Shown: piece after piece, positions 1-64,000 of the stretch | Numbering within the stretch: position 1 is the stretch's first letter | Layout of the letters: each line of letters starts with the position of its first letter | Origin: Clavibacter zhangzhiyongii | GTDB lineage: Bacteria > Actinomycetota > Actinomycetes > Actinomycetales > Microbacteriaceae | Assembly: GCF_014775655.1 (NCBI RefSeq) | Contig: NZ_CP061274.1 | Location: 1,550,001 to 1,614,000, forward strand | Direction of reading: 5' to 3' | Length of the DNA: 64,000 bases | Made by a program: the position numbers and the translations under genes | Notes under the pieces: model-generated | Told to the model about the DNA's origin: nothing | The model's database searches: none | What the model saw: only the letters and a program-made list of their open reading frames with translations

Positions 1-618
1 CGTCGCGAGCGCGACGACGCTGCGCTCGGTGACGCTCGGGATCCGCGGCACGTCGCCCTCGACCACCGCCAGCGCGTCGCCGTGCCACCAGACGATCGCG
101 CTGTAGGCGCCCTCGACGATCGTGCCGTCGGCGGCGAGGATCACCGCCTCGCCTGCGCCGTGCCGCGCCGCGCGGCTGCGGAGCGCGCCGAGCGCGTGCA
201 GGTCGGGGCCCTTCACGCGGGGCATCGTGCGCGGATCCGGCCCGTCGTGGTCGCGGAGCACGACCGTCGCCGTGCGCTCCGGCGCGGGCCGCAGGAGCAG
301 GCGGGCGACGTCGCCGTCCGGTCCGCGCAGCGCCTCGACCCGCGGGAACCAGGCGCCCGCGCGCGGCAGGGCGGCCACCGCGGCGTCGAGGAAGGCGGCG
401 GGATCCGGGACCGCGGCGCCCTGCAGCCGCAGCGACGCGAGGAAGCGCTGCCAGTGCACGTCGAGGGCGAGGACGCGCCCCTCGTCGACGAGGAACGAGT
501 CGGCCGCGAGGACGCGGTGGCCGACCGGACGCGCGACCTCGGCTCCTCCACCGGCGGGATCCGCGGGATCCGTCGCCCAGCCCGCGGGCGTCCACCGGAG
601 GATCGTGTCGGAACTCAT
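1..618 (-). CDS. pabC: Aminodeoxychorismate lyase (class IV aminotransferase), 3' end outside window
   Basis: A PLP-dependent class IV aminotransferase fold protein, best read as 4-amino-4-deoxychorismate lyase, which releases p-aminobenzoate for folate synthesis. 206 residues are visible and the C-terminus lies beyond the left edge. The likely PLP lysine is K136 in MPRVKGPDL, followed by the family-typical stretch DGTIVEGAYSAIVWW (about 164-178). The ATG at 618 is supported by a TAGCCT hexamer ending 7 nt upstream, so the mRNA is probably leaderless. It is divergent from pabB, 53 bp away, which makes the pabC reading more likely than branched-chain or D-amino acid aminotransferase. The family cannot be settled without the missing end. 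Confidence 0.85.
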   Translation of the reverse strand, partial: MSSDTILRWTPAGWATDPADPAGGGAEVARPVGHRVLAADSFLVDEGRVLALDVHWQRFLASLRLQGAAVPDPAAFLDAAVAALPRAGAWFPRVEALRGPDGDVARLLLRPAPERTATVVLRDHDGPDPRTMPRVKGPDLHALGALRSRAARHGAGEAVILAADGTIVEGAYSAIVWWHGDALAVVEGDVPRIPSVTERSVVALAT

Positions 619-625
619 ACCCTTG

Positions 626-631
626 AGGCTA
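626..631 (-). promoter_or_regulatory. Leaderless -10 element of pabC
   Basis: On the minus strand TAGCCT ends 7 nt before the pabC ATG (618). This spacing puts the transcription start at or next to the start codon. No clear -35 was seen. Confidence 0.55.
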
Positions 632-671
632 GGCGGCCGCCGGGTGCGCTCACGACCCGGGGAGGCCGCGC

Positions 672-2123
672 ATGCAGCAGGGCGATCCGCGCGCGCCGCG
701 GCCGGTCGCGGGCCGCCGCCTCGACGCCTGGCACGAGCCCGAGCACGCGTTCCTCGCGCTGCACGCCGCCGCGTCCGCCGGCGACGTCGCCTGGCTCGAC
801 GACTCGGCGGGGGAGGGCTGGAGCTACCTCGCCGCCTCCGCCGGCACCGTCGACGCGTGGCCGCACGGCCTCTTCGCGGGGCTCGCGGAGCTGCTGCCCG
901 CGTCGCCCGGCGCGCGCCACGACACACCGCAGGACGCCCCCGGCCTGCCGGAGGGCCTCGCGTTCCGGCTCGGCGTCGTCGGCTGGATCCCGTACGACGC
1001 GTGGCCGGAGACCGTCCCGCTGCACCATGCGCCGGCCGCCGACCCCGCCGATCCCGCGGCAGCCGTCCCGCCCGCCTTCCTCCGCGTCGAGCGCCTCCTC
1101 GCCTTCGACCACGCGGCGCGGGAGGTCTGGGCGGTCGCCCGCGCGGGGGATCCGTGGCCGGGCACCGTGGAGGACGCGCTGGCGGCCGCGCGGCCCGGCG
1201 TGCCGTCGGCCGAGGACACCGCCGGGGACGCCGCCCCCGCCTGGCGCCACGACGACGACGCCTACCTCGCCCTCATCCGCTCCTGCCAGGAGTCCATCCG
1301 CCGCGGCGACGCCTACCAGCTCTGCCTCACCAACGCCGCGCACGTGCCGGGCGCCGTCGACCCGGTCCGCGTGCACCTCGCGCTCCGGGCCCTCAGCCCC
1401 ACGCACCACGGCGGCTTCCTCCGCGTCGGCGGCACGGTGCTCGTCAGCGCGTCACCGGAGCGCTTCGTGGAGGTCGACGGGCACGGCACGCTGCGGACGC
1501 TCCCCATCAAGGGGACGCGGCCGCGCCACGCGGATCCCGCCGCCGACGAGCTCGCCCGCGCCGAGCTCCTCGCGAGCGACAAGGAGCGCGCCGAGAACGT
1601 CATGATCGTCGACCTCATGCGCAACGACCTCAGCCGCGTGTGCGTGCTCGGCTCGGTGCGCGTCACGAGCCTGTTCCAGGTGGAGGCGTACGCGCAGGTG
1701 CACCAGCTCGTGAGCCGCGTCGAGGGCGAGCTCGCGCCGGGCGTCTCGGCCGTCGACGCGGTGCGGGCGCTCTTCCCGGCGGGATCCATGACGGGTGCCC
1801 CGAAGTCCGCCGCGGTGGGCATCCTCCAGGCCCTCGAGCGCGGGCCCCGCGGCGTCTACGCGGGCGCGTTCGGCTGGTTCGGCGACGACGGCCGGGCCGA
1901 CCTCGCCATGGTGATCCGCTCGGTGGTCGTCGCGGACGGCCGGGCGACCGTGGGCGCGGGCGGCGGCATCACGGCGCTCTCGGTGCCGGAGGAGGAGCTC
2001 GAGGAGGTGCGGGTGAAGGCGGCGCCGCTCCTTGCGGCGGTCCGCGCGGGCCGCCTGGCACCGCCGTCGGACGAGGGCGCGAGCGTCCCCCGGCCCCTCC
2101 CCAGGCCGATGCCCGGGGCCTGA
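672..2123 (+). CDS. pabB: Aminodeoxychorismate synthase component I
   Basis: A chorismate-binding enzyme of 483 residues that, with a glutamine amidotransferase partner, converts chorismate to 4-amino-4-deoxychorismate. Diagnostic motifs of the anthranilate/PabB family are present: PIKGTRPR with Lys280, ENVMIVDLMRNDLSR, and GSMTGAPK at 371-378. PabB is preferred over TrpE because of the PIKGTRPR form and the divergent pabC next door. The ATG at 672 follows a good Shine-Dalgarno (GGGGAGG). No amidotransferase domain is fused and none is adjacent, so the glutaminase subunit must be encoded elsewhere. The last 20 or so residues are Pro/Arg-rich. Confidence 0.9.
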   Translation: MQQGDPRAPRPVAGRRLDAWHEPEHAFLALHAAASAGDVAWLDDSAGEGWSYLAASAGTVDAWPHGLFAGLAELLPASPGARHDTPQDAPGLPEGLAFRLGVVGWIPYDAWPETVPLHHAPAADPADPAAAVPPAFLRVERLLAFDHAAREVWAVARAGDPWPGTVEDALAAARPGVPSAEDTAGDAAPAWRHDDDAYLALIRSCQESIRRGDAYQLCLTNAAHVPGAVDPVRVHLALRALSPTHHGGFLRVGGTVLVSASPERFVEVDGHGTLRTLPIKGTRPRHADPAADELARAELLASDKERAENVMIVDLMRNDLSRVCVLGSVRVTSLFQVEAYAQVHQLVSRVEGELAPGVSAVDAVRALFPAGSMTGAPKSAAVGILQALERGPRGVYAGAFGWFGDDGRADLAMVIRSVVVADGRATVGAGGGITALSVPEEELEEVRVKAAPLLAAVRAGRLAPPSDEGASVPRPLPRPMPGA

Positions 2124-2167
2124 TCACGACCCCGCGCGCGGGTTCCGGAGCCACCCGGCGCGTTCAC

Positions 2168-2173
2168 TAGTCT
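2168..2173 (+). promoter_or_regulatory. Probable -10 element of leuS
   Basis: TAGTCT matches the TANNNT hexamer seen before many genes in this window. It would start transcription near 2180, giving a short untranslated leader before the TTG at 2222. Confidence 0.4.
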
Positions 2174-2221
2174 TGTCGAGGCCTCCACGGCCGCGACCCC
2201 CGCATCGAATCGAGAGCGCCC

Positions 2222-4780
2222 TTGGCACACGAGACCCCCGACACCCCCGGCGACACCTACGACTTCCGCGCCATCGAGGCCGAGTGGTCGGAGGTCTGGG
2301 AGCGCGAGCAGCCGTTCCGCACGCCGGACGCGAGCGACACCCGCCCCCGCAAGTACATCCTCGACATGTTCCCGTACCCCTCGGGCGACCTGCACATGGG
2401 CCACGCGGAGGCGTTCGCGCTCGGCGACGCGGTCGCGCGCTACTGGCGCCAGCAGGGCTTCAACGTCCTGCACCCCATCGGCTGGGACTCCTTCGGCCTG
2501 CCCGCGGAGAACGCCGCCATCAAGCGCGGGGTCGACCCGCGCGAGTGGACGTACGCGAACATCGACACGCAGAAGCAGTCGATGAAGCGCTACGGCCTCT
2601 CCTTCGACTGGGAGCGCGAGCTCCACACGAGCGACCCCGAGTACTACACGTGGAACCAGTGGCTGTTCCTCAAGATGCACGAGAAGGGCCTCGCGTACCG
2701 CAAGGACAGCTGGGTCAACTGGGACCCGGTGGACCAGACGGTCCTCGCCAACGAGCAGGTGCTGCCCGACGGCACGTCCGACCGGTCCGGCGCCGTGGTC
2801 GTGAAGAAGAAGCTCACGCAGTGGTACCTGCGCATCACCGACTACGCCGACCGCCTCATCGACGACCTCAACCAGCTCGAGGGCACCTGGCCGTCGAAGG
2901 TGCTGAACATGCAGCGCAACTGGATCGGCCGCTCCGTCGGCGCCGAGGTCGACTTCGCTGTCGAGGGCCGCGACGAGCCCGTCACGGTGTTCACCACGCG
3001 TCCCGACACGCTGCACGGCGCGACCTTCATGGTCGTCGCGCCCGACAGCGACCTGGCGGCCGAGCTCGTCGAGGGTGCGTCCGAGGAGGTGCGGGAGTCC
3101 TTCCGCGGCTACCTCGAGCGCACGCAGCGCCTCAACGAGATCGAGCGCTCCACGACCGACCGTCCCAAGACGGGCATCCCGCTCGGCCGCACGGCCGTCA
3201 ACCCGGTCAACGGCGAGCGGATCCCCATCTGGGCCGCCGACTACGTGCTCGCCGACTACGGCACGGGCGCGGTCATGGCCGTCCCCGCGCACGACCAGCG
3301 CGACCTCGACTTCGCGCGCGCCTTCGACCTTCCGGTGCGCGTGGTGGTCGACACCACGCAGCCCGTCACGGGCGCCATCCGCATCATCCCCGAGGACGGC
3401 GAGCTGCCCGACCTCGAGGAGGTGCTGCCCGGTCGCACGGGCGTCGCGCTGCCCGGCGAGGGCCGACTCATCAACTCCGGCTCGCTCAACGGCCTCAGCA
3501 AGCAGCCCGCCGTCAAGCGCGTCATCGAGCAGCTCGAGGCGGAGGGCCGCGGCCGCGCGGCGAAGAACTACCGCCTGCGCGACTGGCTCATCTCCCGCCA
3601 GCGCTTCTGGGGCACGCCCATCCCCATCGTCTACGACGGCCAGGGGAACGAGATCCGCGTCCCGGAGGACCAGCTCCCCGTGCGCCTGCCTCACACCGAG
3701 GGCCTCGACCTCACGCCGAAGGGCAAGTCGCCCCTGGCCGCCGCCACCGCGTGGTCGAACGTGCCGAGCCCGGTCGACGGCAGCCCGGCCACGCGCGACC
3801 CCGACACCATGGACACGTTCATGGACAGCTCCTGGTACTGGCTGCGCTTCCTGTCGCCGAACGACGCCACCAAGGCGTTCGACCCGGCCGACGCCGACCG
3901 CTGGGCGCCCGTCGACCAGTACGTGGGCGGCGTCGAGCACGCGATCCTGCACCTGCTCTACTCGCGCTTCATCACCAAGGTGCTGTTCGACCTCGGGTAC
4001 GTCACCTTCACCGAGCCGTTCAGCGCGCTGCTCAACCAGGGCATGGTCCTCTCCGGCGGCAGCAAGATGTCGAAGAGCAAGGGCGGCGTCGACCTCGGCT
4101 CCGAGATCGACCGCCACGGCGTCGACGCCATCCGCCTCACGATGGCGTTCGCCGGCCCGCCGGAGGACGACATCGACTGGGAGGACGTCTCCCCGTCCGG
4201 CTCCGCGAAGTTCCTGGCGCGCGCGTGGCGGCTCACGGGCGATGTCACGAGCGCGCCCGAGGTCGACTGGAAGACGGGCGACGAGGCGCTACGCCGCGTC
4301 ACGCACCGCTTCCTCGCCGAGGCGCCCGGGATGCTGGAGGCGTTCAAGTTCAACGTCGTCATCGCGCGCACGATGGAGCTCGTCAACGCGATCCGCAAGA
4401 CCGTCGACCAGGGTCCCGGCGGCGGCGACGCGGCCGTCCGCGAGGCCACGGAGGTCGTGGCCGTGGCGCTCAGCCTGTTCGCGCCGTACACGGCCGAGGA
4501 CATGTGGAAGCGCCTCGGCCGCTCCGGCTCCGTCGCCTTCGCGGGCTGGCGCAAGGCCGACCGCAACCTCCTCGTGCAGAACACGGTCACGGCCGTCGTG
4601 CAGGTGGACGGCAAGGTGCGCGACAAGCTCGAGGTCGACGCCCGCATCGGGGCCGACGAGCTCGAGGCGCTCGCCCGCGAGACCCCCGGTGCGAAGCGCT
4701 CCACGGCCGGCCGCACCATCGACAAGGTCATCGTGCGCGCGCCGAAGATCGTGAGCATCACCACCACGCCCGCCTCCTGA
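2222..4780 (+). CDS. leuS: Leucyl-tRNA synthetase
   Basis: Class I synthetase that charges tRNA-Leu; 852 residues, normal for bacterial LeuRS. The HIGH-type motif is HMGH at 58-61, the KMSKS motif is at 615-619, and the CP1 editing domain lies between them (it contains [12 protein letters not shown]). The C-terminal anticodon-binding and appended domains are complete. The start is TTG at 2222; no upstream in-frame ATG gives a better start and the N-terminus is normal from there. A strong hairpin follows at 4810-4839, so it is probably a monocistronic unit. Confidence 0.97.
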
Positions 4781-4809
4781 CGGGCACGCCGCCCGGCGGC
4801 GCGGTGAGA

Positions 4810-4839
4810 CGAGGGCGGTCCCGCGAGGGGCCGCCCTCG
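4810..4839 (+). terminator. Hairpin after leuS
   Basis: A 13-bp stem (one G-U pair) with a GCGA tetraloop, arms at 4810-4822 and 4827-4839, lying 30 nt after the leuS stop and before the comEA promoter. No clear U-tract follows, as is common in actinobacteria. Confidence 0.7.
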
Positions 4840-4913
4840 CTCCATCCCAGGGCGACATCCGGCGGGCGATCCCCAGACCTCGGCCCGCAGGATCCCGCTG
4901 CGCGACCGTCGCC

Positions 4914-4919
4914 TACCGT
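4914..4919 (+). promoter_or_regulatory. Leaderless -10 element of comEA
   Basis: TACCGT ends 6 nt before the comEA ATG (4926), the spacing expected for a leaderless transcript. Confidence 0.6.
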
Positions 4920-4925
4920 GCCCGC

Positions 4926-5909
4926 ATGCGCCCCCTCCGCCGATCCCGCCCCGACCCCGTCGACGACGAGCGGGACGCGGCGGCATGGAGCGGCGAGGGC
5001 GTCCCCGAGGATCCGGATCCGCATCCGGCGGAGGACCCGTACGCCGCGACCGGGCCCGGGGATCGGGTCCCGGACGCGGGTGCCGATGAGCACGCGCACG
5101 AGGCGGCACCCGGCGGGACGGTCGGCGCCGTGCTGCCCGGACGACGCGCACGGATCCGCCTGCGTACCGGCATCGGCGCGGCGGTCGTGCTCGTGGCCGC
5201 TGCGCTGACCATCACGATCCTCGTCACGGCGATCCAGGCGGCCGGGGCAGGTCGTCCCGCCGCGTCCTCGACGGCGCATGCCGCGGCGTCCTCGCGTGCG
5301 GACGCGGGCGACGCGGGCGACGACGACCCCGGCTCAGCCGACGCGACGGGATCCGGGTCACGTTCCGCCCCCGCGGCGCGTGACGGGGCGACGGAGACCG
5401 CCGACGGCACCGGCACCGGTGGCAATGGCAGCGGCGGTGGCAGCGCCGCGCCGCCCATCTACGTGCACGTGGTGGGCGCCGTCGTGTCGCCCGGCCTGTT
5501 CCCCCTCGCCCCCGGGAGCCGGGTGGTCGACGCCCTCGCCGCGGCACACGGCTTCGCCGAAGGTGCGGATCCCGCAGGCGTGAACCTCGCGCGGGTCCTG
5601 TCGGACGGCGAGCAGCTCGTGGTGCCGCGACAGGGGGAGGCGGCGCCGGGAGCGGGCGCCGCGGGATCCGGCGCGACGGGGTCCGCCGGGTCCGCAGGCG
5701 GCGCCGCGAGCCCGGCAGCGCCGGTCGACCTGAACACCGCGACGGCGGAGCAGCTCGAGACGCTGCCGCGCGTCGGGCCGTCGCTCGCCGCGCGCATCAT
5801 CGCGTGGCGCAGCGCGCACGGCCGGTTCGCCCGCGTGGCGGACCTCGGCCGCGTCCCGGGGATCGGCGACCGGACGCTGGCCTCGCTCACGCCACTGGTG
5901 CGCGTGTGA
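4926..5909 (+). CDS. comEA: ComEA-type DNA-binding competence protein
   Basis: A membrane-anchored DNA-receptor protein of the natural-transformation machinery, 327 residues. Order: a cytoplasmic disordered Asp/Pro/Arg-rich stretch (1-72), one membrane helix (about 78-100), a Gly/Ser/Thr/Ala-rich linker, a SLBB-like domain (YVHVVGAVVSPGLFPL onwards, about 180-240), and a C-terminal helix-hairpin-helix pair (VDLNTATAEQLETLPRVG ... VPGIGDRTLASL) that would bind duplex DNA. comEC follows and overlaps. The long low-complexity linker is typical of actinobacterial homologues. The start is fixed by the leaderless -10 element. Confidence 0.9.
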   Translation: MRPLRRSRPDPVDDERDAAAWSGEGVPEDPDPHPAEDPYAATGPGDRVPDAGADEHAHEAAPGGTVGAVLPGRRARIRLRTGIGAAVVLVAAALTITILVTAIQAAGAGRPAASSTAHAAASSRADAGDAGDDDPGSADATGSGSRSAPAARDGATETADGTGTGGNGSGGGSAAPPIYVHVVGAVVSPGLFPLAPGSRVVDALAAAHGFAEGADPAGVNLARVLSDGEQLVVPRQGEAAPGAGAAGSGATGSAGSAGGAASPAAPVDLNTATAEQLETLPRVGPSLAARIIAWRSAHGRFARVADLGRVPGIGDRTLASLTPLVRV

Positions 5910-7711
5910 CGGCCGCGGTCAGGTGGCTCGGTGGCGGAGATCCCCGAGGTCGCGGCGCGGACCATCACCCGCATCCCGCGGTCGACCTGCGCCTCGCCCT
6001 CCCGGCGGGCATCGGCTGGGCGGTCACGGCCGCGGTCATCGGCGTCCGCGGGGCGTCCGCGGTCGGTGCGATCGTCGCGGCTGCGCTGGCCGTCGTGTCG
6101 GTCGCGGTCGCCGTCGTAGGCGTCGCTGCCGCGCGGCGGCACGGGGACGCGCGGAGCGGCAGCGGCGGCGGCAGCGTGGGCCGACGTCCGCCCGGCCGCC
6201 TGCGCCGTCGCGCGCCGCGGCGTCTCGTCCGCGCAGCCGCCGGGGTCGCCGTGTCGGCGGCCGTCGCGGCGATGCTCCTCGGCGCGGCGGCCGCCCAGGA
6301 GACGGGGCGTCACCCCGCCGAGCTGGAGGAGGCGGCGCGCACCCACGGCACGGTCGTCGCCGACGTGGTCGTGGACGAGCCGCCCGCCCCCGTCGCCCCG
6401 CACGGATCCGCGCAGCACGGAGGAGGAGGCAAAGGCAGCAGCAGCAGCTCGGCGCCCTCCGACGGCGAGCCCGCATCCGCATCGCCGGCGATCCACGCCG
6501 CGGCCCGCGTGCGCATCGTCGGCCACCTCACGGCGATCCACTCCGGCGTCGAGGTGCGGGGCCATGCGGTCGACGCCACGACCGTCCCGCCGGCGCCCGT
6601 GCCGGTGGTGGTGTTCGCCGCGCGGCCCGACCACCCGTCCGCGCTCGGCGTCGGCGCGGTCGTCCGCTTGAGCGGGGCCGTGCGGTCCGCGGATCCGGGC
6701 GACCGCGCCGCGTACCTCCTGCAGGCGCGCGGCCGGCTCGACGCCACGGCGGCCCCGCCCGGCGCGCTCGCGGTCGCCGACGGCCTCCGGCAGGGGCTCA
6801 TGCGCGCCGCGGCCGAGCTCCCCGGTCCGGGCGCGAGCCTGCTGCCCGGCCTGGCCATCGGCGACGTGTCCGCCGTGTCGCCGGAGCTCGCGCAGACGAT
6901 GAAGGACAGCTCGCTCACGCACCTGACCGCCGTGTCGGGCGCGAACTGCGCGGTCATCGTCGGCCTGGTGCTCGCGCTGTCCGCGGCCGCCGGGCTCCGC
7001 CGTCCGGCACGGGCCGTCGCGGCGCTGGCGGCGCTCGGCGCCTTCGTGGTCCTCGTGACGCCGCAGCCGAGCGTGCTGCGGGCCGCGGTGATGGCCGCGG
7101 TCCTCATCGTCTCGACCGCCGGGGGCCGACCCGCGCGCGGCCTGCCCGCACTCGCCGTCGCTGTGGTCGTGCTGCTGACCGCGGATCCGCGGCTGGCCCG
7201 CGACCTGGGCTTCACGCTGAGCGTGCTGGCGACGGCCGGGCTCCTCGTCCTGGCGCCGCCGCTGGCCGAGCGGCTCGCGCGCCGCATGCCCCGGCGCCTC
7301 GCGGACGCGCTGGCCATCCCCGTCGCGGCGCAGGTCGCATGCCAGCCCGTCCTGCTGGTCCTGCAGCCGGGCCTGCCCGTCCACGGCGTCCTCGCCAACG
7401 TCCTCGCGGAGCCCGCGGCCGCGCCCGCGACCGTCGCGGGCCTCGTCGCGTGCGTCCTGCTGCCGATCTGGCCCGCCGCGGGCGACCTCCTCGTCCGCCT
7501 CGCCTGGCTGCCCGCGTCGTGGATCGCGGCGGTCGCCTCCGTCATGTCCGGGCTGCCGGCCGGCCGCATCCCCTGGCCGACCGGCCTCGCCGGAGTGGTG
7601 GCCCTGGCCGTCGCGACCGCGCTCGTCGTGGCCGCCCTCGCCCGGGCGCCCGCACCCTCGCCCTCGCCCGCGAGCCGCACGCCGGCGGCCCATGTCCCAC
7701 CCGACGGCTAA
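5906..7711 (+). CDS. comEC: ComEC/Rec2-type DNA-uptake channel lacking the metallo-beta-lactamase domain
   Basis: Polytopic membrane protein that would pass single-stranded DNA across the membrane. The start is set at GTG 5906, which overlaps the comEA stop (GTGTGA); 601 residues. The N-terminal part carries two or three helices and an OB-like region. The competence-domain signature LTHLTAVSGANCAVI is followed by many hydrophobic helices. The protein ends soon after the last helix with a short Pro/Ala/Ser tail. It therefore lacks the C-terminal metallo-beta-lactamase-like domain of Bacillus subtilis ComEC. Codon use matches the neighbours, with no sign of a frameshift remnant downstream, where holA begins 65 bp later. 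Confidence 0.88.
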   Translation: MTAAVRWLGGGDPRGRGADHHPHPAVDLRLALPAGIGWAVTAAVIGVRGASAVGAIVAAALAVVSVAVAVVGVAAARRHGDARSGSGGGSVGRRPPGRLRRRAPRRLVRAAAGVAVSAAVAAMLLGAAAAQETGRHPAELEEAARTHGTVVADVVVDEPPAPVAPHGSAQHGGGGKGSSSSSAPSDGEPASASPAIHAAARVRIVGHLTAIHSGVEVRGHAVDATTVPPAPVPVVVFAARPDHPSALGVGAVVRLSGAVRSADPGDRAAYLLQARGRLDATAAPPGALAVADGLRQGLMRAAAELPGPGASLLPGLAIGDVSAVSPELAQTMKDSSLTHLTAVSGANCAVIVGLVLALSAAAGLRRPARAVAALAALGAFVVLVTPQPSVLRAAVMAAVLIVSTAGGRPARGLPALAVAVVVLLTADPRLARDLGFTLSVLATAGLLVLAPPLAERLARRMPRRLADALAIPVAAQVACQPVLLVLQPGLPVHGVLANVLAEPAAAPATVAGLVACVLLPIWPAAGDLLVRLAWLPASWIAAVASVMSGLPAGRIPWPTGLAGVVALAVATALVVAALARAPAPSPSPASRTPAAHVPPDG

Positions 7712-7776
7712 CCTGGATCCGCCCGACGACACCCGGCACGCCCCGCCCCACGACACCGCCCTCCGGAAGGACCCGC

Positions 7777-8805
7777 ATGGCCACCAGGACCTCCCGCGGC
7801 ACCGCGACGAAGGCGTCCGCCGCCATCCCGCAGCTCGCGTGGGACGCCGTGCGGCCCGCGCCCATCGTCCTCGTGTCCGGCACCGAGTCCCTCCTGGCCG
7901 ACCGGGCGATGCGTCGCCTCCGCGACATCCTCACGGCGGAGGACCCGAGCATCGAGGTCTCCGACATCGAGGCCGACTCCTACGCGCCCGGTGAGCTCAT
8001 CACCCTGGCGAGCCCCTCGCTCTTCGCCGAGCCGCGCCTCATCCGCGTCGTCAACGTCGAGAAGTGCTCCGACCAGTTCCTGCTCGACGCCGTGGCCTAC
8101 CTCGACTCGCCGGCCGACGACACCTACGTCGTCCTCCGGCACGCCGGGGGAGTGCGCGGGAAGAAGCTGCTCGACGCGGTGCGCGCGGGCACGGGCGGCG
8201 GCATCGAGATCGTCTGCGCGGAGCTGAAGAAGGACAGCGAGAAGCACGACTTCGCCGTGGCCGAATTCCGCGCCGCCAAGCGATCCATCACGCCGGGCGC
8301 GGTCCGGCAGCTCGTCGCCGCGTTCCAGGACGACGTGAGCGAGCTCGCGTCCGCGTGCCAGCAGCTCATCTCGGACACCGCGCACGAGATCACCGAGGTG
8401 ACCGTCGAGCAGTACTACGGCGGCCGGGTCGAGATCAACGCGTTCGCCGTGGCGGACTCCGCCATCGCGGGCCGCAGCGGGGAGGCGCTCGTGCTGCTCC
8501 GGCACGCGCTCACGTCGGGAGCGGACCCCGTGCCGCTGATCGCCGCGTTCGCGATGAAGATCCGCACGATGGCCAAGGTCTCGGGCGTCTCCGGCCCGTC
8601 GGGGCAGCTCGCGTCGAAGCTCGGCATGGCGCCGTGGCAGGTCGACCGGGCCCGCCGCGACCTGCAGCTCTGGGACGACGCCGGGCTCGGCCGCGCCGTC
8701 GAGGCCCTCGCGGAGGCGGACGCGCAGGTCAAGGGCGGCGGGCGGGATCCCGTCTACTCGCTCGAGCGGATGGTGCGCACGGTCGCCTCCCGCGGTCGCG
8801 ACTGA
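7777..8805 (+). CDS. holA: DNA polymerase III delta subunit
   Basis: Clamp-loader subunit that opens the beta sliding clamp; 342 residues. It begins MATRTSRGTATKAS and shows the family pattern PIVLVSGTESLLADRAMRRLRD near the N-terminus, then an AAA-like middle and a C-terminal helical collar region (FAMKIRTMAKVSG, YSLERMVRTVASRGRD). The ATG at 7777 follows the Shine-Dalgarno GGAAGGA. The order comEA-comEC-holA and then rpsT on the other strand is the usual actinobacterial arrangement. A perfect shared hairpin separates holA from rpsT. Confidence 0.93.
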   Translation: MATRTSRGTATKASAAIPQLAWDAVRPAPIVLVSGTESLLADRAMRRLRDILTAEDPSIEVSDIEADSYAPGELITLASPSLFAEPRLIRVVNVEKCSDQFLLDAVAYLDSPADDTYVVLRHAGGVRGKKLLDAVRAGTGGGIEIVCAELKKDSEKHDFAVAEFRAAKRSITPGAVRQLVAAFQDDVSELASACQQLISDTAHEITEVTVEQYYGGRVEINAFAVADSAIAGRSGEALVLLRHALTSGADPVPLIAAFAMKIRTMAKVSGVSGPSGQLASKLGMAPWQVDRARRDLQLWDDAGLGRAVEALAEADAQVKGGGRDPVYSLERMVRTVASRGRD

Positions 8806-8853
8806 CCAGGACGCGCACGCGCTCGCGCATCCGCCGGAACGCGCCGCATACGA

Positions 8854-8886
8854 CGACGGGCCCCGCGCATCGCGCGGGGCCCGTCG
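8854..8886. terminator. Bidirectional terminator between holA and rpsT
   Basis: A perfect 15-bp stem (arms 8854-8868 and 8872-8886) with a 3-nt loop, placed between the convergent holA and rpsT genes 49 nt after the holA stop and 17 nt after the rpsT stop. Confidence 0.85.
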
Positions 8887-8902
8887 ATCTCACCAGGGGA
8901 GA

Positions 8903-9166
8903 TCAGCCGATCTTGGCGACCTGCTTGGCGATCGCGCCCTTGCGGTTCGCGGCCTGGTTCTTGTGGATGACGCCCTTGCTGGCGGCCTTGTCCAGCTTCT
9001 TGCCGGCGAGGTTCACGGCCTTGACGGCCGCGTCCTTGTCGCCCGCGGTGATGGCGGACTTGACGGAGCGGATGGCCGTCTTCAGCTCGCTCTTGACGGC
9101 CTTGTTGCGCTCCTGGGCCTTCTTGTTCGTGCCGATGCGCTTGATCTGCGACTTGATGTTTGCCAC
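8903..9166 (-). CDS. rpsT: 30S ribosomal protein S20
   Basis: An 87-residue, Lys/Ala-rich helical protein beginning [14 protein letters not shown], which is the conserved S20 N-terminus. It binds 16S rRNA during 30S assembly. The start codon is GTG (9166), preceded by GGAAG about 10-15 nt upstream. Lysine-rich composition makes it locally lower in GC than its neighbours. It is monocistronic, ending in the shared hairpin. The 135 bp upstream hold its promoter region, with no other gene. Confidence 0.98.
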
Positions 9167-9301
9167 GTGTTATGTCTTCCGTTCGAGTTGTCGTCGTATG
9201 AGTTGCCGCTCAGCGAGAGAGGGCGCCTGCGGCGATACCGCGTGATCGGGGAGGATCACACGCAAGCCAACAGGCGACGATACCAGGTCCGGGCCCGGGA
9301 A

Positions 9302-9820
9302 TCAGGCCGCCGGACCCCGCGCGTCGCGCTCCGCGGGGACCGCATCGTCGCCGGGACGCACGAAGCGCGTCTCCGGCTCGTCGTCGAGGGCGTCCCGGAT
9401 CCGCTGCAGGAGCTCGGCGGACATGGCCGGCAGCGCGTCCAGCGGCCACCACGCGACCTCGAGCGACTCGTCGTCGTTGACGCGCGCCTCGCCCGAGACG
9501 TACCGGCAGCGGAAGGTGAGGTCGAGGTAGCTCGCGCGGTCGCCGTTCGGGTAGGTGATCTCGGCGGTGGTGCCGACCGCGACCAGCCGCTCGACCTCCA
9601 CGGTCACGCCGGTCTCCTCCTCGGCCTCGCGCCAGGCGCCCACGGCGGGCTCCTCGCCGGGCTCGAGGATCCCCGAGACGGGCGCCCAGGCCCCCGTGTC
9701 GCCGCGGCGCACGAGGAGGACGCGCGGGCCGTCGAGGATCACCGCGGTCACGCCCGAGAGCCACAGGGGAGCGGTGCCGATCCGCTCGCGGAGGGAGACG
9801 ATGAAGTCGGGGATGCCCAT
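9302..9820 (-). CDS. Nudix hydrolase
   Basis: A 172-residue Nudix-fold pyrophosphohydrolase. The full Nudix box GX5EX7REUXEEXGU runs from G50 to V72 (E56, R64, E65, E68, E69, G71). The N-terminal segment MGIPDFIVSLRERIG is typical of actinobacterial Nudix proteins that act on nucleoside diphosphate derivatives, but the substrate cannot be read from sequence. The start is confirmed by TAGGCT ending 6 nt upstream (leaderless). It is divergent from the amidohydrolase gene across 63 bp. Confidence 0.9.
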   Translation of the reverse strand: MGIPDFIVSLRERIGTAPLWLSGVTAVILDGPRVLLVRRGDTGAWAPVSGILEPGEEPAVGAWREAEEETGVTVEVERLVAVGTTAEITYPNGDRASYLDLTFRCRYVSGEARVNDDESLEVAWWPLDALPAMSAELLQRIRDALDDEPETRFVRPGDDAVPAERDARGPAA

Positions 9821-9826
9821 GCCGCG

Positions 9827-9832
9827 AGCCTA
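9827..9832 (-). promoter_or_regulatory. Leaderless -10 element of the Nudix gene
   Basis: TAGGCT on the minus strand ends 6 nt before the ATG at 9820. Confidence 0.6.
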
Positions 9833-9871
9833 ACGAGCCGGGCCGCGCCCGCGGCCGCCCATCCGCCGTCC

Positions 9872-9877
9872 TAGGCT
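9872..9877 (+). promoter_or_regulatory. Leaderless -10 element of the amidohydrolase gene
   Basis: TAGGCT ends 6 nt before the ATG at 9884. It mirrors the divergent Nudix promoter 40 bp away. Confidence 0.6.
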
Positions 9878-9883
9878 CGGAGC

Positions 9884-11146
9884 ATGGTCCCCTCCGCAGA
9901 TCCCGCCTCCTCCGTCCGCGCCTCCGCCTCCTCCGTCACCGCCGTCGTCGGCGGCCACGTCGTCCCCGTCGACGGCGCCCCGATCCCCGGCGGGACCGTC
10001 CTCCTCCGCGACGGCCTCGTCGCCGCGGTCGGGCAGGGTGCCGACGTCGAGGTCCCCGAGGGCGCGACCGTCATCGACGCGACCGGCCGCTGGGTCCTCC
10101 CCGGCTTCGTCGAGGCGCACGGCCACGTCGGCATCCACGAGGAGGCCAACGGCCCCGCGGGCAACGACACCAACGAGATGACCGACCCCGACATGTCCTC
10201 GGTGCGCGCGATCGACGCCATCGACATCGACGACGAGGGCTTCCGCGACGCGCTCAAGGGCGGCGTCACGACCATCGTCGTGAAGCCCGGCTCCGGCAAC
10301 CCGATCGGCGGCCAGTCCGTCGCGATCAAGTCATGGGGCGGCCGCACCATCGACGAGCAGCTCGTCAGCGACTCCGTCAGCGTCAAGAGCGCGCTCGGCG
10401 AGAACCCCAAGCGCGTCTACGGCGCCAAGGACCGCACGCCGTCCACGCGCCTCGGCGTCGCCATGGTGATCCGCCGCGCGTTCCGCGACGCCGAGGACTA
10501 CCGCGCCGCCCGCGACCACGCCGCGCAGGAGGGCAAGCCCTTCTCCCGCGACCTCGGCAAGGAGACGCTCGTCCGCGTCCTCGACGGCAAGCTCGCCTGG
10601 GACCAGCACACGCACCGCCACGACGACATCGCGACCGCGATCCGCCTCGCCGACGAGTTCGGCTACCGCCTGGTGGTGAACCACGGCACGGAGGGCGACA
10701 AGATCGCGGACGTGCTCGCCGAGCGCGGGATCCCCGTCATCTTCGGGCCGATGATCACCTCGCGCTCCAAGGTGGAGCTGCGCGACCGCGCCGTCGCGAA
10801 CCTCGCGGCGCTGCACCGCGCGGGCGTCCTCGTGGCGATCACGACCGACGCGCCCGTGGTGCCCATCGACTTCCTGGTGCACCAGGCGTCCTTCGCGGTG
10901 AAGGACGGCCTGCCGGCCGACGTCGCGCTGCGCGCCATCACCGCGAACCCCGCCGCGATCCTCCGGCTCGACCACCGCGTGGGCGCGCTCACCCCGGGCC
11001 TCGACGCCGACGTCGTGATCTGGTCCGGCGACCCGCTCGACGTGCAGTCGCGCGCCGAGCACGTGATCATCGGCGGCGACACCGTCTACACCTGGGCCGA
11101 CGGCCGGGGCACCACGGTCGAGCGCCGCACGCGCTTCGGCGCATGA
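9884..11146 (+). CDS. Amidohydrolase, imidazolonepropionase-like
   Basis: A metal-dependent amidohydrolase (TIM barrel plus small beta domain), 420 residues. The N-terminal beta-sandwich (VVPVDGAPIPGGTVLLRDG) leads into the metal-binding HxH pair H79/H81 (VEAHGHVGIH). A further histidine lies in VVNHGTEGDK, and the metal Asp probably lies in VAITTDAPVVP. The C-terminus (GALTPGLDADVVIWSGDPLD) is the typical return of the small domain. The substrate is unknown: relatives include imidazolonepropionases, prolidase-like and cyclic-imide hydrolases. It overlaps the next gene by ATGA, so the two are probably translated together. Confidence 0.85.
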   Translation: MVPSADPASSVRASASSVTAVVGGHVVPVDGAPIPGGTVLLRDGLVAAVGQGADVEVPEGATVIDATGRWVLPGFVEAHGHVGIHEEANGPAGNDTNEMTDPDMSSVRAIDAIDIDDEGFRDALKGGVTTIVVKPGSGNPIGGQSVAIKSWGGRTIDEQLVSDSVSVKSALGENPKRVYGAKDRTPSTRLGVAMVIRRAFRDAEDYRAARDHAAQEGKPFSRDLGKETLVRVLDGKLAWDQHTHRHDDIATAIRLADEFGYRLVVNHGTEGDKIADVLAERGIPVIFGPMITSRSKVELRDRAVANLAALHRAGVLVAITTDAPVVPIDFLVHQASFAVKDGLPADVALRAITANPAAILRLDHRVGALTPGLDADVVIWSGDPLDVQSRAEHVIIGGDTVYTWADGRGTTVERRTRFGA

Positions 11147-12120
11147 GCGGCGCATCGGGCTCGGACGCCCCGCGCACCGCGGTCGTCGCCGGCGCGTCCG
11201 GCTTCATCGGTCAGGTGCTCGTCCGCGAGCTCGCCGAGGAGGGCTACCGGGTCCGCACCGTCGGGCGCTCGGGTGCCGACGCGCGCTGGGGCGACGCCGA
11301 GGGGATCCGCCGCCTCCTCGACGGCGCCGACCTCCTCGTGAACCTCGCGGGCAAGAGCGTCAACTGCCGCTACGGCGTCGCGAACCGTCGGGAGATCCTG
11401 CGCTCGCGCGTGGAGACGACGGCCGAGCTCGGCCGGGCGATCCAGGACAGCGCGCGTCCCGTGCCCATCTGGATCAACGCGTCCACCGCGACCGTGTACC
11501 GGCACGCGACCGACCGGCCGCAGACCGAGTCGACGGGCGAGCTCGGCGAGGACTTCTCGCCCTCGGTCGGCCGCGCCTGGGAGCGGGCGCTGTTCGCGCC
11601 CGACCTGCCGTCCACCCGCCGCGTGGCGCTCCGCATCGCGATCGTGCTCGGCCGTGACGGGGCGCTGCAGCCGCTGCTCGGCCTCGCCCGCTTCGGCCTC
11701 GGCGGGCCGCAGCTGGACGGGCGCTTCCCGGGTCGTCCGTCGCGGATCCGCGCGGGCGCGCACCACGTGTTCCAGCCGACGCACGGCCGCCAGGTCTTCA
11801 GCTGGCTGCACATCGACGACCTCGTGGGCATCATCCGCTTCGTCCGCGACACGCCCTCGCTCGAGGGGCCCGTGAACGCGTCGAGCCCGGAGCCCGTCAC
11901 GAACCGCCGTCTGATGAAGGTGCTCCGCCACGCGGTCCGCATGCCGGTCGGCCTGGCCGCGAACCGGTGGATGCTCGAGGTCGGCATGTGGCTGTTCCGC
12001 ACCGAGCCGGAGCTCGTGCTCAAGAGCCGGTGGGTGGTTCCCGAGACGCTGGAGCGCGCGGGCTACCGCTTCCGCTGGCCGGAGCTCGAGGCGGCGGTCG
12101 CGGACATCGTCCGGCGCTGA
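11143..12120 (+). CDS. TIGR01777-family NAD(P)-binding protein
   Basis: A 325-residue extended short-chain dehydrogenase-like protein. The nucleotide-binding GxSGxxG is at 17-23 (GASGFIG). NLAGKSVNCRY and the C-terminal part (SPEPVTNRRLMKVLRHAVRMP, then KSRWVVPETLERAGYRF) match the TIGR01777 family with its DUF1731 C-terminal segment. The family is widespread, and its enzymatic role is unproven; distant links to epimerases and cell-division regulators have been proposed. The ATG overlaps the upstream stop as ATGA, indicating coupling to the amidohydrolase. Confidence 0.88.
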   Translation: MSGASGSDAPRTAVVAGASGFIGQVLVRELAEEGYRVRTVGRSGADARWGDAEGIRRLLDGADLLVNLAGKSVNCRYGVANRREILRSRVETTAELGRAIQDSARPVPIWINASTATVYRHATDRPQTESTGELGEDFSPSVGRAWERALFAPDLPSTRRVALRIAIVLGRDGALQPLLGLARFGLGGPQLDGRFPGRPSRIRAGAHHVFQPTHGRQVFSWLHIDDLVGIIRFVRDTPSLEGPVNASSPEPVTNRRLMKVLRHAVRMPVGLAANRWMLEVGMWLFRTEPELVLKSRWVVPETLERAGYRFRWPELEAAVADIVRR

Positions 12121-12132
12121 GCCCGATCCCGG

Positions 12133-12162
12133 GCCCGGCCACCGCGCGCGAGGCGGCCGGGC
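12133..12162 (+). terminator. Hairpin after the TIGR01777 gene
   Basis: GCCCGGCC and GGCCGGGC arms (8 bp) around a 14-nt loop, 12 nt after the stop and before the lepA start region. No U-tract. Confidence 0.45.
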
Positions 12163-12236
12163 GCGGATGGCCCGGCCGACGCCGCGTGGGATGATCGTGG
12201 TTCCCGCCCCACCGCACCGACCCCTCGAAGGAACGC

Positions 12237-14084
<1,848 letters not shown>

Positions 14085-14102
14085 CCGCTCGGCCCTCACG
14101 CA

Positions 14103-14140
14103 CGACGCGCCCCCTGCCTCTCGAGGCAGGGGGCGCGTCG
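14103..14140. terminator. Bidirectional terminator between lepA and the LPxTG gene
   Basis: A GC-rich stem of at least 16 bp (about 14103-14120 with 14123-14140) with a minimal loop, lying 19 nt after lepA and 10 nt from the convergent surface-protein stop. It can serve both genes. Confidence 0.85.
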
Positions 14141-14149
14141 CATGTCGGC

Positions 14150-15793
14150 TCAGCGGGCGAGGGCGTTCCGGCGTCGGCGGACGGCGGGGACGATGAGCAG
14201 CGCGAGCCCGGCTGCCAGGAGCGACCCCGTCAGCGCGATCAGCGGCACCGGGTCGGCACCCGTCATCGGCAGCCCCGTGCGGTGCGAGACGGCGACGGCG
14301 GTCCCGCCGGTGACCGAGAACGCGACGGCGGGGGAGGCCGCCGAGCGGATGTACCGCTCGCTGCGCTCGAGCGGGAGCAGGTGCGAGCCCACCGCGGTCA
14401 CGGAGTAGCGGCCCGAGGGCAGGCCGGCGTCGATGGACCATCGACCGTCCGCGCGCACGTCGGCCGTCAGCTGGCGCGGCGATCCGCTGCCCGCGACCGT
14501 CACCAGGACGCGCGAGCCGGCGGTGCCGGTCCCCGTGAGGTGCACCCGGCCGGACACCTGCGCGTCCGCCGTCGGCGACGTGATGACCGGAGCGGCCGGC
14601 GCCACGGTGAAGGTCGGCCGCGCCTCCGCGGCACCGGCGGCCTGCTCGGCCTTCATGAACCAGATGCCGATCGGCAGGCGCTCGGTCGTGCTCCAGCGGC
14701 CGTCCGCGCCGACCCGGGTGGAGAAGACGAGGGACTCCCCGGCGTCGCTCGGGTAGTCGCGGTCGCCCTCGGGGAAGACGTAGACCCACAGGTCCGTGTC
14801 CGGCTCGCCCGTGCCGGAGAACGTCGTCTCGCCCTCGACCTGGCTGTCGCCCTCGCGGGGGGAGAGGAGGACCGGGCGGACGGCGTCGGCGGCGCGGGTC
14901 ACCGTGACGGCGACGGGGGCGGTGGGGGCCGACTCGATGGAGCGCGCGTCGCGCTCGTACGGCAGCGGGTGCGAGGCGACGGCCGTCACCGCGTAGGAGC
15001 CCGCGGCGACGCGGACCTCGGTGGACCAGGTGCCGTCCGCGCGCACGGGGGTCGTGACGGTGGTCGGCTCGTCGCCTCCCGCGATCGTGAGCACGGTCCG
15101 CGATCCCGCGGCCCCGGTCCCGGCGAGGCGCAGGCGGCCCTCGACGCGGGCGTCGGGCGTCGGCGTGGTGATGCGCGGAGACGCCGGGGTGATCGTGAAG
15201 GCCACGTTCCCCTCCGACGCCGTCAGCTCCTCGCCGAGCTCCTGGTCCGCCTTGTACGCCCAGTAGCCGACGGGCAGGGTCTCGGTGGTGCTCCAGCGGC
15301 CGTCGGCGCCGACCGCCGCGGAGTAGTTGAGGAAGTCGGCGGCGTCGCTCCCGCCGCCGCGGAGGCCCGCGGCGAAGACCGAGATGCGGATGGTCGCCCC
15401 GGCGACGCCCGTGCCGGAGAACGTCGTCGTGCCCTCGACCTGGGCGTCGCCCTCGGCGGGGGTCAGCAGCACGGGACCCGGCAGGGCGGCGGCCTCGCGG
15501 GCCGGCTCCGCGGCGGCGGGGGCAGGGGCGGACGGGGGAGCGGGAGCCGTCGTCGGGCTCGCGGTCGGCTCCGTGACGGGAGCGGCAGCGGGGGCGGCGT
15601 CAGCCGGAGCCGAGTCCGCCGACGCGGCCGTCGGCGCGGGAGCGGGCATCCCCGAGACGGCGACGGGGGCCGGTGCCCCCGTCACGTCGGTCGCGGCGTG
15701 CGCCGGCAGGCCGGTCGCGAGCAGGGCGGCGGACAGGGCCGTGGCGGTGACGGCGGTGAGAAGGGGGCGGATGGGACGGACGCGCGTGCGCAT
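14150..15793 (-). CDS. Sortase-anchored surface protein with alternating Ig-like repeats
   Basis: A secreted, cell-wall-anchored protein of 547 residues. It has a signal peptide (MRTRVRPIRPLLTAVTATAL ... LPAHAA), then an Ala/Pro/Ser/Thr-rich spacer. Two alternating beta modules follow, in the order A-B-A-B. Module A starts VLL(T/S)PxEGDxQVEG and contains VGADGRWSTTE. Module B starts DA(R/Q)V(E/S)G and contains VRADG(T/R)WS and YxVTAV. The C-terminus has the LPMTG sortase signal (508-512), a hydrophobic helix and RRRR. An in-frame ATG 81 bp further upstream exists, but 15793 gives a proper signal peptide and follows GAGGA. The ligand is unknown; adhesion or wall interaction is an inference. 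Confidence 0.85.
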   Translation of the reverse strand: MRTRVRPIRPLLTAVTATALSAALLATGLPAHAATDVTGAPAPVAVSGMPAPAPTAASADSAPADAAPAAAPVTEPTASPTTAPAPPSAPAPAAAEPAREAAALPGPVLLTPAEGDAQVEGTTTFSGTGVAGATIRISVFAAGLRGGGSDAADFLNYSAAVGADGRWSTTETLPVGYWAYKADQELGEELTASEGNVAFTITPASPRITTPTPDARVEGRLRLAGTGAAGSRTVLTIAGGDEPTTVTTPVRADGTWSTEVRVAAGSYAVTAVASHPLPYERDARSIESAPTAPVAVTVTRAADAVRPVLLSPREGDSQVEGETTFSGTGEPDTDLWVYVFPEGDRDYPSDAGESLVFSTRVGADGRWSTTERLPIGIWFMKAEQAAGAAEARPTFTVAPAAPVITSPTADAQVSGRVHLTGTGTAGSRVLVTVAGSGSPRQLTADVRADGRWSIDAGLPSGRYSVTAVGSHLLPLERSERYIRSAASPAVAFSVTGGTAVAVSHRTGLPMTGADPVPLIALTGSLLAAGLALLIVPAVRRRRNALAR

Positions 15794-16044
15794 GGCTTCC
15801 TCGGAGTCGAAGGCGGAGTACCGACGGAGCGCGGGCGACCTGCCTGGTCGGTCCGTGCGTCGGATCGGCTTCACCGTATCGGCGCGGGCGACCGCGAGAA
15901 TCGCTTTCTGATCACGGATTCATCACGCGAGGAGATCTCATCCGCACGGCATCTCGCGGGGATGACGAAGCGGATCCGGACGGGGGATGACACGGCGGCA
16001 CCGCGCGTGCTAGGCGCCCGCGGTCCGCTCGCAGGCCCACGCCG
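15794..16044. other. Intergenic region of the divergent LPxTG and DUF1990 genes
   Basis: About 250 bp that is less GC-rich than the genes, especially 15895-15960. It should hold the promoter of the surface-protein gene on the minus strand. No conserved operator, RNA gene or additional ORF was recognised. Confidence 0.5.
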
Positions 16045-16050
16045 TAGTCT
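16045..16050 (+). promoter_or_regulatory. Leaderless -10 element of the DUF1990 gene
   Basis: TAGTCT ends 7 nt before the ATG at 16058. Confidence 0.55.
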
Positions 16051-16057
16051 TGACGTC

Positions 16058-16711
16058 ATGCGCCGCAGCACCTACACCGCGACCGCCGTCACGTACGGCT
16101 CCGTCGGCGGCACCCAGGCCGTCGACCTCATGACGTACCCGCCCGAGGGCTACCGCCCCGCCGAGGCGAGCGCCCGGCTCGGCAGCGGCGACGAGCGCTT
16201 CGAGCAGGCCGTCGCCCTCCTCATGACGTGGGGCGTGCAGCGCGGCAGCGGCATCGAGGTCACGCGCATCGAGCAGGAGGTGCCGGACGACCCCGGGTAC
16301 ACCGGCCTGACGTTCGACGAGGACGGCGTGCCGCAGGCGCCCGTCGACCGCCCGCGCGAGGCGCTCTACGGCGACGACGGCACCGCGTGGATCACGTCGG
16401 GCACCTCGGCCGTGCTCCGCATGCCGTTCGGGCCGTTCCACCCCGAGGCACCCGTGCGCGTCGTGTACACGGTGCATGAGCCCGACCGCGTCGGCTTCGC
16501 CTACGGCACCGTGCACGGGCACCCGCTGAGCGGCGAGGAGGCGTTCCTCGTCTCCCGCGAGGCCGACGGCAGCGTGTGGCTGACGCTCCGCGTCTTCTCG
16601 CGACCCGCGTCCTGGCCGCTGCGGCTGGCGAGCCCGGTCCTGCGCATCGTCCAGGGCGTCTTCATGCGCCGCTACCTCAAGGCGCTGCACCCGGCGGTCG
16701 CCTCCGCCTGA
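16058..16711 (+). CDS. DUF1990 family protein
   Basis: A 217-residue protein matching the DUF1990 family, seen mostly in actinobacteria and plants and of unknown function. It has the family pattern of a short aromatic N-terminus (TYTATAVTYGSVGGTQA), a middle Gly-rich beta segment (FGPFHPEAPVRVVYTV, FAYGTVHGHPLSGEEAF) and a helical C-terminus (PVLRIVQGVFMRRYLKAL). There is no signal peptide. The start follows from the leaderless -10 element. It converges on the HAD gene, with 34 bp between the stops. Confidence 0.82.
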   Translation: MRRSTYTATAVTYGSVGGTQAVDLMTYPPEGYRPAEASARLGSGDERFEQAVALLMTWGVQRGSGIEVTRIEQEVPDDPGYTGLTFDEDGVPQAPVDRPREALYGDDGTAWITSGTSAVLRMPFGPFHPEAPVRVVYTVHEPDRVGFAYGTVHGHPLSGEEAFLVSREADGSVWLTLRVFSRPASWPLRLASPVLRIVQGVFMRRYLKALHPAVASA

Positions 16712-16745
16712 TCCCCGCGCGCCGCCGCACGCGGTCCCTGCGCGG

Positions 16746-17447
16746 TCAGCCCGCGGCGAGCCCGTCGAGGTACGCCATGACCTCGTCGTGGCCGACCGCG
16801 AGGTCCGGCACCACGACCGCCGCGTGCGCCTCCGGGGCCCGCAGCTGCTCGACCTCGTAGGCGCCCGTCGCCACCGCCACGAACGGGAAGCCCGCGGCCT
16901 CTGCGGCCACGCCGTCCGCGGGGGTGTCGCCGATGATCACGACGGTCGCGCCCGCGAGCGCGGCGGCGGCCCGCCGGGTGAGGTCGCTGCGGACGCGCGC
17001 CTCGTGCCCGAAGAACGACGCATCCCAGTCGAACAGGTCGACGTCGAGGCCCGCGCCGTCGAGCTTGTAGCGGGCGCGCAGCGGCGAGTTGCCGGTGAGG
17101 AGCGCGTTCACCCAGCCGCGCGCGGCCACGTCGGCGACGAGCCGGGGCACGCCGACGGGCACCTCGCGGCGCCCGGCGCCGTAGTGCTCGACGCGCGACA
17201 TCCCCTCGAGCTGCTCCCGCACCGCCGCGTGCAGCGACGCCGGCAGCCCGTAGAGGTCGAGCGTCTCCCAGATGATCTGGCCGTCCGTCTTGCCGTGCGC
17301 GTGCACCGTGCGGTCCTCGAGCGCCTCGCCCGCGGCGAGCTCGATCGCGCGGTGGTACATGCCGCCGGCGCGCGGGCCGTTGAGCAGGAGCGTGCCGTCG
17401 ACGTCCCAGAGGACGTGCAGGGGCCGGGGCGAGGGGGCGTCGGTCAT
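16746..17447 (-). CDS. HAD-superfamily hydrolase
   Basis: A 233-residue haloacid-dehalogenase-fold phosphatase. Motif I is DVDGTL with Asp15 and Asp17; motif II is LLTGNS; the helical cap spans about 20-95; motif IV is VVIIGDTPADG. It resembles phosphoglycolate phosphatase-like family members, but the substrate cannot be assigned. The ATG at 17447 is preceded on its strand by CAGGAT ending 6 nt upstream, so it may be leaderless. An upstream in-frame start would add 17 residues that look unlike protein. Confidence 0.85.
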   Translation of the reverse strand: MTDAPSPRPLHVLWDVDGTLLLNGPRAGGMYHRAIELAAGEALEDRTVHAHGKTDGQIIWETLDLYGLPASLHAAVREQLEGMSRVEHYGAGRREVPVGVPRLVADVAARGWVNALLTGNSPLRARYKLDGAGLDVDLFDWDASFFGHEARVRSDLTRRAAAALAGATVVIIGDTPADGVAAEAAGFPFVAVATGAYEVEQLRAPEAHAAVVVPDLAVGHDEVMAYLDGLAAG

Positions 17448-17545
17448 GCCCCCATCCTGCCGGAGCCGCCCGTGCGGGCCGCACCGACCGACCCGCACCG
17501 CCCCCGCCGGACGGGAGCGCCTCCCGGCCGGGGGATGATGGACGG

Positions 17546-18769
17546 ATGCCGTCCGCCCTGCCCCTCGCCGATCCCGCCCCCGCCGACGGGCTGCTGCCGG
17601 CCTCCGCGTCCGACGGCGCCGGGTCCCGCGCGTTCGGCGTCTACCTGCACGTCCCGTTCTGCCGCGTGCGCTGCGGCTACTGCGACTTCAACACCTACAC
17701 GGCGCCCGAGCTGCGCGGCGTGCGGCAGTCCGACTACGCGTCCCAGGCCGTGCAGGAGGTGCGCTTCGCCGGATCCGCGCTGCAGGACTCGGGAGTGCCC
17801 GCGCGCCCCGCGTCCACCGTCTTCCTCGGCGGCGGCACGCCCACGCTCCTGCCGGTCGAGGACCTCGTCCGGATGCTCGACGCGGTGCGCGACACGTGGG
17901 GCATCGCCGACGGCGCCGAGGTCACGACCGAGGCGAACCCCGACAGCGTCGACGACGCCTACCTCGCCGCCCTCGCCGCGGGCGGCTTCACGCGCGTGTC
18001 CTTCGGCATGCAGTCCGCCGTCCCGCGCGTGCTCGCGACCCTCGAGCGCACGCACGACCCCGCGCGCATCGCGCCCGTCGTCCGGGGTGCCCGGGCCGCC
18101 GGCCTCGAGGTGAGCCTCGACCTCATCTACGGCACGCCGGGGGAGACCATCGACGACTGGCGCGCCTCGCTGGAGCAGGCGATCGCGCAGGAGCCCGACC
18201 ACCTCTCCGCCTACGCGCTCATCGTCGAGCCCGGCACGAAGCTCGCGCGGCAGATCCGCCGCGGCGAGGTGCCCGAGCCCGACGAGGACCTCCAGGCCGA
18301 CATGTACGAGCTCGCCGACCGGATGCTCGGCGAGGCCGGCTACGAGTGGTACGAGGTGAGCAACTGGGCGCGCGGCGGTCGCCGCAGCCGCCACAACCTC
18401 GCCTACTGGCAGGGCCACGACTGGTGGGGCGTCGGACCGGGCGCGCACAGCCACGTCGGCGGCGTGCGCTGGTGGAACGTCAAGCACCCGGCCGCGTACG
18501 CCGACCGCGTGCTCGCCGGGGCGTCCCCGGGCGCGGGCCGCGAGACGCTCGACGACGCGACGCGCGAGGTGGAGCGCGTGCTGCTCGGCGCGCGCATCCG
18601 CGACGGGCTCGCGATCCCGACGCTCACCGCGGAGGGCCGCCGACAGGTGGCGGGGCTCATCGCGGACGGGCTCGTGGATCCGCGCGCCGCGCTCGCGGGC
18701 ACGCTCGTCCTGACCCTGCAGGGGCGCCTGCTCGCCGACGCGGTCGTGCGGCGGCTGCTCGAGGACTGA
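17546..18769 (+). CDS. hemW: Radical SAM protein HemW (heme chaperone)
   Basis: A 407-residue radical SAM protein of the HemN/HemW group. The cluster cysteines C39, C43 and C46 (VPFCRVRCGYCDF) give CX3CX2C followed by CxF, as in HemW. GGGTPTLL, FGMQSAVP and DLIYGTPGET are the conserved SAM-barrel motifs. The family was long annotated as oxygen-independent coproporphyrinogen oxidase, but HemW is now seen as a heme-binding chaperone. In actinobacteria it usually sits near lepA and hrcA, as here. The start ATG is 17546. Confidence 0.93.
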   Translation: MPSALPLADPAPADGLLPASASDGAGSRAFGVYLHVPFCRVRCGYCDFNTYTAPELRGVRQSDYASQAVQEVRFAGSALQDSGVPARPASTVFLGGGTPTLLPVEDLVRMLDAVRDTWGIADGAEVTTEANPDSVDDAYLAALAAGGFTRVSFGMQSAVPRVLATLERTHDPARIAPVVRGARAAGLEVSLDLIYGTPGETIDDWRASLEQAIAQEPDHLSAYALIVEPGTKLARQIRRGEVPEPDEDLQADMYELADRMLGEAGYEWYEVSNWARGGRRSRHNLAYWQGHDWWGVGPGAHSHVGGVRWWNVKHPAAYADRVLAGASPGAGRETLDDATREVERVLLGARIRDGLAIPTLTAEGRRQVAGLIADGLVDPRAALAGTLVLTLQGRLLADAVVRRLLED

Positions 18770-18786
18770 ACGCCGCCCGCGGGACG

Positions 18787-19200
18787 TCAGAGGACGACGG
18801 CGCCCACGTCGTCGCCGGCCTCGCGCTCGAGGTCGCTGCGCTCGACGCAGAACTCGTTGCCCTCGGGATCCGCGAGCACGACCCAGCCGCTGCCGTCGGC
18901 GTCGCGCCGGTCGGCCACGAGCGCCGCGCCGAGCGCGAGCACGCGCTCGACCTCCTCGTCGCGCGTCCGGTCGTCGGGCGCGAGGTCGAGGTGGACGCGG
19001 TTCTTCGCGGCCTTCGGGGCGTCGGAGCGCTGCAGGATGATGCCGAGCCCCGAGACCGGGTCGCCCAGCCACGCGGCGTCGTCGCCGGGCCGGTTCGGCT
19101 CGTCGGGGTCCTCCTCGAAGCCGGTGACGCCCGCCCAGAAGAGGGACAGCGCGTGCGGGTCGCGGCAGTCGATGGCGACGTGCCGGATCCTCGCGCTCAT
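18787..19200 (-). CDS. VOC superfamily (glyoxalase-like) protein
   Basis: A 137-residue vicinal-oxygen-chelate fold protein with two beta-alpha-beta-beta-beta halves: IRHVAIDCRDPHALSLFWAGVTGF opens the first and NRVHLDLAPDDR opens the second, ending DPEGNEFCVE. This is the glyoxalase-like domain 6 type common in actinobacteria. Enzymatic activity and substrate are unknown. It lies between the convergent hemW (18 bp) and the DUF4870 gene on the same strand, with only 10 bp separating them, so the latter two may be cotranscribed. Confidence 0.85.
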   Translation of the reverse strand: MSARIRHVAIDCRDPHALSLFWAGVTGFEEDPDEPNRPGDDAAWLGDPVSGLGIILQRSDAPKAAKNRVHLDLAPDDRTRDEEVERVLALGAALVADRRDADGSGWVVLADPEGNEFCVERSDLEREAGDDVGAVVL

Positions 19201-19210
19201 GGTCGACCGC

Positions 19211-19606
19211 CTACTTGATCCACCGGATGTTGAGCGGGTAGCGGTACGGCCGGCCGCTCTGCACGCGCGCGCCGCCGATGATCGCGAACACGATGTTGAC
19301 GACGACCACGGCGAAGATCACGAGGCCGAGGAGCAGGTTGAGCAGGATCCCGAGGAACGGGATGACGATGAAGACGGCCTGCAGCACGTTGAGGATGACG
19401 AGCGCACCGGCGACGTTGATCGTCCAGTTCGTCGCCTCCTTGCCCTCCTGGTCGGTGAAGCGGCCGCGCTCGCGGAACACGAGCCAGACGATGAACGACG
19501 GGACGATGAGGATCGCGAGGAAGTGCGTCAGCGACGCCCACAGGCGGTCCTCGCTCGGCGTCAGCGGGGCCGGGGCGCCGTAGGGGTGGGAGTCGGGTGC
19601 GGACAT
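19211..19606 (-). CDS. DUF4870 small membrane protein
   Basis: A 131-residue membrane protein. After a short Pro-rich cytoplasmic start (MSAPDSHPYGAPAPLTPSED) it has about three helices (LTHFLAILIVPSFIVWLVF; NVAGALVILNVLQAVFIVIP; LLNLLLGLVIFAVVVVNIVF) with the conserved DQEGKEATNW loop typical of DUF4870/Tic20-like small proteins. Function unknown. The ATG at 19606 gives the expected short N-terminus. Confidence 0.85.
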   Translation of the reverse strand: MSAPDSHPYGAPAPLTPSEDRLWASLTHFLAILIVPSFIVWLVFRERGRFTDQEGKEATNWTINVAGALVILNVLQAVFIVIPFLGILLNLLLGLVIFAVVVVNIVFAIIGGARVQSGRPYRYPLNIRWIK

Positions 19607-19746
19607 CGCGGTGCCTCTCGGTGCGCGGCCGTCGCCGGGTGCCGGCGGACCGCGGTGGATCGTGGGTGGGCCGGGCGTCGCCGGGCCGTCCCACGCTACC
19701 GCCGTCGACGCGCGACCGGCAATGCCGACCGGGCCCGGACGCGCGG

Positions 19747-19752
19747 TACGAT
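19747..19752 (+). promoter_or_regulatory. Probable -10 element of hrcA
   Basis: TACGAT immediately precedes and touches the CIRCE repeat, so transcription would begin inside the operator. Confidence 0.5.
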
Positions 19753-19778
19753 TGGCAGTCAGCGACGGTGAGTGCCAG
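19752..19778 (+). promoter_or_regulatory. CIRCE operator (HrcA binding site)
   Basis: Inverted repeat with arms TTGGCAGTC (19752-19760) and GAGTGCCAG (19770-19778) separated by 9 nt. It matches the CIRCE consensus TTAGCACTC-N9-GAGTGCTAA with a few changes. It lies 11 nt upstream of the hrcA ATG and overlaps its probable promoter, which implies autorepression relieved by heat shock. Confidence 0.88.
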
Positions 19779-19789
19779 GAGGGAGCGCC

Positions 19790-20812
19790 ATGGTCTCGGA
19801 ACGCGGACTCGACGTCCTCCGGGTGATCGTGCAGGACTACGTGTCCAGCCGCGAGCCCGTGGGGTCCAAGTCCATCGTCGAGCGCCACGCGTTCGGCGTC
19901 TCGGCGGCCACCATCCGCAACGACATGGCCCTCCTCGAGGAGGAGGAGCTGATCGCGGCGCCGCACACCTCGTCGGGCCGCGTGCCCACGGACAAGGGCT
20001 ACCGCCTCTTCGTCGACCAGCTGGCCGACGTCCGCCCCCTCACCTCGGCGCAGCGCCAGGCCATCCACGTGTTCCTCGGGGAGTCCGTCGACCTCGACGA
20101 CGTGCTCGCCCGCACCGTGCGCCTCCTCGCGCAGCTCACCAACCAGGTCGCGCTCGTGCAGTACCCGTCGCTCGCGACGAGCCACGTGAAGCACGTCGAG
20201 CTCGTGCCGCTGTCGACCACGCGCGTCCTCACGGTGCTCATCACCGACACGGGTCGCGTGGAGCAGCGCGTCGTCGAGCTGGCGGGGGATCCGGACGACG
20301 CGTTCCTCGCCCGCATGCGCACGCGCATCAACCAGGTCGTCGGCGGCCTCGGGCTCGCGGAGGCGGCGACGCGGCTCGAGACGCTGTCCGACGAGGTCGA
20401 GCCCGACCAGCGCCAGGCCGCCTCCGCCCTCGCCGGCACGCTCGTCGAGCAGGTGCTGGCGAACCGGCAGGAGCGGCTGCTGCTCGCCGGATCCGCGAAC
20501 CTCGCCCGCACCGAGCGCGACTTCCCCGGCAGCATCTCGCCCGTCCTCGAGGCCATCGAGGAGCAGGTGGTGCTGCTGCGGCTGCTCGGCGAGATGGAGG
20601 CCGATCAGCACGGCGTCTCGGTGAGCATCGGCCGGGAGAACGCCCCGTTCGGCCTCGGCGAGACGAGCGTGCTCACCAGCGGCTACAGCTCGTCCGGCGG
20701 CGTGCTCGCGCGCCTCGGCGTGCTGGGGCCGACCCGCATGGACTACTCCACCAACATGGCGTCGGTGCGCGCGGTCGCGCGCTACCTCTCGCGCCTGCTC
20801 GAGGAGCGGTGA
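19790..20812 (+). CDS. hrcA: Heat-inducible transcriptional repressor HrcA
   Basis: A 340-residue repressor with an N-terminal winged helix (RGLDVLRVIVQDYVSSREPVGSKS, GVSAATIRNDMALLEEE) and the HrcA-specific C-terminal domain, including NRQERLLLAGSANL and TRMDYSTNMASV. It binds CIRCE sites controlling groE and related genes. The ATG at 19790 follows AGGAGGG; an upstream in-frame alternative at 19772 lies inside the operator and is less likely. It heads an operon with dnaJ and the rsmE-era series. dnaK and grpE are absent here, as expected for actinobacteria with a second dnaJ next to hrcA. Confidence 0.96.
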   Translation: MVSERGLDVLRVIVQDYVSSREPVGSKSIVERHAFGVSAATIRNDMALLEEEELIAAPHTSSGRVPTDKGYRLFVDQLADVRPLTSAQRQAIHVFLGESVDLDDVLARTVRLLAQLTNQVALVQYPSLATSHVKHVELVPLSTTRVLTVLITDTGRVEQRVVELAGDPDDAFLARMRTRINQVVGGLGLAEAATRLETLSDEVEPDQRQAASALAGTLVEQVLANRQERLLLAGSANLARTERDFPGSISPVLEAIEEQVVLLRLLGEMEADQHGVSVSIGRENAPFGLGETSVLTSGYSSSGGVLARLGVLGPTRMDYSTNMASVRAVARYLSRLLEER

Positions 20813-20872
20813 CGGCCCCGCGCCGGCGCACCGCCCCTGTTCCCCACGACCATCACCACCGAAGGGCCCGAC

Positions 20873-21988
20873 GTGGCTGACCACTACGAAGTACTCGGCG
20901 TGAGCCGCGAGGCGACGCCAGAGGAGATCAAGAAGGCGTACCGCAAGCAGGCGCGCCAGCTCCACCCGGACGTCAACGACGCCCCCGACGCGGCCGAGCG
21001 CTTCAAGCTCGTGACGCACGCGTACGACGTGCTCTCCGACCCGCAGCAGCGCCAGCAGTACGACCTCGGCCCGCAGGCCGGGTTCGGCGGCCAGGGCGGG
21101 CAGGGGTTCGGCGGCTTCGGCGACATCTTCGAGACGTTCTTCGGCGGCCAGCAGGGCGGCGGCGGGCGCGGTCCGCGCTCGCGCCAGGAGCGCGGCCAGG
21201 ACGCGCTGCTCCGCGTCGAGGTCGAGCTCGAGGAGGTCATCTTCGGGGTGCACCGCGACCTCGAGATCGACACGGCCGTCGTGTGCGACACGTGCCACGG
21301 ATCCTGCGCGCAGCCCGGCACGAGCGCCGTCACGTGCGACATCTGCCGCGGCTCCGGCAGCATCCAGCGCCAGGTGCGCTCGCTCCTCGGCAACGTCATG
21401 ACGTCGAGCCCCTGCGGCACCTGCCGCGGCTACGGCACCGTCATCCCGCACCCGTGCCCCACGTGCGCCGGCCAGGGCCGCGTGCGCGCGCGCCGCACGG
21501 TGCCGGTCGACATCCCGGCCGGCGTCGACACGGGGCTCCGCCTCCAGATGCCGGGCTCCGGCGAGGTCGGCCCCGCGGGCGGCCCGAACGGCGACCTCTA
21601 CCTCGAGATCAAGGTGGCGCACCACGACGTCTTCAGCCGCAACGGCGACGACCTGCTCGCGACCGTCGAGGTGAGCATGGTCGACGCGATCCTCGGCAGC
21701 GACGCGCACATCGAGGCGCTCGACGGCGACGTCGACCTCGAGCTCCGCCCCGGCATCCAGAGCGCCGAGATCATCACGGTGCGCGGGCGCGGCGTCACGA
21801 AGCTCCGGGGCTCCGGCCGCGGCGACCTGAAGATCGGCATCCAGGTGGTCACCCCGCAGAAGCTCGACCACAGGGAGCGCGACCTCATCCAGCAGTTCGC
21901 GAAGCGCAACAAGGCGCCGGCCCCGCACCTCGCGCACTTCCAGCAGGGCCTGTTCCAGAAGCTCCGCGACCGCTTCCTCAACGTCTGA
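20873..21988 (+). CDS. dnaJ: Chaperone DnaJ (type I Hsp40, DnaJ2)
   Basis: Co-chaperone that stimulates DnaK ATPase; 371 residues. J domain with HPD at 31-33, a Gly/Phe-rich linker (about 67-103), then four zinc-binding CxxCxGxG-type repeats ([32 protein letters not shown]). The first repeat ends in Cys instead of Gly. The C-terminal beta-sandwich substrate domains follow. The start is GTG 20873. It lies directly downstream of hrcA, which identifies it as the HrcA-linked copy rather than the dnaK-operon copy. Confidence 0.95.
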
Positions 21989-21990
21989 CC

Positions 21991-22743
21991 GTGGCGCACT
22001 TCTACCTCGCCGACGACATGGGCGCGAGCGGCCTCGCGGTCGACCGCGTCATCGTGCTCACCGGGCAGGAGGCGCGGCACGCCGTGACCGTGAGCCGCGT
22101 GCGCGCGGGGGAGGCGCTCCTCGTCGGCGACGGGCGCGGCACCGTCGCGTCGTGCACCGTGACGTCGGCGGACGCCCAGCGCCTGGAGCTCCGCGTCGGA
22201 TCGGTCGAGGCGCACCCGGAGCCGTCGCCGCGCGTGGTCCTCGTGCAGGCGCTCGCCAAGGGCGACCGCGACGAGCTGGCCGTGCAGGCCGCGACCGAGC
22301 TGGGCGTCGACGCCGTGATCCCGTGGCAGGCACAGCGCTCCGTCTCCCGCTGGGAGGGCGCCAAGGTCGCCAAGGGGCGGGAGCGGTGGCGCGCGATCGT
22401 GCGCGAGGCCGTCAAGCAGTCCATCCGGCCGCGCGTGCCCGAGGTGGAGGAGCTCGCCACCACCGAGGACCTCGTGCGCCTCGCCGCCACCGCGCGCGTG
22501 CTCGTGCTCGACCCGACCGCCGAGGCTCGGCTGTCGCGGCTCGACCTGACCGTGCCGGGCGACGGGTCGGCGACGGACGTGCTGCTCGTCGTCGGGCCCG
22601 AGGGCGGCATCAGCCCGGCCGAGGTCGAGGCGCTCCGGGACGCCGGCGCCGTGCCCGTGGCGCTCGGCTCCGGGATCCTCCGCACGTCCACCGCCGGGCC
22701 CGCGGGGCTGGCGCTCGTCAACGCCGCCCTCGGACGCTGGTGA
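21991..22743 (+). CDS. rsmE: 16S rRNA (uracil1498-N3)-methyltransferase
   Basis: A 250-residue SPOUT-fold RNA methyltransferase. It has an N-terminal PUA-like part (MAHFYLADDM ... QEARHAVTVSRVRAGE), then LVQALAKGDRDELAVQAATELGV and the SAM-binding knot VGPEGGISPAEVEAL ... LGSGILRTSTAG. It methylates U1498 of 16S rRNA. The GTG start at 21991 is 2 nt after the dnaJ stop, so it is part of the same operon. Confidence 0.95.
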   Translation: MAHFYLADDMGASGLAVDRVIVLTGQEARHAVTVSRVRAGEALLVGDGRGTVASCTVTSADAQRLELRVGSVEAHPEPSPRVVLVQALAKGDRDELAVQAATELGVDAVIPWQAQRSVSRWEGAKVAKGRERWRAIVREAVKQSIRPRVPEVEELATTEDLVRLAATARVLVLDPTAEARLSRLDLTVPGDGSATDVLLVVGPEGGISPAEVEALRDAGAVPVALGSGILRTSTAGPAGLALVNAALGRW

Positions 22744-22759
22744 CGTCGCGGGTCCCGCG

Positions 22760-22765
22760 TAGGCT
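22760..22765 (+). promoter_or_regulatory. Internal leaderless promoter before the HIT gene
   Basis: TAGGCT ends 6 nt before the ATG at 22772, in the 28-bp gap after rsmE. It would let HIT-phoH-ybeY-era be transcribed independently of HrcA control. Confidence 0.55.
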
Positions 22766-22771
22766 GGGCGC

Positions 22772-23131
22772 ATGAGCGACACCCGAGAGCCCACCGTCTT
22801 CGAGCGCATCGTCGCCCGTGAGATCCCGGCCCAGATCGTCGCGGAGACCGACCGCGTCATCGCCTTCGAGGACATCGCCCCCAAGGCGCCCGTGCACGTG
22901 CTCGTGGTGCCCAAGACGGCCGCGCATCGCGACGTCGTCGAGCTCGCCGCGGCCGACCCGGACCTCCTCGCGGAGGTCGTCGAGGTCGCCTCGCGCATCG
23001 GCGCCGAGCGCGCGGGCGGTCAGTTCCGCCTCGTGTTCAACACGGGCGCGGACGCCGGCCAGACGGTCTTCCACGTGCACGCGCACGTGCTCGCCGGCTT
23101 CGGCGGCCAGGAGGACCATGTCGGGCTCTGA
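22772..23131 (+). CDS. HIT family (HinT-like) nucleotide hydrolase
   Basis: A 119-residue histidine-triad protein. The signature HVHAHV is at 101-106, and the N-terminal part has the HinT pattern (FERIVAREIPAQIVAETDRVIAFEDIAPKAPVHVLVVPK). HinT enzymes hydrolyse nucleoside phosphoramidates; the physiological substrate here is unknown. It overlaps phoH by 14 bp. Confidence 0.92.
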   Translation: MSDTREPTVFERIVAREIPAQIVAETDRVIAFEDIAPKAPVHVLVVPKTAAHRDVVELAAADPDLLAEVVEVASRIGAERAGGQFRLVFNTGADAGQTVFHVHAHVLAGFGGQEDHVGL

Positions 23132-24161
23132 CCCGCGGGGAGCGGCCGACGCGGACCGCGTGGAGCAGACCGCGACCGTCGACGGCGTGCTCATGGTCCG
23201 GCTGCTCGGACCCCAGGACCGGCTGCTCCGGCAGATCGAGCGCGAGCACCCGGACGTCGACGTCCGGGTCCGCGGCAACGAGATCACGCTCGTCGGGACC
23301 CGGGCCGGCGTCGCCGCCGCGCGCCGGCTCATCGACGAGGTCGTGACGATGGTGGAGGACGGACAGCACGTGGAGCCCCAGGAGATCGAGACGAGCGCCC
23401 GGCGGCTCGGCGAGGACGACGCGCGGACCCTGTCCGACGTGCTGAGCGAGGCCATCGTGCAGTCGCGCGGCCGCACCGTCCGCCCGAAGACGCAGGGCCA
23501 GAAGCAGTACGTGCAGGCGATCGACGAGAACACGATCGTGTTCGGCATCGGCCCCGCCGGCACGGGCAAGACCTACCTCGCCATGGCCAAGGCCGTGCAG
23601 GCGCTGCAGCGCAAGGAGGTCGAGCGGATCATCCTCACGCGCCCGGCCGTCGAGGCGGGGGAGCGGCTCGGCTACCTGCCCGGCTCCCTCACCGACAAGA
23701 TCGACCCGTACCTCCGGCCGCTGTTCGACGCGCTCAACGAGATGATGGATCCCGAGCTCGTGCCGAAGCTCATGGCCTCCAACACCATCGAGGTCGCGCC
23801 GCTCGCCTACATGCGCGGCCGCACGCTGAACAACGCGTTCGTCGTGCTCGACGAGGCGCAGAACACCACGCCCGAGCAGATGAAGATGTTCCTCACCCGC
23901 CTCGGCTTCGGCTCGAAGATGGTGGTCACGGGCGACATCACGCAGGTCGACCTGCCCACGGGCTCGAGCGGCCTGCAGCTCGTGACGCGCGTGCTGGACG
24001 GCATGGACGACATCCACTTCTCCCGCCTCACGAGCGACGACGTCGTGCGGCACACCCTGGTCGGCCGCATCGTGGACGCGTACACGCGCTACGACGCGGA
24101 GCGCCAGGCCGCCGACCACCTCCGCGCCGAGCGCCGCACCGCCCCTGGGAGCACCCGATGA
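23118..24161 (+). CDS. phoH: PhoH-like P-loop ATPase
   Basis: A 347-residue PhoH-family protein with an N-terminal KH-like segment (about 25-85) and an ATPase domain. Walker A is GPAGTGKT (145-152); the Walker B region is [22 protein letters not shown]. The family is linked to RNA metabolism and is almost always next to ybeY, as here. The ATG at 23118 lies inside the HIT gene after GGAGGA; the overlap and the ATGA junction with ybeY indicate translational coupling. Confidence 0.93.
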
Positions 24162-24619
24162 GCATCGAGATCAACAACGAGTCCGCGATCGAGGTGGACG
24201 AGCCGCTCATCCAGCGCCTCGCCACCTACGCGCTCGACACCCTGCACGTGCACCCCGACGCCGAGCTCGCCATCGTGATGGTCGACGAGGGCGCGATGGA
24301 GCAGCTGCACGTGCAGTGGATGGACGAGCCGGGCCCCACCGACGTGCTCAGCTTCCCGATGGACGAGCTGCGGCCCGGCACCGAGGACCGTCCGACGCCG
24401 GCCGGGCTCCTCGGCGACATCGTGGTGTGCCCGCAGGTCGCGGCCGAGCAGGCCGTGACGGCCGGGCACTCGACCATGGAGGAGATCCTGCTGCTCACGG
24501 CGCACGGCATCCTCCACCTGCTCGGGTTCGACCACGCGGAGCCCGACGAGGAGCGCGAGATGTTCGGGCTCCAGCGCGACATCCTGATCGGGTTCGCCAT
24601 GAGCGAGCGCGGTCGCTGA
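24158..24619 (+). CDS. ybeY: Endoribonuclease YbeY (rRNA maturation factor)
   Basis: A 153-residue zinc-dependent endoribonuclease used in 16S rRNA processing and ribosome quality control. The metal site [11 protein letters not shown] gives His116, His120 and His126 (HX3HX5H). The upstream [15 protein letters not shown] loop is family-conserved. The ATG overlaps the phoH stop by 4 bp. Confidence 0.96.
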
Positions 24620-24629
24620 CCCGCCGCCG

Positions 24630-25952
24630 ATGCTCGCCCTCCTCGTCCCCGCCTTCCTCCTGGTCGTGCTCGGCGGCCTGTTCGCCGCCGCGGAGTCCGC
24701 CATCTCGTCGCTGTCCCGCGCGGACATCCAGGAGCTGGCGCTCACGTCGCGCGCCCGCCGGTCGATGCTCGCCATCTCCACCGACACCGGCGCCTACGTC
24801 AACTCGCTGAGCTTCGTCCGCATCGTGGCGGAGACGAGCGCCGCCGTCCTGGTGACGCTCGCGCTCGTGGACGCGTTCGACGAGTGGTGGATCACGCTCC
24901 TGGTCGCCGCCGCGATCATGACGGGCGTGTCCTTCGTCCTCGTCGGCGCCAGCCCGCGGTCCGTCGGCCGGGTGCACGCGCGCCCGCTGCTCGCGTGGAC
25001 GGCGCTGCTCGTGCGCGGGATCCGCGTCTCCATCGGCCCCGTCGCCGACGCCCTCGTCGCCCTCGGCAACCGGGTCACGCCCGGCCGCCCGAAGACCGTC
25101 GCCACGTTCACCAGCGAGGAGCAGCTGCTCAGCATGGTCGACGAGGCCACCGAGCTCGAGGTGCTCGAGGAGGACGACCGCGAGCTCATCCACTCCATCT
25201 TCGAGTTCAACGACACCGTGGTGCGCGAGGTGATGATCCCGCGCACCGACATGGTCGTGGTCGAGCAGACCGCGCACGTCGGCAGCGCGCTCGGGCTCTT
25301 CCTCTCCCGCGGCATCTCGCGCGCGCCCGTCACGGGCCGCGACTCCGACGAGATCGAGGGCGTGCTGTACCTCCGCGACCTCGCGCGCATGGTCTACGAG
25401 CGGCCCGAGGAGGCGGAGCGCACGACGGTGGACCAGCTCGCGCGTCCGGCCGTCTTCGTCCCCGAGTCGCAGAAGGCCGACGCGCTGCTGCGGCAGATGC
25501 AGCTCGAGTCCAACCACCTCGCGATGGTGGTCGACGAGTACGGCGGCATCGCCGGCCTCGTGACGCTCGAGGACCTCATCGAGGAGCTCGTCGGCGACAT
25601 CAGCGACGAGTACGACCGCGACGTGCCCGAGTACGAGGACCTCGGCGACGGCGTGTACCGTGTGAGCGCCCGGCTCCCGATCGACGAGCTGGGCGACCTG
25701 TTCGGGCTCGAGCTCGACGACGACGACGTGGACAGCGCCGGCGGCCTCCTCGCGAAGACCCTGGGGCGCCTGCCGGAGCGCGGGTCCGTGGTGCGCGTCG
25801 GCGGGCTGGTCCTCACGGCCGACCGGGTCGAGGGGCGCCGCACGCGCATCAGCACGATCCTCGTCGAGCGCGACCGCGCGGACGACCCCGACGACGACCA
25901 CGAGGCGGCCCCCGCGGGCGCCGCCGCCAGCAGAGGACACGACCATGACTGA
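24630..25952 (+). CDS. CNNM/CorC-type membrane protein with CBS domains
   Basis: A 440-residue membrane protein of the hemolysin-C/CorC (CNNM) family, associated with magnesium or other cation export or homeostasis. The N-terminal DUF21 transmembrane domain (about 1-140) begins MLALLVPAFLLVVLGGLFAAAE. Two CBS domains follow (about 195-320; IPRTDMVVVEQ, and LQMQLESNHLAMVVDEYGGIAGLVTLEDLIEELVG in essence). The C-terminal CorC_HlyC domain has VSARLPIDELGDLFGL. It sits between ybeY and era, as in most actinobacteria, and overlaps era by 8 bp. Confidence 0.9.
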   Translation: MLALLVPAFLLVVLGGLFAAAESAISSLSRADIQELALTSRARRSMLAISTDTGAYVNSLSFVRIVAETSAAVLVTLALVDAFDEWWITLLVAAAIMTGVSFVLVGASPRSVGRVHARPLLAWTALLVRGIRVSIGPVADALVALGNRVTPGRPKTVATFTSEEQLLSMVDEATELEVLEEDDRELIHSIFEFNDTVVREVMIPRTDMVVVEQTAHVGSALGLFLSRGISRAPVTGRDSDEIEGVLYLRDLARMVYERPEEAERTTVDQLARPAVFVPESQKADALLRQMQLESNHLAMVVDEYGGIAGLVTLEDLIEELVGDISDEYDRDVPEYEDLGDGVYRVSARLPIDELGDLFGLELDDDDVDSAGGLLAKTLGRLPERGSVVRVGGLVLTADRVEGRRTRISTILVERDRADDPDDDHEAAPAGAAASRGHDHD

Positions 25953-26994
25953 TCCCCGCGACGACGACCGCGCGGCCGACGCCGTCGAGGACGCGACGGC
26001 GGAGGGCGCGGACGCCCCGGCCCCCGCGCCGCTCTCCGACGAGGCATGGGGCATCGACCGCGCCGCCGAGCCCGCGCGTGCCGCACGCAAGCCGCGCGGC
26101 GGCGCCCCCGCCTACCGGGCCGGCTTCGTCTCCTTCGTCGGCCGCCCGAACGTCGGCAAGTCGACGCTCACCAACGCGCTCGTGGGCGAGAAGGTCGCCA
26201 TCACGAGCTCCAAGCCGCAGACGACGCGCAAGGCCATCCGCGGCATCGTGCACCGGCCCGACGGGCAGCTGATCCTCGTCGACACCCCCGGGATCCACCG
26301 CCCGCGCACGCTCCTCGGCGAGCGGCTGAACGCGCTGGTGCAGACGACGCTCGGCGACGTCGACGTCATCGGCCTGTGCATCCCGGCCGACGAGCGGATC
26401 GGCCCGGGCGACCGCTTCATCAACGAGCAGCTCGACGAGTACCCGCGCGCCCGCAAGATCGCCATCGTCACCAAGACCGACTCCGCCTCGCGCCACGCGG
26501 TCGCCGAGCAGCTGCTCGCCGTGCAGGAGCTGCGCGAGTGGGACGCCATCGTGCCCGTCTCGGCCGTGGAGGCCATCCAGCTCGACGCGCTCGTGGGGGA
26601 GCTCCTCAAGGCGCTGCCCGTCTCCGAGCAGCTCTACCCGTCGGACGCCGTCACCGAGGAGGGGCTCGAGGCGCGCATCTCGGAGCTCATCCGCGAGGCC
26701 GCGCTCGAGGGCGTGCAGGACGAGCTGCCGCACTCGCTCGCCGTCACGATCGACGACATGATCGAGCGCGAGGACAAGGAGCTCCTCGAGATCTACGCGA
26801 ACCTCTTCGTCGAGCGGGACAGCCAGAAGGGCATCGTCATCGGCGCCCAGGGGTCCCGGCTCAAGCACGTGGGCCAGGTGGCGCGCGCGCAGATCGAGCC
26901 GCTCGTCGGGAAGCGCGTCTTCCTGTCGCTGCGCGTGAAGATCGCCAAGGACTGGCAGCGCGACCCGAAGCTGCTCGGCCGCCTCGGCTTCTGA
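25945..26994 (+). CDS. era: GTPase Era
   Basis: Ribosome-assembly GTPase, 349 residues. It is about 50 residues longer than typical because of an acidic Ala/Asp/Pro-rich N-terminal extension (1-55). G1 is GRPNVGKST at 66-74; DTPGIHRP (G3) and TKTD (G4) follow. The C-terminal KH domain (ERDSQKGIVIGAQGSRLKHVG) binds the 3' end of 16S rRNA. It closes the hrcA-era operon. The long extension is not obviously a start error: the ATG at 25945 follows the CNNM gene with an 8-bp overlap. Confidence 0.96.
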   Translation: MTDPRDDDRAADAVEDATAEGADAPAPAPLSDEAWGIDRAAEPARAARKPRGGAPAYRAGFVSFVGRPNVGKSTLTNALVGEKVAITSSKPQTTRKAIRGIVHRPDGQLILVDTPGIHRPRTLLGERLNALVQTTLGDVDVIGLCIPADERIGPGDRFINEQLDEYPRARKIAIVTKTDSASRHAVAEQLLAVQELREWDAIVPVSAVEAIQLDALVGELLKALPVSEQLYPSDAVTEEGLEARISELIREAALEGVQDELPHSLAVTIDDMIEREDKELLEIYANLFVERDSQKGIVIGAQGSRLKHVGQVARAQIEPLVGKRVFLSLRVKIAKDWQRDPKLLGRLGF

Positions 26995-27091
26995 CCCGCC
27001 AGGCGGGCGGCCCGTACATCGCGCGGATGAGATCGGGTCGCCGCCGCGGGGATCCTCGGCCCGGAGCGTCCTGCGGCCGGCTCCCGGCACG

Positions 27092-27097
27092 TACGGT
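27092..27097 (+). promoter_or_regulatory. Leaderless -10 element of the sensor kinase gene
   Basis: TACGGT ends 6 nt before the ATG at 27104. Confidence 0.55.
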
Positions 27098-27103
27098 GGT
27101 CGC

Positions 27104-28609
27104 ATGCTCCGCCGGATCCCGAGGTACCAGGTCGTCCTCGACGTCGTCCTCGCGGTGGCGTTCGTCGCCCTCCTCGCCCCGGGCTCGATCGGCGTGGCGG
27201 CCACGAGCGCCTTCGGCATCTTCTCGTTCACGACCTCCGAGGTCTCGCTGGCGCTCGTGCTCGTCATGGGCGCGGCGCTGTCCGTCCGCCGCACCATGCC
27301 GGGGCTGTCACTCGCGATCGCCTGGGCGGGCGCGGTCATCCAGATGAGCGCGGGGGCGAGCGTCGAGCCCGGCGACATCGCCATCGCGGGCGTCGTCTAC
27401 TGCAGCGCCGCGTACGGCGGCCGCGTCACCCGCGCCCTCGGCCTCACCTCCGCCGTCGTCGGCGGCGTCGTCGCCGCGCTGTACCTGTCGTACGCGGCCG
27501 GCCGCGTCCCCGTCGGCCGCCTCGCGTTCAGCACGGGGGAGTGGGCCGACTTCGCGACGCTCTTCCTCTTCCTCCTCCTCTGCGCGTGGAGCGTGCTGCT
27601 CGCCTCGTGGACCGCGGGACGTCTCGTGGTGGCGTCGCGCGCGTCGCACGAGAGCCGGGACGCGCAGGAGGCGGCCGAGCGCGACCAGGCCCGCGCGCTG
27701 CACGACGTGGTGGTCGAGCAGGAGCGGAACCGCATCGCGCGCGACATGCACGACGTCGTCGCGCACTCGCTGGCCGTCGTCATCGCGCAGGCCGACGGCG
27801 CCCGCTACGCCCGGCTGGTGGATCCCGACGCCGCCGACCAGGCGCTCCGCACCATCTCCACGACCGCCCGGCAGGCGCTCGGCGACGTGCGGATCCTCCT
27901 CGGGCAGCTCCGGCACAGCGAGGACGACACCCCGCAGCCGGAGCTCAAGGAGCTGAGCGACCTCATCGACCAGATGCGCTCCACGGGCCTCGCCATCGAG
28001 TTCGTCGAGACGGGCGCGCCCGGCGCGTTCGGCACCGGTCAGCAGCTCGCGGTCTACCGGATCGTGCAGGAGGCGCTCACCAACGCGCTCCGGCACGGCG
28101 ACGTCGGCCACCCGGTCGAGGTGGAGCTGGCCTGGGAGCCCGACGGCGTCTCCGTGTCGGTGCGCAGCCGCACCCTCCCGGAGCCCGCGCGGCCGACGCG
28201 CGCCACGACCGGGATCATCGCGCTGCCCGTGCTCCCGCCCGCGCCGACGCCGCCCGCGCAGCCCGTCGGGCACGGCCTGGCCGGCATGCGCGAGCGCGCG
28301 ACGCTGTCGGGCGGCCGGTTCTCCGCGGGCGTGCGCGACGGCGTCTGGACCGTCTCCGCCTGGATCCCGTTCGCCCCCGCGACGCGACCCGTGCCGCGCG
28401 TCGCCGTCCCCGGCGGGGACGCCGCCTCGGGCGCGGACGCCCGCAGCCGCCCCCTCACCCTCGACGAGCTGTTCCCGCCCGAGGCCGCGGCGGCCGGCAC
28501 CGCGACCCCGGGGGCGCCCTCCCCGCGCGTCAGCCCGCACCGCACCGCCGCCGCGCGCGGTGCCGCCGCCGCGCGACGCGCCCGCGACGACCGGCCCGCC
28601 GGGTCCTGA
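27104..28609 (+). CDS. Two-component sensor histidine kinase (NarL-type, HisKA_3)
   Basis: A 501-residue membrane kinase. About four to five helices lie in the first 160 residues. The HisKA_3 dimerisation box has the phospho-acceptor His216 in RNRIARDMHDVVAHSLAV. A HATPase_c domain follows (VYRIVQEALTNALRHG, then GHGLAGMRERATLSGG). The last 80 or so residues, after the ATPase (from about 420), form a disordered Ala/Arg/Pro-rich tail, unusual for this class. The signal is unknown. The cognate regulator lies 53 bp downstream. Confidence 0.9.
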   Translation: MLRRIPRYQVVLDVVLAVAFVALLAPGSIGVAATSAFGIFSFTTSEVSLALVLVMGAALSVRRTMPGLSLAIAWAGAVIQMSAGASVEPGDIAIAGVVYCSAAYGGRVTRALGLTSAVVGGVVAALYLSYAAGRVPVGRLAFSTGEWADFATLFLFLLLCAWSVLLASWTAGRLVVASRASHESRDAQEAAERDQARALHDVVVEQERNRIARDMHDVVAHSLAVVIAQADGARYARLVDPDAADQALRTISTTARQALGDVRILLGQLRHSEDDTPQPELKELSDLIDQMRSTGLAIEFVETGAPGAFGTGQQLAVYRIVQEALTNALRHGDVGHPVEVELAWEPDGVSVSVRSRTLPEPARPTRATTGIIALPVLPPAPTPPAQPVGHGLAGMRERATLSGGRFSAGVRDGVWTVSAWIPFAPATRPVPRVAVPGGDAASGADARSRPLTLDELFPPEAAAAGTATPGAPSPRVSPHRTAAARGAAAARRARDDRPAGS

Positions 28610-28662
28610 TCCCGCGCACCCCGCGCTACGCTCCGACCGCCCCTCCCGACCGAAGGACCCCC

Positions 28663-29349
28663 GTGCCCACCCCACCGATCCGCGTCGCCCTGGTCGACGA
28701 CCAGGCCCTGTTCCGCACGGGCGTCCGCATGCTCATCTCCTCCCAGCCCGACCTGGAGTTCGCCGGCGAGGCGGCGAACGGCGAGGAGGCGGTGGCGCTC
28801 GCCCGCCAGGAGCGCCCCGACGTGATCCTCATGGACATCCGCATGCCCGTGATGGACGGCATCCAGGCCACCGCCGAGGTCCTCCGCGCCGCGGACGCCC
28901 GCGGCGAACGCCCGCCGCGCGTCCTCGTGCTCACCACCTTCGACCTCGACGAGAGCGCCGCCCGGGCGATCCGCGCGGGCGCCAGCGGCTTCGTGCTGAA
29001 GGACGCCGACCCCGAGTTCCTCCTCGCGGCGATCCGGACGGTGCACGCGGGCAACAGCGTCATCGCGGCGTCGGCGACCCGGCAGCTGCTCGAGCACTTC
29101 GACCCGGGATCCCGGCCGCGCGTCGCCCCGCCGGAGTTCGCGGCGCTCACCTCGCGCGAGCGGGAGATCTTCGTGCTCGCCGCCCGCGGGCTGAGCAACG
29201 CCGAGATCGCGCAGGCCGAGTTCCTCAGCGAGGCGACGGTGAAGACGCACGTCAGCCGCATCCTCGCGAAGCTCAGCCTCCGCGACCGCGTGCAGCTCGT
29301 CGTCTTCGCCTTCGAGCACCGTCTGACGGGGGCGCAGCCGGGCGCCTGA
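28663..29349 (+). CDS. Two-component response regulator, NarL/LuxR family
   Basis: A 228-residue regulator. Receiver domain with acidic pocket Asp12/Asp13 and phospho-acceptor Asp58 (VILMDIRMPVMDG), and the conserved Lys in FVLKDAD. The C-terminal LuxR-type helix-turn-helix is LTSREREIFVLAARGLSNAEIA ... TVKTHVSRILAKL. The GTG at 28663 follows CGAAGGAC. It is paired with the upstream sensor kinase. Targets cannot be inferred; the esterase/DUF2156 pair downstream is one candidate by position only. Confidence 0.92.
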   Translation: MPTPPIRVALVDDQALFRTGVRMLISSQPDLEFAGEAANGEEAVALARQERPDVILMDIRMPVMDGIQATAEVLRAADARGERPPRVLVLTTFDLDESAARAIRAGASGFVLKDADPEFLLAAIRTVHAGNSVIAASATRQLLEHFDPGSRPRVAPPEFAALTSREREIFVLAARGLSNAEIAQAEFLSEATVKTHVSRILAKLSLRDRVQLVVFAFEHRLTGAQPGA

Positions 29350-29386
29350 TCGCCGGCACGCCTCGCGCTGGCCGCTCCGCGGTCCT

Positions 29387-29409
29387 CACCGCTCTCCGAG
29401 GGAGCGGTG
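29387..29409 (+). terminator. Hairpin after the response regulator
   Basis: Arms CACCGCTC and GAGCGGTG (8 bp) around a 7-nt loop, 38 nt after the stop. Followed at once by TAGATT, the likely -10 of the next gene. Confidence 0.5.
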
Positions 29410-29412
29410 GGC

Positions 29413-29418
29413 TAGATT
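29413..29418 (+). promoter_or_regulatory. Probable -10 element of the esterase operon
   Basis: TAGATT lies 33 nt before the GTG at 29452; a Shine-Dalgarno-like AGAGGA is present in the short leader. Confidence 0.4.
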
Positions 29419-29451
29419 CGATCGCCGCAGCTTCCGCACCAGAGGACCACC

Positions 29452-30840
29452 GTGCTCCACGAACTCGCCGACCTCCCGATCATCTCGGCCTCCTTCGTGA
29501 CCGCCGCGGCGGTCGCGCCGCTCGTCGTCCTCGTGCTGCTGCTCGTGGTGGCCCGACGCGCCCGCCTCCGCACGGGCGCCCGGCCGGAGGACCCGCGCCG
29601 GGCGGCCGTCCGCACGGGGATCGCCGCCGTGGCCGGCGCCCTCGCCGGGCTCGCGCTGGCGTTCGTCCTCGGGGACGTGCTGGGCCTCTTCGGGGTGAGC
29701 CTCTCCAGCGGCACCCGCACGTGGACCGCGCTCGGCGGGCTCGGGCTCGCCCTGGCCGCCGTCGCCCTCGTCCGCAGCCGGCGCAGCGTGACCGGCGTCG
29801 GCGGGCGGATCCCGCCGAGGCGCACGGAGCGCGCGCTGCACGCCGCGCTCGCCGTGCTCGTCGTCCCGCTCGTCGTCTTCGCGTCGGCCGTCGGGATCAA
29901 CGCCGACGTCCAGCAGTACCCGAACATCGCGGCCGCCTTCGGGCTGACCCGGGTCGCGCCGCTCGACCTCGCGGGCCTCCCGGCGCCGGTCGACGCCCCC
30001 GAGGCGGACGGACCCCTCGAGGACACGTGGGCGCCCGGCGGCGCCCTCCCCGCGCGCGGCCGGCTGGGCACGATGCCGATCCCCGCGACGACCTCCGGCT
30101 TCCCGGCCCGCGACGCCCTCGTCTACCTGCCTCCCGCCGCGCTCGTCGACGACGCGCCGGCCCTGCCGGTCGTGATCGCCCTCTCCGGCCAGCCCGGCGC
30201 GCCGATGGACCTCTTCGCGTCCGGCCGCCTCGACCGGGCCATGGACGCCTACGCCGCCGCCCACCGCGGCCTCGCCCCCATCGTCGTGGTGCCGGACCAG
30301 CTGGGATCCCCGGAGGACAACCCGATGTGCGTGGACTCGCCGCTCGGGAACGCCGCCTCGTACCTCACGGTCGACGTGCCCGCGTGGATCCACCAGCACC
30401 TCCGCGTGCAGACCGCGCGCACCGGCTGGGCGATCATGGGCTTCTCGGAGGGCGGCACGTGCGCGGCGCAGCTCGGCTCCGGCCGCCCCGACCTCTTCGG
30501 CTCCCTCGTGGACATCTCCGGCGAGGTCGCCCCCACCATCGGCGCCGACACGGTGCAGGACGCCTTCGACGGCTCGCAGGCCGAGTACGCGGCCGCGTTC
30601 CCGGCCGCGCTCATGGAGGCCCGGAAGCCGTACGCCGACACGACCGCCCTCTTCTGCTCCGGCGAGGACGACGCGCAGTACCGGCCGCAGGTGGAGCAGG
30701 TGGAGGCGGCCGCGCGCGCCGCCGGGATGGCGACCCGCATCAGCGCGTCGCCGGGCACGGCGCACGACTGGGGCACCGTGCAGTGGTGCGTGGGCGACGC
30801 CCTGCCGACGCTCGGGACCCGGCTGGGCATCACCCGATGA
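29452..30840 (+). CDS. Membrane-anchored alpha/beta hydrolase (esterase D / antigen 85-like)
   Basis: A 462-residue protein with three to four N-terminal membrane helices (about 10-160) and an extracytoplasmic alpha/beta-hydrolase domain of the putative-esterase (mycolyltransferase-like) group. The nucleophile elbow is GFSEGG with Ser332; PVVIALSGQPGAPM opens the core and the C-terminal His is probably in GTAHDW. The organism type lacks mycolic acids as far as known, so mycolyl transfer is unlikely. It overlaps the DUF2156 gene by ATGA. That pairing suggests a role in turnover of aminoacylated lipids, which is an inference from context. Confidence 0.8.
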   Translation: MLHELADLPIISASFVTAAAVAPLVVLVLLLVVARRARLRTGARPEDPRRAAVRTGIAAVAGALAGLALAFVLGDVLGLFGVSLSSGTRTWTALGGLGLALAAVALVRSRRSVTGVGGRIPPRRTERALHAALAVLVVPLVVFASAVGINADVQQYPNIAAAFGLTRVAPLDLAGLPAPVDAPEADGPLEDTWAPGGALPARGRLGTMPIPATTSGFPARDALVYLPPAALVDDAPALPVVIALSGQPGAPMDLFASGRLDRAMDAYAAAHRGLAPIVVVPDQLGSPEDNPMCVDSPLGNAASYLTVDVPAWIHQHLRVQTARTGWAIMGFSEGGTCAAQLGSGRPDLFGSLVDISGEVAPTIGADTVQDAFDGSQAEYAAAFPAALMEARKPYADTTALFCSGEDDAQYRPQVEQVEAAARAAGMATRISASPGTAHDWGTVQWCVGDALPTLGTRLGITR

Positions 30841-33395
30841 CGCGGCCGCGGATCCTCACGCTCGCCGGAGCCGCTCGCGCCCTCGGTGCGCGCCTGCTGG
30901 CGCAGCCCGTCACCCTCGGGATCGCCGCCGTGATCCTCCTGCTCGCCGTGCTGCCCGCCGTGTCGGCCGTCTGGCGCCACGTCGTGCACCACCAGCTGGC
31001 CACGGGGTACGTCGCCGTGGTCGAGCGCGGGCACTGGTGGACCACCGTGACGGCCGCGTTCCTCACCGACGGCCCGGTCGAGCTCGTCGTCTCCCTGCTG
31101 GCCGTGCTGGTCCTCGTGGGCGTCGCCGAGCGCCTGATGGGCTGGTGGCGCACCCTCGTCGGCTTCGTGCTCACCGGCACGGTCGGCGCGCTCCTCGGCA
31201 TCGCCGTGCAGGCGCAGGGGCTCGTCGACGGCGAGCTCTGGTCGCACGGGGTGCGCGGCATCGCGACGGCGGACCCGCTCACCGCGGTCGCGGGCGTGCT
31301 CGCGCTCTCGAGCGCGTGGGCCGGCGTGCTCTGGCGGCGACGGATCCGGGTCGTCCTCGTGGTCGTCGTGCTCGTGTTCCTCCTGTACTCGGGCCAGCCG
31401 TCCGACCTCTACCGGCTGCTGGCGATCCTCCTGGGCGGCGTCGCGGGCGCCCTCCTGCACCGGCCGGCCGCGGGCGCGCGCTGGCAGCGGAGCTCCCACC
31501 ACGAGGTCCGCGTCATCCTCGCCGCGGTCGTCGGGATCCTCGGCACGGGCCCCGCCATCGCCCTGCTCTCGCGGAGCCGCTACGGCCCGCTCGCGCCCAT
31601 CGCCCTGCTCTTCGTCGACGACCGGGAGCCGGGCGACGCCATCTCCACCCGCTGCCTCTCGAGCGACTTCACGCACGACTGCCTGCAGGAGATCATGCTG
31701 GCGCGCATCGGCGGCGGCGTCGGCCCGATCCTGCTGTCGGTCGCCCCGCTCCTCGCGCTCCTCGTCGCCGCGTACGGCCTCTCCCGCGGGCGCCGCTTCG
31801 CCGTGTGGCTCGCCGTGAGCGTCAACCTGCTGCTGGCGGTGCTGTCGGCGTACGCGTTCGGGATGCTCGTGCACCGCGACATGGTGTCGCCCCGGCTCTC
31901 CGCCTCGCCGTCGGCCCACCCGGAGGCGGTGGCCGCGCTCGTCGCGTCGGTGATGCTCCCGCTCGGGAGCGCCATCGTGCTCGTGGCGCTGCGGCGGCAC
32001 TTCACGATCCTCTCCACGCGCCGCGCGATCCGGCGCTTCCTCGTGACCACGGGCGCCGCCCTCGCGGGCCTCATGGCGCTCTTCGTCGCCACGGGGCTCG
32101 CGCTGGCCGACGGCTTCACGCGCCCCGTCGACCTCAACGACCTGATCGCCGAGGCCCCGGACCGCTTCATCCCCGCGTCGTTCCTCCGCGGCGAGTCGCT
32201 CGACTTCCTGCCGACGGACCCCATCACGGACGTCGTCTACCGCGGGGTCGGCCCGGCCTTCTGGATCATCCTGGTGATCGCGAGCCTCCGCGCCATCGCC
32301 GACGTCCGCATGGCCGCGGTGCCGCGCGCGCAGGCGCTCGTGCGGCCGGCCCTCCGCCGCGGCGCCATCGGCTCGCTCTCCCACATGGCGACCTGGCCCG
32401 GCAACTCGTACTGGATCGCCGCCGACGGCCGCACGGTCGTCGCGTACCGGGTGGTCGGCAGCGTCGCCATCACGACGGCCGCGCCGCTCGGCCCGCCCGA
32501 CGACGAGCGCGCGCTCCGCGACGTGCTCGCGCAGTTCGCGCGCTTCGCCGACGACAACGGCTGGACCCCGGTCTTCTACAGCGTGCCCGCGTCGATGGCC
32601 CCCCTCTTCCACGACATGGGCTGGGAGACGCTCGGGGTGGCGGAGGAGACGGTCGTGCGCCCCGGCACCTGGCAGACCACGGGCAAGAAGTGGCAGGACG
32701 TGCGCACGTCGATCAACCGGGCCGACCGCGCCGGGATCCGCGCCGAGTGGACCACCTGGGCCGAGCTGCCGCTCGCGTGGGCGAGCCAGATCGAGCAGAT
32801 GTCGGAGGAGTGGGTCGCCGAGAAGGAGCTGCCGGAGATGGGCTTCACGCTCGGCGGCGTCGAGGAGCTGCGCGACCCGCAGGTGCGCCTCATGCTGGCC
32901 GTCGACGCGGACGACCGCGTGCAGGCGGCCACGAGCTGGCTGCCCACGTGGCGCGACGGCGTGGTCGTCGGCTGGACCCTCGACTTCATGCGCCGCCGCC
33001 CCGACGGCATCAACGGCGTGATGGAGTTCCTCATCGCGCGCTCGGCCATGCGGATGAAGGAGGACGGCATCGAGTTCATGAGCCTCTCCGCGGCGCCGCT
33101 CGCGCAGACCCGCGCGGCCTCGCCCGCCCCCGCCGACGCGGCCGACGGCCAGCAGGAGCGGCAGGAGGGCGGGGTCGAGCGGATCCTCGAGTTCCTCGCC
33201 GACTCGCTCGAGCCCGTGTACGGGTTCCGCTCGCTGCTGGAGTTCAAGCGCAAGTTCCAGCCGGAGCTCGTGCCGCTGATCATGGCCTACCCCGACGCGA
33301 CCGCCCTGCCGACGGTGGGGCTCGCGCTCACCCGCGCGTACCTGCCGTCCACGTCGGTGCGCGACCTCACGCGCGTCCTCCGCTCGGCGCGCTGA
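30837..33395 (+). CDS. DUF2156 membrane protein, MprF-like aminoacyl-lipid synthase candidate
   Basis: An 852-residue protein. The first half holds around a dozen predicted membrane helices; the early ones resemble a rhomboid-like bundle. The second half (about 490-850) is the cytosolic DUF2156/LPG-synthase C-terminal domain, a double GNAT fold, with ADGRTVVAYRVVGSVAITTAAPLGP, MGWETLGVAEETVV and VYGFRSLLEFKRKFQPE. MprF-type enzymes transfer amino acids from aminoacyl-tRNA to phosphatidylglycerol or other lipids; which amino acid and lipid cannot be told here. Its start overlaps the esterase stop as ATGA, so the two are coupled. Confidence 0.85.
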   Translation: MTRPRILTLAGAARALGARLLAQPVTLGIAAVILLLAVLPAVSAVWRHVVHHQLATGYVAVVERGHWWTTVTAAFLTDGPVELVVSLLAVLVLVGVAERLMGWWRTLVGFVLTGTVGALLGIAVQAQGLVDGELWSHGVRGIATADPLTAVAGVLALSSAWAGVLWRRRIRVVLVVVVLVFLLYSGQPSDLYRLLAILLGGVAGALLHRPAAGARWQRSSHHEVRVILAAVVGILGTGPAIALLSRSRYGPLAPIALLFVDDREPGDAISTRCLSSDFTHDCLQEIMLARIGGGVGPILLSVAPLLALLVAAYGLSRGRRFAVWLAVSVNLLLAVLSAYAFGMLVHRDMVSPRLSASPSAHPEAVAALVASVMLPLGSAIVLVALRRHFTILSTRRAIRRFLVTTGAALAGLMALFVATGLALADGFTRPVDLNDLIAEAPDRFIPASFLRGESLDFLPTDPITDVVYRGVGPAFWIILVIASLRAIADVRMAAVPRAQALVRPALRRGAIGSLSHMATWPGNSYWIAADGRTVVAYRVVGSVAITTAAPLGPPDDERALRDVLAQFARFADDNGWTPVFYSVPASMAPLFHDMGWETLGVAEETVVRPGTWQTTGKKWQDVRTSINRADRAGIRAEWTTWAELPLAWASQIEQMSEEWVAEKELPEMGFTLGGVEELRDPQVRLMLAVDADDRVQAATSWLPTWRDGVVVGWTLDFMRRRPDGINGVMEFLIARSAMRMKEDGIEFMSLSAAPLAQTRAASPAPADAADGQQERQEGGVERILEFLADSLEPVYGFRSLLEFKRKFQPELVPLIMAYPDATALPTVGLALTRAYLPSTSVRDLTRVLRSAR

Positions 33396-33456
33396 CCCGC
33401 CGACCCGCCGGGCTGCCGGGCCGCCGTCCCGGGTGCGGATCGTCCGGGCGCCGGTG

Positions 33457-33462
33457 TACCGT
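33457..33462 (+). promoter_or_regulatory. Leaderless -10 element of the leuA leader peptide
   Basis: TACCGT ends 6 nt before the leader-peptide ATG at 33469, so the mRNA should begin at or beside that ATG. Confidence 0.65.
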
Positions 33463-33468
33463 GGATCC

Positions 33469-33497
33469 ATGCAGTCCGGCCGCCTCCTCCTTAGTCG

Positions 33498-33513
<16 letters not shown>
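33469..33513 (+). CDS. leuL: leuA leader peptide (attenuator)
   Basis: A 14-residue ORF, MQSGRLLLSRRGEA, ending in TGA at 33511-33513. Three consecutive leucine codons (CTC CTC CTT, 33484-33492) make it a classic leucine-sensing leader, 61 nt upstream of leuA. A TACCGT hexamer 6 nt before its ATG supports real, leaderless expression. Leader-peptide control of leuA has been predicted for other actinobacteria. The RNA around it can form two exclusive helices (see the adjacent regulatory entry). Confidence 0.85.
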
Positions 33514-35341
<1,828 letters not shown>

Positions 35342-35355
35342 TCCGCGGAGCACGA

Positions 35356-35399
35356 CGCACGAGGACGGCCGGGCGGCGACGCCCGGCCGTCCTCGTGCG
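35356..35399. terminator. Terminator of leuA, shared with the convergent channel gene
   Basis: A perfect 19-bp stem (35356-35374 with 35381-35399) and a 6-nt loop, 15 nt after the leuA stop and about 50 nt from the convergent stop at 35450. Confidence 0.9.
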
Positions 35400-35449
35400 C
35401 GGGGCCGGTCGCGGCGCGCCGTCGCCCGCGGCGCGTCCGCCGTCGCGGG

Positions 35450-36127
35450 TCAGCGCCGGGGACGCGGGCGGCGCAGCGCCGTGAACCGGAGCCGGCTCAG
35501 CGCGCGCTGCTCGGGCAGGCTCCAGCCGAAGCGCACCGCGAGCAGGCGCGTGGTGGCGGTGACGGCCACGCACACGATCGCGGCGACCCACATCGGCACG
35601 CCGGTCGCCGCGAGCGCCACGACGATGATCGCGCCCACCGCGGCCGCGACCGCGTAGAGCGAGCCGACGTGCATCATCGCGATGGGCAGGTTGAGGAGCA
35701 GGTCGCGCACGAACGAGCCGCCGACGGCGGAGACGACGCCGATGAAGACCGCGGGCACCTCCGGCACCCCGGCCGCCAGCGCCTTCGACGTGCCGATGGC
35801 GCAGAACAGGCCGATGGTGAGCGCATCGAGCACCGTGATGACGACGTCGAGGCGGGTGAAGATCCGCTCGAGGAGCATGCCGCCCAGGGCCGCGGCCACC
35901 GCGACGAGCATGAGCCAGTTGCTGGAGAGCGCCGCGGGCGTGACGTTGAGGAACACGTCGCGGAGGAGGCCGCCGCCGAGGCCCGTGGCGGTGCCGATGA
36001 TGGCGATGCCGAGGAGGTCGAGCCGGCGGTCGCGGAAGCCCGCGGCGAACATGGCGCCCTGCAGGCTGCCGATGCTGACGGCCAGGAGGTCCGCCCACAG
36101 CGGGATGGTGAGGGGGACGGGATCCAT
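35450..36127 (-). CDS. TRIC-type cation channel family protein (UPF0126)
   Basis: A 225-residue membrane protein with about seven helices in two similar halves. Each half carries a Gly-rich turn followed by Arg-Asp (GLGGGLLRD and AVGGSFVRD), the hallmark of the bacterial UPF0126/trimeric intracellular cation channel family. The ion and physiological role are unproven in bacteria. The C-terminus is Arg-rich. The ATG at 36127 lies 116 bp from the divergent recO start. Confidence 0.88.
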   Translation of the reverse strand: MDPVPLTIPLWADLLAVSIGSLQGAMFAAGFRDRRLDLLGIAIIGTATGLGGGLLRDVFLNVTPAALSSNWLMLVAVAAALGGMLLERIFTRLDVVITVLDALTIGLFCAIGTSKALAAGVPEVPAVFIGVVSAVGGSFVRDLLLNLPIAMMHVGSLYAVAAAVGAIIVVALAATGVPMWVAAIVCVAVTATTRLLAVRFGWSLPEQRALSRLRFTALRRPRPRR

Positions 36128-36231
36128 GGCCTCCCCTTGATAGCACAGCGCGGACGCGCGCCCGGGCCGGGTGACGCCGCGCGGCCCGGCGGACGGCCCG
36201 CGCGGCGGCGGGGGAGGCCGCGCCCGGGGCG

Positions 36232-36237
36232 GATAAT
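36232..36237 (+). promoter_or_regulatory. Leaderless -10 element of recO
   Basis: GATAAT, nearly the bacterial consensus TATAAT, ends 6 nt before the GTG at 36244. Confidence 0.6.
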
Positions 36238-36243
36238 CGAGGG

Positions 36244-37176
36244 GTGCCCCTCTACCGTGACGAGATCGTCGTCCTGCGCACCCACAAGCTGGGCGAGGCG
36301 GACCGGATCGTCACGATGCTCTCGCGGCAGCACGGGAAGATCCGCGCCGTCGCCAAGGGCGTCCGCCGCACGCAGTCCAAGTTCGGCGCCCGGCTCGAGC
36401 CGTTCATGGTCGCCGACGCGCAGTTCTTCGAGGGCCGGACCCTCGACATCATCACGCAGGCCGAGTCCATCGCCTCGTACGGCACCCTCATCGCGAGCGA
36501 CTACGGCAGCTACACGGCGGCCAGCGCCATGGTCGAGACGGCCGACCGCGTCACCGAGGACGAGGGCTCGCTCCAGCAGTACCTGCTCCTCGTCGGCGCG
36601 CTCCGCTCGCTCAGCCGCCGCGAGCACGGCGCCAGCCTGACGCTCGACTCGTACCTGCTGCGGAGCCTCTCGATGGCCGGGTGGGCGCCGAGCTTCCAGG
36701 ACTGCGCGGTGACGGGCGCACCGGGGCCGCACTCGGCGTTCGTCGTGCAGCTCGGCGGCGTCGTCGCGGACGCGGCGGCGCCCCCCGGATCCCCGCGGCT
36801 CGACCCCGACACGCTCGCGCTCCTCTCCGCCCTCCTCACGGGCGACTGGCCGCACGCCGAGGCGGCCACGCTCCGCTCGCAGGCCCGTGCCAGCGGCGTC
36901 GTCGCCGCGTACGCGCAGTGGCACCTCGACCGGGGGATCCGCTCCCTCGGCCTCGTCGACCGCAGCGACGCGCGCCAGCTGCTGCCGCCGACCGAGCAGC
37001 CCGTGCCGCTCGACGCGCCCGACCTCGACGCGCGGGACCCGGATCCCGCAGCGGCCCTCGCCGCCGCCACCGCGTCCGTCGTGCGGGGCACCCCGCGCGA
37101 CGCGGACCCGGCGGCGGACCCGGACTCCGACGACACCACCGCCGACCGCCCCCGAGCACAGGAGACGACCCGATGA
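36244..37176 (+). CDS. recO: DNA repair protein RecO
   Basis: Recombination mediator that helps RecA load on SSB-coated DNA; 310 residues, with the last 60 or so forming an acidic, low-complexity tail. The N-terminal OB fold has the conserved start [22 protein letters not shown] and [24 protein letters not shown]. The C-terminal helical domain follows. The zinc cysteines seen in some RecO proteins are not evident. The leaderless GTG start at 36244 is supported by the -10 spacing. It overlaps uppS (ATGA). Confidence 0.93.
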
Positions 37177-38039
37177 GCCGACGCCCCGAGGTCCCCGGCC
37201 GCACCGACCTGCCGCTCGACTGGACGGGGGAGCAGCCGCCCGCGATCCCCGCCGACCTCGTGCCGAAGCACATCGCGGTCGTGATGGACGGCAACGGCCG
37301 CTGGGCGAACCAGCGCGGACTGCCCCGCACCGCCGGGCACCAGGCGGGCGAGGAGGCGTGGTTCGACACCGTCGCCGGCGCCGTGCAGCTCGGCGCGACG
37401 CACCTCTCCGTCTACGCGTTCTCGACCGAGAACTGGAAGCGGTCACCCGCCGAGGTGCGCTTCCTCATGGGCTTCAACCGCGACGTGATCCACCGCCGCC
37501 GCGACCAGCTGAACGCCTGGAACGTGCGGATCCGCTGGGCCGGCCGCCGACCGCGCCTCTGGCGCAGCGTCATCGACGACCTGCAGGTGGCCGAGGAGAT
37601 GACGAAGCACAACACCGGGATGACGCTCACGATGTGCATCAACTACGGCGGCCGCACCGAGATCGGGGACGCCGTGAAGCGCATCGCCGAGGACGTGGAC
37701 GCCGGACGGCTCAAGGCGTCGCGCGTGGACGAGCGCACCATCCAGCGCTACCTCTACCTGCCGGACGTGCCCGACGTCGACCTCTTCATCCGCAGCTCCG
37801 GCGAGCAGCGCACGAGCAACTTCCTGCTCTGGCAGTCGGCCTACGCGGAGATGGTCTTCCTCGACCGGCTCTGGCCCGACTTCCGCCGGAAGGACCTGTG
37901 GGACGCCGTCGAGAGCTACGTGCACCGCGACCGCCGGTTCGGCGGCGCGGTCGACGCCCACGCGGGGGACGCCGACGAGGGGTCCGCGGAGGATCCGGAC
38001 GGCCCCGCCGAGGGCGACCAGGAGCCCGCCGCTCAGTAG
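37173..38039 (+). CDS. uppS: Isoprenyl transferase (undecaprenyl diphosphate synthase type)
   Basis: A cis-prenyltransferase of 288 residues that makes the polyprenyl diphosphate carrier for wall synthesis. The catalytic Asp39 is in [47 protein letters not shown] and the C-terminal DLWDAVESY are conserved. A 35-residue acidic tail follows the domain. Actinobacteria may have two such enzymes with different chain lengths; this recO-linked copy is usually the long-chain one. The ATG at 37173 overlaps the recO stop. Confidence 0.93.
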
Positions 38040-38042
38040 CAT
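38037..38042 (+). promoter_or_regulatory. Leaderless -10 element of the Gfo/Idh/MocA gene
   Basis: TAGCAT, overlapping the uppS stop codon, ends 7 nt before the GTG at 38050. Confidence 0.5.
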
Positions 38043-38049
38043 CGGGGAC

Positions 38050-39162
38050 GTGAGCACACCCGAGAACGCGCCCCGTCCGTCCGCCGCATCCGCATCCGCC
38101 GCGGGATCCGACGCGCCCATCCGCGTCGGCATCGTGGGCTACGGCCTCGCCGGTCGCGTCTTCCACGCGCCGTTCCTCGAGGCGAGCCCCGAGTACCGCA
38201 TCGCGCTCGTGTCCACCTCCGACCCCGACCGCGCGGCCCTCGTGCGCGAGCGCCACCCCGGCGCCGACGTCGTCGCCTCCGCGGACGAGCTGTTCGCGCG
38301 CTCCGCCGAGCTCGACATGGTCGTCATCGCCTCGCCCGCGTCCGCGCACCTCCGTCAGGGCCTCCAGGCGCTCGACGCGCACCTCGCCGTCGTCATGGAC
38401 AAGCCGTTCGTCGCGACCGTCGACGAGGCGCTCATGCTCATCGAGCGCGCCGAGGCCCTCGGGATCCCGTTCTCCGTCTTCCAGAACCGGCGCTGGGACG
38501 GCGACTTCCTCACCGTGCGGGCGCTCATCGCGTCGGGCCGGCTGGGCGAGGTCCACCGCTTCGAGTCGACCTTCGAGCGCTGGGGCGGACCCGTGCGCGA
38601 CCGCTGGCAGGACCGCGAGACCCCGGCCGAGGCCGCCGGCATCTCCTACGACCTCGGCAGCCACCTCATCGACCAGGCGCTGGAGCTCTTCGGCCCCGTC
38701 GTCGACTTCGCGGCCGAGCTCGCGACCGTCCGCGACGGATCCGCGAGCGACGACGACGCCTTCTACTCGCTGCTGCACGAGTCGGGCGTGCAGTCGCACC
38801 TCACCGTCAGCCGCGTCGCCGCGCTGGCCGGCCCGCGCTTCCGCGTGCTCGGCACCGCGGGCGCCTACGCCGTGGACGGCCTCGACCCGCAGGAGCCGCT
38901 GCTCAAGGAGGGCGCGTCGCCCGCCGACCCCGGCTTCGGCGAGGCGCCCGAGTCGGAGTGGGGCACGCTCGTGGAGGCGGCCGGCGACCCCGCGGGGGAG
39001 CGGGTCCCCACCGAGCGCGGCCGCTACGCCGACTTCTACGCCGCCATGGCCGACGCCGTGCGCGGCCGCGGGCCCGTCCCGGTGGATCCGCGCGCGTCCC
39101 TGGAGACCGTCCGCATCGTCGAGCTGGCGCACCGCCGCACCGCCGGGGACGACGAGGACTGA
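38050..39162 (+). CDS. Gfo/Idh/MocA family oxidoreductase
   Basis: A 370-residue NAD(P)-dependent oxidoreductase. Rossmann motif [39 protein letters not shown] holds the conserved Lys of the EKP-like motif; the C-terminal sheet domain contains [33 protein letters not shown] in pieces. The family acts on sugars, inositols and similar polyols; substrate unknown. The first 20 residues are Ala/Ser/Pro-rich. No sugar-uptake genes are adjacent. Confidence 0.9.
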
Positions 39163-39174
39163 GCGGCCCGCCCG

Positions 39175-39180
39175 TAGACT
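39175..39180 (+). promoter_or_regulatory. Probable -10 element of glyS
   Basis: TAGACT precedes a leader of roughly 85 nt before the glyS GTG at 39272. The leader can form a GC-rich stem (GGGGCC near 39182 with GGCCCC near 39254), but no T-box signature was found. Confidence 0.4.
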
Positions 39181-39271
39181 GGGGGCCGCCTTTCCCGGCG
39201 ACCCGCGGCATCCGCCCACCGGTCGCCGTCCGCCGACCGGGCACCCAGTCCGGCCCCACCTAGGAGCAAAC

Positions 39272-40657
39272 GTGGCAACCCCCTCGCGTCTCGACCCGGT
39301 CATCAACCTCGCCAAGCGGCGCGGCTTCGTCTTCCAGGCGGGTGAGATCTACGGCGGCTCGCGCTCCGCGTGGGACTACGGGCCGCTCGGCGTGGCGCTG
39401 AAGGAGAACATCAAGCGCCAGTGGTGGCAGACCATGGTCAACGGCCGCGACGACGTCGTCGGCCTCGACTCCTCCGTCATCCTGCCGCGCCGCGTGTGGG
39501 AGGCCTCCGGCCACGTCGAGGTCTTCAGCGACCCGCTCGTCGAGTCGCTGCACACGCACAAGCGCTACCGCGCCGACCACCTTCTCGAGGCGTACGAGGC
39601 CAAGCACGGCCACCCGCCGGTCAACGGCCTCGCCGACGTCAACGACCCCGACACCGGCCAGCCCGGCTCCTGGACCGAGCCGCAGAACTTCTCCGGCCTG
39701 CTGAAGACCTTCCTCGGACCGGTCGACAACCAGGAGGGCATGCACTACCTCCGCCCCGAGACCGCGCAGGGCATCTTCGTCAACTTCGCGAACGTCCTGA
39801 GCGCCGCCCGCCAGAAGCCGCCGTTCGGCATCGGCCAGATCGGCAAGAGCTTCCGCAACGAGATCACGCCGCAGAACTGGATCTTCCGCACCCGCGAGTT
39901 CGAGCAGATGGAGATGGAGTTCTTCGTCGAGCCCGGCACCGACGCCGAGTGGCACCAGTACTGGATCGACCAGCGCTACGCCTGGTACACCGACCTCGGC
40001 ATCGACCCCGAGAACCTGCGCCTCTTCGAGCACCCGCAGGAGAAGCTCTCGCACTACTCGACCCGCACCGTCGACATCGAGTACCGCTTCGGCTTCACGG
40101 GCGGCGCCTGGGGCGAGCTCGAGGGCATCGCGAACCGCACCGACTACGACCTGCGCACGCACTCCGAGGCGTCCGGCCAGGACCTCTCCTACTTCGACCA
40201 GACGAAGAACGAGCGGTGGATCCCCTACGTGATCGAGCCCGCGGCCGGCCTCACGCGCTCGATGATGGCGTTCCTGGTGGACGCGTACCACGAGGACGAG
40301 GCGCCCAACGCGAAGGGCGGCGTCGACAAGCGCACGGTCCTCCGCCTCGACCGCCGCCTCGCGCCCGTCAAGGTCGCCGTCCTGCCGCTGTCGCGCAACG
40401 AGAAGCTGTCGCCGGTGGCGCGCGAGCTCGCTGCGGAGCTCCGCAAGGTGTGGAACATCGAGTTCGACGACGCGGGCGCCATAGGCCGCCGCTATCGCCG
40501 CCAGGACGAGATCGGCACGCCGTTCTGCGTCACGGTCGACTTCGACACGCTCGACGACCGGGCCGTCACGGTGCGCGAGCGCGACACCATGGCGCAGGAG
40601 CGCATCCCGCTCGACGACCTCATGGGGTACCTCGCGGGGCAGCTCATCGGGGCCTGA
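39272..40657 (+). CDS. glyS: Glycyl-tRNA synthetase (dimeric, class II)
   Basis: Charges tRNA-Gly; 461 residues, the alpha2 archaeal/actinobacterial type and not the tetrameric bacterial type. The N-terminal [31 protein letters not shown] is diagnostic. The class II motifs follow: [13 protein letters not shown], the [17 protein letters not shown] loop of motif 2, and [14 protein letters not shown] of motif 3. The anticodon-binding domain begins at [13 protein letters not shown]. The start is GTG 39272 after TAGGAG. It is followed by a hairpin that reaches into the convergent ybaK-like gene. Confidence 0.96.
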
Positions 40658-40680
40658 TCCGACCCTCGCGCCCGGCCGAT

Positions 40681-40721
40681 CCGCCGTCCCCGCTCCCGCC
40701 CCGCGGGATCAGGGGCGGCGG
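40681..40721. terminator. Hairpin between glyS and the YbaK-family gene
   Basis: Arms 40681-40691 and 40712-40721 pair over 10 bp with one bulged T. It overlaps the end of the convergent gene and may terminate glyS transcription. Confidence 0.45.
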
Positions 40722-41239
40722 ATCGTCAGCTCGTCGGTGATGTCGCCCACCGTGGCGCCGAGCGCCCCGATCAGCGCGTCCGCGTCCACGAGGGCCGAGA
40801 CGCCGTGCTCCCCGCCGCCCATGCCGATCCGCCGGCCGACGATCCGCTCGTCCGCGTAGACGGGCAGGTCCCCGTCGGCGCCGAGCGGCGTGATGGTTCC
40901 GCGCTCGTACCCGGTGGCCGCGAGCGCCACCTCGGCCGCGGGCATCGAGAGCTTGTTGACCCCCACGATCCCGCGCAGCTTCGCCCAGCTGATCTGCCGG
41001 TCGCCCGGCACGAGCGCGATGAGCAGCGCGCCGTCGTGCCGCTTCACCACGAGCGACTTCACGAGGTGCGACGGCGGGATGCCGAGCCCCGCGGCCGCCT
41101 CCTCGAGGGAGGACGCGTCCGGGCGGTCGACGACCTCGATGTCGATCCCGAGGCGCGCCGCGTGGGCGAGCACGCGGTCGCGGCCGCGGGGCGCGGCGTC
41201 GGATGCGGACGGGACGGGGGAGGGGGAGCTGTCGGCCAT
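40709..41239 (-). CDS. YbaK/EbsC-family aminoacyl-tRNA deacylase
   Basis: A 176-residue protein of the YbaK/ProX fold, which hydrolyses mischarged tRNA (often Cys-tRNA-Pro or Ala-tRNA-Pro). Conserved elements are LVKSLVVKRHDGALLIALVPGD, where the Lys of VKSL is the catalytic candidate, then KLRGIVGVNKLSMPAAEV and GYERGTITPLG ... VYADERI ... IGMGGGEHG. Exact tRNA specificity is not readable. About 20 N-terminal residues are a disordered Ser/Pro stretch. The ATG at 41239 is divergent from the DsbA-like gene across 51 bp. Confidence 0.88.
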   Translation of the reverse strand: MADSSPSPVPSASDAAPRGRDRVLAHAARLGIDIEVVDRPDASSLEEAAAGLGIPPSHLVKSLVVKRHDGALLIALVPGDRQISWAKLRGIVGVNKLSMPAAEVALAATGYERGTITPLGADGDLPVYADERIVGRRIGMGGGEHGVSALVDADALIGALGATVGDITDELTIRRP

Positions 41240-41290
41240 GCTCGGGCAACACCGCGGGAATGCCCCGCCTTCCCGACGGGTTGCCCACCC

Positions 41291-42016
41291 GTGACCGACT
41301 CCTCCGCCTCCGCCCCGCCCGCCCTCCGCGTCGACGTCTGGTCCGACATCGCGTGCCCGTGGTGCTACGTCGGGAAGCGGCGCTTCGAGCGCGGCGCCGC
41401 GGACTTCGCCGCAGCCACTCCCGGCGCGCCGCGGATCGAGGTCGAGTACCACTCCTTCGAGCTCGCCCCCGACACCCCCGTCGACTTCCAGGGCACCGAG
41501 GTCGACTTCCTCGCCGGACACAAGGGCATCCCCGCCGAGCAGGTCCGGACGATGCTCGCCGACATGACCTCCCTCGCCGCCGCCGAGGGCCTCGCCTACG
41601 ACTACGACGCGCTGCAGCACACGAACACCGTGCTCGCGCACGAGCTGCTGCACCTCGCGCGGGTGCGCGGCGTCCAGCTCGAGATGGTGGAGCGGCTGCT
41701 GAAGGCGTACTTCACCGAGGGCCGCCACGTCGGGCGCGTGGACGACCTCGTGGACCTCGCCGTCGAGGTCGGCCTCGACGCCGGCGAGGTGCGCGAGGCC
41801 CTCGCGTCGCACCGGCACCTCGACGACGTGCGCGCCGACCAGGCGCAGGCGGCCGCCTACGGGATCCGCGGGGTCCCCTTCTTCGTGATCGACGAGCGCT
41901 TCGGCGTCTCCGGCGCGCAGGACCCGACGGTGTTCGCGTCCGCCCTCGCCGAGGCGCTGGCCGCGCGCGACGGCGAGACGGCGCACGTCGGCGCCGACGA
42001 GGAGGCCGCGAGATGA
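41291..42016 (+). CDS. DsbA-family oxidoreductase (FrnE-like)
   Basis: A 241-residue cytoplasmic thioredoxin-fold protein with a helical insertion. The active site is CPWC (Cys22 and Cys25 in SDIACPWCYVGKRRFE) and the cis-proline region is GIRGVPFFVIDERFGVSGAQ. The FrnE subgroup includes oxidative-stress disulfide isomerases. No signal peptide. The GTG start at 41291 leaves a short N-terminus. Its stop overlaps a small downstream ORF by ATGA. Confidence 0.9.
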   Translation: MTDSSASAPPALRVDVWSDIACPWCYVGKRRFERGAADFAAATPGAPRIEVEYHSFELAPDTPVDFQGTEVDFLAGHKGIPAEQVRTMLADMTSLAAAEGLAYDYDALQHTNTVLAHELLHLARVRGVQLEMVERLLKAYFTEGRHVGRVDDLVDLAVEVGLDAGEVREALASHRHLDDVRADQAQAAAYGIRGVPFFVIDERFGVSGAQDPTVFASALAEALAARDGETAHVGADEEAAR

Positions 42017-42222
42017 GCGCCGTCCCCGTCACCGACGCGCTGCCCGTCGTGGCGTCCCCCTTCGCCATGCGCGGATCCGCGGACGCCGCCGCCTGCGAGG
42101 GCGACGCGTGCCTCGTGCCCGGCGCCCTCGACGCCGCGGCGTCGGCGGCCGCGTCCGACGCCTCAGCCGCCGCGGACCTCGCCCGGGTCCGGGACGCCAT
42201 CGACTCCGGTCGGGCCATCTGA
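42013..42222 (+). CDS. Small hypothetical protein coupled to the DsbA-like gene
   Basis: A 69-residue ORF whose ATG overlaps the upstream stop (ATGA). Composition is Ala/Ser/Asp-rich with a single Cys pair in CEGDACLVPG (about residues 28-37) and a terminal DLARVRDAIDSGRAI helix. It was not recognised. The coupling and the end 92 bp before dusB suggest a real gene. The Cys-X4-Cys next to a dithiol oxidoreductase is suggestive, but homologues would have to confirm it. Confidence 0.5.
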   Translation: MSAVPVTDALPVVASPFAMRGSADAAACEGDACLVPGALDAAASAAASDASAAADLARVRDAIDSGRAI

Positions 42223-42314
42223 CCGTCCCTCCCCAGGCGCGCACCGACCCCGGGTCGCCCGCCTCCCGTCCCGCGTCCGTCGCCCGCCGTCCCGTCTGGG
42301 AGAATCGAGCCGTC

Positions 42315-43541
42315 ATGTCCTCTCCGACCCTCGCCCCCGTCCCCTCCGCGGCCGACGCGCCCGGCGCCCCCGCGCCCGCCGCCGAGCCGGCCCTCCGCAT
42401 CGGCGGCATCCCGCTCGACGTGCCCGTGGTCCTCGCGCCCATGGCGGGCATCACCAACACCGCGTTCCGCCGGCTCTGCCGCGAGTTCGGCGCCGGCCTC
42501 TACGTCAGCGAGATGATCACGAGCCGCGCGCTCGTCGAGCGCACCCCCGAGTCCATGCGGCTCATCACGCACCACCCGTCGGAGAAGGTGCGCTCCATCC
42601 AGCTCTACGGGGTCGACCCGAAGACGGTGCGCGAGGCCGTCACCATGCTCGTCGCGGAGGACCGCGCCGACCACATCGACCTCAACTTCGGCTGCCCGGT
42701 GCCCAAGGTCACCCGCAAGGGCGGCGGCGCGGCGCTGCCGTGGAAGCTCGGGCTCTTCACCGACATCGTCGAGGGCGCGGTGAAGGCCGCGGGCGACGTG
42801 CCGCTCACGGTCAAGATGCGCAAGGGCATCGACGCCGACCACCTCACCTACCTCGAGGCCGGCCGCGCCGCCGAGGGCGCGGGCGTCGCGTCCATCGCGC
42901 TGCACGCGCGCACCGCGAGCGACTACTACAGCGGGCACGCCGACTGGTCGGCTATCGCGAAGCTCAAGCAGGCCATCGCGAGCGTGCCGGTGCTCGGCAA
43001 CGGCGACATCTGGGCCGCGGAGGACGCCATCCGCATGATGGACGAGACGGGCGCCGACGGCGTGGTCGTCGGCCGCGGCTGCCTCGGCCGCCCCTGGCTC
43101 TTCGGCGACCTCGCCGCCGCCTTCCACGCGCGCGCCGCCGGGTTCGACCCCGCGGACACGCCGCGGGCGCACCCGTCGCAGGGCGCCGTCGCCGACACCT
43201 TCCGCCGCCACGTCGAGCTCCTCGCCGAGTTCTTCGAGAGCGAGGAGCGCGGCTGCCGGGACGCGCGCAAGCACGTCGCCTGGTACTTCAAGGGCTACCC
43301 CGTGGGCGGCGACCTGCGGGCCGCGCTCGCCTCGGCGTCCTCCCTCCAGGAGATCGACGGCCTGCTCGCCACCCTCGACCGCGACCAGCCCTACCCGGGC
43401 GCGGGCGCCGAGGGCGCGCGGGGCCGCCAGGGCAGCATGAAGCGCACGGCGCTGCCCGACCGCTGGCTCGAGAGCCGCGACATCGACGCGCAGGATGCGA
43501 TGGACATCGCGGACGGGGAGATCCACAACAGTGGCGGGTGA
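42315..43541 (+). CDS. dusB: tRNA-dihydrouridine synthase
   Basis: FMN-dependent enzyme reducing uridines in tRNA; 408 residues. The N-terminal FMN barrel has [33 protein letters not shown] and the catalytic Cys127 in [42 protein letters not shown] and [11 protein letters not shown] complete the flavin site, and the C-terminal helical domain includes [11 protein letters not shown]. The first 30 residues are a disordered Ala/Pro stretch. It overlaps dgt by 11 bp if the latter starts at GTG 43531. Confidence 0.94.
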
Positions 43542-44805
43542 CGGCATGACGACGAGGTCCACGTACAGCGAGTCGGACGCGGAGCGCTGGTACCCGGAGC
43601 AGCACTCGTCCCGCCGCAGCGACTTCGCGCGCGACCGCGCCCGGCTCCTGCACTCCAGCGCGCTCCGCCGCCTGGCCGCCAAGACGCAGGTCCTCAGCCC
43701 CATGGCCGGGCTCGACTTCGCGCGCAACCGCCTCACGCACTCCCTCGAGGTGGCGCAGGTCGGCCGCGAGCTCGCCTCGAGCCTCGACCTCGATCCCGAC
43801 GTGGTGGACACGGCGTGCCTCGCGCACGACATCGGCCACCCGCCCTTCGGCCACAACGGCGAGCGGGCGCTCAACGACTGGGCGTCCGACATCGGCGGCT
43901 TCGAGGGCAACGCGCAGACGCTGCGCCTGCTCACGCGGCTGGAGCCGAAGGTCATCGGGCCGACGCGCCGCCCCTACGGGCTCAACCTCACGCGCGCCAG
44001 CCTCGACGCGAGCTGCAAGTACCCGTGGCCGAGCTCGCAGTCGGTGCCCGACCCGTCCGGCCGCGGCAAGTTCGGCTTCTACGACGACGACGTGGCGGCC
44101 TTCGAGTGGCTCCGCGAGGGCGCGCCCACGGGTCGCCGCTGCATCGAGGCCGAGGTCATGGACCTGAGCGACGACATCGCGTACTCCGTGCACGACTTCG
44201 AGGACGCCATCGTGGGCGGCTACGTCGACGTGCGCGCCCTCGGCGCCCGGGTCGATCACGAGGAGCTCGTCGACTCGATGGTCGCGTGGATCGGCGGGGC
44301 GCACTCGCACGAGGAGCTCATCCAGGCGTTCGACCGGCTCGACTCGCTCGACGTCTGGGTCGACGAGTACGACGGCGGCCGCGGCGCGCAGGCGGCGCTG
44401 AAGGACCTCACCAGCCAGCTCATCGGCCGGTTCGCGGGCGCGGCCACGCAGCTCACGCGCGCCACGCACAGCGAACGCAGCCTCATCCGCTTCGGCGCGC
44501 ACGTCGTGGTGCCGCGGGCCATCCAGGCCGAGATCGCGGTGCTCAAGGGCATCGTCGCGGCGTTCGTCATGTCGAAGAACACGCGCCAGCCCATCTACGC
44601 GCGCCAGCGCGAGGTCCTCGCGGGCCTCGCGGACGCCCTGCACGCGCGCGGCGCCGACGAGCTCGACCCGGGCTTCGCGGGCGACTGGCGCGAGGCCGCG
44701 GACGACGGCGCCCGCAAGCGCGTCATCGTCGACCAGGTCGCCAGCCTCACCGACCAGTCGGCCATCGCCTGGTACGAGCGCCTGTGCGCCCGGCCCGTCT
44801 TCTGA
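43531..44805 (+). CDS. dgt: Deoxyguanosinetriphosphate triphosphohydrolase-like protein
   Basis: A 424-residue HD-domain dNTPase that cleaves triphosphate from dNTPs. Metal-site residues are in [14 protein letters not shown] and [19 protein letters not shown], and the second His-Asp region is [18 protein letters not shown]. Two starts are possible. GTG 43531 has a better Shine-Dalgarno (GGGGAG) and overlaps dusB. ATG 43546 has none. Linkage to dnaG downstream is typical of actinobacteria and supports a role in DNA replication precursor control. Confidence 0.92.
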
Positions 44806-44854
44806 CGCCCGCGCGGGGCCGACCGCGGCCCGGGATCGCGCCGGACGCCGGACG

Positions 44855-44860
44855 TAGGAT
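44855..44860 (+). promoter_or_regulatory. Leaderless -10 element of dnaG
   Basis: TAGGAT ends 6 nt before the ATG at 44867. Confidence 0.6.
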
Positions 44861-44866
44861 GAGCCA

Positions 44867-46768
44867 ATGGCCCTGATCCGCAAGAGCGACATCGACGAGG
44901 TGCGCGCGCGGGTGAACCTCGGCGACGTGGTGGGGGAGTACGTCACCCTCAAGTCGGCCGGCGTCGGATCGCTCAAGGGCCTCTGCCCGTTCCACGACGA
45001 GCGCACGCCGAGCTTCCACGTGCGGCCCCAGGTGGGCTTCTACCACTGCTTCGGCTGCGGCGAGGGCGGGGACGTCTACACGTTCCTGCAGCGCATGGAC
45101 CACGTGACCTTCGCCGAGGCCGTGGAGCGCATGGCGCAGCGCATCGGCTACCAGCTCCACTACGAGGACGGCCAGGCCGCCACCGACCAGGGCAACCGCT
45201 CGCGCCTCCTCGGCGCCAACGAGGCCGCGGCCGAGTTCTTCGTCGAGCAGCTCGGATCCGAGGAGGCGGAGATCGGCCGCACCTTCCTCGGGGAGCGCGG
45301 CTTCGACCAGGGCGCGGCGCAGCGCTTCGGCGTCGGCTTCGCGCCGCAGAGCTGGGACGCGCTCTCCACCCACCTGAAGGCCAAGGGCTACACGGAGGCC
45401 GAGCTCGTGACCGCCGGCCTCCTCAGCCAGGGCGACCGCGGCGCGTACGACCGGTTCCGCGGCCGGCTCGTCTGGCCCATCCGCGACCTCACGGGCGCCA
45501 CCGTCGGCTTCGGCGCGCGCCGCCTGCGCGAGGACGACAAGGGCCCGAAGTACCTCAACACCCCCGAGACGCCCGTCTACCACAAGAGCTCCGTGCTCTA
45601 CGGGCTCGACCTCGCCAAGCGCGACGTCAGCCGCGGCCGCCAGGTCGTCGTGGTCGAGGGCTACACGGACGTCATGGCCTGCCACCTCGCGGGGATCACC
45701 ACGGCGGTCGCCACCTGCGGCACGTCGTTCGGCGTCGACCACATCAAGGTCCTCCGCCGCGTGCTCGGCGACGACAGCGGCCTCGGCGAGGTCGTCTTCA
45801 CGTTCGACCCCGACGCGGCCGGCCAGAAGGCCGCCATGCGCGCGTTCTCCGAGGAGCGCCGCTTCGCCGCGCAGACCTACGTGGCCGTGGGGCCCGAGGG
45901 CCTCGACCCGTGCGACCTCCGCCTCACGCGCGGCGACGACGCCGTGCGCCGCATGATCCAGGGCAAGAAGCCCATGTTCGAGTTCGCGATCAAGCAGATC
46001 CTCGCCGACCACGACCTCGACACCGTCGAGGGCCGCGTGGCCGCGCTCCGGGCCGCCGCGCCCGTGGTCGCCGACATCCGCGACCCGTCGCTCCGGCCGG
46101 GCTACGCGCGGGAGCTCGCCGGCTGGCTCGGCATGGACCTCACCGAGGTCGGCCGCGCCGTGCAGACCGCGGGACGCTCCACGCCCGCGGACGGCACCGA
46201 CCGCTCCGGCGGCACGCCCTCCGGTCGCGGTCCCGGGCAGCACGGCGCACACGGCCGCGACGAGGACGGCCCGGTCATCGACAGCTCGCGCTCCATGTCG
46301 CTCATGGACCTGCCCACCGACCTCGCGACGCGGCTCGAGCGCGACGCCCTCATGGCGATGCTGCAGCACCCGGAGCTCGTCGGGAACGACCTCGTGATGC
46401 GCGCGGCGCAGGTCACCTTCGTCAACGAGAGCCTCGCGGTCGTCCGCGACGGGGTCATCGGGAGCATGGACGCGCTCGGCGGCGCCGACTGGCTGTCGCG
46501 CGTGGCGCTCGAGGTGCCCGAGTCGTTCGCGACGCTCGTGAAGCAGCTGGGCGTCGCGCCGCTGCCGAACCGCGGCGACGCGGACAAGCTCGCCGTCTAC
46601 GTCAAGGGCGTCACGGCGGAGCTCGTGGGGCGCGATCTGCTCCGCCGGAAGGCCGACCTCATCGGACGGCTGCAGCGCACCGACGCGACGCACGAGCGCG
46701 AGCGCTACCAGGAGATCCAGCGCGAGCTGATGCAGGTCGAGGCCGAGCGCCGCGCCCTCCGGGAATGA
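44867..46768 (+). CDS. dnaG: DNA primase
   Basis: Synthesises RNA primers for replication; 633 residues. The CHC2 zinc finger uses Cys40, His43, Cys61 and Cys64. The Toprim core has [16 protein letters not shown] and [17 protein letters not shown] with the acidic metal residues. After a Gly/Ser/Arg-rich linker (about 445-475), the C-terminal helicase-binding domain contains [17 protein letters not shown]. Length and architecture are standard. The start follows from the leaderless -10. Confidence 0.97.
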
Positions 46769-46947
46769 CGCTCGGGGCGTCGGCCCCCGCGCCGCGCCCG
46801 CATGTTTCGGTCGTGTGAAGAAGCGCCGCCGCACGACCCCGGGGTCGGGGCTGCTGTTTCCCGTGTGTTAGAAATCATTCACAGCACAGCGTCCGTGTCT
46901 CTCGATGCGCGGGCGCGAATCCCCTTCATGAAAGAGGCACTCGGAAC
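46769..46947 (+). promoter_or_regulatory. Promoter region of the peptide ABC transporter operon
   Basis: A 179-bp gap that is clearly AT-richer around 46855-46885 (TTTCCCGTGTGTTAGAAATC), a plausible promoter for the solute-binding protein gene. A weak hairpin (46809-46838, 7-bp arms) may end dnaG transcription. Confidence 0.45.
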
Positions 46948-48603
46948 ATGACGTCCGCATTCTCCCGGCGCTCACGCGTCCTGCTCGCCACAGCGGGATT
47001 CTCCGCCGCGGCCCTCGTCCTCGCCGGCTGCTCCGGCGGCTCCGGTGACCCCCTCGCCGAGGACGGCGCGTCCGGCGGCGGCTCCATCGTCGTCGGCACG
47101 ACCGACAAGGTCCTGTCGCTCGACCCCGCGGGCTCCTACGACAACGGCTCCTTCGCCGTGCAGAACCAGGTCTTCCCGTTCCTGTTCAACAGCCCCTATG
47201 GCAGCCCGGACGTCGAGCCCGACCTCGCCGTCTCCGGCGAGTACACCTCGGACAACGAGTTCACGGTCATGCTGAAGCCCGACCTGAAGTTCGCGAACGG
47301 CCACGCGCTCACCGCGAGCGACGTCAAGTTCACGTTCGACCGCGTCGCGGCCATCGCGGCCAACGGCGCGGACAACGGCAACGGCCCGTCCTCGCTCCTC
47401 GCGAACGTCGAGTCCGTCGCGGCGCCCGACGACACCACCGTCGTGTTCACGCTGAAGACCGCCAACGACCAGACGTTCGAGCAGGTGCTCTCCAGCCCCG
47501 CCGGCCCCATCGTCGACGAGGAGGTCTTCCCGGCCGACGCGCTCGCGGACCCCGCCGACATCGTCGCGGCGAACGCCTTCGCGGGCCAGTACGTCATCAC
47601 CGACTTCGACCTCAACCAGCTCGTCGCCTACGCGCCGAACGCCGACTACCAGGGCGTCCTGCCGAAGGCCGCGAACGGCGGCGTGACCGCGCGCTACTAC
47701 GCGGACGAGACCACGATGAAGCTCGCCGTGCAGAACGGCGAGATCGACGTCGCGGGCCGCTCGCTCGGCGCGACCGACATCGCGGACCTCAAGAAGGACG
47801 ACAGCGTGAAGGTCGTCGAGGGTCCGGGCGGCGAGATCCGCTACATCACGTTCAACCTCAACACGCAGCCCTTCGGCAAGACGACGGGCGAGGCCGACGA
47901 GGCCAAGGCCCTCGCCGTGCGCCAGGCGGCCGCCGACCTCATCGACCGCGAGGAGCTGTCGACCGAGGTCTACAACAGCACCTACACGCCGCTCTACTCC
48001 TACGTGGCCGACGGCCTCTCGGGTGCGAACGAGGCGCTCAAGGGCCTCTACGGCGACGGCGACGGCGGGCCGGATGCGGACAAGGCCGCGAAGGCCCTCG
48101 CCGACGCGGGCGTCCAGACGCCCGTCGCGCTGCAGCTGCAGTTCAACCCGGACCACTACGGCGCCGGATCCGACGACGAGTACGCGCTCGTCAAGCAGCA
48201 GCTCGAGGCGACCGGCCTTTTCCAGGTGAACCTGCAGTCCACCATCTGGGACCAGTACAGCAAGGCCCGCGTCAACGACGAGTACCCGGCGTACCAGCTC
48301 GGCTGGTTCCCCGACTACTCGGACGCGGACAACTACCTGACGCCGTTCTTCTCCCCGCAGTCCTTCGTCAAGAACCACTACGACAACCCGGCCGTGACCG
48401 ACCTGATCACGCAGCAGCTGTCGGAGGCGGACACCTCGAAGCGCGCCGACCTCATCGGCCAGATCCAGGACGAGGTCGCGGCCGACCTGCCGACCCTGCC
48501 CCTGCTCCAGGGCTCGCAGGTCGCGGTCGCCGGCGAGGACGTCGAGGGCGTCACGCTCGACGCGTCCTTCAAGTTCCGCTACGCCCCGATCACCAAGGGC
48601 TGA
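46948..48603 (+). CDS. Peptide/nickel-type ABC transporter solute-binding lipoprotein
   Basis: A 551-residue SBP_bac_5 family (DppA/OppA-like) binding protein. It is a lipoprotein: a signal peptide ends in lipobox LAGC with Cys28, so it is tethered outside the membrane. Conserved elements are SLDPAGSYDNGS, the long-binding-cleft region LKFANGHALTASDVKFTFDR, and the C-terminal QLGWFPDYSDADNYLTPFF, a typical peptide-site segment. The ligand is not known. A terminator-like hairpin lies between this gene and the permeases, which would keep the binding protein in excess. Confidence 0.92.
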   Translation: MTSAFSRRSRVLLATAGFSAAALVLAGCSGGSGDPLAEDGASGGGSIVVGTTDKVLSLDPAGSYDNGSFAVQNQVFPFLFNSPYGSPDVEPDLAVSGEYTSDNEFTVMLKPDLKFANGHALTASDVKFTFDRVAAIAANGADNGNGPSSLLANVESVAAPDDTTVVFTLKTANDQTFEQVLSSPAGPIVDEEVFPADALADPADIVAANAFAGQYVITDFDLNQLVAYAPNADYQGVLPKAANGGVTARYYADETTMKLAVQNGEIDVAGRSLGATDIADLKKDDSVKVVEGPGGEIRYITFNLNTQPFGKTTGEADEAKALAVRQAAADLIDREELSTEVYNSTYTPLYSYVADGLSGANEALKGLYGDGDGGPDADKAAKALADAGVQTPVALQLQFNPDHYGAGSDDEYALVKQQLEATGLFQVNLQSTIWDQYSKARVNDEYPAYQLGWFPDYSDADNYLTPFFSPQSFVKNHYDNPAVTDLITQQLSEADTSKRADLIGQIQDEVAADLPTLPLLQGSQVAVAGEDVEGVTLDASFKFRYAPITKG

Positions 48604-48648
48604 GCCGACCGGGAGGAGGCCGCTCGATAGGCTGACTCCCTCCACGGA

Positions 48649-48678
48649 TGGGGCGTCCCGCTGCGGCGGGACGCCCCA
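48649..48678 (+). terminator. Hairpin between binding protein and permease genes
   Basis: A 13-bp stem (48649-48661 with 48666-48678) and a TGCG loop, 45 nt after the binding-protein stop. Probably partial termination that sets the expression ratio in the operon. Confidence 0.75.
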
Positions 48679-48756
48679 CTCCTGTGCCACCCGAGGTGGC
48701 ACCGCCCGTCCGCGCCGCACCGCCCGCACACCGACGACCTGAGAGGCCCACCCGCC

Positions 48757-49851
48757 GTGACCGTCATCCCGGACGCCGTACCCGCGTCCGCGCCCCCCGG
48801 GGCGCAGCAGCCCAAGGCCCGGAAGCAGGGGATCGGGCTCGGCCAGTACATCCTCATCCGCGCCGTGCTCATCATCCCGACCGTGTTCATCCTCGTGACG
48901 CTGGTCTTCTTCCTCATGCGCATCGTCGGCGACCCGATCTCCGCCGCCGTCGGCGACCGGCTCACCCCCGAGCAGCTCCAGGAGCGCCTCGCGACGGCCG
49001 GGTTCGACCGGCCGATCATCGTGCAGTACCTCGAGTACCTCGGCCAGATCGCCACCGGCAACTTCGGCCGCTCGCTCACCGACAACCGGCTCATCAGCGA
49101 GGTGCTGCTGCAGTACGGCTCCGCCACGCTCGAGCTCGTCGTCTACTCGCTCATCGTCGCGTTCCTCATCGGGATCCCGCTCGGCCTCGTCGCCGCGTAC
49201 TACAAGGACCGCACGCCCGACGCCGTGCTCCGCATCCTCGCGATCCTCGCCTACGCCACGCCCGTGTTCTTCGCGGGCCTGCTGCTCAAGCTGGTCTTCT
49301 CGGTGTGGCTCGGGATCCTCCCGCTGTCGGGCCGCGCGGACACGCGCGTGGAGGTCGCCCTGGGTCGCCTCGAGAACCCGACCGGCATCTACCTCATCGA
49401 CGCCCTCCGCCTCGGCAGCCCCACCGCCGTGAGCGACGTGCTCGAGCACGCGGTGCTCCCGGCGCTCGCGCTCGGCCTCCTGACGGCCGGCATCTTCCTG
49501 CGCCTCGTGCGCACCAACGTGATCTCCACCCTCGGCACCGAGTACGTGGACGCCGCGCGCTCCCGCGGCGTCGGCGAGTTCCGGCTCACGACGCGGCACG
49601 CGCTGAAGCCGGCGCTCATCCCGATCATCACGGTCGTGGGCCTGCAGATCGCCGTCATGCTCGGCGGCGCGGTCCTCACGGAGACCACCTTCGAGTGGCG
49701 GGGCCTCGGCTTCCAGCTCGCGCAGTACCTCGCGGCGCGCGACTTCGTCGCCGTGCAGGGGATCGTGGCGCTGCTGGCCGTGATCGTGGCCGTGACCAAC
49801 TTCATCGTCGACGTCGTCGCGGCGCTCATCGACCCGCGAGTGAGGTACTGA
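48757..49851 (+). CDS. Peptide ABC transporter permease (DppB-like)
   Basis: A 364-residue inner-membrane permease with about six helices, preceded by a 35-residue Pro/Ala-rich cytoplasmic start. DppB-type features are the N-terminal helix (QYILIRAVLIIPTVFILVTL), the GDPI segment and the ATPase-coupling EAA loop EYVDAARSRGVGEFRLTTRHALKPALIPI. The GTG start at 48757 begins MTVIPDAVPAS. It is followed after 1 bp by the second permease. Confidence 0.93.
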   Translation: MTVIPDAVPASAPPGAQQPKARKQGIGLGQYILIRAVLIIPTVFILVTLVFFLMRIVGDPISAAVGDRLTPEQLQERLATAGFDRPIIVQYLEYLGQIATGNFGRSLTDNRLISEVLLQYGSATLELVVYSLIVAFLIGIPLGLVAAYYKDRTPDAVLRILAILAYATPVFFAGLLLKLVFSVWLGILPLSGRADTRVEVALGRLENPTGIYLIDALRLGSPTAVSDVLEHAVLPALALGLLTAGIFLRLVRTNVISTLGTEYVDAARSRGVGEFRLTTRHALKPALIPIITVVGLQIAVMLGGAVLTETTFEWRGLGFQLAQYLAARDFVAVQGIVALLAVIVAVTNFIVDVVAALIDPRVRY

Positions 49852-49852
49852 C

Positions 49853-50836
49853 ATGAGCGAGACCACCACCACGCCCGCCGCCGTCGCGTCCGGGCCCGCC
49901 CGCCGCACGCTCTGGCAGCGCCTCCCGCTCGTCTCGCACGTGCGGCAGAGCGTCGGCCTCCAGCGCGGCATGCTCGTCGCCGGCATGGTCATCACCGGCG
50001 CCTTCCTCCTGCTCGCGGCGCTCGCGCCGCTCATCGCGCCCTTCGGCTTCGCGCAGGGCCGCGACGACAGCGGGTCCTTCCCGCGCCAGTCCGCGCCCGA
50101 CGCCACGCACATCTGGGGCACCACGGTCGGCGGCTACGACGTGTTCTCGCGCGTCGTCTGGGGCACGCAGACCGCGCTGTCCGTCGTCGTCATCGCCGTG
50201 ATCCTGTCGCTGTTCGCGGGCGTCCTGCTCGGCGTCGTCTCCGGCTACCTGGGCGGCTGGCTCGACCGGATCCTCGTGGTCGTCGCCGACGCCATCTACC
50301 CGTTCCCGACGCTGCTGCTCGCCATCGTGGTGAGCATCGTGCTGAACGGCGGGCAGTCGAGCCTCTGGGGCGGCATCCTGTCGGCCGCGGTGAGCATCAC
50401 GGTCGTCTACATCCCGCAGTACTTCCGCGTGATCCGCGCGGAGGTCGTGCGGCTGAAGGCGGAGGCGTTCGTCGAGAGCGCCAAGGTCATCGGCACGTCG
50501 ACCCCGCGCATCATGTTCGTGCACGTGCTGCGGAACTCCACCCGCACGCTGCCGCTGATCCTCACGCTCAACGCGTCCGAGGCGATCCTCACCCTGGCCG
50601 GGCTCGGCTTCCTCGGCTTCGGCATCTCGCCGACGTCGGCCGCCGAGTGGGGCTACGACCTCAACCGCGCCCTCGCCGACACGGCGAGCGGCGTCTGGTG
50701 GACGGGCGTCTTCCCCGGCGTCGCCATCGTGCTGCTCGTCCTCGGGCTCACGCTCGTCGGCGAGAGCGTGAACGACATCTCCGATCCCAAGCTGCGCGCC
50801 CGCAAGCGCGCCTCGACGAAGAAGGTGGCCGCATGA
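49853..50836 (+). CDS. Peptide ABC transporter permease (DppC-like)
   Basis: A 327-residue permease, DppC type, with an N-terminal OppC-like segment (QRGMLVAGMVITGAFLLLAALAPLIAPFGF) and an extracytoplasmic loop containing PDATHIWGTTVGGYDVFSRVVWGTQ. The coupling loop is EAFVESAKVIGTSTPRIMFVHVLRN. About six helices. It overlaps the ATPase gene (ATGA). Confidence 0.93.
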   Translation: MSETTTTPAAVASGPARRTLWQRLPLVSHVRQSVGLQRGMLVAGMVITGAFLLLAALAPLIAPFGFAQGRDDSGSFPRQSAPDATHIWGTTVGGYDVFSRVVWGTQTALSVVVIAVILSLFAGVLLGVVSGYLGGWLDRILVVVADAIYPFPTLLLAIVVSIVLNGGQSSLWGGILSAAVSITVVYIPQYFRVIRAEVVRLKAEAFVESAKVIGTSTPRIMFVHVLRNSTRTLPLILTLNASEAILTLAGLGFLGFGISPTSAAEWGYDLNRALADTASGVWWTGVFPGVAIVLLVLGLTLVGESVNDISDPKLRARKRASTKKVAA

Positions 50837-52545
50837 GCGACGTCGTCTCCATCCGCGACCTCGGGGTGACCTTCGCGACCGACGGCGGCGACGTCCGCGC
50901 GGTCGACGGGGTCTCGCTCACGGTCTCGCCCGGCGAGATCCTCGCCATCGTGGGGGAGTCGGGGTCGGGCAAGTCCGTCACCGCCCGCACGGTGCTCGGG
51001 CTCCTGCCCGACACCGCCGTCACCGACGGCGCCGTGCTCCTCAGCGACCGGACGGGCCAGGGCGCGGTCGACGTGCTCTCGCTCTCGGCGGACGAGCTGC
51101 GCCGGGTGCGCGGCCGCGACGTCGCGATGGTGTTCCAGGAGCCGTCCACTGCCCTGAACCCCGTGCACACCATCGGCTGGCAGATCATTGAGGGCCTCCG
51201 CGCCCACGGTCGCGTCTCGAAGAAGGAGGCGCGCGCGAAGGCGATCGACATCCTCCGCCGCGTGGGCATCCCCGACCCCGAGACCCGGGTCGACCACTAC
51301 CCGCACCAGTTCTCGGGCGGGCAGAAGCAGCGCGTCGTCATCGCCATGGCGCTCGTGCTCGACCCCGGCCTCATCGTCGCCGACGAGCCGACCACCGCCC
51401 TCGACGTGACGGTGCAGGCTGAGATCCTCGACCTGCTGCGCCGCTGCCGCGACGAGTTCGGCGCGGCCGTGATCCTCATCACCCACAACATGGGCGTCGT
51501 CGCCGACCTCGCCGACCGCGTGGCCGTCATGTACCGCTCGCGCCTCGTCGAGCAGGCCGACGTGGCGACGCTGTTCGCGTCGCCGAAGGAGGAGTACACG
51601 CGGAACCTGCTCGCCTCCGTGCCGAAGCTCGGCGAGGGCGTCGCCGCCACCGTCGAGCGCGCGGCCGTGCGCTCGCGGGCGCGCGAGGCCTCGGCCACGA
51701 AGGCGGCGCCCGTCGTCGTCGCGCGCGGGCTCGAGATCGAGTACCCGGGTCGCCTCGGGAGCCCCGCGTTCCGCGCGGTCAAGGGCGTCGACCTCCACAT
51801 CGAGGCCGGCGAGGTCCTCGGGCTCGTGGGGGAGTCGGGCTCCGGCAAGACCACCATCGGGCGCGCCATCGCGGGCCTCACGAACGTGACCGGCGGATCC
51901 CTGCGGGTCCTCGGCACCGAGATGCTCGGCGTCCGGGAGCGCGACTTCCGGAAGCAGCGCGCCGACATCGGCTTCGTGTTCCAGGACCCGGCGACGAGCT
52001 TCAACCCGCGCCTCACCATCGCGGAGTGCGTGGCAGAGCCGCTCATCGTGCACGGCCGGGCGAAGAGCCCGCAGGCCGCGCGCGGGCGCGTCGACGAGCT
52101 GATGGAGGCGGTCCAGCTGCCGAAGGCGTTCGGCGACCGCTACCCGCACGAGCTCTCCGGCGGCCAGCGCCAGCGGGCGAGCCTGGCCCGCGGCCTCGCG
52201 CTCGAGCCGTCGCTCCTCGTCGCCGACGAGCCGACGAGCGCGCTCGACGTGTCCGTGCAGGCGCGCGTGCTGGAGCTCTTCGCCGAGCTGCAGCGCGAGC
52301 TCGGGTTCGCGGCGCTGTTCATCAGCCACGACCTCGCCGTCGTCGACCTCCTCGCCGACCGGATCGCCGTGCTGTACCGCGGCGAGCTGGTGGAGGAGGG
52401 CACGGGCGCCGAGGTGCTCGGCGACCCGCAGCACCCCTACACGCAGCGCCTGCTGGCGTCGCTGCCCGTGCCGGACCCGGCCGAGCAGGCCGAGCGCCGC
52501 GCCCGGCTGCACGCGCTCCGAGCCGCCGAGCGCACCGCCGGCTAG
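50833..52545 (+). CDS. Fused dual-domain peptide ABC transporter ATPase (DppD-DppF)
   Basis: A 570-residue protein with two complete nucleotide-binding domains. Walker A motifs are GESGSGKS (41-48) and GESGSGKT (333-340). Signature motifs are FSGGQKQRVVIAMAL and LSGGQRQRASLARGL. Each half ends in the oligopeptide C-terminal region (PYTQRLLASLPVP in the second). One polypeptide therefore supplies both ATPases for the permease pair. It is coupled to the upstream permease by ATGA. Confidence 0.94.
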   Translation: MSDVVSIRDLGVTFATDGGDVRAVDGVSLTVSPGEILAIVGESGSGKSVTARTVLGLLPDTAVTDGAVLLSDRTGQGAVDVLSLSADELRRVRGRDVAMVFQEPSTALNPVHTIGWQIIEGLRAHGRVSKKEARAKAIDILRRVGIPDPETRVDHYPHQFSGGQKQRVVIAMALVLDPGLIVADEPTTALDVTVQAEILDLLRRCRDEFGAAVILITHNMGVVADLADRVAVMYRSRLVEQADVATLFASPKEEYTRNLLASVPKLGEGVAATVERAAVRSRAREASATKAAPVVVARGLEIEYPGRLGSPAFRAVKGVDLHIEAGEVLGLVGESGSGKTTIGRAIAGLTNVTGGSLRVLGTEMLGVRERDFRKQRADIGFVFQDPATSFNPRLTIAECVAEPLIVHGRAKSPQAARGRVDELMEAVQLPKAFGDRYPHELSGGQRQRASLARGLALEPSLLVADEPTSALDVSVQARVLELFAELQRELGFAALFISHDLAVVDLLADRIAVLYRGELVEEGTGAEVLGDPQHPYTQRLLASLPVPDPAEQAERRARLHALRAAERTAG

Positions 52546-52656
52546 GGAGCCGCGAGCGGGGCCCGGCCGACGCCGGGCATGATGGGACACGACCCGCATC
52601 CGTCGTCCGGCCGGCACCCGTCCGGCCGGACGACCACGCCGAGGACGGAGCAGCGC

Positions 52657-53550
52657 ATGACGCACACCCCCCGAGACGCCGACGCGGGCGGCGGGCCGGC
52701 CGAGCCGGTCCTCGACGCGCGGGACCTCCGGCTCGCCTACCCCTCCCGCCGCGGCGCCGAGACGCCGCCCGCCGTCGACGGCGTGACGCTGCGGCTCCAG
52801 CCCGGCGAGGTGCTCGGCGTGGTGGGCGCGAGCGGATCCGGCAAGTCGTCCCTCGCACGGGTCCTCGCGGGCCTCGTCCCGTCCGGCGACGAGGCTGCCG
52901 CCGTGCCACGCATCACGGGCGGCGACGCCTCCGTGCTCGGCCAGGGCCTCCGCCGCATGGGGCGCCGCGCCCGCACGCGCACCACGTACGGCATCGGCTA
53001 CGTGCCGCAGGACGCCGGCACCACGCTGCACCCGCAGCTCACGGCGAGCGAGGCCATCGCCGAGCCGATCTTCTCCCGCGACCGCCGCTTCGACAGCCAG
53101 GTCGCCGCCCGCCGCGTCGTCACGCTGCTGGCGGCGCTCGACCTGCCGCCCGGCACGCAGGACCGCTACCCGCACGAGCTCTCCAGCGGCCAGCGCCAGC
53201 GTGTCGCGCTCGCCCGCGCGCTCGTGCTCGGGCCGCGCCTCCTCATCGCCGACGAGCCGACCTCCGGCGTCGACGTGATGAGCCGCGTCGCGGTCCTCGA
53301 CCTCCTCCGCGACCTCCAGTCCCGCGGCGGCTTCTCCGCCCTCGTCGTCAGCCACGACCTCGCGGTCGTCGAGCGGCTCACCGACCGGCTGGCCGTGCTG
53401 CACCGCGGCACGCTCGTCGGCTACGGCGACATCGACGACGTGCTCCGGGACCCGACGCACCCCTACGTGCGGGGGCTCGCGGAGTCCCGCGCCGCCGCCG
53501 ACCCCGGGCGGGTCCCCGCGACCGGCGAGACGACGGCGGGCGAGGCGTGA
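52657..53550 (+). CDS. Additional ABC transporter ATPase (oligopeptide family)
   Basis: A 297-residue single ATPase of the DppD/GsiA type: Walker A GASGSGKS, signature LSSGQRQRVALARAL, Walker B RLLIADEPTSGVD. ATG 52657 follows GAGGACGGAG; an earlier in-frame ATG at 52579 adds a low-complexity Arg/Pro/Thr stretch and is less likely. The fused ATPase upstream already fills both positions, so this subunit is surplus. It might serve permeases encoded elsewhere, or swap in for another substrate. It overlaps the next small ORF by 4 bp. Confidence 0.85.
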   Translation: MTHTPRDADAGGGPAEPVLDARDLRLAYPSRRGAETPPAVDGVTLRLQPGEVLGVVGASGSGKSSLARVLAGLVPSGDEAAAVPRITGGDASVLGQGLRRMGRRARTRTTYGIGYVPQDAGTTLHPQLTASEAIAEPIFSRDRRFDSQVAARRVVTLLAALDLPPGTQDRYPHELSSGQRQRVALARALVLGPRLLIADEPTSGVDVMSRVAVLDLLRDLQSRGGFSALVVSHDLAVVERLTDRLAVLHRGTLVGYGDIDDVLRDPTHPYVRGLAESRAAADPGRVPATGETTAGEA

Positions 53551-53738
53551 CGCGCGAGGCCCGGCCCGACGACGAGCACGCGGAGACGACGACCGACGGG
53601 GCGTCGGCTGCGGCGCCCGACCCGCGACGCGACGCCGCCGATCCCGCGCAGGAGCCCGAGCCCGCCGACCCGCCCGTCGTGCTCCGCGACCCCGCACCCC
53701 CCGTCCGCATCCCGCACCCCCGGAGGCCCCGCACATGA
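53547..53738 (+). CDS. Small disordered ORF bridging the ATPase and dehydrogenase genes
   Basis: A 63-residue ORF beginning GTG, overlapping the upstream stop (GTGA) and the downstream start (ATGA). The sequence is acidic and Pro/Ala/Asp-rich, ending in PVRIPHPRRPRT, with no recognisable domain. Overlaps at both ends suggest it is at least translated as a coupling device. It may not make a functional protein. Confidence 0.45.
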   Translation: MTREARPDDEHAETTTDGASAAAPDPRRDAADPAQEPEPADPPVVLRDPAPPVRIPHPRRPRT

Positions 53739-54754
53739 CCGACACCGCCGCATCCGCCCCCGCCCCGCGCCGCGTCCACCGCGCGGTCGACGGCGCCACG
53801 CCGCATCGCCTCACGGGCGACGCGCGCCCCGCGCCCGGCCCCGTCGCCATGCTGCCGCGCACCGAGGACGCCTACCTCGAGGCCGTCCGCGCGGGCGGCG
53901 GCGAGGTCGCCGAGCTCTCGGAGGAGACCCGCGGGATCGTCTGGCTCTCCATCCGCCGCGCCGCCGAGCTGACCGACACGCTCGCCGCGAACCCCCAGGT
54001 GCAGTGGGTCCAGCTGCCGTTCGCGGGCGTCGACGCCTTCGCCGACACGCTCCGCGAGTGCGACCGGCCCGACCTCGTGTGGACGAGCGCGAAGGGCGCG
54101 TACTCGCAGCCCGTCGCCGAGCACGCGCTCGCGCTGACCCTCGCGACCCTGCGCCAGCTGCCCGAGCGCGCCCGCGCCACGTCGTGGGGATCCTCGGCCG
54201 GCCTCTCGCTCTACGGCGCCGAGGTCGTCGTGGTGGGCGCCGGCGGCATCGCGCTGGAGTACATCCGGCTGCTCGCCCCGTTCGACTGCACCGTCACGGT
54301 CGTGCGCCGCAGCGGCGACCCCGTGGAGGGCGCCGACCGCACGGTCACGGCCGACCGGCTGGACGAGGTCCTGGCCGACGCGGACGTCGTGATGCTCGCC
54401 GCTGCCAGCACCGACGACACCGCCCGCCTCATCGGCGCCGCGCAGCTCGACATCATGAAGGACACGGCCGTCCTCGTGAACATCGCCCGGGGCGCGCTCG
54501 TCGACTCCGACGCGCTGCTCGCGGCCCTCCGCGCGGGAACCCTCTTCGGCGCGGGCCTCGACGTCACGTCGCCCGAGCCGCTGCCGGACGGGCACCCGCT
54601 GTTCTCGGAGCCGCGCTGCGTCATCACGCCGCACACCGCCGACACCCCGGACATGGTGCGGCCCCTGCTCGCCGAGCGGATCCGCCTCAACACGGAGGCC
54701 TTCCTGCGCACCGGCGACTTCGTCGGCATCGTGGAGCCGTCCTCCGGGTACTGA
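53735..54754 (+). CDS. D-isomer specific 2-hydroxyacid dehydrogenase
   Basis: A 339-residue NAD-dependent dehydrogenase. Nucleotide-binding motif VVGAGGIALEYIRLL; catalytic Arg in VNIARGALVDSDALL, Glu in DVTSPEPLPDGHPLF and His in CVITPHTADTPDM. The subgroup acts on 2-hydroxy or 2-keto acids; substrate unknown. Being the last gene of the ABC operon, it may process an imported compound or a product derived from it. The first 35 residues are low-complexity. Confidence 0.9.
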   Translation: MTDTAASAPAPRRVHRAVDGATPHRLTGDARPAPGPVAMLPRTEDAYLEAVRAGGGEVAELSEETRGIVWLSIRRAAELTDTLAANPQVQWVQLPFAGVDAFADTLRECDRPDLVWTSAKGAYSQPVAEHALALTLATLRQLPERARATSWGSSAGLSLYGAEVVVVGAGGIALEYIRLLAPFDCTVTVVRRSGDPVEGADRTVTADRLDEVLADADVVMLAAASTDDTARLIGAAQLDIMKDTAVLVNIARGALVDSDALLAALRAGTLFGAGLDVTSPEPLPDGHPLFSEPRCVITPHTADTPDMVRPLLAERIRLNTEAFLRTGDFVGIVEPSSGY

Positions 54755-54787
54755 CCCGGGCGCCCGCCGCACGTCGGGGGCGCCCCC

Positions 54788-54793
54788 TAGTGT
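54788..54793 (+). promoter_or_regulatory. Leaderless -10 element of the lactonase gene
   Basis: TAGTGT ends 7 nt before the GTG at 54801, favouring that start over the adjacent ATG at 54804 or the GTG at 54792, which lies inside the hexamer region. Confidence 0.5.
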
Positions 54794-54800
54794 GGGCAGC

Positions 54801-55832
54801 GTGATGACGCCCGAGGAAGCCGCCCTGCCCGAGGTCTCGATCTGGGCGGGCGGGTACACCGCCGACAGCGGCGGATCCGGCATCGGCATCACGGGCCTCG
54901 CGCTCGACGCCATCACGGGCGACCTCGCCGTCGTCGGCACCGCGGTCGAGACCCCGTCGCCCTCGTTCCTCCTCGCGCACGGTGGCATGGTCTACGCGGT
55001 GGGGGAGGCGGCGGACCGCGTCGAGGCGTTCCGCCGGGGACCCGGCGGCTCGCTGCGCTGGGCGGGCGGGCAGGCGAGCGGCGGATCCGGCCCGTGCCAC
55101 CTCCACGTCGTCGACGGGCTCCTCCTCACCTCGCACTACGGCGACGGCACGGTCGCCGTCCACCCGCTCCAGGACGACGGCGGCATCGGCGAGGCGGTGC
55201 AGCTGCTGACGGCCGAGGGGTCCGGCCCCCTTCCCCAGCAGGACGGCCCGCACGCGCACAGCACGCTGCACGTCGGCGGGGGAGTCGTGCTGAGCGCCGA
55301 CCTCGGCTCCGACGCCGTGTTCGTCCACGCCCTGCGCGACGGCCGGCTCGACCGGATCGCCGGGGTCGTCCTCCCGCCCGGCACCGGGCCGCGTCACCTC
55401 GCCCTGCTCGACTCAGGGCGCGTGCTCGTGGTCGGCGAGCTCGACGGCACCCTGCACGCGCTCGAGGGCGCCGGCGCGTCCTGGCGCATCGCGGCCTCCA
55501 CCCCGTGCGCGGCCGAGCCCGACGCGCGGGACTCCGCGGCCGAGGTGCGGGTGTCCGCGGACGGGCGGCGCGCGTACGTCGGCCTCCGCGGATCCGACCG
55601 CATCGCCGTGGTCGGCATCGCCGCCGACGGTGCGCTCGCGCCCCTCGCGGCCTTCGCCTGCGGCGGCGCCATGCCGCGCCACCACGTCCTCGTCGACGAC
55701 CGGCTGCACGTGGCGAACCAGGAGTCCGGCACCGTCGCGTCCTTCCGTCTCGACCCGGCGACGGGGCTGCCGACCGCGGCGCCCGCCGTCATCGCCGTGC
55801 CCAGCCCGACGTACCTGCTGCCCGTCGTCTGA
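54801..55832 (+). CDS. Lactonase-family beta-propeller protein
   Basis: A 343-residue protein of the 6-phosphogluconolactonase-like (YbhE/Pgl) seven-bladed propeller family. Repeating blade motifs are VYAVGEAADRVEAFR, GPCHLHVVDGLLLTSHYGDGTVAVHPL, DGPHAHSTLHVGGGVVLSADLGSDAVFVH, GPRHLALLDSGRVLVVGELDGTL and MPRHHVLVDDRLHVANQESGTVASFRLD. The conserved GPH/GPRH His motifs are present. Whether it acts on 6-phosphogluconolactone or another lactone is unknown. No signal peptide. Confidence 0.87.
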   Translation: MMTPEEAALPEVSIWAGGYTADSGGSGIGITGLALDAITGDLAVVGTAVETPSPSFLLAHGGMVYAVGEAADRVEAFRRGPGGSLRWAGGQASGGSGPCHLHVVDGLLLTSHYGDGTVAVHPLQDDGGIGEAVQLLTAEGSGPLPQQDGPHAHSTLHVGGGVVLSADLGSDAVFVHALRDGRLDRIAGVVLPPGTGPRHLALLDSGRVLVVGELDGTLHALEGAGASWRIAASTPCAAEPDARDSAAEVRVSADGRRAYVGLRGSDRIAVVGIAADGALAPLAAFACGGAMPRHHVLVDDRLHVANQESGTVASFRLDPATGLPTAAPAVIAVPSPTYLLPVV

Positions 55833-55849
55833 CGGGGCCCCCGCGCGAT

Positions 55850-55875
55850 GCGCCGCTCGACGCGCGATCGGCGCA
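55850..55875. terminator. Hairpin between the lactonase and GNAT genes
   Basis: TGCGCCG (55850-55856) pairs with CGGCGCA (55869-55875) over 7 bp, between convergent stops. Confidence 0.45.
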
Positions 55876-55881
55876 CGGCCG

Positions 55882-56247
55882 TCAGCGCAGCAGCAGGGGC
55901 GCCGCGGCGCGGATCTCCTCCTCGACGCCGAGGCCGCGCCAGCCCGACGCGGTGAACGCCCGACCGCCGACGCCGTTGCGGTCCATGAGCGCGAAGCCGA
56001 CCGCGCGGATCCCCGAGTAGGCCAGGAGCACGGGCGCCTCCGGATCGGACACCAGGCGCACGATGCGCTCCCGGCGCGCCTCCAGGAGCGGCAGCGTCTC
56101 GTCCGGTGCGTCGCCCGGCCGCGGGCGGAGGGCGGCGGACACCGGATCCGCGTCGGACGCGTCGCGCTCCCGCAGGTCCTCCGCGAGCAGCGGCCACAGC
56201 CGGTCCACGTCGTTCGGCCGGGCGACCACGACCTCGAACATCCCCAT
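55882..56247 (-). CDS. Small GNAT-like protein
   Basis: A 121-residue protein with the start of a GNAT acetyltransferase fold (FEVVVARPNDVDRLWPLLAEDLRERDA; APVLLAYSGIRAVGFALMDRN). It stops soon after the first sheet. The acetyl-CoA loop (Q/RxxGxG/A) is weak or absent; the nearest is GWRGLGVEEEI. It may be a truncated or divergent GNAT. TAGCGT ends 6 nt before the ATG at 56247, supporting that start. It is divergent from the RiPP precursor, 103 bp away, and may or may not belong to that locus. Confidence 0.6.
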   Translation of the reverse strand: MGMFEVVVARPNDVDRLWPLLAEDLRERDASDADPVSAALRPRPGDAPDETLPLLEARRERIVRLVSDPEAPVLLAYSGIRAVGFALMDRNGVGGRAFTASGWRGLGVEEEIRAAAPLLLR

Positions 56248-56253
56248 GCCGCG

Positions 56254-56259
56254 ACGCTA
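56254..56259 (-). promoter_or_regulatory. Leaderless -10 element of the GNAT-like gene
   Basis: TAGCGT on the minus strand ends 6 nt before the ATG at 56247. Confidence 0.5.
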
Positions 56260-56297
56260 CCTGTGGACGGCGTGCGCGTCCCGACCTACCGCTCCTC

Positions 56298-56303
56298 TAC
56301 CGT
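56298..56303 (+). promoter_or_regulatory. Probable -10 element of the RiPP locus
   Basis: TACCGT lies just upstream of the inverted repeat. Transcription would begin around 56310, inside the operator, leaving a leader of about 40 nt with Shine-Dalgarno AGGGAGGA before the precursor ATG. Confidence 0.45.
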
Positions 56304-56308
56304 GCCCG

Positions 56309-56329
56309 TACTGAGAACCGTTCTCAGTA
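56309..56329 (+). promoter_or_regulatory. Fur/Zur-type operator, perfect 21-bp inverted repeat
   Basis: Arms TACTGAGAAC and GTTCTCAGTA flank a single central C. The inner 7-1-7 core (TGAGAAC, C, GTTCTCA) has the geometry of Fur-family boxes. It agrees with the actinobacterial Zur consensus TGAAAATGATTTTCA at 10 of 15 positions. It does not resemble the DtxR/IdeR box (TTAGGTTAG arms). It sits 21 nt upstream of the precursor ATG, over the expected transcription start. Metal-dependent repression is therefore likely; zinc is favoured over iron on consensus only. Confidence 0.8.
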
Positions 56330-56350
56330 ACTGACAGGGAGGATGCCGAC

Positions 56351-56539
56351 ATGATCGACGTCACCATCACCAGGATCGCCGGCGACGACGTGCTGAGCGC
56401 GCCGCAGGGACCGGGCACGAACGCGCTCGTCCACAATCCGTTCGCCGTCGAGGCGATCGCCGGCGACGACGTGCTCAGCGCGCCGCAGGGACCGGGCACG
56501 AACGCCCTCGTCCACAACCCCTTCGCTCTCCAGCACTAG
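56351..56539 (+). CDS. RiPP precursor peptide with two identical 24-residue units
   Basis: A 62-residue peptide. A short start MIDVTITR is followed by unit 1 (9-32), spacer VEA, unit 2 (36-59) and the tail LQH. Each unit begins IAGDDVLS, has a central APQGPGTNA, and ends LVHNPFA. The units are identical in protein but differ at five third codon positions, all silent. There is no Cys; each unit has one Ser and one Thr that could become (methyl)oxazolines, and one His. No canonical long leader is present. Recognition could lie in the IAGDDVL part of each unit, or unit 1 could serve as leader for unit 2. Shine-Dalgarno AGGGAGGA precedes the ATG. The product is not recognised. Confidence 0.85.
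   Translation: MIDVTITRIAGDDVLSAPQGPGTNALVHNPFAVEAIAGDDVLSAPQGPGTNALVHNPFALQH
56375..56527 (+). repeat. Tandem 81-bp-period repeat inside the precursor gene
   Basis: Two 72-nt copies (56375-56446 and 56456-56527) separated by 9 nt. They differ at five positions, each a synonymous third base. Confidence 0.95.
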
Positions 56540-56549
56540 GAGAGGGAAG

Positions 56550-56579
56550 CCGGCCGGCGCGCGACGGCGCGCCGGCCGG
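56550..56579 (+). terminator. Strong hairpin between RiPP precursor and enzyme genes
   Basis: A perfect 13-bp GC stem (56550-56562 with 56567-56579) and GACG loop, 10 nt after the precursor stop. Probably a partial terminator or mRNA-stabilising element that makes the precursor transcript more abundant than the downstream enzyme message. Confidence 0.8.
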
Positions 56580-56654
56580 GACGACGCCCGCCCGCGTCCG
56601 ACGCCCCCGCATCCGCCGCCCGGCCCCGCCGCCGCCCACCGATCGTGAGACCCG

Positions 56655-57566
56655 ATGCTCCGCCTCGCCCCGCACCACCTCCTGTACCGCGTCGCCGCCG
56701 ACGAGTGGCGGCACGTGACCCCCGCCCGCGAGTTCCACCGCGTGAGCGGACCCGACGCCCTCGTCGCCGACGTCGCCCGGCGCCTCGCGGGCGACGGCAT
56801 CGCGGATCCCGACGCCCCGGCCCCGGCGTCGTCCGACGACCCGGGCACCCCGCTCGTGCGGCTCCTGCGGGACCGCGGCGCGGCGATCGAGGGCGTCCCC
56901 GACCCCTCCCGCCCGCTGCCCGGGAACGCCCCCGTGTCCGTCGAGGGCGACGGCCCGGTCGCGCGGGCGCTCCTCGCCCTGCTCGGCGACCGCGCGACGC
57001 CGCTCGCCTCGGACGCCGCCGTGCCCGCGGCCGCATGCGCGCTCGTCTCCATCGCCCCCGAGCAGCCCGACGCCGCGTGGTCCGCCCGGGGGCGCGAGCT
57101 CGCCCGCACCGGACTGCCCTGGCATCGGGTGCACCAGGAGGGCGAGCTCCTCGTCGTCGGGCCGCTGCAGGCGCCGGGCGGCCCGGGCGCCGTCGCCTAC
57201 GCCGACTACCGCGGCCGTCGCCGTGCCGCGCACCGCGTGGTGGAGGAGCTCGACCGGTTGTGGCGGGAGGCGGACGCGCGCGCCGCTGCGGGGATCACGG
57301 CGCCATGGGCGTGGCACGGTGTGGGTGTCGGCGCGGCGGCCATCGCCGCGGGCATCGTCGTCGACGAGCTCGAGGCGCACCTCGACCCCTCCGGCGGGGG
57401 CTCGCCCGGCGTGCGGCACGAGCACACGATCGCCCTCGCCACCGGCCTCGTCGAGCGCCACCCCGTGCTGCCGCTGCCCGTCGACCTCGCCGACCCGCCG
57501 GTCGCGCTCGCGACCGCCGACGGCCTCCCCACCGCGCCCCACCTCCCCGTCGCGGTCGACCGATGA
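56655..57566 (+). CDS. E1-like cyclodehydratase partner (RRE plus ThiF-like) of the RiPP locus
   Basis: A 303-residue protein. The N-terminus (MLRLAPHHLLYRVAADEWRH ... about 1-80) looks like a PqqD-type winged-helix RiPP recognition element. The middle has an E1/ThiF-like nucleotide-fold start (VSVEGDGPVARALLALLGD, about 94-112). GPLQAPG follows at 169-175, the pattern of azoline-cyclodehydratase C proteins. In that family the next segment usually carries zinc cysteines; here it reads AVAYADYRGRRR and the whole protein has one Cys (Cys128). It is probably a leader-binding partner that presents the precursor to the YcaO enzymes. Its stop overlaps the hydrolase start (ATGA). Confidence 0.72.
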   Translation: MLRLAPHHLLYRVAADEWRHVTPAREFHRVSGPDALVADVARRLAGDGIADPDAPAPASSDDPGTPLVRLLRDRGAAIEGVPDPSRPLPGNAPVSVEGDGPVARALLALLGDRATPLASDAAVPAAACALVSIAPEQPDAAWSARGRELARTGLPWHRVHQEGELLVVGPLQAPGGPGAVAYADYRGRRRAAHRVVEELDRLWREADARAAAGITAPWAWHGVGVGAAAIAAGIVVDELEAHLDPSGGGSPGVRHEHTIALATGLVERHPVLPLPVDLADPPVALATADGLPTAPHLPVAVDR

Positions 57567-59146
57567 CCGGCACCTCGGGCTTCGCCCTGCCGCTCCGCGC
57601 GTCCGACGGCGTCGTCCTCGTGCACGACGCGCACGTGCCGGAGGGCGCCGGGGCCGACGGGCCGACCGTGCCCTGCATCGTGACGCGCACCCCCTACGGC
57701 CGCTCCCGGCACCTCGCCGAGGGCCGCGCCTGGCGCGAGCGCGGCTTCGCGTACGTGGCGCAGGACGTCCGCGGCCGTCACGACTCGGACGGGACGTGGG
57801 TCCCCTACCGCGGGGAGCGCTCCGACGGGGCGGCCCTCGTCGACTGGGTCGTCGCGCAGCCCTGGAGCGACGGACGCGTCGTCGCGTACGGCGGCTCGTA
57901 CTCCGGCTGCACCGCGTGGGCGATGGCGGTCGAGCGTCCCGCGGCGGTACGCGCCGTCGTGTCCCTCGGCCCGTCGATGTCGCTCGGCCGCACCAAGTTC
58001 GGCGGCGGGGGGATCCTGCGGCTCGCCGAGCACGCGGCCTGGTGGCTCGAGCGCGGCGACGCCCGCACGAGCCGCGACGGCCTCGCGGCGCTCGTCTTCG
58101 GGGAGCGGCCCGGGATCCTGCGGCACCTGCCCGTCGTCGACCTGCCGGACGCGCTCGGCGCGCACCTGCCGTCGTGGCGGCGGATCGTGGAGGACGGACC
58201 CGACGCGCGGACGGGGGAGGAGATCACGCCCGACGAGCTCGCCGCCCTCGACGCCGCGACCCTGCACGTCGGCGGCTGGCACGACCTGCTGCTCCCGGAG
58301 ACGCTCGAGCACCATCGCCTGGCCGGATCCGCCGTGCCCGGCACCCCCGCGCACCTCCTCGTCGGACCGTGGGAGCACGACCTCGCGAGCAGCGGCTCGG
58401 GTCGGATCGGCGACCTCGACCACGGGGACGACGCCGTCCTCCCGTGGGGCCGGATGCTCGTCGACTGGATCCGCGACGCCCTCGACGCCGCCCTGCCGCC
58501 CCGGCGCGCGCAGGTGCACGTCCGCGGATCCGGCTGGGAGCAGCACGAGCACTGGCCGCCGCCGCATGCGCTCACCCGCGTGGAGTGGGCGGCGGGCGGC
58601 CCGGTCGGCATCGTGCACGACCCGCGCGATCCGCGTCCGTCCCGCCACCCGGGCGTCGACCGGCGCGCCCTCGCGTCCCGGCCGGACGCGGTGCGCGCCA
58701 CCGCCCTCCCGATCACCGCGCCCCTGCGCCTCACCGGCGACGTCGCGGTGGAGCTCGTGAGCTGCTCCGACGCGCCCGGCGTGGACTGGGTCGCCCGGCT
58801 CCTCGCCCGCACCCCCGACGGCGCCGAGCAGGAGCTCGCGGTCGGGGAGACGACCGTCGCCGGACCCCACGACGGCCTCCGCGTCGCCGTCCCGCTCGGA
58901 CCCGTCGCGGTCGTCCTCGCGGCGGGCACCGTGCTCGTGCTCGAGCTGGCCGGCGCCGACGCGCCCCGGCTCGCGCGGAACCTCGGCGGGCCGCCGGGGG
59001 AGCGGTGCACCTCCACGCGGCAGGCGACGGTGCGGCAGGGCGTGCGCATCGACCCGGACGCGCCGCTCGCGCTCACGCTGCCGGTCGCGTCGGGATGCGT
59101 CCCGCCGCCCGACGGCGTGCGGGCCGGCGGGGAGGAGGCCCCGTGA
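57563..59146 (+). CDS. CocE/NonD (S15-type) serine hydrolase of the RiPP locus
   Basis: A 527-residue alpha/beta hydrolase of the X-Pro dipeptidyl-peptidase/cocaine-esterase family. Nucleophile Ser112 is in GGSYSG; the Asp is in HVGGWHDLLLPE and the His in VGPWEHDL. The C-terminal jelly-roll domain follows (ITAPLRLTGDVAVELV onwards). There is no signal peptide, so it acts in the cytosol. It overlaps both neighbours (ATGA and GTGA), which ties it to the pathway. It may cleave the precursor (each unit has Ala-Pro, Gly-Pro and Asn-Pro bonds), trim the product, or hydrolyse an ester. These roles are inference. Confidence 0.83.
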   Translation: MTGTSGFALPLRASDGVVLVHDAHVPEGAGADGPTVPCIVTRTPYGRSRHLAEGRAWRERGFAYVAQDVRGRHDSDGTWVPYRGERSDGAALVDWVVAQPWSDGRVVAYGGSYSGCTAWAMAVERPAAVRAVVSLGPSMSLGRTKFGGGGILRLAEHAAWWLERGDARTSRDGLAALVFGERPGILRHLPVVDLPDALGAHLPSWRRIVEDGPDARTGEEITPDELAALDAATLHVGGWHDLLLPETLEHHRLAGSAVPGTPAHLLVGPWEHDLASSGSGRIGDLDHGDDAVLPWGRMLVDWIRDALDAALPPRRAQVHVRGSGWEQHEHWPPPHALTRVEWAAGGPVGIVHDPRDPRPSRHPGVDRRALASRPDAVRATALPITAPLRLTGDVAVELVSCSDAPGVDWVARLLARTPDGAEQELAVGETTVAGPHDGLRVAVPLGPVAVVLAAGTVLVLELAGADAPRLARNLGGPPGERCTSTRQATVRQGVRIDPDAPLALTLPVASGCVPPPDGVRAGGEEAP

Positions 59147-60519
59147 ACGTCGCCGACCTGGTGGACGCGCGCACGGGACTCATCACGTCGCTCGCGCGCC
59201 AGCCCGCGGATCCCCGCCTCCCGTTCGCCTGGGTGGGCCACGGCGCGACCGTCTCCCGCGCCGACCGCTTCTCGCCGTGGCGCGCGGACGGCTTCGGATT
59301 CGGCGCGTCCTCGGGCGATCCGGTCCCCGCGCGCCTCGCCGCGTGCGGGGAGGCCGTCGAGCGGTACTGCGGCAACGCCGTGCCGGAGCGCCTCGTCCGC
59401 GGCTCGCACGCGTCCCTCACCGCGGGAGGCGCGAGGGTGCTGGATCCCGAGTCGCTCGCCCTGTACTCGCCCGCGCAGCACGCCGCGCCCGGCTTCCCGT
59501 TCCGCCCGTTCACGCGCCGCTCCGAGGCGCTCTGGACTCCGGGGGTCGACCTCCATGACGGCGGGCCCGTGCTCGTGCCCGCCACGCTCGCCTGGCTCGA
59601 CGTCGTGCACGGCTCCCGCGCCGGCGAGGTGCCGCGGCACTCGCTCGCCTACTCCGGCATCGCCACGGGATCCGACCGCCGCATGGCGGAGCGCAACGCC
59701 CTCGAGGAGCTGTGGGAGCGCGACGCCACCGCCGTCTGGTGGGCGAGCGGCGCGTCGACGCGCGCGATCGACGACGGCGGCCGGATCACCGGGGCCCTCG
59801 GCTGGGCGGAGGACGCCACGACACCGCCCGTGCGCGTGCGCCTGCTCGAGGTGCCGTCGGAGTCGCCCGCGCCCGTCGTCGCCGCGTTCCTCGAGGAGGA
59901 GCACGACGACGGATCCCGGCTGGTCGCCTTCGGCAGCGCCTGCCGGAGCACACCCGCGGGCGCCGCGACGAAGGCCCTCGTCGAGGCGCTCGGCCTGCTG
60001 CAGCTCACCCGCCAGCTCGTCGACCCGGCGAGCGAGGTGTGGCGGGCCGTCCGCGCGGGCGGCATCGAGGAGCACGTGTTCCTGCCGTACCGCGCGGATC
60101 GCCGCTACCTCGACGACGCGGGTCCCGGGTACGCGCGGCTCGTCGACCTGCCGTCCGTCGCGCAGCTGCACCTCGACCCGCGGATGAACGGCGCGCACCT
60201 CGACCGGCTGCGACCGGACGCGTCCGTGCCGCTCGACGACCTCCCGCGCATCGCCGCCGCCGACCCCCGGCAGGCGCACCTCCAGGAGCTGGCCCGGCAG
60301 GGCCTCCGCGCGGTGTCGGTGGACCTCACCACGCCCGACGTCCGGCTCGCCGGGCTCGAGGTGGTGCGCGTCGTCGTGCCGGGGCTCGTGGGCAACGGGC
60401 CGCCCGCGTACCCGCTCCGCGGATCCGCCCGCTACCTGGAGGTGCCGCGGCGCCTCGGGCTCGACCGCATCCCCGCGACCGCCGACGACCTCGTCCCCGA
60501 CCCGATCCCCCTGGCATGA
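59143..60519 (+). CDS. YcaO cyclodehydratase, copy 1
   Basis: A 458-residue YcaO-domain enzyme that would use ATP to activate backbone amides. Motifs are GEAVERYCGN (69-78, with Glu70 and Glu73), MAERNALEELWERDA (181-195) and GSACRSTPAGAATKALVEALGLLQ, which match the three parts of the YcaO ATP/magnesium site. The protein ends VPDPIPLA, giving the PxPxP tail (452-456) of azoline-forming YcaO enzymes. The GTG start at 59143 follows GGAGGAGG and overlaps the hydrolase stop. It is paralogous to the next gene. Confidence 0.88.
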   Translation: MNVADLVDARTGLITSLARQPADPRLPFAWVGHGATVSRADRFSPWRADGFGFGASSGDPVPARLAACGEAVERYCGNAVPERLVRGSHASLTAGGARVLDPESLALYSPAQHAAPGFPFRPFTRRSEALWTPGVDLHDGGPVLVPATLAWLDVVHGSRAGEVPRHSLAYSGIATGSDRRMAERNALEELWERDATAVWWASGASTRAIDDGGRITGALGWAEDATTPPVRVRLLEVPSESPAPVVAAFLEEEHDDGSRLVAFGSACRSTPAGAATKALVEALGLLQLTRQLVDPASEVWRAVRAGGIEEHVFLPYRADRRYLDDAGPGYARLVDLPSVAQLHLDPRMNGAHLDRLRPDASVPLDDLPRIAAADPRQAHLQELARQGLRAVSVDLTTPDVRLAGLEVVRVVVPGLVGNGPPAYPLRGSARYLEVPRRLGLDRIPATADDLVPDPIPLA

Positions 60520-61862
60520 GAGGCCGCATGGACGCCGACCCCTACCCCGCCCCGACCTCGACGCCGGCCGACCTCGTGGACGCGCGCACGGGCGTCGTCC
60601 GCCGCATCGAGCAGCGCCGGATCCCGGCCCACTTCCCGCCCGCCTTCGCGCTCGCGCACGCCGTGCTCGCCGACTCGACCGCGTCCTGCGGCTGGGCCTC
60701 CGACGCGTCCGGGGCCGGCCACGCCTTCGCGGATCCCGACGCCGTGCTCGGCGCCGCCGTGGGCGAGGCGGTGGAGCGCTACTGCGGCAACGTCGTGCCG
60801 TCGGGCCTCGTCCGCGCGTCCGCCCGCGAGCTCGCCGCCGCTGGCCGTGACGTGCTGGACCCGCGCGAGCTCGCGCTCTACTCCGCCGCCCAGCACGCGT
60901 CGGGCCGGCTGCCCGTCGCGGTCCTCGACCGGGACGCCATCGTCGACTGGACGGAGGCCGCGCGCCTCGGCACGGACGGGCGCGTGCTCGTGCCCGCATC
61001 GCTGGTGTGGGTGTCGCACGCGCTCCTCGTGCCCCCGGCGGTGCACCCGATCATGCAGGCGGGGCTCGCGACCGGCCGGTCCGAGCGCGAGGCGCTCTGG
61101 GGCGGCCTCGGGGAGGTGCTCGAGCGGGAGGCGATGACGCGCGCGTGGACGGACGGCGCCGGCTTCGTCGAGCTCGACGTGCCGCGCGAGCTGCACGACC
61201 TGGCGCGCGGGCCCGCCGACGCCCTGTCCTGCCGCTGGCTCCTCCTCCCCGCGGAGGGCGGACTGCCCGTGCTGGGGGCGCTGCTGCGCGACGCACGCAC
61301 CGGGTACCTCACCCTCGGCATGGCGAGCGGCGGCCGACCCGTGCGCGCCGCCCGCAAGGCGCTGGGGGAGGCCCTGCAGCTGCAGCTGTTCCAGGCCGAC
61401 CTCGACGATCCGACCGGCCCCTACATGGCCGCGGCCCGCGAGCCCGGCAGCCCGCTGAAGCCGTGGCGCGCCGACCGCGCCCACCGCCTGTCGTACCGCG
61501 CGGACCTCTCCGACGTCGTCGACTACGGCTGCCACCTGCAGCTGCACCTCGACCCGGTGATCCAGCGCACGTTCCTCGACGAGCTCGACCGGTCGATCAC
61601 CGGGCGCCGGGCCCTCGCCGACCTCGACGACCGGTTCGACGGACCCGACCGCCTGCCGGAGCTCGTCGACGCGCTGCGGGCGGGCGGCCGCGAGGTGCTC
61701 GCGGTCGACGTGACCCTGCCGGAGATCCGACGCGCGGGCCTGCACGTGGTGCGCGTGATCGTGCCGGGCCTCCGCTCGAACGCGCCGCACGCGCTGCCGT
61801 TCCTCGGCGGGCCGGGACCCGCGAGGCCGCGACCCGCGCGGCCCGTGCCGCTGCCGCACTGA
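60516..61862 (+). CDS. YcaO cyclodehydratase, copy 2
   Basis: A 448-residue paralogue of the preceding YcaO. Both share the N-terminal ADLVDARTG segment and the same GEAVERYCGN motif (83-92 here). The second and third motifs are EREALWGGLGEVLEREA and GMASGGRPVRAARKALGEALQLQ. It also ends in a PxPxP tail (PVPLP, 443-447). ATG 60516 overlaps the upstream stop (ATGA); ATG 60528 after GAGAGG is an alternative that removes four residues. Two complete YcaO enzymes imply either a heteromeric complex or two separate reactions. Confidence 0.87.
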   Translation: MRGRMDADPYPAPTSTPADLVDARTGVVRRIEQRRIPAHFPPAFALAHAVLADSTASCGWASDASGAGHAFADPDAVLGAAVGEAVERYCGNVVPSGLVRASARELAAAGRDVLDPRELALYSAAQHASGRLPVAVLDRDAIVDWTEAARLGTDGRVLVPASLVWVSHALLVPPAVHPIMQAGLATGRSEREALWGGLGEVLEREAMTRAWTDGAGFVELDVPRELHDLARGPADALSCRWLLLPAEGGLPVLGALLRDARTGYLTLGMASGGRPVRAARKALGEALQLQLFQADLDDPTGPYMAAAREPGSPLKPWRADRAHRLSYRADLSDVVDYGCHLQLHLDPVIQRTFLDELDRSITGRRALADLDDRFDGPDRLPELVDALRAGGREVLAVDVTLPEIRRAGLHVVRVIVPGLRSNAPHALPFLGGPGPARPRPARPVPLPH

Positions 61863-61948
61863 GCTCCGGCGGCCCGCCGCACCCCGACCCGCCGCCCCAC
61901 GACCATCCGCCGGCCCGCCGGCGCCCCACCCTCCCGACGGAGAGCGAC

Positions 61949-63091
61949 ATGGATCCCACGACCGCCCCCGCGCCCGACGCGCCCGCCCCGCCCGCACCCG
62001 ACGGCTCCTCGCCGCGCCACCCGGCGCCCCCGCCGCCGCCGCCGCATTGCGCGCGCCTCGCCCGGCGGGCCCTCGTGCCCGCCCTCGTCCTCGCCGCCCC
62101 GCTGGTCCTCGCGATCGCGATGGGCGTCGGATCGGTGTCCGTGTCGCCGCTGCACGTCGCGCAGGTCGTCCTGCACCACGCGCTCGGCGCGGACCCGCTC
62201 GGCCCGGGCGTCGACCCGATCGACGACCAGATCGTGTGGGAGTACCGTGCGCCGCGGGTCCTGCTCGCGCTCGTCACGGGCGCCGCGCTCGCCCTGGCGG
62301 GGACCGTGCTGCAGACCCTGATCCGGAACCCGCTCGCCGACCCCTTCGTCCTCGGCATCGCGTCCGGCGCCTCGCTCGGCGCGGTGGCGGCGCTCGTCGT
62401 GGGGGCGTCGGCGGCGGGGATCCTCGCGACCCTCGGGGTCACCGGCGCCGCCTTCGCGGGCGCCCTCGGGACCCTCGCGCTCGTGCTGGCGCTCGGCCGT
62501 CGGGGCGGCCGCGTCGATCCGGCGCGGCTCGTCCTCGTGGGCGTCTCGATCTCGTCCCTCCTGCAGGCGCTCACCAGCTGGCTGCAGCTCCAGGCGTCGC
62601 CCGACCAGATCGCCGGCGTGCTCTTCTGGCTGCTCGGCAGCGTCTCGGGCGCCTCCTGGGCGTCGCTCGCCCTGCCCGCCTCCGCGCTGGCGCTCGGCCT
62701 CGTGGGGCTCCTCGGCGGCGCGCGCACCCTCGACGCGCTGCTCCTCGGCGACGACCGCGCGGCGTCGCTCGGCGTCGACCTGTCGCGCTCGCGCACGATC
62801 CTCTTCGCGGTCTCCGCGCTCCTCACGGCCGCCGCGGTGTCCGTCGCCGGCGGCGTCGGCTTCGTCGGGCTCATCGCGCCGCACCTGGTCCGGCTCGTCG
62901 TCGGGCCCGGACACCGGCGGCTCCTGCCGCTCGCCGCGCTCGTCGGCGGCCTGTTCCTCGTCCTCGCCGACCTGGCCGGCCGGACGCTCACCGCGCCGCG
63001 CGAGCTGCCGCTCTCCATCGTGACCGCGCTCGTCGGCGTGCCCGTCTTCCTGGCGGTCCTGCTCCGCGCGGACGGGGGACGGACCCGATGA
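61949..63091 (+). CDS. FecCD-family metallophore/B12-type ABC permease
   Basis: A 380-residue permease of the BtuC/FecCD class with about nine to ten helices after a disordered Pro/Ala-rich start. Family motifs are VWEYRAPRVLLALVTGAALALAGTVLQTLIRNPLADPFVLGIASGASLGA (read in pieces at about 95-150), GGVGFVGLIAPHLVRLVVGPGHR and the C-terminal AGRTLTAPRELPLSIVTALVGVPVFL. This class imports siderophores, heme, cobalamin and other metallophores. ATG 61949 lies 86 bp after YcaO 2 with a CGGAGAG Shine-Dalgarno. It overlaps the ATPase gene (ATGA). Confidence 0.93.
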   Translation: MDPTTAPAPDAPAPPAPDGSSPRHPAPPPPPPHCARLARRALVPALVLAAPLVLAIAMGVGSVSVSPLHVAQVVLHHALGADPLGPGVDPIDDQIVWEYRAPRVLLALVTGAALALAGTVLQTLIRNPLADPFVLGIASGASLGAVAALVVGASAAGILATLGVTGAAFAGALGTLALVLALGRRGGRVDPARLVLVGVSISSLLQALTSWLQLQASPDQIAGVLFWLLGSVSGASWASLALPASALALGLVGLLGGARTLDALLLGDDRAASLGVDLSRSRTILFAVSALLTAAAVSVAGGVGFVGLIAPHLVRLVVGPGHRRLLPLAALVGGLFLVLADLAGRTLTAPRELPLSIVTALVGVPVFLAVLLRADGGRTR

Positions 63092-63876
63092 GGCTCGCGA
63101 TCCGCGACGTCGCCGTCCGCATCGGCCGCGCCACGCCCGTCACCGAGGCGACGCTCGAGGCGCGCGACGGGGAGCTCGTGGGCCTCGTGGGCCCGAACGG
63201 CAGCGGCAAGTCCACCCTGCTCAAGGCCCTGTACCGCGCCCTGCCCGTCGCGCAGGGCACCGTCCTCCTCGGCGACCGCGACCTCCGCGGGATGCGCCCG
63301 CGCGACTCCGCCCGGATCGTCGCCGCCCTCACGCAGGACCACGGGGACGACGGAGCGCTCGACGTGCGCGCCGTCGTCGCGACGGGCCTCACTCCGCACA
63401 AGGGCGCGCTCGACCGCGACACCGCCGACGACCGCGCGACCGTCGACGCGTGCCTCGCCCGCACGGGAGCGGCCGGCCTCGCCGACCGCGCCGTCCGGTC
63501 CCTGTCCGGCGGGGAGCGCCAGCGCGTCATGCTCGCCGCGGCGCTCGCGCAGCGTCCCCGCATCCTGGTGCTCGACGAGCCGACGAACCACCTCGACGTC
63601 GCCACCCAGCTCGAGCTGCTCGACCTCGTGCGCGGGCTCGGGATCACCGTGGTCGTCGCCCTGCACGACCTCAACCTGGCCGCCGCGTACTGCGACCGCA
63701 TCCACGTCGTGCACCACGGCCGCATCGTCGCGGGCGGCACGCCCGACGAGGTGCTCCGCCCCGGGATCCTGCGCGACGTCTTCGGCGTCGACGTCCACCT
63801 GGGCGAGCACCCCGTCACCGGCCGCCGCCACCTCTTCTTCAGCACGCCCACCACCCCCCAGGACGGACGACCATGA
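63088..63876 (+). CDS. FecE/BtuD-type ABC transporter ATPase
   Basis: A 262-residue ATPase. Walker A GPNGSGKS (35-42), signature LSGGERQR (139-146), Walker B ILVLDEP (159-165) and switch His in VALHDLNLAAAYCDR. This is the siderophore/B12 importer subfamily, matching the permease it overlaps. It also overlaps the binding-protein gene by ATGA. Confidence 0.95.
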   Translation: MRLAIRDVAVRIGRATPVTEATLEARDGELVGLVGPNGSGKSTLLKALYRALPVAQGTVLLGDRDLRGMRPRDSARIVAALTQDHGDDGALDVRAVVATGLTPHKGALDRDTADDRATVDACLARTGAAGLADRAVRSLSGGERQRVMLAAALAQRPRILVLDEPTNHLDVATQLELLDLVRGLGITVVVALHDLNLAAAYCDRIHVVHHGRIVAGGTPDEVLRPGILRDVFGVDVHLGEHPVTGRRHLFFSTPTTPQDGRP

Positions 63877-64000
63877 CCCCCGCACCTCCCGCACGCCCCC
63901 GCGCCGCCGCGCGCCTCCCCACCCTCGCCGCGGCCCTCGCCGCCGTGCTCGTCCTCGCGGGCTGCGCGGCCGACGCCCCCGCGGCCCCGCCCGCCGCCGA
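63873..64000 (+). CDS. Substrate-binding lipoprotein of the FecBCDE importer (5' part only)
   Basis: The visible 42 residues form a lipoprotein signal peptide: Arg-rich start, hydrophobic LAAALAAVLVLAGC, with the lipobox Cys followed by an Ala/Pro-rich linker. The rest lies beyond the right edge. Position directly after permease and ATPase, with ATGA overlap, makes it the periplasmic-binding-protein-like component. Its ligand domain is the piece most needed to judge what the RiPP locus handles. Confidence 0.8.
   Translation, partial: MTPAPPARPRAAARLPTLAAALAAVLVLAGCAADAPAAPPAA

Follow-up and report, generated by a model that had tools for sequence, protein, structure and literature searches.

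The closest described systems are those of the streptamidine family, YcaO-dependent RiPPs characterized by Russell et al. in 2021, who also described FecBCDE genes and a two-YcaO subset that includes Clavibacter (PMC8442711). According to the parts of that paper available to us, the family occurs in more than 230 species and the function of its peptides is not known. A role in metal import was put forward without being confirmed. Streptamidine bound none of the seven metals tested, zinc included, was negative in the CAS assay and for Fe(II) binding, and showed no antibacterial or antifungal activity. The amiD mutant had no phenotype under metal starvation, and deletion of amiF1–F4 abolished streptamidine production. 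The single solved family product carries an amidine ring, AmiB is predicted to adopt an E1-like/RRE fold, and amiE is missing from many clusters. No described product of the two-YcaO subset was found in the same parts of the paper.

The Clavibacter locus lies at the end of the window, the whole 64 000-nucleotide stretch analysed, and all of its genes are read from the forward strand. The AmiA-related precursor (56351..56539, +; 62 aa) carries a 24-residue unit twice in identical form, the copies beginning at residues 9 and 36, and is of the motif-B, repeat form. It matches NCBIfam NF040715, ‘streptamidine-related RiPP repeat protein’, at 120.4 bits (cut-off 45), and the streptamidine equivalog NF040714 at 26.2 bits, under the cut-off of 40. 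A YcaO gene and an AmiC-type hydrolase gene adjoin the precursor, and the cluster is practically certain to be a streptamidine-family member. It very probably falls in the published two-YcaO subset, with which it shares genus, two YcaO enzymes and the NF040715 precursor type; no difference was found from what the available text gives of that subset (PMC8442711). The preliminary description placed a 62-residue repeat precursor upstream of modification genes, where it is indeed present, and the neighbourhood check run in relatives finds it conserved next to the YcaO genes. Its view of the precursor as of an undescribed type did not hold. A novel RiPP class was considered and rejected because of the NF040715 match and the account of the family by Russell et al. 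(PMC8442711). Motif-B cores retrieved in the search of relatives have no cysteine and few metal-binding side chains; the search pattern fixes Q, T, NALV and P, so that the constancy of those letters is imposed. For motif A, the pattern fixes S, HSNALV and PF, and residue counts are free only at the remaining positions.

Between the precursor and the next gene, a 13-bp G+C-rich hairpin is predicted (56550..56579, +; fold z −2.81). Hairpins of 12–13 bp were predicted in all four further members of the genus that were folded, and none of this kind in Arthrobacter (L114). The structure is a possible processing or attenuation signal.

The modification genes form the overlapping chain that had been reported, with junctions ATGA, GTGA and ATGA. 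The first encodes an AmiB-like protein (56655..57566, +; 303 aa), presumed to be the E1-like, precursor-binding partner, and its place is kept in motif-B loci. By sequence the E1-like assignment is weak. The protein reaches 29.1 bits against TIGR03882, under the cut-off of 36.9, has no Pfam match, and has no relative in a PDB sequence search at E 0.001; profile comparison with the E1-like protein of the other YcaO cluster of this genome (L005) gave a probability of 3.8%. The designation is made because of gene position and the fold predicted for AmiB in the published work (PMC8442711). There follow an AmiC-like CocE/NonD (S15) hydrolase (57563..59146, +; 527 aa; TIGR00976 218 bits, PF02129 140 bits) and two YcaO enzymes with 38% identity. 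YcaO-1, which is AmiD-like (59143..60519, +; 458 aa), has a PF02624 match and scores 269 bits against TIGR03604, over its cut-off. YcaO-2 (60516..61862, +; 448 aa; PF02624 151 bits) falls just under the TIGR03604 cut-off and may alternatively start at 60528. One row of the YcaO alignment of relatives (L077) begins in the wrong reading frame, the gene having been matched as two pieces in different frames, and was retained unchanged. The azoline chemistry initially ascribed to these enzymes is not established, the only solved family product being an amidine (PMC8442711).

The importer genes begin 86 bp past the YcaO-2 stop, and FecBCDE-type genes are present here as in the streptamidine family. 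They encode an AmiF-like FecCD permease (61949..63091, +; PF01032, 310 bits), an AmiF-like FecE ATPase (63088..63876, +; PF00005; best NCBIfam match TIGR03873, under cut-off) and a FecB substrate-binding lipoprotein (PF01497, 79.9 bits), of which the window holds 63873..64000 (+) and which ends at window-equivalent 64868. The order and Pfam matches agree with the importer of the preliminary description. BtuC/BtuF and siderophore models are among the below-cut-off matches of these proteins. In relatives, FecCD lies within reach in 65 of 80 loci. The preliminary description had proposed sequence past 64000 for completing the binding protein and looking for an exporter or a dehydrogenase: FecB is completed there and overlaps an MFS exporter gene of the same run (window-equivalent 64861–66129; MFS_1, 74 bits). 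From precursor to MFS gene, both the amiE dehydrogenase and the amiT1–T2 ABC exporters are absent.

On the promoter, separated by 21 nt from the start codon of the precursor, lies a perfect 10-1-10 palindrome (56309..56329, unstranded; TACTGAGAACCGTTCTCAGTA). It agrees with the published 21-bp actinobacterial Zur motif at 14 of the 15 positions that the motif sets. All 10 arm pairs are complementary, as the earlier claim of a perfect Fur/Zur-type palindrome implied. The 3.1-Mb genome contains the core of the palindrome, TGANAACNGTTNTCA, only here. Boxes of this type are found at 12 sites in the genome, of which eight have no clear zinc link. The others include a site between AztA and AztB (both genes over the NCBIfam cut-off), one ahead of a gene for a CobW-C (CobW-type) protein, and one ahead of a ZnuA-type gene whose run includes ZnuC-like, ZnuB-like and Fur-family genes. 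The best PDB matches of this Fur-family protein are 3mwm/7vo0 and 2o03, the latter entitled ‘probable zinc uptake regulation protein FurB’, and this gene, whose product has zinc regulators as its closest PDB entries, provides a candidate Zur. No box, at up to two mismatches, was found in 19 kb around the genome's other YcaO cluster, of the SagB/E1-like/YcaO type. The metal-type box first described is upheld, and its metal can now be assigned as zinc. Zur control of the Clavibacter ami operon is highly likely, through putative binding at this site.

The box recurs ahead of family precursors in many genera. No precursor was anchored by the search pattern in 42 of the 80 loci, which leaves 38 in which the region 420–30 nt upstream of the NALV codon was searched. 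The box is exact in 15 of these, present with at most one mismatch in 26 and with at most two in 36; for 19 permuted palindromes, the corresponding means are 0, 0.3 and 2.5 and the maxima 0, 5 and 16. Another set of 33 loci, 29 of them anchored, gave 11, 20 and 26 (controls: means 0, 0.2 and 1.5; maxima 0, 3 and 12). In Streptomyces the box precedes the precursor in 36 of 37 clusters, 15 of which have the HLSATH core of streptamidine. Nocardia, Rhodococcus and Pseudonocardia carry a symmetric two-change variant, once per genome and at ami only. Thirty-one of the 80 loci have no box at one mismatch or fewer, and the non-actinobacterial matches L139, L158 and L163 show none at that level; at up to two mismatches none precedes the precursor in the Frankia-type loci L072, L073 and L127 or in a second copy (L083). 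A plasmid search returned family YcaO genes in two records, from Rhodococcus and Streptomyces. The Bacillus-type Zur box differs in sequence from the actinobacterial one. The recurrence of a zinc-starvation box before family members in so many bacteria suggests that the peptides help to obtain zinc. This zinc switch would be the new part of the picture; among the matches listed, no report of Zur control of streptamidine or other YcaO RiPPs was found in the open-licence PMC literature.

A mechanism can be proposed in which the locus is a zinc-starvation operon for a secreted and re-imported streptamidine-family peptide, a reading that we consider moderately probable. Counting against it are the loci without a box or an anchored precursor, the two-change variant confined to ami, the eight genomic sites of no clear zinc link, an exact box beside a PerR-like gene in G232, and the metal-binding, starvation and amiF1–F4 results published for streptamidine. 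While zinc is present, zinc-bound Zur would occupy the palindrome and keep the operon off; the box, its place and its sharing with zinc genes are observed features. Once zinc is exhausted, the repeat precursor would be made and presented by the AmiB-like protein to the YcaO pair. Ahead of the NALVxxPF block, that pair would probably install an amidine or an azoline; excision of the core would be aided by the S15 hydrolase. These processing steps are modelled on the effects of deleting amiB, amiC and amiD in S. albidoflavus, as far as the available text describes them. The MFS protein would export the small peptide, which would bind zinc or a zinc complex outside the cell and be returned by FecB, FecCD and FecE. 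A role for the operon in zinc supply is likely, while the chances that the mature peptide is itself the zinc ligand, chelation being the conjectural part, appear evenly balanced. The extension to the whole family is more tentative: all streptamidine-type peptides, of motif A and motif B, may be Zur-controlled zinc-acquisition peptides. In that case the compound of 2021 would have been trimmed or not yet mature, and only zinc-starved cells would make the true zinc ligand.

Several observations fit a Zur-controlled peptide that does not chelate, but acts under zinc scarcity as a competition factor or signal, with FecBCDE taking up either a different zinc complex or, as a means of feedback or immunity, the peptide itself. 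Streptamidine neither bound metals nor was linked to a starvation phenotype, and the need for amiF1–F4 in its production is what a feedback loop would show and is not predicted for a mere re-importer (PMC8442711, available parts). The motif-B cores, poor in metal-binding side chains, point the same way. Against this stand the lack of antibacterial or antifungal activity of streptamidine and the fact that most loci keep importer genes beside the peptide genes (65 of 80 have FecCD). This non-chelating reading is regarded as rather unlikely, though to be taken seriously. An iron or corrinoid uptake system under a Fur-type iron box would agree with the FecCD/FecE/FecB family, the BtuC/BtuF and siderophore matches and an ‘iron ABC transporter permease’ annotation on the Rhodococcus plasmid. 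It is made very improbable by the sharing of the box with zinc transporter genes in the Clavibacter genome. In Actinobacteria, moreover, iron control runs mainly through DtxR/IdeR-type boxes. The CAS and Fe(II) results with streptamidine also count against iron (PMC8442711, available parts).

The palindrome might serve another Fur-family regulator such as PerR, since Fur-family boxes resemble one another and in one genome (G232), whose ami locus has no box near the precursor, an exact box stands beside a PerR-like gene. In Clavibacter, however, sites are found at zinc genes, and the second Fur-family gene (658728), whose matched stretch is nearest PerR, has none of the 12 close by; the odds of this reading are about as slim as those of iron. 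Fur-type palindromes are short, and a chance palindrome in a chance neighbourhood was also weighed. The permuted-palindrome and resampling controls, the low whole-genome counts and the fixed place ahead of the precursor in many genera reject it for the family as a whole and leave it a negligible probability. A zinc-starvation operon for a re-imported peptide is the reading retained, and the shared box makes the function of the streptamidine family directly testable. If the zinc switch is right, it would give a purpose to an orphan YcaO peptide family that is very common, and chemists would know under which condition to seek the true product. Were the whole-family extension true, the family would be a YcaO-made zincophore class without precedent known to us.

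With the streptamidine ami cluster of Streptomyces albidoflavus J1074, the Clavibacter cluster shares an AmiA-type precursor with a NALVxNPF block, the AmiB-like protein, the AmiC hydrolase, YcaO and FecBCDE, to judge from the available text (PMC8442711). Unlike that cluster, it has a repeat precursor of motif-B type that lacks the HLSATH core, two YcaO enzymes, no amiE in the run and an MFS protein in place of the ABC exporters. The same box is carried by Streptomyces clusters with the streptamidine core. To our knowledge, coelibactin, ethylenediamine-disuccinate and pseudopaline are not YcaO-modified ribosomal peptides, and we know of no Zur link or importer for bottromycin and klebsazolicin, whose precursors differ from that of Clavibacter. 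The latter two would share YcaO-made amidine rings with the Clavibacter product if it resembles streptamidine (PMC8442711, available parts). The former three are metallophores under Zur control and, as far as the available part of the source goes, resemble the ami system as small-molecule biosynthesis governed by Zur, zinc binding by the ami product being putative (PMC6103462).

The ami locus, a streptamidine-type gene run, occupies the plus strand of the single 3.1-Mb contig of the Clavibacter zhangzhiyongii genome. The run opens with a 21-bp palindrome (56309–56329). The precursor gene amiA (56351–56539) encodes 62 residues, including two identical 24-residue units, and is followed by genes for an AmiB-like protein (303 aa), an S15-type hydrolase (527 aa) and two YcaO proteins of 38% mutual identity. 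Downstream of this pair, FecCD, FecE and the start of FecB extend to the window end. The ATGA, GTGA and ATGA overlaps and the 86-bp gap ahead of FecCD are exactly as the preliminary description gave them. It had proposed sequencing beyond 64000 to look for an exporter or dehydrogenase. In the adjoining DNA (stretch L004), FecB ends at window-equivalent 64868, overlapping a plus-strand MFS exporter gene (64861–66129); the run, DNA past 64000 included, holds no dehydrogenase. The MFS protein scores 65.7 bits against the model of the enterobactin exporter EntS, under the cut-off of 324. A G+C-rich 13-bp hairpin is predicted between the precursor stop and amiB (56550–56579). Folding predicts it as well in each of four other members of the genus (L076, L077, L079 and L080), but nothing of that kind in Arthrobacter L114. 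Such a hairpin 3′ of the precursor may raise precursor output relative to the enzymes.

The precursor type, previously thought undescribed, fits NCBIfam NF040715 (120.4 bits; cut-off 45); its score against the streptamidine model NF040714 is 26.2 bits, under the cut-off of 40. Russell et al. 2021 (PMC8442711), in the parts drawn on here, describe 237 precursors of the streptamidine kind with two motifs. Companion genes comprise amiA–E, FecBCDE (amiF1–F4) and ABC exporters (amiT1–T2), and a two-YcaO subset, mostly motif B, occurs in Frankia, Rhodococcus and Clavibacter. Given the NF040715 match, this gene set and the Clavibacter subset, the C. zhangzhiyongii locus therefore belongs to an already published family. 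The idea of metal import was likewise put forward in that paper.

The promoter palindrome had been called a perfect Fur/Zur-type element, and this reading holds. The zinc uptake regulator Zur is a member of the Fur family. Two forms of its motif appear in excerpts of PMC5472717: tGaNNatSatNNtCa, derived from ChIP in Streptomyces coelicolor, and taaTGaNAANNNTTNtCANta, a 21-bp palindrome of actinobacteria. In Corynebacterium glutamicum, repeats of this 10-1-10 type were shown to be bound in a zinc-dependent manner (PMC2823685, in the part consulted). The window palindrome agrees with the 21-mer at 14 of 15 set positions and in 10 of 10 arm pairs. With at most one mismatch, the pattern TGANAANNNTTNTCA has 12 sites in 3.1 Mb and its reverse, used as a control, has none; of the 12, the window palindrome fits the 21-mer best. 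Besides the ami promoter, three of the 12 sites lie clearly beside zinc genes. One is at AztA and AztB, which both exceed the cut-off, with AztD near; another is at a run led by a ZnuA-type protein, with ZnuC-like, ZnuB-like and Fur-family genes; and the third is at a CobW-C protein. A zinc island (L223 7151–13375; G000:C1 about 261,150–267,375) carries two boxes with a CobW-C protein, AztA, AztB, an AztD-like ORF and a full AztD (472 bits; cut-off 400). The Fur-family protein of the ZnuA run is closest in the PDB to 3mwm/7vo0 ('putative metal uptake regulation protein'), which we take to be S. coelicolor Zur, and to 2o03 ('probable zinc uptake regulation protein FurB'). The genome has a single further Fur-family match, whose nearest relative is PerR. 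The promoter box of the ami locus is very probably the zinc (Zur) box, which it shares with zinc genes of this genome.

Eight of the 12 sites lack a clear zinc link. They comprise a box at G000:C1 34807, 121 nt upstream of a RecQ helicase gene, another at 438634 beside a TetR-type gene, with a phospholipase C gene close by, one at a secreted protein without family assignment, and five sites with one mismatch, one of them where the gene of an iron-type binding protein begins.

The box was followed through three sets of loci. These overlap and hold close relatives, so the counts are not independent events. Set 1 comprised 33 loci (that of C. zhangzhiyongii, six from its genus, and 26 found in 25 genomes sampled from the class). 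It yielded 35 boxes at up to one mismatch, where first-order resamples averaged 0.35, and 16 of the 35 are exact; five loci are boxless, and some boxes are distant from the precursor. In an anchored test, precursors were located by pattern and the 420–30 nt before the NALV codon were searched, with 19 palindromes of the same letters as controls. Among the 29 of 33 loci anchored, 11 had an exact box, 20 a box with at most one mismatch and 26 with at most two (control means 0, 0.2 and 1.5; maxima 0, 3 and 12). Set 2, the best 80 of 290 YcaO relatives, gave 28 exact and 48 one-mismatch boxes spread over 49 loci (controls: exact 0; one-mismatch 0–16). FecCD was detected in 65 of the 80, some of the other 15 being short contigs. 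The precursor could be anchored in 38 of the 80, 14 being of motif A and 24 of motif B, and the corresponding counts were 15, 26 and 36 (control means 0, 0.3 and 2.5; maxima 0, 5 and 16); a Frankia locus (L127) and a MAG (L133) had no box at up to two mismatches before the precursor. Set 3 comprised 37 Streptomyces clusters, all 34 matches among 246 genomes plus three more. A box with at most one mismatch is present in 36: before amiA in 25, some 4–5 kb upstream, ahead of the Fec genes, in 24, and at both places in 13. The exception, L246, has neither box nor FecCD in the 10-kb stretch examined. The streptamidine core HLSATH occurs in 15 of the 34 Streptomyces precursors given in full, each with a box before amiA. 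The Zur-type box is, as judged from sequence, a trait of the streptamidine family.

Six Rhodococcus, Nocardia and Pseudonocardia loci (L118, L120, L135, L143, L150 and L161) carry a symmetric variant, TGGAAA-N3-TTTCCA, before the precursor. It is single-copy in each of four such genomes searched, at the ami locus by position, and hints that the Fur-family regulator acting there is altered or is a different one. Whole-genome searches of four family members gave one to six exact boxes each, at ami in two (G364 and G289); others adjoin ZnuA/AztC-type, AztB-type and ribosomal L33 genes. In G232, an exact box lies by a PerR-like gene, and the ami precursor has none nearby at up to one mismatch. On pNit, a large linear plasmid of Rhodococcus rhodochrous, an amiA annotated 'streptamidine family RiPP' (L264 7000–7098) is preceded by an exact box at a distance of about 80 nt, and genes for a Fec-type importer lie close by.

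A search for the precursor in relatives, as proposed earlier, found NF040715 in seven of 149 genomes, C. zhangzhiyongii included, all within the 18 of the genus. One carrier has a three-unit precursor. Four same-length members (of six) differ by 1–2 residues and 2–5 synonymous codons, and AmiB identity is 70–78% across four genus members aligned. YcaO-1, YcaO-2 or AmiC matched as two pieces in some relatives (among L077, L078, L079 and L068), and the AmiB-like stretch of L068 contains a stop; these are assembly errors or decay. An unrelated second YcaO cluster of C. zhangzhiyongii (L005 6960–11395; G000:C1 about 2,900,959–2,905,394, minus strand) encodes ABC-type, SagB-type dehydrogenase, YcaO and E1-like proteins; it also contains a 70-aa ORF, rich in Cys and Ser, that matches no NCBIfam model. 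In the part consulted, a 2015 survey (PMC4603692) lists Clavibacter as a host of plantazolicin-type clusters.

The sequence directly shows the parts and their arrangement, as well as a box that recurs at zinc genes. A zinc-scavenging cycle can be proposed. (i) Zinc-bound Zur would repress the operon from the box, which ends 21 nt before the start codon. (ii) The precursor would gain an amidine or azoline. (iii) The MFS protein would export the peptide. (iv) The peptide would bind zinc and be re-imported. The main argument against the chelator step is published: streptamidine, which contains an amidine ring, did not bind Fe(II), Co, Cu, Mg, Mn, Ni or Zn and gave no CAS signal, and the null mutant had no phenotype under metal starvation (PMC8442711, in the sections used). 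The ami peptide might act as a zinc-starvation signal or weapon, which we consider rather unlikely; for streptamidine, the same sections report that antimicrobial activity was not found. Streptamidine production in S. albidoflavus requires amiB, amiC, amiD, amiE and amiF1–F4. Because amiE is essential although streptamidine carries no oxidation, the isolated compound may differ from the form made by zinc-starved cells.

No paper tying the streptamidine family or YcaO peptides to Zur was found in the literature searched (open papers, main texts). If the Zur link holds, it becomes testable what this very common orphan peptide family does, and the zinc switch gives a testable route past the negative metal-binding result. 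The streptamidine cluster of S. albidoflavus, as described in the consulted parts of PMC8442711, has amiE and the ABC exporters amiT1–T2, whereas the dehydrogenase-free run of C. zhangzhiyongii carries an MFS exporter.
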